Below, piece after piece: positions 1 through 7,538 of a stretch of DNA of 7,538 nt (its first letter is position 1; each line of letters starts with the position of its first letter). The DNA is taken from positions 1 to 7,538 of the forward strand of contig CAMPIF010000201.1 in NCBI GenBank assembly GCA_946886245.1, given 5' to 3'. A program made the translations under genes and the position numbers. This stretch comes from Ectopseudomonas composti. Its GTDB lineage: Bacteria > Pseudomonadota > Gammaproteobacteria > Pseudomonadales > Pseudomonadaceae. Below the pieces are notes generated by a model. The model ran no database searches and was not told where the DNA came from. It saw only the letters and a program-made list of their open reading frames with translations.

Positions 1-517
1 CGGCGACGTTCTTGCGCCACACCACCTTGCCGGTGTCCTTGTTCAGCGCCACCAGCTTGGCGTCGAGGGTGCCGAAGATCACCAGATCGTCGTACAGGGC
101 AACGCCACGGTTGATCACGTCGCAGCAGGGGCGGATGTCGTCCGGCAGGCGCGCCTCGTACTGCCACAGTTCCTTGCCGGTACGCGCGTCGACGGCGAAC
201 ACCCGCGAGTAGGAGGCGGTGACGTACATCACGCCGTCCTTGATCAGCGGCTGGGCCTGTTGGCCGCGCTGCTTCTCGCCGCCGAAGGACATGGTCCACA
301 CCGGGCGCAGTTCCTTGACGTTCTGATCGTTGAGGATGTTCAGCGGGCTGTAGCGCTGGCCCTGCAAGCCCAGGCCGTTGGTGACGATCTCGTCGGTGGT
401 GGTGGCGTCCTTGAGAATCTCGGCGTCGGTGACCGCCAGCGCGGCGGCGGACGGCAACAGCATGGCGGCACAAAGTGCGGTGAGGAGGAAGGGCTGGCGA
501 AGACCGGCGTGTTTCAT
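1..517 (-). CDS. pedH: PQQ-dependent (quinoprotein) alcohol dehydrogenase, N-terminal part, PedH-like, cut by window edge
   Basis: Only the first 172 codons are present; the gene continues beyond position 1. Quinoproteins of this family oxidise alcohols to aldehydes in the periplasm using PQQ and a metal ion. The protein starts with a Sec-type signal peptide (MKHAGLRQ, a hydrophobic stretch, then about AAALA at residues 24-28). Next come [23 protein letters not shown], and [13 protein letters not shown] with the vicinal Cys131-Cys132 pair that forms the disulfide ring beside PQQ. A beta-propeller blade motif, [11 protein letters not shown], follows. It is clearly a paralogue of the dehydrogenase at 4859-6721. 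The ATG at 517 is preceded by GAGG at a suitable distance. The PedH (lanthanide-type) assignment is inferred from gene order and from remembered similarity to P. putida PedH at the N-terminus. The decisive metal-site Asp lies outside the window, so a calcium-type enzyme cannot be excluded. Confidence 0.85.
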
Positions 518-545
518 TGCGGCTACCTCTGCGGGTTCATTGTTA

Positions 546-565
546 TTGCCGGGAATTTTTCCCGG
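546..565 (-). promoter_or_regulatory. Palindromic motif CCGGGAAAnnnTCCCGGCAA upstream of the pedH-like gene
   Basis: Read in the direction of the dehydrogenase gene, the site is CCGGGAAA-AAT-TCCCGGCAA. Its core is a perfect 7-bp inverted repeat (549-555 with 559-565) around 3 nt. It ends 28 nt before the ATG, so it could be an operator near the promoter or a hairpin in the 5' leader. The same motif, with the same orientation and 17 of 20 bases identical, occurs upstream of exaA at 4708-4727. The repetition upstream of two co-functional genes is seen directly; the regulatory role is inferred. Confidence 0.5.
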
Positions 566-631
566 TCTGCCGCAAATTCTTGGCTCGCACAGGCCACCCA
601 ACAATTGCACCCCTAGCCGATTTTCCTCGTT

Positions 632-640
632 CCTTGGTAG
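632..640 (-). promoter_or_regulatory. CTACCAAGG element upstream of the pedH-like gene
   Basis: In pedH orientation, CTACCAAGG-A lies 114 nt before the start codon. The same nine bases lie 111 nt before the cytochrome c gene (4641-4649), in the same orientation. TACCAAG is loosely like the TACYNMT heptamer bound by NarL/LuxR-type response regulators, the class (ExaE/AgmR, PedR2) that controls these genes in other pseudomonads. The link is speculative. Confidence 0.3.
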
Positions 641-734
641 CAATACCTGCTCCACAGGCTGCAATCATGGAGATTGCGGCGGCCACGGCTTTGCCTGACA
701 CTTGGCCGCCCGCACATTCTGACCGGAGACGCCC

Positions 735-1121
735 GTGCCCCATCCTCGCCAGGAAATCCTCAACCATCCCGATGCACTGGACTGCACGGTCTATCGCCCC
801 GACGAGCAGGACCCGGATGCCGAAGAGCAGGATCTGGGCGACGCCAAAGTCCTCATCACCGGCGCCTTCGAGCCGCCGCAGGACTGGGATGCGAACCAGC
901 GCGAGGACTACTACGGCGAAGAAGACCCCACGCACTTCGTCACGGCCCACATCGAATGCGTGGCCAAGCCCGCCACCCGGGAATTCTTCATGCCCGACAG
1001 CGGTGACTACGTGGCCGTGCAGTCCGGCCTGGGCGACGTGGTGATGTATTACGTCTACGACCACGAAGAGACCGAGCACGGCCGACACTACGTGCTGATT
1101 CGTGACGACGAAGAGCTTTAG
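735..1121 (+). CDS. Small highly acidic hypothetical protein
   Basis: The product is 128 residues and I do not recognise its family. About a quarter of the residues are Asp or Glu (roughly 32), against about 8 Lys or Arg, so it should be strongly acidic. It has no signal peptide or membrane segment and is probably cytoplasmic. It has two cysteines (in ALDCTVY and IECVAK) and ends in a charged RDDEEL tail. The start is GTG at 735: an in-frame TGA at 720-722 rules out anything further upstream, and GGAG at 725-728 is a good ribosome site. The gene is transcribed away from the pedH-like gene and converges on the metallohydrolase gene. From memory, it has no counterpart between the equivalent genes of the P. 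putida ped region. Codon use and GC content look like those of its neighbours, which supports a real gene, but the function is open. Confidence 0.7.
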   Translation: MPHPRQEILNHPDALDCTVYRPDEQDPDAEEQDLGDAKVLITGAFEPPQDWDANQREDYYGEEDPTHFVTAHIECVAKPATREFFMPDSGDYVAVQSGLGDVVMYYVYDHEETEHGRHYVLIRDDEEL

Positions 1122-1134
1122 CTCCCGGCATACC

Positions 1135-1194
1135 GTGGGAGGCGCTTCAGCGGCGACGCCCTTATACGCAAGTCGCGGCTAAAGCCCCTCCCAC
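1135..1194. repeat. Inverted repeat pair, GTGGGAGG(G/C)GCTT family
   Basis: The left arm at 1135-1156 pairs with the right arm at 1173-1194. The arms agree at 19 of 22 positions and are separated by 16 nt. The arms begin GTGGGAGG and end CCTCCCAC. A further single copy of the same sequence family lies at 6766-6787. This resembles the short palindromic intergenic repeats common in Pseudomonas. Confidence 0.75.
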
Positions 1195-1205
1195 AAGAGC
1201 AGCCT

Positions 1206-1265
1206 GTAGACCGGATGAAATCCGGGGGTAGCGAGCATATTTCTCCCGGATTTCATCCGGGCTAC
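1206..1265. repeat. Inverted repeat pair, GTAGCCCGGATGAAATCCGGG family
   Basis: The arm at 1206-1226 pairs with the arm at 1245-1265 at 20 of 21 positions, across an 18-nt spacer. Each arm is itself a small palindrome (CCGGAT...ATCCGG), so both local hairpins and one long stem are possible. Sequences of this type are, from general knowledge, frequent intergenic repeats in Pseudomonas. Confidence 0.8.
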
Positions 1266-1280
1266 GAAGCTGGTGCTCCT

Positions 1281-1334
1281 GTAGGAGCCGGCTTGCCGGC
1301 GATAAAACACCATCGCCCGCAAGCGGGCTCCTAC
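1281..1334. repeat. REP-like inverted repeat pair overlapping the metallohydrolase stop codon; possible two-way terminator
   Basis: The arm at 1281-1303 pairs with the arm at 1312-1334 at 21 of 23 positions, with an 8-nt A-rich spacer. The arms start GTAGGAGCC and contain inner mini-hairpins CCGGCTTGCCGG and CCCGCAAGCGGG. The right arm covers the stop codon of the metallohydrolase gene (1331-1333). Lying between convergent genes, the structure could stop or protect transcripts from both sides. There is no clear T-run, so intrinsic termination is uncertain. Confidence 0.75.
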
Positions 1335-2260
1335 GGGTTGGTATCCACCCGCGCCATGGCGTTGCGCTCGTAGCGCGGGTAGAGATGGCTGACGCTGCGG
1401 ATCAGCTCGTAACGACTCAGACTGACCTGGGCGAAGCGCTCGGGGATGGGGGCGCGGATCAGCTCGTTCATCTCCGCGCCCTGCTCCGCCCCCTCACGCA
1501 GCAAACCATCGAGCCAGTCCAGGTAATCACGCATCTGCACGAACGGCGCCGCATCCGTGGTCACTGGCCCGTGGCCGGGCACGATCTGCTTCCAGGGCAA
1601 CGCTTCGAGCCGATCCAGGTCGGCCAGCCATACATCCAGTCCCGGACTGTTCGGCGTGGTCAGTGCGCGCTGATAGAACAGGACATCGCCGGCGAACAAC
1701 ACGCCCGTGCGCTCGTCGAGAATCGCCAGGTCGGCGCCAGTATGCCCGCGCAGCGCCAGCAGTTGCAGGCGCCTGTCGCCGATCGCAAGTACGCCTTCCT
1801 GTATCTCTTCGGTGGGCAGCACCACCTCGGTGCCACGCATCCAGTCGCCGACCAGGCGGTACATGTTCTCCGCCATCGCATCGCCCTGCTCGGCCAGCAA
1901 CCGGGTGGTCTCGGGTAGCGCCGCGATGGGCGCGTCAGCGAAAGCCTGGTTGCCCAGCACATGATCCGGGTGGTGATGGGTCAGCAACACACGTACCACG
2001 GGCTTGCCAGTGGTTTTCTCGATGCTCTGGCGCAACGCTTCACCGAAACGACGCGACGGGCCGGTATCGATCACCACCACCCCGTCCGCAGTTTCGATGA
2101 AGCCGATATTGACGATATTGCCGCCGTTTTCCACAGCGAAATTATCGGTACTGCCTTCCAGCAGCCAGACGCCATCGGCGATTTGTCGGGGTTGCAGGTG
2201 GTAGTCGAGTGCCTGGGCCAGGCTGGCAAACAGGCACATCATCAATAGCATCCAGCGCAT
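1331..2260 (-). CDS. Exported zinc metallo-beta-lactamase-fold hydrolase of the quinoprotein-associated (SoxH-related) type
   Basis: The 309-residue product starts with a hydrophobic signal peptide (MRWMLLMMCLFASLAQA), so it should act in the periplasm. The full metal-binding set of the metallo-beta-lactamase fold is visible: HHHPDH at 95-100 (H95, H97, D99, H100), GHT with H173, AGD with D192, and PGHGP with H230. The enzyme should therefore bind two metals and be active. The family matches what is annotated as quinoprotein relay system zinc metallohydrolase, related to SoxH; its substrate is not established. The start at 2260 was preferred over an ATG at 2290 because AGGAGG sits 5 nt upstream and the signal peptide begins there. 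It is the last gene of the minus-strand operon, 54 nt after the SoxYZ-like gene. I infer that it acts on something carried by that protein. It is probably not a beta-lactamase. Confidence 0.85.
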   Translation of the reverse strand: MRWMLLMMCLFASLAQALDYHLQPRQIADGVWLLEGSTDNFAVENGGNIVNIGFIETADGVVVIDTGPSRRFGEALRQSIEKTTGKPVVRVLLTHHHPDHVLGNQAFADAPIAALPETTRLLAEQGDAMAENMYRLVGDWMRGTEVVLPTEEIQEGVLAIGDRRLQLLALRGHTGADLAILDERTGVLFAGDVLFYQRALTTPNSPGLDVWLADLDRLEALPWKQIVPGHGPVTTDAAPFVQMRDYLDWLDGLLREGAEQGAEMNELIRAPIPERFAQVSLSRYELIRSVSHLYPRYERNAMARVDTNP

Positions 2261-2281
2261 GGAAGCCTCCTGGGTGGGGTT

Positions 2282-2302
2282 GGTGCGCACGGCGCACCCT
2301 AC
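2282..2302. repeat. Short hairpin repeat GGTGCGCAC-GGCGCACC in the intra-operon gap
   Basis: A 7-bp stem (2282-2288 with 2292-2298) and a 3-nt loop, followed by CTAC, match a short palindromic repeat type common in Pseudomonas intergenic DNA. It lies between the SoxYZ-like gene and the metallohydrolase gene. It could affect read-through or mRNA stability within the operon. Confidence 0.55.
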
Positions 2303-2314
2303 AGGCTGCAGCGT

Positions 2315-3064
2315 TCAGAACGCGGCCTGAAATTCGTTGCCGTTGTTGTCGCGCAGCCACAGTTCGGCCTGCTGATCGCCGCGCAGGTCGAAGGTAAGCG
2401 TCGGGTTCTCGCTAACCGCCGGGAACAGTTCGAGGCGTCCCAGCACCTGGCCGTTCGGATCACGCAGTTCGGCCTGTTCGATGTAGAACTCGGGGATGCC
2501 GCCAACCAGGCCGTTATCCATCGGGTGCGAGACCTGCAGGCGCAGGCGGCTGTCCTCACCGCGCACGAAGCGTTTGCCCAGCACCTGGCCCAGACGCTCC
2601 TCCCAGCCGGCCTCCGCACGAACCACGCTGGGCGCTGTGCACCCACCGCCTGCTGCCTCGACGCGAGCCGAGCCGATATGCCAGACGCCATCGTCGGTGA
2701 GCACCGCCGCGCGAATCGGCGTGGCCTGCTCGACCCGAATGCGAATGGCCAGGCTCGGCTCCAGGTGCTCGCCAGGGGCGAAATCGAGAATACGCGGGAT
2801 AGGATTGAGCTCGGCCCAGGCGAGAATGCGCTTGACCTTGCCGCGGTAGGCGCTGGCGTCGATCTGGATCGGCACCTGGCGCGCATCCTCGGCGAATGGC
2901 GGCACCTCGAGGCGAACCTTGTCGTCGAAGACGAAGGCCTCACCGTTCAGTAGACGCTGGTGGTAGTAATCCCACATCACCGAGGTGACCGGATCTGGCG
3001 CGGCCGCCCGCGCCTCCCAGGCCCAGGCGAACAGGGCCAGCAACATCAGGCTACGCCAATCCAT
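2315..3064 (-). CDS. Quinoprotein dehydrogenase-associated SoxYZ-like carrier protein
   Basis: The 249-residue exported protein has a signal peptide ending near EARA (residues 17-20). The first part resembles SoxY. It ends in GGGC at 139-142, like the GGCGG swinging arm that carries sulfur intermediates on cysteine in SoxY. The second part resembles SoxZ (VSHPMDNGL at 178-186, then FPAVSENPTLTFDLRG at 214-229). It therefore looks like a SoxY-SoxZ fusion with the carrier arm between the domains instead of at the C-terminus. Cys142 is the only cysteine in the whole precursor, which fits a covalent carrier role. GGAGG with 6 nt spacing marks the ATG at 3064. The gene is 21 nt downstream of the binding-protein gene and 54 nt upstream of the hydrolase gene. 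No other sox genes (soxA, soxX, soxB, soxCD) are present, so thiosulfate oxidation is unlikely. The carried group is unknown. Confidence 0.85.
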   Translation of the reverse strand: MDWRSLMLLALFAWAWEARAAAPDPVTSVMWDYYHQRLLNGEAFVFDDKVRLEVPPFAEDARQVPIQIDASAYRGKVKRILAWAELNPIPRILDFAPGEHLEPSLAIRIRVEQATPIRAAVLTDDGVWHIGSARVEAAGGGCTAPSVVRAEAGWEERLGQVLGKRFVRGEDSRLRLQVSHPMDNGLVGGIPEFYIEQAELRDPNGQVLGRLELFPAVSENPTLTFDLRGDQQAELWLRDNNGNEFQAAF

Positions 3065-3085
3065 CGCCCACCTCCGGCTCGACTC

Positions 3086-3958
3086 TTATTGGTATTGTTC
3101 TGGCTTCTCGTAACGCAGCCCGTAGCGCGCGTACAGGCGCTCCAGCGAGCCATCGAGAATCAGGTTTTCCAGCTGTTCTTCCAGGGCATAGGCCAGTTGG
3201 CGATTGGTTTCGTGTACCGCCATGCCGATTTCCCAGACCTGCCGGCCCATGTCCGGGTAGGCGTTTTCCGCCAGCGCCAGTTGCGGGTCATTGGCCTCGT
3301 GCACCAACCAGTCGACCTCACCACGCAGCGCCATCACCGCATCCACCTCACCGCCGCGCATGGCAGCAAAGGCCAGGCTCGGCGTCGGGTAATGCCGGGT
3401 TTCCTGGCTGAGCATGCCGCCCTGCACCGAACTCAGGTAGAACGAGGGCACACTCTCGACTTCGACGCCCACCGGATGCTGGCGCAACGCAACGATGCTC
3501 GGCACTTCGGGTAGACGCCGACGATCGAAGGCCAACTGCCAGCGCTCGCGCTGGTAGGGACCGAACATCACCACGCGCTCGTTGACCAACTCACCCAGTT
3601 CATTGCGCATCTGCGCGTAGTCACGGTCGTACGGCACGCGCAGCATCAGATCGGCCAACTGACCCTGCGCAGTCACCCGGCCACGCCAGATGTAGTCACG
3701 CAGGTCGTCGTCGAGCTTTTCACCCGGCGGCGCCCACATGAGCTCCAGCTTCAGGCCGAGCCCTTCGGCCAGTGCCTTGGCCAGCTCGTAGTCGACGCCG
3801 CGCGGCTGGCCATCCTGCTCGTAGCTGTAAGGCGGGAAGCTCTGGTACAGCGCCACGCGCAGGGTGCCCGACTCGGTGATGCGGTCAAAATCGCGCACCT
3901 GTGCCTGAGCAGTGCCCAGGCACAGCAGCAGAGCCCAAAAAGCGATCAGCCGGCGCAT
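3086..3958 (-). CDS. Quinoprotein dehydrogenase-associated periplasmic substrate-binding protein (MxaJ/XoxJ-like)
   Basis: The 290-residue product has a signal peptide (MRRLIAFWALLLCLGTAQA) and the fold signature of family 3 solute-binding proteins. VRDFDRITESGTLRVALYQSFPPYSY is followed by GVDYELAKALAEGLG, the usual start of lobe 1. GEVDAVMALRGEVDWLV near residue 210 fits the second half. No ABC permease or ATPase gene is nearby. Its place directly in a PQQ-dehydrogenase operon points to the group represented by MxaJ/XoxJ, which interacts with or matures the dehydrogenase; a transport role is less likely. The ATG at 3958 was chosen because the signal peptide starts there. The frame stays open to an upstream ATG at 4219, but that extension crosses the cytochrome gene and encodes no plausible leader. 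No strong ribosome site precedes 3958, which may reflect the palindromic element just upstream. Confidence 0.85.
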   Translation of the reverse strand: MRRLIAFWALLLCLGTAQAQVRDFDRITESGTLRVALYQSFPPYSYEQDGQPRGVDYELAKALAEGLGLKLELMWAPPGEKLDDDLRDYIWRGRVTAQGQLADLMLRVPYDRDYAQMRNELGELVNERVVMFGPYQRERWQLAFDRRRLPEVPSIVALRQHPVGVEVESVPSFYLSSVQGGMLSQETRHYPTPSLAFAAMRGGEVDAVMALRGEVDWLVHEANDPQLALAENAYPDMGRQVWEIGMAVHETNRQLAYALEEQLENLILDGSLERLYARYGLRYEKPEQYQ

Positions 3959-3964
3959 TGCGCG

Positions 3965-4109
3965 AGCGCTTATGAAGAAATCGTCGCGAGCGATGGCAGG
4001 TCGCGCAGGGCCTGCGCACAGCAAGCGGAATGTATTGAAATACATGAGCATTGCGAGCACCGCCGAAACGCGAGATGCCGAGCGCAGCAGATTTATCATC
4101 AAGCGCTTA
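3965..4109. repeat. Imperfect palindromic element of about 145 nt between cytochrome and binding-protein genes
   Basis: The gap between the two genes is symmetric about 4037.5. The core is a perfect 7-bp inverted repeat, ATGTATT-GA-AATACAT (4030-4036 with 4039-4045). Further out, GCAA (4021-4024) pairs with TTGC (4051-4054). GGCAGGTCGCG (3995-4005) faces CGCGAGATGCC (4069-4079) at 9 of 11 positions. AAATC (3978-3982) faces GATTT (4090-4094). AGCGCTT (3965-3971) faces AAGCGCT (4101-4107). AGCGCTTA is also an 8-bp direct repeat at both edges (3965-3972 and 4102-4109), overlapping the cytochrome stop codon. A local hairpin GCGCAG-GGC-CTGCGC lies at 4003-4017. This layout fits a small inserted palindromic element or a structured intra-operon RNA. 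I do not recognise a named family. Confidence 0.6.
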
Positions 4110-4529
4110 CTCCTCGACGTGCACACTCTCCAGATAGCTGCGCACCGCCCACAGCGCTTCCTGACTGAGGAAGTCAGCCATCTTCGGCATGTACACGCGG
4201 CCATCGCGCACCGCGCCATTGATCACGCGCTCCTTGAACCATTCGTCACCGCTGGCCCCCAGCTCCAACAGGCGCAGGTCCGGGGCGATACCACCGGATT
4301 TGGCCTCCAGGCCGTGGCAGGCGGCGCAGTTCTGGTTGTACGCCGAGGAGCCGATCTCGATGGCGCGCGGGTTGTCGCGGTAGGGGTTCTCGTCCAGCCA
4401 CTCTTCACCCAAGGGTTCCAGCCCATCGGTGTTCACCGCCTGCGGCACCACGTCGCCGTGTGCCCAGAGGGTGGTCGACGCAGCGAGCAGCAGCAACGCC
4501 AGGGTGGTTTTGATCTTCTTGTTGTTCAT
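4107..4529 (-). CDS. exaB: Cytochrome c550, electron acceptor of the quinoprotein ethanol dehydrogenase
   Basis: The 140-residue precursor has a signal peptide (MNNKKIKTTLALLLLAASTTLWA) and a single haem c site, CAACH at 68-72. Met114 or Met117 in YMPKM is the likely sixth haem ligand. The protein is a class I, single-haem cytochrome that takes electrons from PQQ alcohol dehydrogenase in the periplasm and passes them on toward a terminal oxidase. The length and the divergent position beside exaA match exaB of P. aeruginosa and pedF of P. putida. The start at 4529 is preferred over the upstream ATG at 4604: GAGG lies 8 nt before it and a proper signal peptide starts there. It is the first gene of the minus-strand operon with the binding protein, SoxYZ-like protein and hydrolase. 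Its stop codon overlaps the edge repeat of the palindromic element that follows. Confidence 0.9.
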   Translation of the reverse strand: MNNKKIKTTLALLLLAASTTLWAHGDVVPQAVNTDGLEPLGEEWLDENPYRDNPRAIEIGSSAYNQNCAACHGLEAKSGGIAPDLRLLELGASGDEWFKERVINGAVRDGRVYMPKMADFLSQEALWAVRSYLESVHVEE

Positions 4530-4640
4530 GGCCAGGACCTCATCGAATACACGTAAGACAGCCCGTTCAGAGCTCGTGACGACCATCTTAGAAAGGCCGC
4601 GCAACGCACCGAATGCTGCTTTGGTGGTCGCGCTCTAGTC

Positions 4641-4649
4641 CCTTGGTAG
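4641..4649 (-). promoter_or_regulatory. CTACCAAGG element upstream of the cytochrome gene
   Basis: In exaB orientation the sequence CTACTACCAAGGGACTAG contains CTACCAAGG, 111 nt before the start codon. It has partial dyad symmetry (CTAnTnCCnnGGnAnTAG). The same nine bases stand 114 nt upstream of the pedH-like gene in the same orientation (632-640). It is a candidate activator site for co-regulation; nine bases alone could match by chance. Confidence 0.35.
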
Positions 4650-4707
4650 TAGGGCTTGGGTGGGGGTGTGCGTGATGCCTTGGCAGCAAGGCCAAGTCAT
4701 GTGCCGG

Positions 4708-4727
4708 CCGGGAAATCCTCCCGGCAA
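4708..4727 (+). promoter_or_regulatory. Palindromic motif CCGGGAAAnnnTCCCGGCAA upstream of exaA
   Basis: The site reads CCGGGAAA-TCC-TCCCGGCAA in exaA orientation. The inverted repeat is GCCGGGA (4707-4713) with TCCCGGC (4719-4725). It matches 17 of 20 bases of the site upstream of the pedH-like gene (546-565), including the non-palindromic trailing CAA. It ends 131 nt before the ATG, a distance that suits an upstream activator site. Regulatory function is inferred from the repetition only. Confidence 0.5.
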
Positions 4728-4729
4728 GG

Positions 4730-4744
4730 GCGGGAGTTTTTCCG
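4730..4744 (+). promoter_or_regulatory. Degenerate second copy of the palindromic motif
   Basis: GCGGGAGTTTTTCCG resembles the opposite-strand reading of the pedH site (GGGAATTTTTCCCG at 551-564). It is centred about 21 bp, two helical turns, downstream of the stronger copy. That spacing would place two regulator dimers on the same face of the DNA. The match is weak. Confidence 0.25.
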
Positions 4745-4858
4745 TAGGCGCAAAGGTGGCCGGGTACCACCATCGGCTTGCCACTGCAGAACCTCTCCAG
4801 CACCGCGTTCTCACGGTGCCACTGCAGCGACCTACCACCTCCAATGGGAAGCACAACG

Positions 4859-6721
4859 ATGACAACAAGAAACCTACCCAGCACCCCACGTCCCCTGGCG
4901 CTTGCCCTGATGCTGGCCGGCGGCCTGGCGCTGAGCCAGGGCGCGATCGCCAAGCCGGTGACCTGGGACGACATCGCCAACGACCACACCACCACCAGCA
5001 ACGTGCTGCAGTACGGCTTGGGCACCAATGCCCAGCGCTGGAGCCCGCTGGCTCAGGTGAACGCCGAAAACGTGTTCAAGCTGACGCCGGCCTGGAGCTA
5101 CTCCTTCGGTGACGAGAAACAGCGCGGCCAGGAATCCCAGGCCATCATCCACGACGGCGTGGTCTACGTGACCGGCTCCTACTCGCGGGTCTTCGCCCTG
5201 GATGCCAAGACCGGCAAGCGCCTGTGGACCTACAGCCATCGCCTGCCCGACGACATCCGCCCGTGCTGCGACGTGGTCAACCGTGGCGCCGCCATCTATG
5301 GCGACAAGATCTACTTCGGCACCCTCGACGCCCGCGTCGTGGCGCTGAACAAGGACACCGGCAAGGTGGTCTGGAACAAGAAGTTCGGTGATCACTCTGC
5401 CGGCTACACCATGACCGGCGCCCCGACCATCGTCAAAGATGGCAAGAGCGGCAAGGTGCTGCTGATCCACGGCAGCTCCGGTGACGAATTCGGCGTGGTC
5501 GGCCGCCTGTTCGCCCGCGACCCGGATACCGGCGAGGAAGTCTGGATGCGTCCGTTCGTCGAAGGCCACATGGGCCGCCTGAACGGCAAGGACAGCACCC
5601 CGACCGGTGACGTCAAGGCGCCGAGCTGGCCGGATGATCCCAACCACCCGACCGGCAAGAAGGAAGCCTGGAGCCAGGGCGGCGGTGCGCCGTGGCAAAG
5701 CGCCAGTTTCGATGCCGAAACCAACACCATCATCATCGGCGCTGGCAACCCGGCACCCTGGAACGGCTGGGCGCGCACCAGCGACGGCGGCGACCCCAAG
5801 GACTACGACAGCCTGTACACCTCCGGCCAGGTCGGTGTCGACCCCACCACCGGTGAAGTGAAGTGGTTCTACCAGCACACCCCGAACGATGCCTGGGACT
5901 TCTCCGGCAACAACGAGCTGGTGCTGTTCGACTACAAGGACAAGGACGGCAAGGTCACCAAGGCCACCGCCCACGCCGACCGCAACGGCTTCTTCTATGT
6001 GGTCGACCGCGCCAACGGCAAATTGAAGAACGCCTTCCCCTTCGTCGACAAGATCACCTGGGCCAGCCACATCGACCTGGAAACCGGTCGTCCGGTCGAG
6101 AACGAGGGCCAGCGCCCGCAGAAGCCGAAGCCAGGCGAAAGCAAGGGTGAAGTGGTCGAGGTCTCCCCACCCTTCCTCGGCGGCAAGAACTGGAACCCCA
6201 TGGCCTACAGCCAGGACACCGGCCTGTTCTACGTACCGGCCAACCACTGGAAAGAGGACTACTGGGCCGAAGAGGCGCACTACAAGAAAGGCTCCGCGTA
6301 CCTGGGCATGGGCTTTCGCATCAAGCGCCTGTTCGACGACCACGTCGGCATCCTGCGCGCGATGAACCCGACCACCGGCAAGGTCGCCTGGGAACACAAG
6401 GAGCGCCTGCCGCTGTGGGCCGGCGTACTCGCCACCAAGGGCAACCTGGTGTTCACCGGCACCGGCGACGGCTACTTCAAGGCCTTCGACGCCAAGAACG
6501 GCGAGGAGCTGTGGAAGTTCCAGGTCGGCACCGGGATCATCTCCCCGCCCGTCACCTGGGAACAGGACGGTGAGCAGTACATCGGCGTGACCGCCGGTTA
6601 CGGCGGCGCCGTGCCGCTGTGGGGCGGCGACATGGCCGACCTGACCAAGCCGGTCGCCCAGGGTGGTTCCTTCTGGGTGTTCAAGCTGCCGAGCTGGGAC
6701 AAGACCACCGCCAAACGCTAG
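4859..6721 (+). CDS. exaA: PQQ-dependent quinoprotein ethanol dehydrogenase (ExaA/PedE type)
   Basis: The 620-residue precursor has a 31-residue signal peptide ending in GAIA, before KPVTWDD. It is an eight-bladed beta-propeller that oxidises ethanol and other alcohols in the periplasm and passes electrons to cytochrome c550. If cut after residue 31, the key residues fall at the mature positions known from P. aeruginosa ExaA: vicinal Cys136-Cys137 (mature 105-106), Glu210 (179), Asn297 (266) and catalytic Asp347 (316). Asp347 lies in WDFSG, so the residue two after it is Ser349. Lanthanide enzymes have Asp there, so this is the calcium type. Repeated blade motifs such as [20 protein letters not shown] and [10 protein letters not shown] are visible. 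The ATG at 4859 has GGAAG 7 nt upstream; an in-frame TTG at 4778 and ATG at 4844 are less suitable. It is divergent from the cytochrome operon. Confidence 0.95.
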
Positions 6722-6732
6722 TGGCTGAACGC

Positions 6733-6754
6733 ATGGCGCACCTGGGTGCGCCAT
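6733..6754 (+). terminator. Perfect 10-bp hairpin just after exaA
   Basis: ATGGCGCACC (6733-6742) and GGTGCGCCAT (6745-6754) form a perfect stem with a 2-nt gap, 11 nt past the exaA stop codon. There is no T-run, so it may act as a 3' stabilising structure or a repeat relic instead of an intrinsic terminator. Confidence 0.5.
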
Positions 6755-6765
6755 ACGCGCTGCCT

Positions 6766-6796
6766 GTGGGAGGGGCTTCAGCCGCGACCGCCTCCC
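6766..6796 (+). repeat. GTGGGAGGGGCTT-type repeat between exaA and the pentapeptide gene
   Basis: Positions 6766-6787 belong to the same family as the inverted repeat arms at 1135-1156 and 1173-1194. Here it forms a stem of GGGAGG (6768-6773) with CCTCCC (6791-6796) enclosing a GGCT/AGCC mini-hairpin. It ends 14 nt before the ribosome site of the next gene and could limit read-through from exaA. Confidence 0.55.
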
Positions 6797-6821
6797 CCAT
6801 CAATTCATCCGAGGACTCGCC

Positions 6822-7481
6822 ATGAACTACCTGCCCCTGCTTATCCCGGTCCTGCTGCTGGTAATCGGCAGCCACGCCATCGGCGCCGAAACCGAGAGCG
6901 ACGGCGTCCTGCAGATCAATGGCTGCCGCATCGAACCCGACAGCAAATGTCCCAACGCCAACCTGCGCGGTGCCGACCTGCGCAATATGGACATGCGCCG
7001 CATGGACCTGTCCGGCGCCGATCTCTCCGGCGCCGACCTGCGCCACGTCAATCTCGACCTGGCCAATCTGGAAAAGGCCAAGCTGCGCGGCGCCAACCTC
7101 ACCCGCGCCAGCCTGCAACAGAGCAACCTGCGCCTGGCCGACCTCTCGGGCGCCAGCCTGGTGGCCATCAGCGGCTGGGCCCTGTTCGCCCAGGCTGCGC
7201 AATTCGAAGGCGCCGACATGCGCGCCGCCAACCTGGAGTTCGCCCGCCTCTCCGGGGCCAAGCTGCACAACGTCCAACTGCAGGCGGCCAATCTGGAAAT
7301 GACCTGGCTGAGCAAGGCCGACCTCAAGGGCGCGCACCTGGAAGACGCCAATCTGCAGGAAGTCAAGCTCGGCGGCTCCAACCTGGAAAACGCCAACCTC
7401 AGCGGCGCCCGTACCCGCTTCGGCAACTTTCAGGACGCCAACATGCCCGGCTGCGTGCAATGCCCAAAGGGTTGGGACTGA
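6822..7481 (+). CDS. Exported pentapeptide-repeat protein
   Basis: The 219-residue protein has a signal peptide (MNYLPLLIPVLLLVIGSHAIGA). It then has many tandem A(D/N)LxX repeats that should fold as a right-handed quadrilateral beta-helix. Block one covers about residues 46-113 and block two about 127-205. They are split by a non-repeat stretch, VAISGWALFAQAAQ. Four cysteines frame the helix: C35 and C43 before it (GCRIEPDSKC), and C211 and C214 after it (PGCVQCPKGWD). In the periplasm these could form disulfides that cap both ends. GAGGA 6 nt before the ATG supports the start. It lies 100 nt downstream of exaA on the same strand, with two hairpins between. From memory, a pentapeptide-repeat gene also neighbours pedE in P. 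putida (there called PP_2673), which suggests a conserved link to the dehydrogenase. Its function is unknown. Confidence 0.85.
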   Translation: MNYLPLLIPVLLLVIGSHAIGAETESDGVLQINGCRIEPDSKCPNANLRGADLRNMDMRRMDLSGADLSGADLRHVNLDLANLEKAKLRGANLTRASLQQSNLRLADLSGASLVAISGWALFAQAAQFEGADMRAANLEFARLSGAKLHNVQLQAANLEMTWLSKADLKGAHLEDANLQEVKLGGSNLENANLSGARTRFGNFQDANMPGCVQCPKGWD

Positions 7482-7499
7482 TTCCCCGGAAACCACGTA

Positions 7500-7534
7500 G
7501 GGTGGGCCGGACGGCGATCCGCTTCAGCCCACCC
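7500..7534. terminator. Hairpin repeat after the pentapeptide gene
   Basis: GGGTGGGC (7500-7507) pairs perfectly with GCCCACCC (7527-7534). A nested CGGA/TCCG stem (7508-7511 with 7518-7521) lies within. It starts 18 nt after the stop codon and resembles the GTAGGGTGGGC...GCCCACC repeats frequent in Pseudomonas. It may end the transcript, though no T-run is visible before the window stops. Confidence 0.5.
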
Positions 7535-7538
7535 AAAG

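Follow-up and report, generated by a model that had tools for sequence, protein, structure and literature searches.

Why should a carrier protein of the Sox type be encoded among genes for alcohol oxidation, and what would it carry there? The window analyzed here, a stretch of 7,538 nucleotides from Ectopseudomonas composti (assembly GCA_946886245.1, contig CAMPIF010000201.1), contains such a gene between those of a metallohydrolase and a binding protein (Table 1). PQQ enzymes are important for alcohol oxidation in methylotrophs and pseudomonads, and a search of the open-licence literature found no demonstrated function, cargo, adduct or enzyme assay for this companion system. The carrier, a SoxH-like hydrolase and a rhodanese-fold protein (hereafter the trio) have already been published as a set, in PMC12997753; their phylogenetic profiles are added here. 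The comparison narrows the role of the companion in that the trio is co-inherited with the dehydrogenases, is untied to lanthanide enzymes, and keeps its arm cysteine even where the metal site of the hydrolase has been lost.

The carrier protein and its gene neighborhood

The gene product matches TIGR04557, the quinoprotein dehydrogenase-associated SoxYZ-like carrier family, over the entire profile (212.5 bits against a cut-off of 140; profile positions 1-226 of 226). It is a typical member of that family and nothing was found that sets it apart. A GGAGG lies upstream of its ATG. The same family holds the fused forms SoxYZ-S2 and S4, for which a role in carbon metabolism has been inferred (PMC11237559), and PP_2677 of Pseudomonas putida (PMC12997753), with the same neighbors as the carrier studied here. 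Pfam matches to SoxY (94.7 bits, residues 37-142, ending exactly at 142) and SoxZ (37.9 bits, residues 168-247), together with comparison of an AlphaFold2 model against 2oxh and 1v8h, place both domains in one chain, and residue 142 of the model superposes on residue 110 of SoxY. In canonical SoxY, it is Cys110 that binds sulfur, according to PMC11237559.

A preliminary description, made from the letters of the sequence, had recognized a SoxYZ-like fusion of a family that accompanies quinoproteins, with its only cysteine in GGGC at residues 139-142 and a SoxZ-like domain bearing HPMDNGL and PAVSENP, and had named a fold unrelated to SoxY and SoxZ as the outcome that would speak against it. The predicted fold is SoxY followed by SoxZ, Cys142 is the sole cysteine of the protein, both motifs are present, and PQQ dehydrogenase genes lie in the window. 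The idea that the SoxY arm has become an interdomain linker likewise agrees with the predicted model, where Cys142 occupies a loop between the two halves (mean pLDDT 71 for residues 141-150). Judged from this model, both folds and the position of the cysteine are common to the carrier and to canonical SoxY plus SoxZ (2oxg/2oxh, 4uwq), and the swinging-arm principle may be shared as well. However, the canonical cysteine sits on a free C-terminus, whereas here a single chain continues from the cysteine through TAP into a second domain, with 107 residues, including the SoxZ domain, C-terminal to Cys142. The scores against the canonical profiles remain below their cut-offs, at only 53.3 bits for SoxY (TIGR04488, cut-off 125) and only 29.9 bits for SoxZ (TIGR04490, cut-off 76). 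Leader sequences point to a periplasmic location.

Table 1. Features of the window, in forward-strand positions; residue numbers are those of the carrier protein.
Feature	Position	Strand	Basis
Start of second PQQ alcohol dehydrogenase (PedH-like), cut by left window edge	2..517	-	sequence comparison
SoxH-like metallo-beta-lactamase-fold hydrolase (TIGR04558)	1331..2290, likely start 2260 (by eye)	-	427.2 bits, cut-off 300
SoxYZ-like carrier gene (TIGR04557), 249 aa, ATG start	2315..3064	-	reading frame and profile matches
SoxZ domain, residues 158-249	2318..2593	-	predicted fold
Interdomain linker, residues 143-157	2594..2638	-	predicted model
Cys142 codon, arm motif GGGC-TAP	2639..2641	-	sequence
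SoxY domain, residues 29-142	2639..2980	-	predicted fold
Signal-peptide-like N-terminus, residues 1-21	3002..3064	-	sequence and predicted helix 3-17; cleavage site putative
Family-3 solute-binding protein (PedG-like)	3086..3958, start by eye	-	profile matches
Cytochrome c-550 PedF (TIGR04494)	4107..4604, likely start near 4529 (by eye)	-	profile match
PQQ alcohol dehydrogenase (PedE/ExaA-like), complete, vicinal Cys pair, WDFS motif	4778..6721	+	profile match
Pentapeptide-repeat protein (PedD-like)	6822..7481	+	profile; name from PMC12997753

The carrier gene sits in a ped/exa cluster. The PQQ dehydrogenases, cytochrome, binding protein and metallohydrolase that had been listed as its partners were all found, the second dehydrogenase being real but truncated. 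The stop codon of the PedG-like gene ends 21 nt ahead of the carrier start, and the hydrolase gene lies downstream on the same strand; its product has all seven residues at the metal-ligand positions (H105, H107, D109, H110, H183, D202 and H240). This layout agrees with the P. putida ped order given in PMC12997753, where PP_2666, PP_2677 and PP_2678 are treated together as consistently associated with such dehydrogenase systems; PP_2677, PP_2678 and PP_2666 form the same trio as the carrier, the TIGR04558 hydrolase and the PQQ_CXXCW rhodanese TIGR03865. The layout is also common to Pseudomonas sp. 8O (L001), the DNA of which is 97% identical over window positions 1-6758 and the full PedH-like orthologue of which bears WDFD; the identity places the window in the P. 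mendocina/sediminis group. We take a WDFS metal-site motif to denote a Ca-type enzyme and WDFD an Ln-type (lanthanide) enzyme. The rhodanese of the closest genome (G001) has a signal-peptide-like start; it is encoded ~12 kb from the carrier and would therefore fall outside the window.

Two minor features were observed between the hydrolase and PedH-like genes. A 128-aa frame (735-1121, + strand) recurs at 86-98% identity in 19 of 78 Pseudomonadaceae loci (P. mendocina-group relatives) and had no NCBIfam or Pfam match at E 0.01. Downstream of the hydrolase, at 1140-1340, are GC-rich palindromes of CCGGATTTCATCCGG and GCCCGCAAGCGGGC types that resemble repeated extragenic elements.

Co-inheritance of the trio and joint loss of two functions

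A total of 299 Pseudomonadota genomes, drawn evenly, were searched with five models. TIGR04557 scored over its cut-off in 54, of which the 33 with a match free of internal stops were counted as encoding a fused carrier; the remaining 21 were taken to come from reading across distinct soxY and soxZ genes. A SoxH-like hydrolase over cut-off (TIGR04558 in 14 genomes, TIGR04559 in 21, union 33) was found in an identical set of 33 genomes and in no other genome among the 299. The CX3CW rhodanese TIGR03865 exceeded its cut-off in 30 genomes, all of them inside the carrier set (G039, G250 and G265 being the carrier genomes without it), and the gap in score is wide (134.9 bits for the lowest listed match in the set, 59.2 for the next). 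PQQ alcohol dehydrogenases (ADHs; TIGR03075) were over cut-off in 67 genomes, including 33/33 carrier genomes. Fisher p values for the carrier against the hydrolase, rhodanese and PQQ ADH were 1e-44, 3.5e-38 and 1.6e-25, respectively, with kinship ignored and with a degree of circularity, since the NCBIfam cut-offs for these families may, we assume, have been set with such co-occurrence profiles. Because 34 of the 67 PQQ-ADH genomes lack it, the carrier is an optional accessory. Moreover, the trio is missing from 15/15 genomes in which every ADH over cut-off bears DxT, enzymes that we take to be type-II-like.

The association extends to gene order. The hydrolase gene adjoins a carrier gene in 30 of the 33 genomes and stands beside a PQQ ADH instead in the other three (G111, G115 and G186). 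Two genomes, G163 and G290, each have three carrier and three rhodanese genes in adjacent pairs; despite the three pairs, only two hydrolases over cut-off were observed there (L290-L292). An ABC ATPase (TIGR03864) and a beta-propeller protein (TIGR03866) of the PQQ-dependent system, for each of which one representative of the cluster was identified, were also seen to recur near the carrier, with clusters in 10/20 and 8/20 of loci L283-L302.

Cys142 is invariant in the carrier frames of 108 of 108 loci (78 from the Pseudomonadaceae set and 30 from the Pseudomonadota sample, with at least two genes doubled: G001 as L001/L102 and G011 as L031/L106), and it is present in 43/43 aligned members, at identities down to 22%. 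Loss of the residue in orthologues, which the preliminary description had put forward as evidence that would count against it, was thus not encountered in these loci, nor in the 20 readable loci of a more divergent sample treated below. Among the 108 carriers, Cys142 is the sole cysteine of the profile-matched part in 75, extra cysteines fall within the first ten residues (leader region) in 32, and one (L103) has a second cysteine in its body. The arm sequence is C-[ST]-A-P in 105, C-T-V-P in two and C-A-A-P in one. All 23 readable rhodanese sequences contain CX3CW, followed by x-S-W-N in 22 (L282, in a wrong frame, was left out), and the first Cys of the motif aligns with the Cys of the FHC stretch of YgaP, although the E-value (5e-4) is weak. 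For the hydrolase model (pLDDT 95), the nearest of the fold matches listed are hydrolytic enzymes of the same superfamily; no persulfide dioxygenase (ETHE1 type) is named among the best 60 sequence matches or the best 50 fold matches listed.

The proteins involved, namely an oxidase and its cytochrome, a thiol carrier, a metallohydrolase and a dithiol protein, form a cast shaped like that of the Sox cycle and, as the hydrolase model is closest to hydrolytic members, an adduct that is hydrolyzed off Cys142 is favored. The carrier would serve PQQ alcohol dehydrogenases as a periplasmic thiol carrier in the fashion of SoxYZ. Cys142, on a presumably flexible arm, would acquire a covalent adduct formed at the dehydrogenase or close to it. 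The SoxH-like metallohydrolase would then hydrolyze the adduct off in a SoxB-like step, and the CX3CW rhodanese-fold protein would keep or return Cys142 as a free thiol in a SoxS-like step (SoxS acts on SoxYZ, according to a title cited in PMC11582611). We give this cycle an even chance of being correct; the adduct itself, its removal by the hydrolase and the direction in which the rhodanese acts are all putative. Counting against it are the PQQ-ADH genomes and all-DxT genomes without a carrier, as well as minimal transposon phenotypes in P. putida on short-chain alcohols when rare earths were not supplied (PMC12997753).

The three carrier genomes that lack the rhodanese are informative. Metal-ligand residues are complete in the partner hydrolases of 30/30 rhodanese-positive carrier genomes (G306 by eye) and broken in those of all three rhodanese-negative genomes, where Asn and Tyr stand in place of two His, and Gly in place of the bridging Asp. 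G265, which has three carriers, encodes a second partner hydrolase that is broken in a different pattern. Further hydrolases below the family cut-offs occur in G039 and G265, and the one that was read (G265, ~4 kb from SoxB) is complete. In the family of G250, the hydrolase was found in 21 of 130 genomes, including G039, G250 and G265. Within the HxHxDH stretch, 21/21 of these hydrolases have the Asn/Tyr replacement, and the Asp-to-Gly change was seen in 16, the other five being unmatched by the search pattern; no rhodanese over cut-off was found in any of the 21 genomes, six of which have sub-cut-off matches of at most 51 bits. A carrier was seen next to the hydrolase in all 21 loci but L322, a shorter piece, and GGGC is kept in 20/20 of those carriers, followed by T-V in 18 instead of T/S-A. 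Most cases of a broken hydrolase share one pattern and probably go back to one ancestral event, while the second copy in G265 may represent another loss. Our reading is that the rhodanese and the catalysis of the hydrolase work in a single branch of the cycle, and that Cys142 is also used outside it.

Retention of Cys142 in all 20 carriers where rhodanese and metal site are both lost means that at least one function of the residue needs neither, which speaks against the full cycle, as do the three carriers of G265 with no rhodanese over cut-off. The same retention fits a role without cargo, proposed in PMC12997753, in which carrier and rhodanese would help to make or restore the vicinal disulfide of the dehydrogenase, or would stabilize cofactor loading. 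An ADH with a CC pair is indeed encoded in 33/33 carrier genomes, but the pair occurs in 123 of 131 over-cut-off ADHs, trio-less genomes included, and so does not discriminate. Such a maturation or redox role would also not account for the metal site that the hydrolase otherwise conserves, and we regard it as improbable. As an observation in its own right, the SoxH-like hydrolases with broken sites beside carriers with an intact cysteine (L288, L289, L298, L299 and L303-L323) constitute a natural group of pseudo-enzymes in the G250 family.

Lanthanide-type dehydrogenases and PedG

An Asp two residues after the catalytic Asp (DxD) is taken here, following the XoxF/ExaF literature, as the sign of a lanthanide enzyme. 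Reading of this site in all 131 over-cut-off ADHs of the 67 genomes placed a DxD enzyme in every carrier genome but G074 (32 of 33) versus 18 of the 34 other PQQ-ADH genomes (Fisher p 3e-5, kinship ignored). This enrichment would be expected if the trio served only the Ln-type dehydrogenase (PedH/XoxF class), and relevance of the P. putida genes with lanthanides has been suggested (PMC12997753).

The Pseudomonadaceae set contradicts such a restriction. PedG and PedH are both present in 54 of its 78 loci, neither is present in 20, and PedG occurs alone in four. Two of the 20 loci without both (L042 and L053) are on short contigs; in the genomes of the remaining 18, a search for PedH found none, the best matches being WDFS enzymes (PedE) at 55-59% identity, and L052, L062 and L064 among them are MAGs, where absence weighs less. 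The metal-site pattern was unmatched in loci L251-L258. All 18 genomes without PedH retain carrier and hydrolase, and the rhodanese was found in 21/21 Pseudomonadaceae genomes searched, including all 18. The trio, kept in full by genomes without PedH, is therefore not lanthanide-specific, a result that goes against the suggestion in PMC12997753 and makes service to Ln-type enzymes alone very unlikely.

It is PedG, rather than the trio, that follows PedH. The two are mostly found together, and in three of the four PedG-only loci (the fourth being L035) PedH is encoded elsewhere in the genome. A PedG-like binding protein was observed in 58 of the 78 loci (L001-L078), tracking the PedH-like dehydrogenase and not the carrier. 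PedG is a candidate partner specific to Ln-type ADHs.

Candidate cargoes of Cys142

The natural contrasts among these genomes make the question of what Cys142 carries directly testable in P. putida. Two kinds of cargo, whose probabilities overlap and which are mostly sub-cases of the carrier cycle, were weighed, and an aldehyde-derived cargo was ranked narrowly above sulfur.

With respect to sulfur, the gene had been described as lying outside any sulfur-oxidation locus. This holds for its surroundings, as none of the seven window proteins scanned matches a canonical sox gene over cut-off, but not genome-wide: in the Pseudomonadota sample, SoxB is encoded somewhere in 13 of 33 carrier genomes, the nearest ~22 kb from a carrier (G194) and the others farther away or on other contigs. 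In 20 Pseudomonadaceae carrier genomes (20 of the 78 loci), SoxB was over cut-off in none, with weak sub-cut-off matches in 11. A grouping of a SoxYZ fusion, SoxH and the YeeE-like PmpAB has been described in Hyphomicrobium, with the conclusion that the group rather encodes PQQ-dependent alcohol catabolism (PMC11582611).

A sulfur cargo would make the carrier a guard. Cys142 would take up sulfite, thiosulfate or sulfane sulfur and so spare PQQ or the vicinal disulfide from attack; the rhodanese would move the sulfur and, by analogy with SoxB, the hydrolase would release sulfate or sulfite. The kinship with SoxYZ and SoxH and the rhodanese partner are consistent with this, as is the occurrence of SoxB in some carrier genomes, and the alkylsulfatase SdsA1 (2cg2) ranks fifth in the fold search with the hydrolase. 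Likewise, thiosulfate inhibits growth of Hyphomicrobium on methanol (cited in PMC11237559 and PMC12997753), and SoxH compensates for a missing SoxB in Sulfurimonas CVO (cited in PMC11237559). Several observations weigh against it, however. First, 20 of the 33 carrier genomes lack SoxB. Second, no sulfur transporter adjoins the carrier in the 33 carrier genomes, 25 of which have PF04143 matches, the nearest ~18 kb away (G194). Third, the rhodanese loop is CX3CW in 23/23 readable sequences and differs from the basic loop that thiosulfate sulfurtransferases presumably bear. Fourth, the need for such a guard would extend to type-II-like PQQ enzymes, yet the all-DxT genomes lack the trio. A sulfur guard is rated as possible but unlikely.

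The glyoxalase II system pairs a thiol adduct with a metallo-beta-lactamase-fold hydrolase, and it offers an analogy, in the way of working only, for an aldehyde-derived cargo. Cys142 would bind the aldehyde as a thiohemiacetal that is oxidized to an acyl thioester, from which the SoxH-like hydrolase, acting as a glyoxalase-II-like thioesterase, would free the acid; this would be the periplasmic equivalent of glutathione-dependent aldehyde oxidation, with the thiol provided by a protein. Although PQQ dehydrogenases can oxidize aldehydes without a carrier, and SoxY chemistry as known is sulfur chemistry, we place this relay, itself tentative, just ahead of the sulfur guard. The 15 all-DxT genomes, also expected to make aldehydes, count against it as well, and their lack of the trio is explained by neither cargo. 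Turnover of a thioester would furthermore need no rhodanese, except to keep the thiol reduced. The complete periplasmic sequence on Cys142, from aldehyde uptake through oxidation and SoxH-like cleavage to maintenance of the reduced thiol by the CX3CW rhodanese, is rather less probable than an aldehyde-derived cargo as such; if true, it would represent Sox machinery turned from sulfur to carbon.
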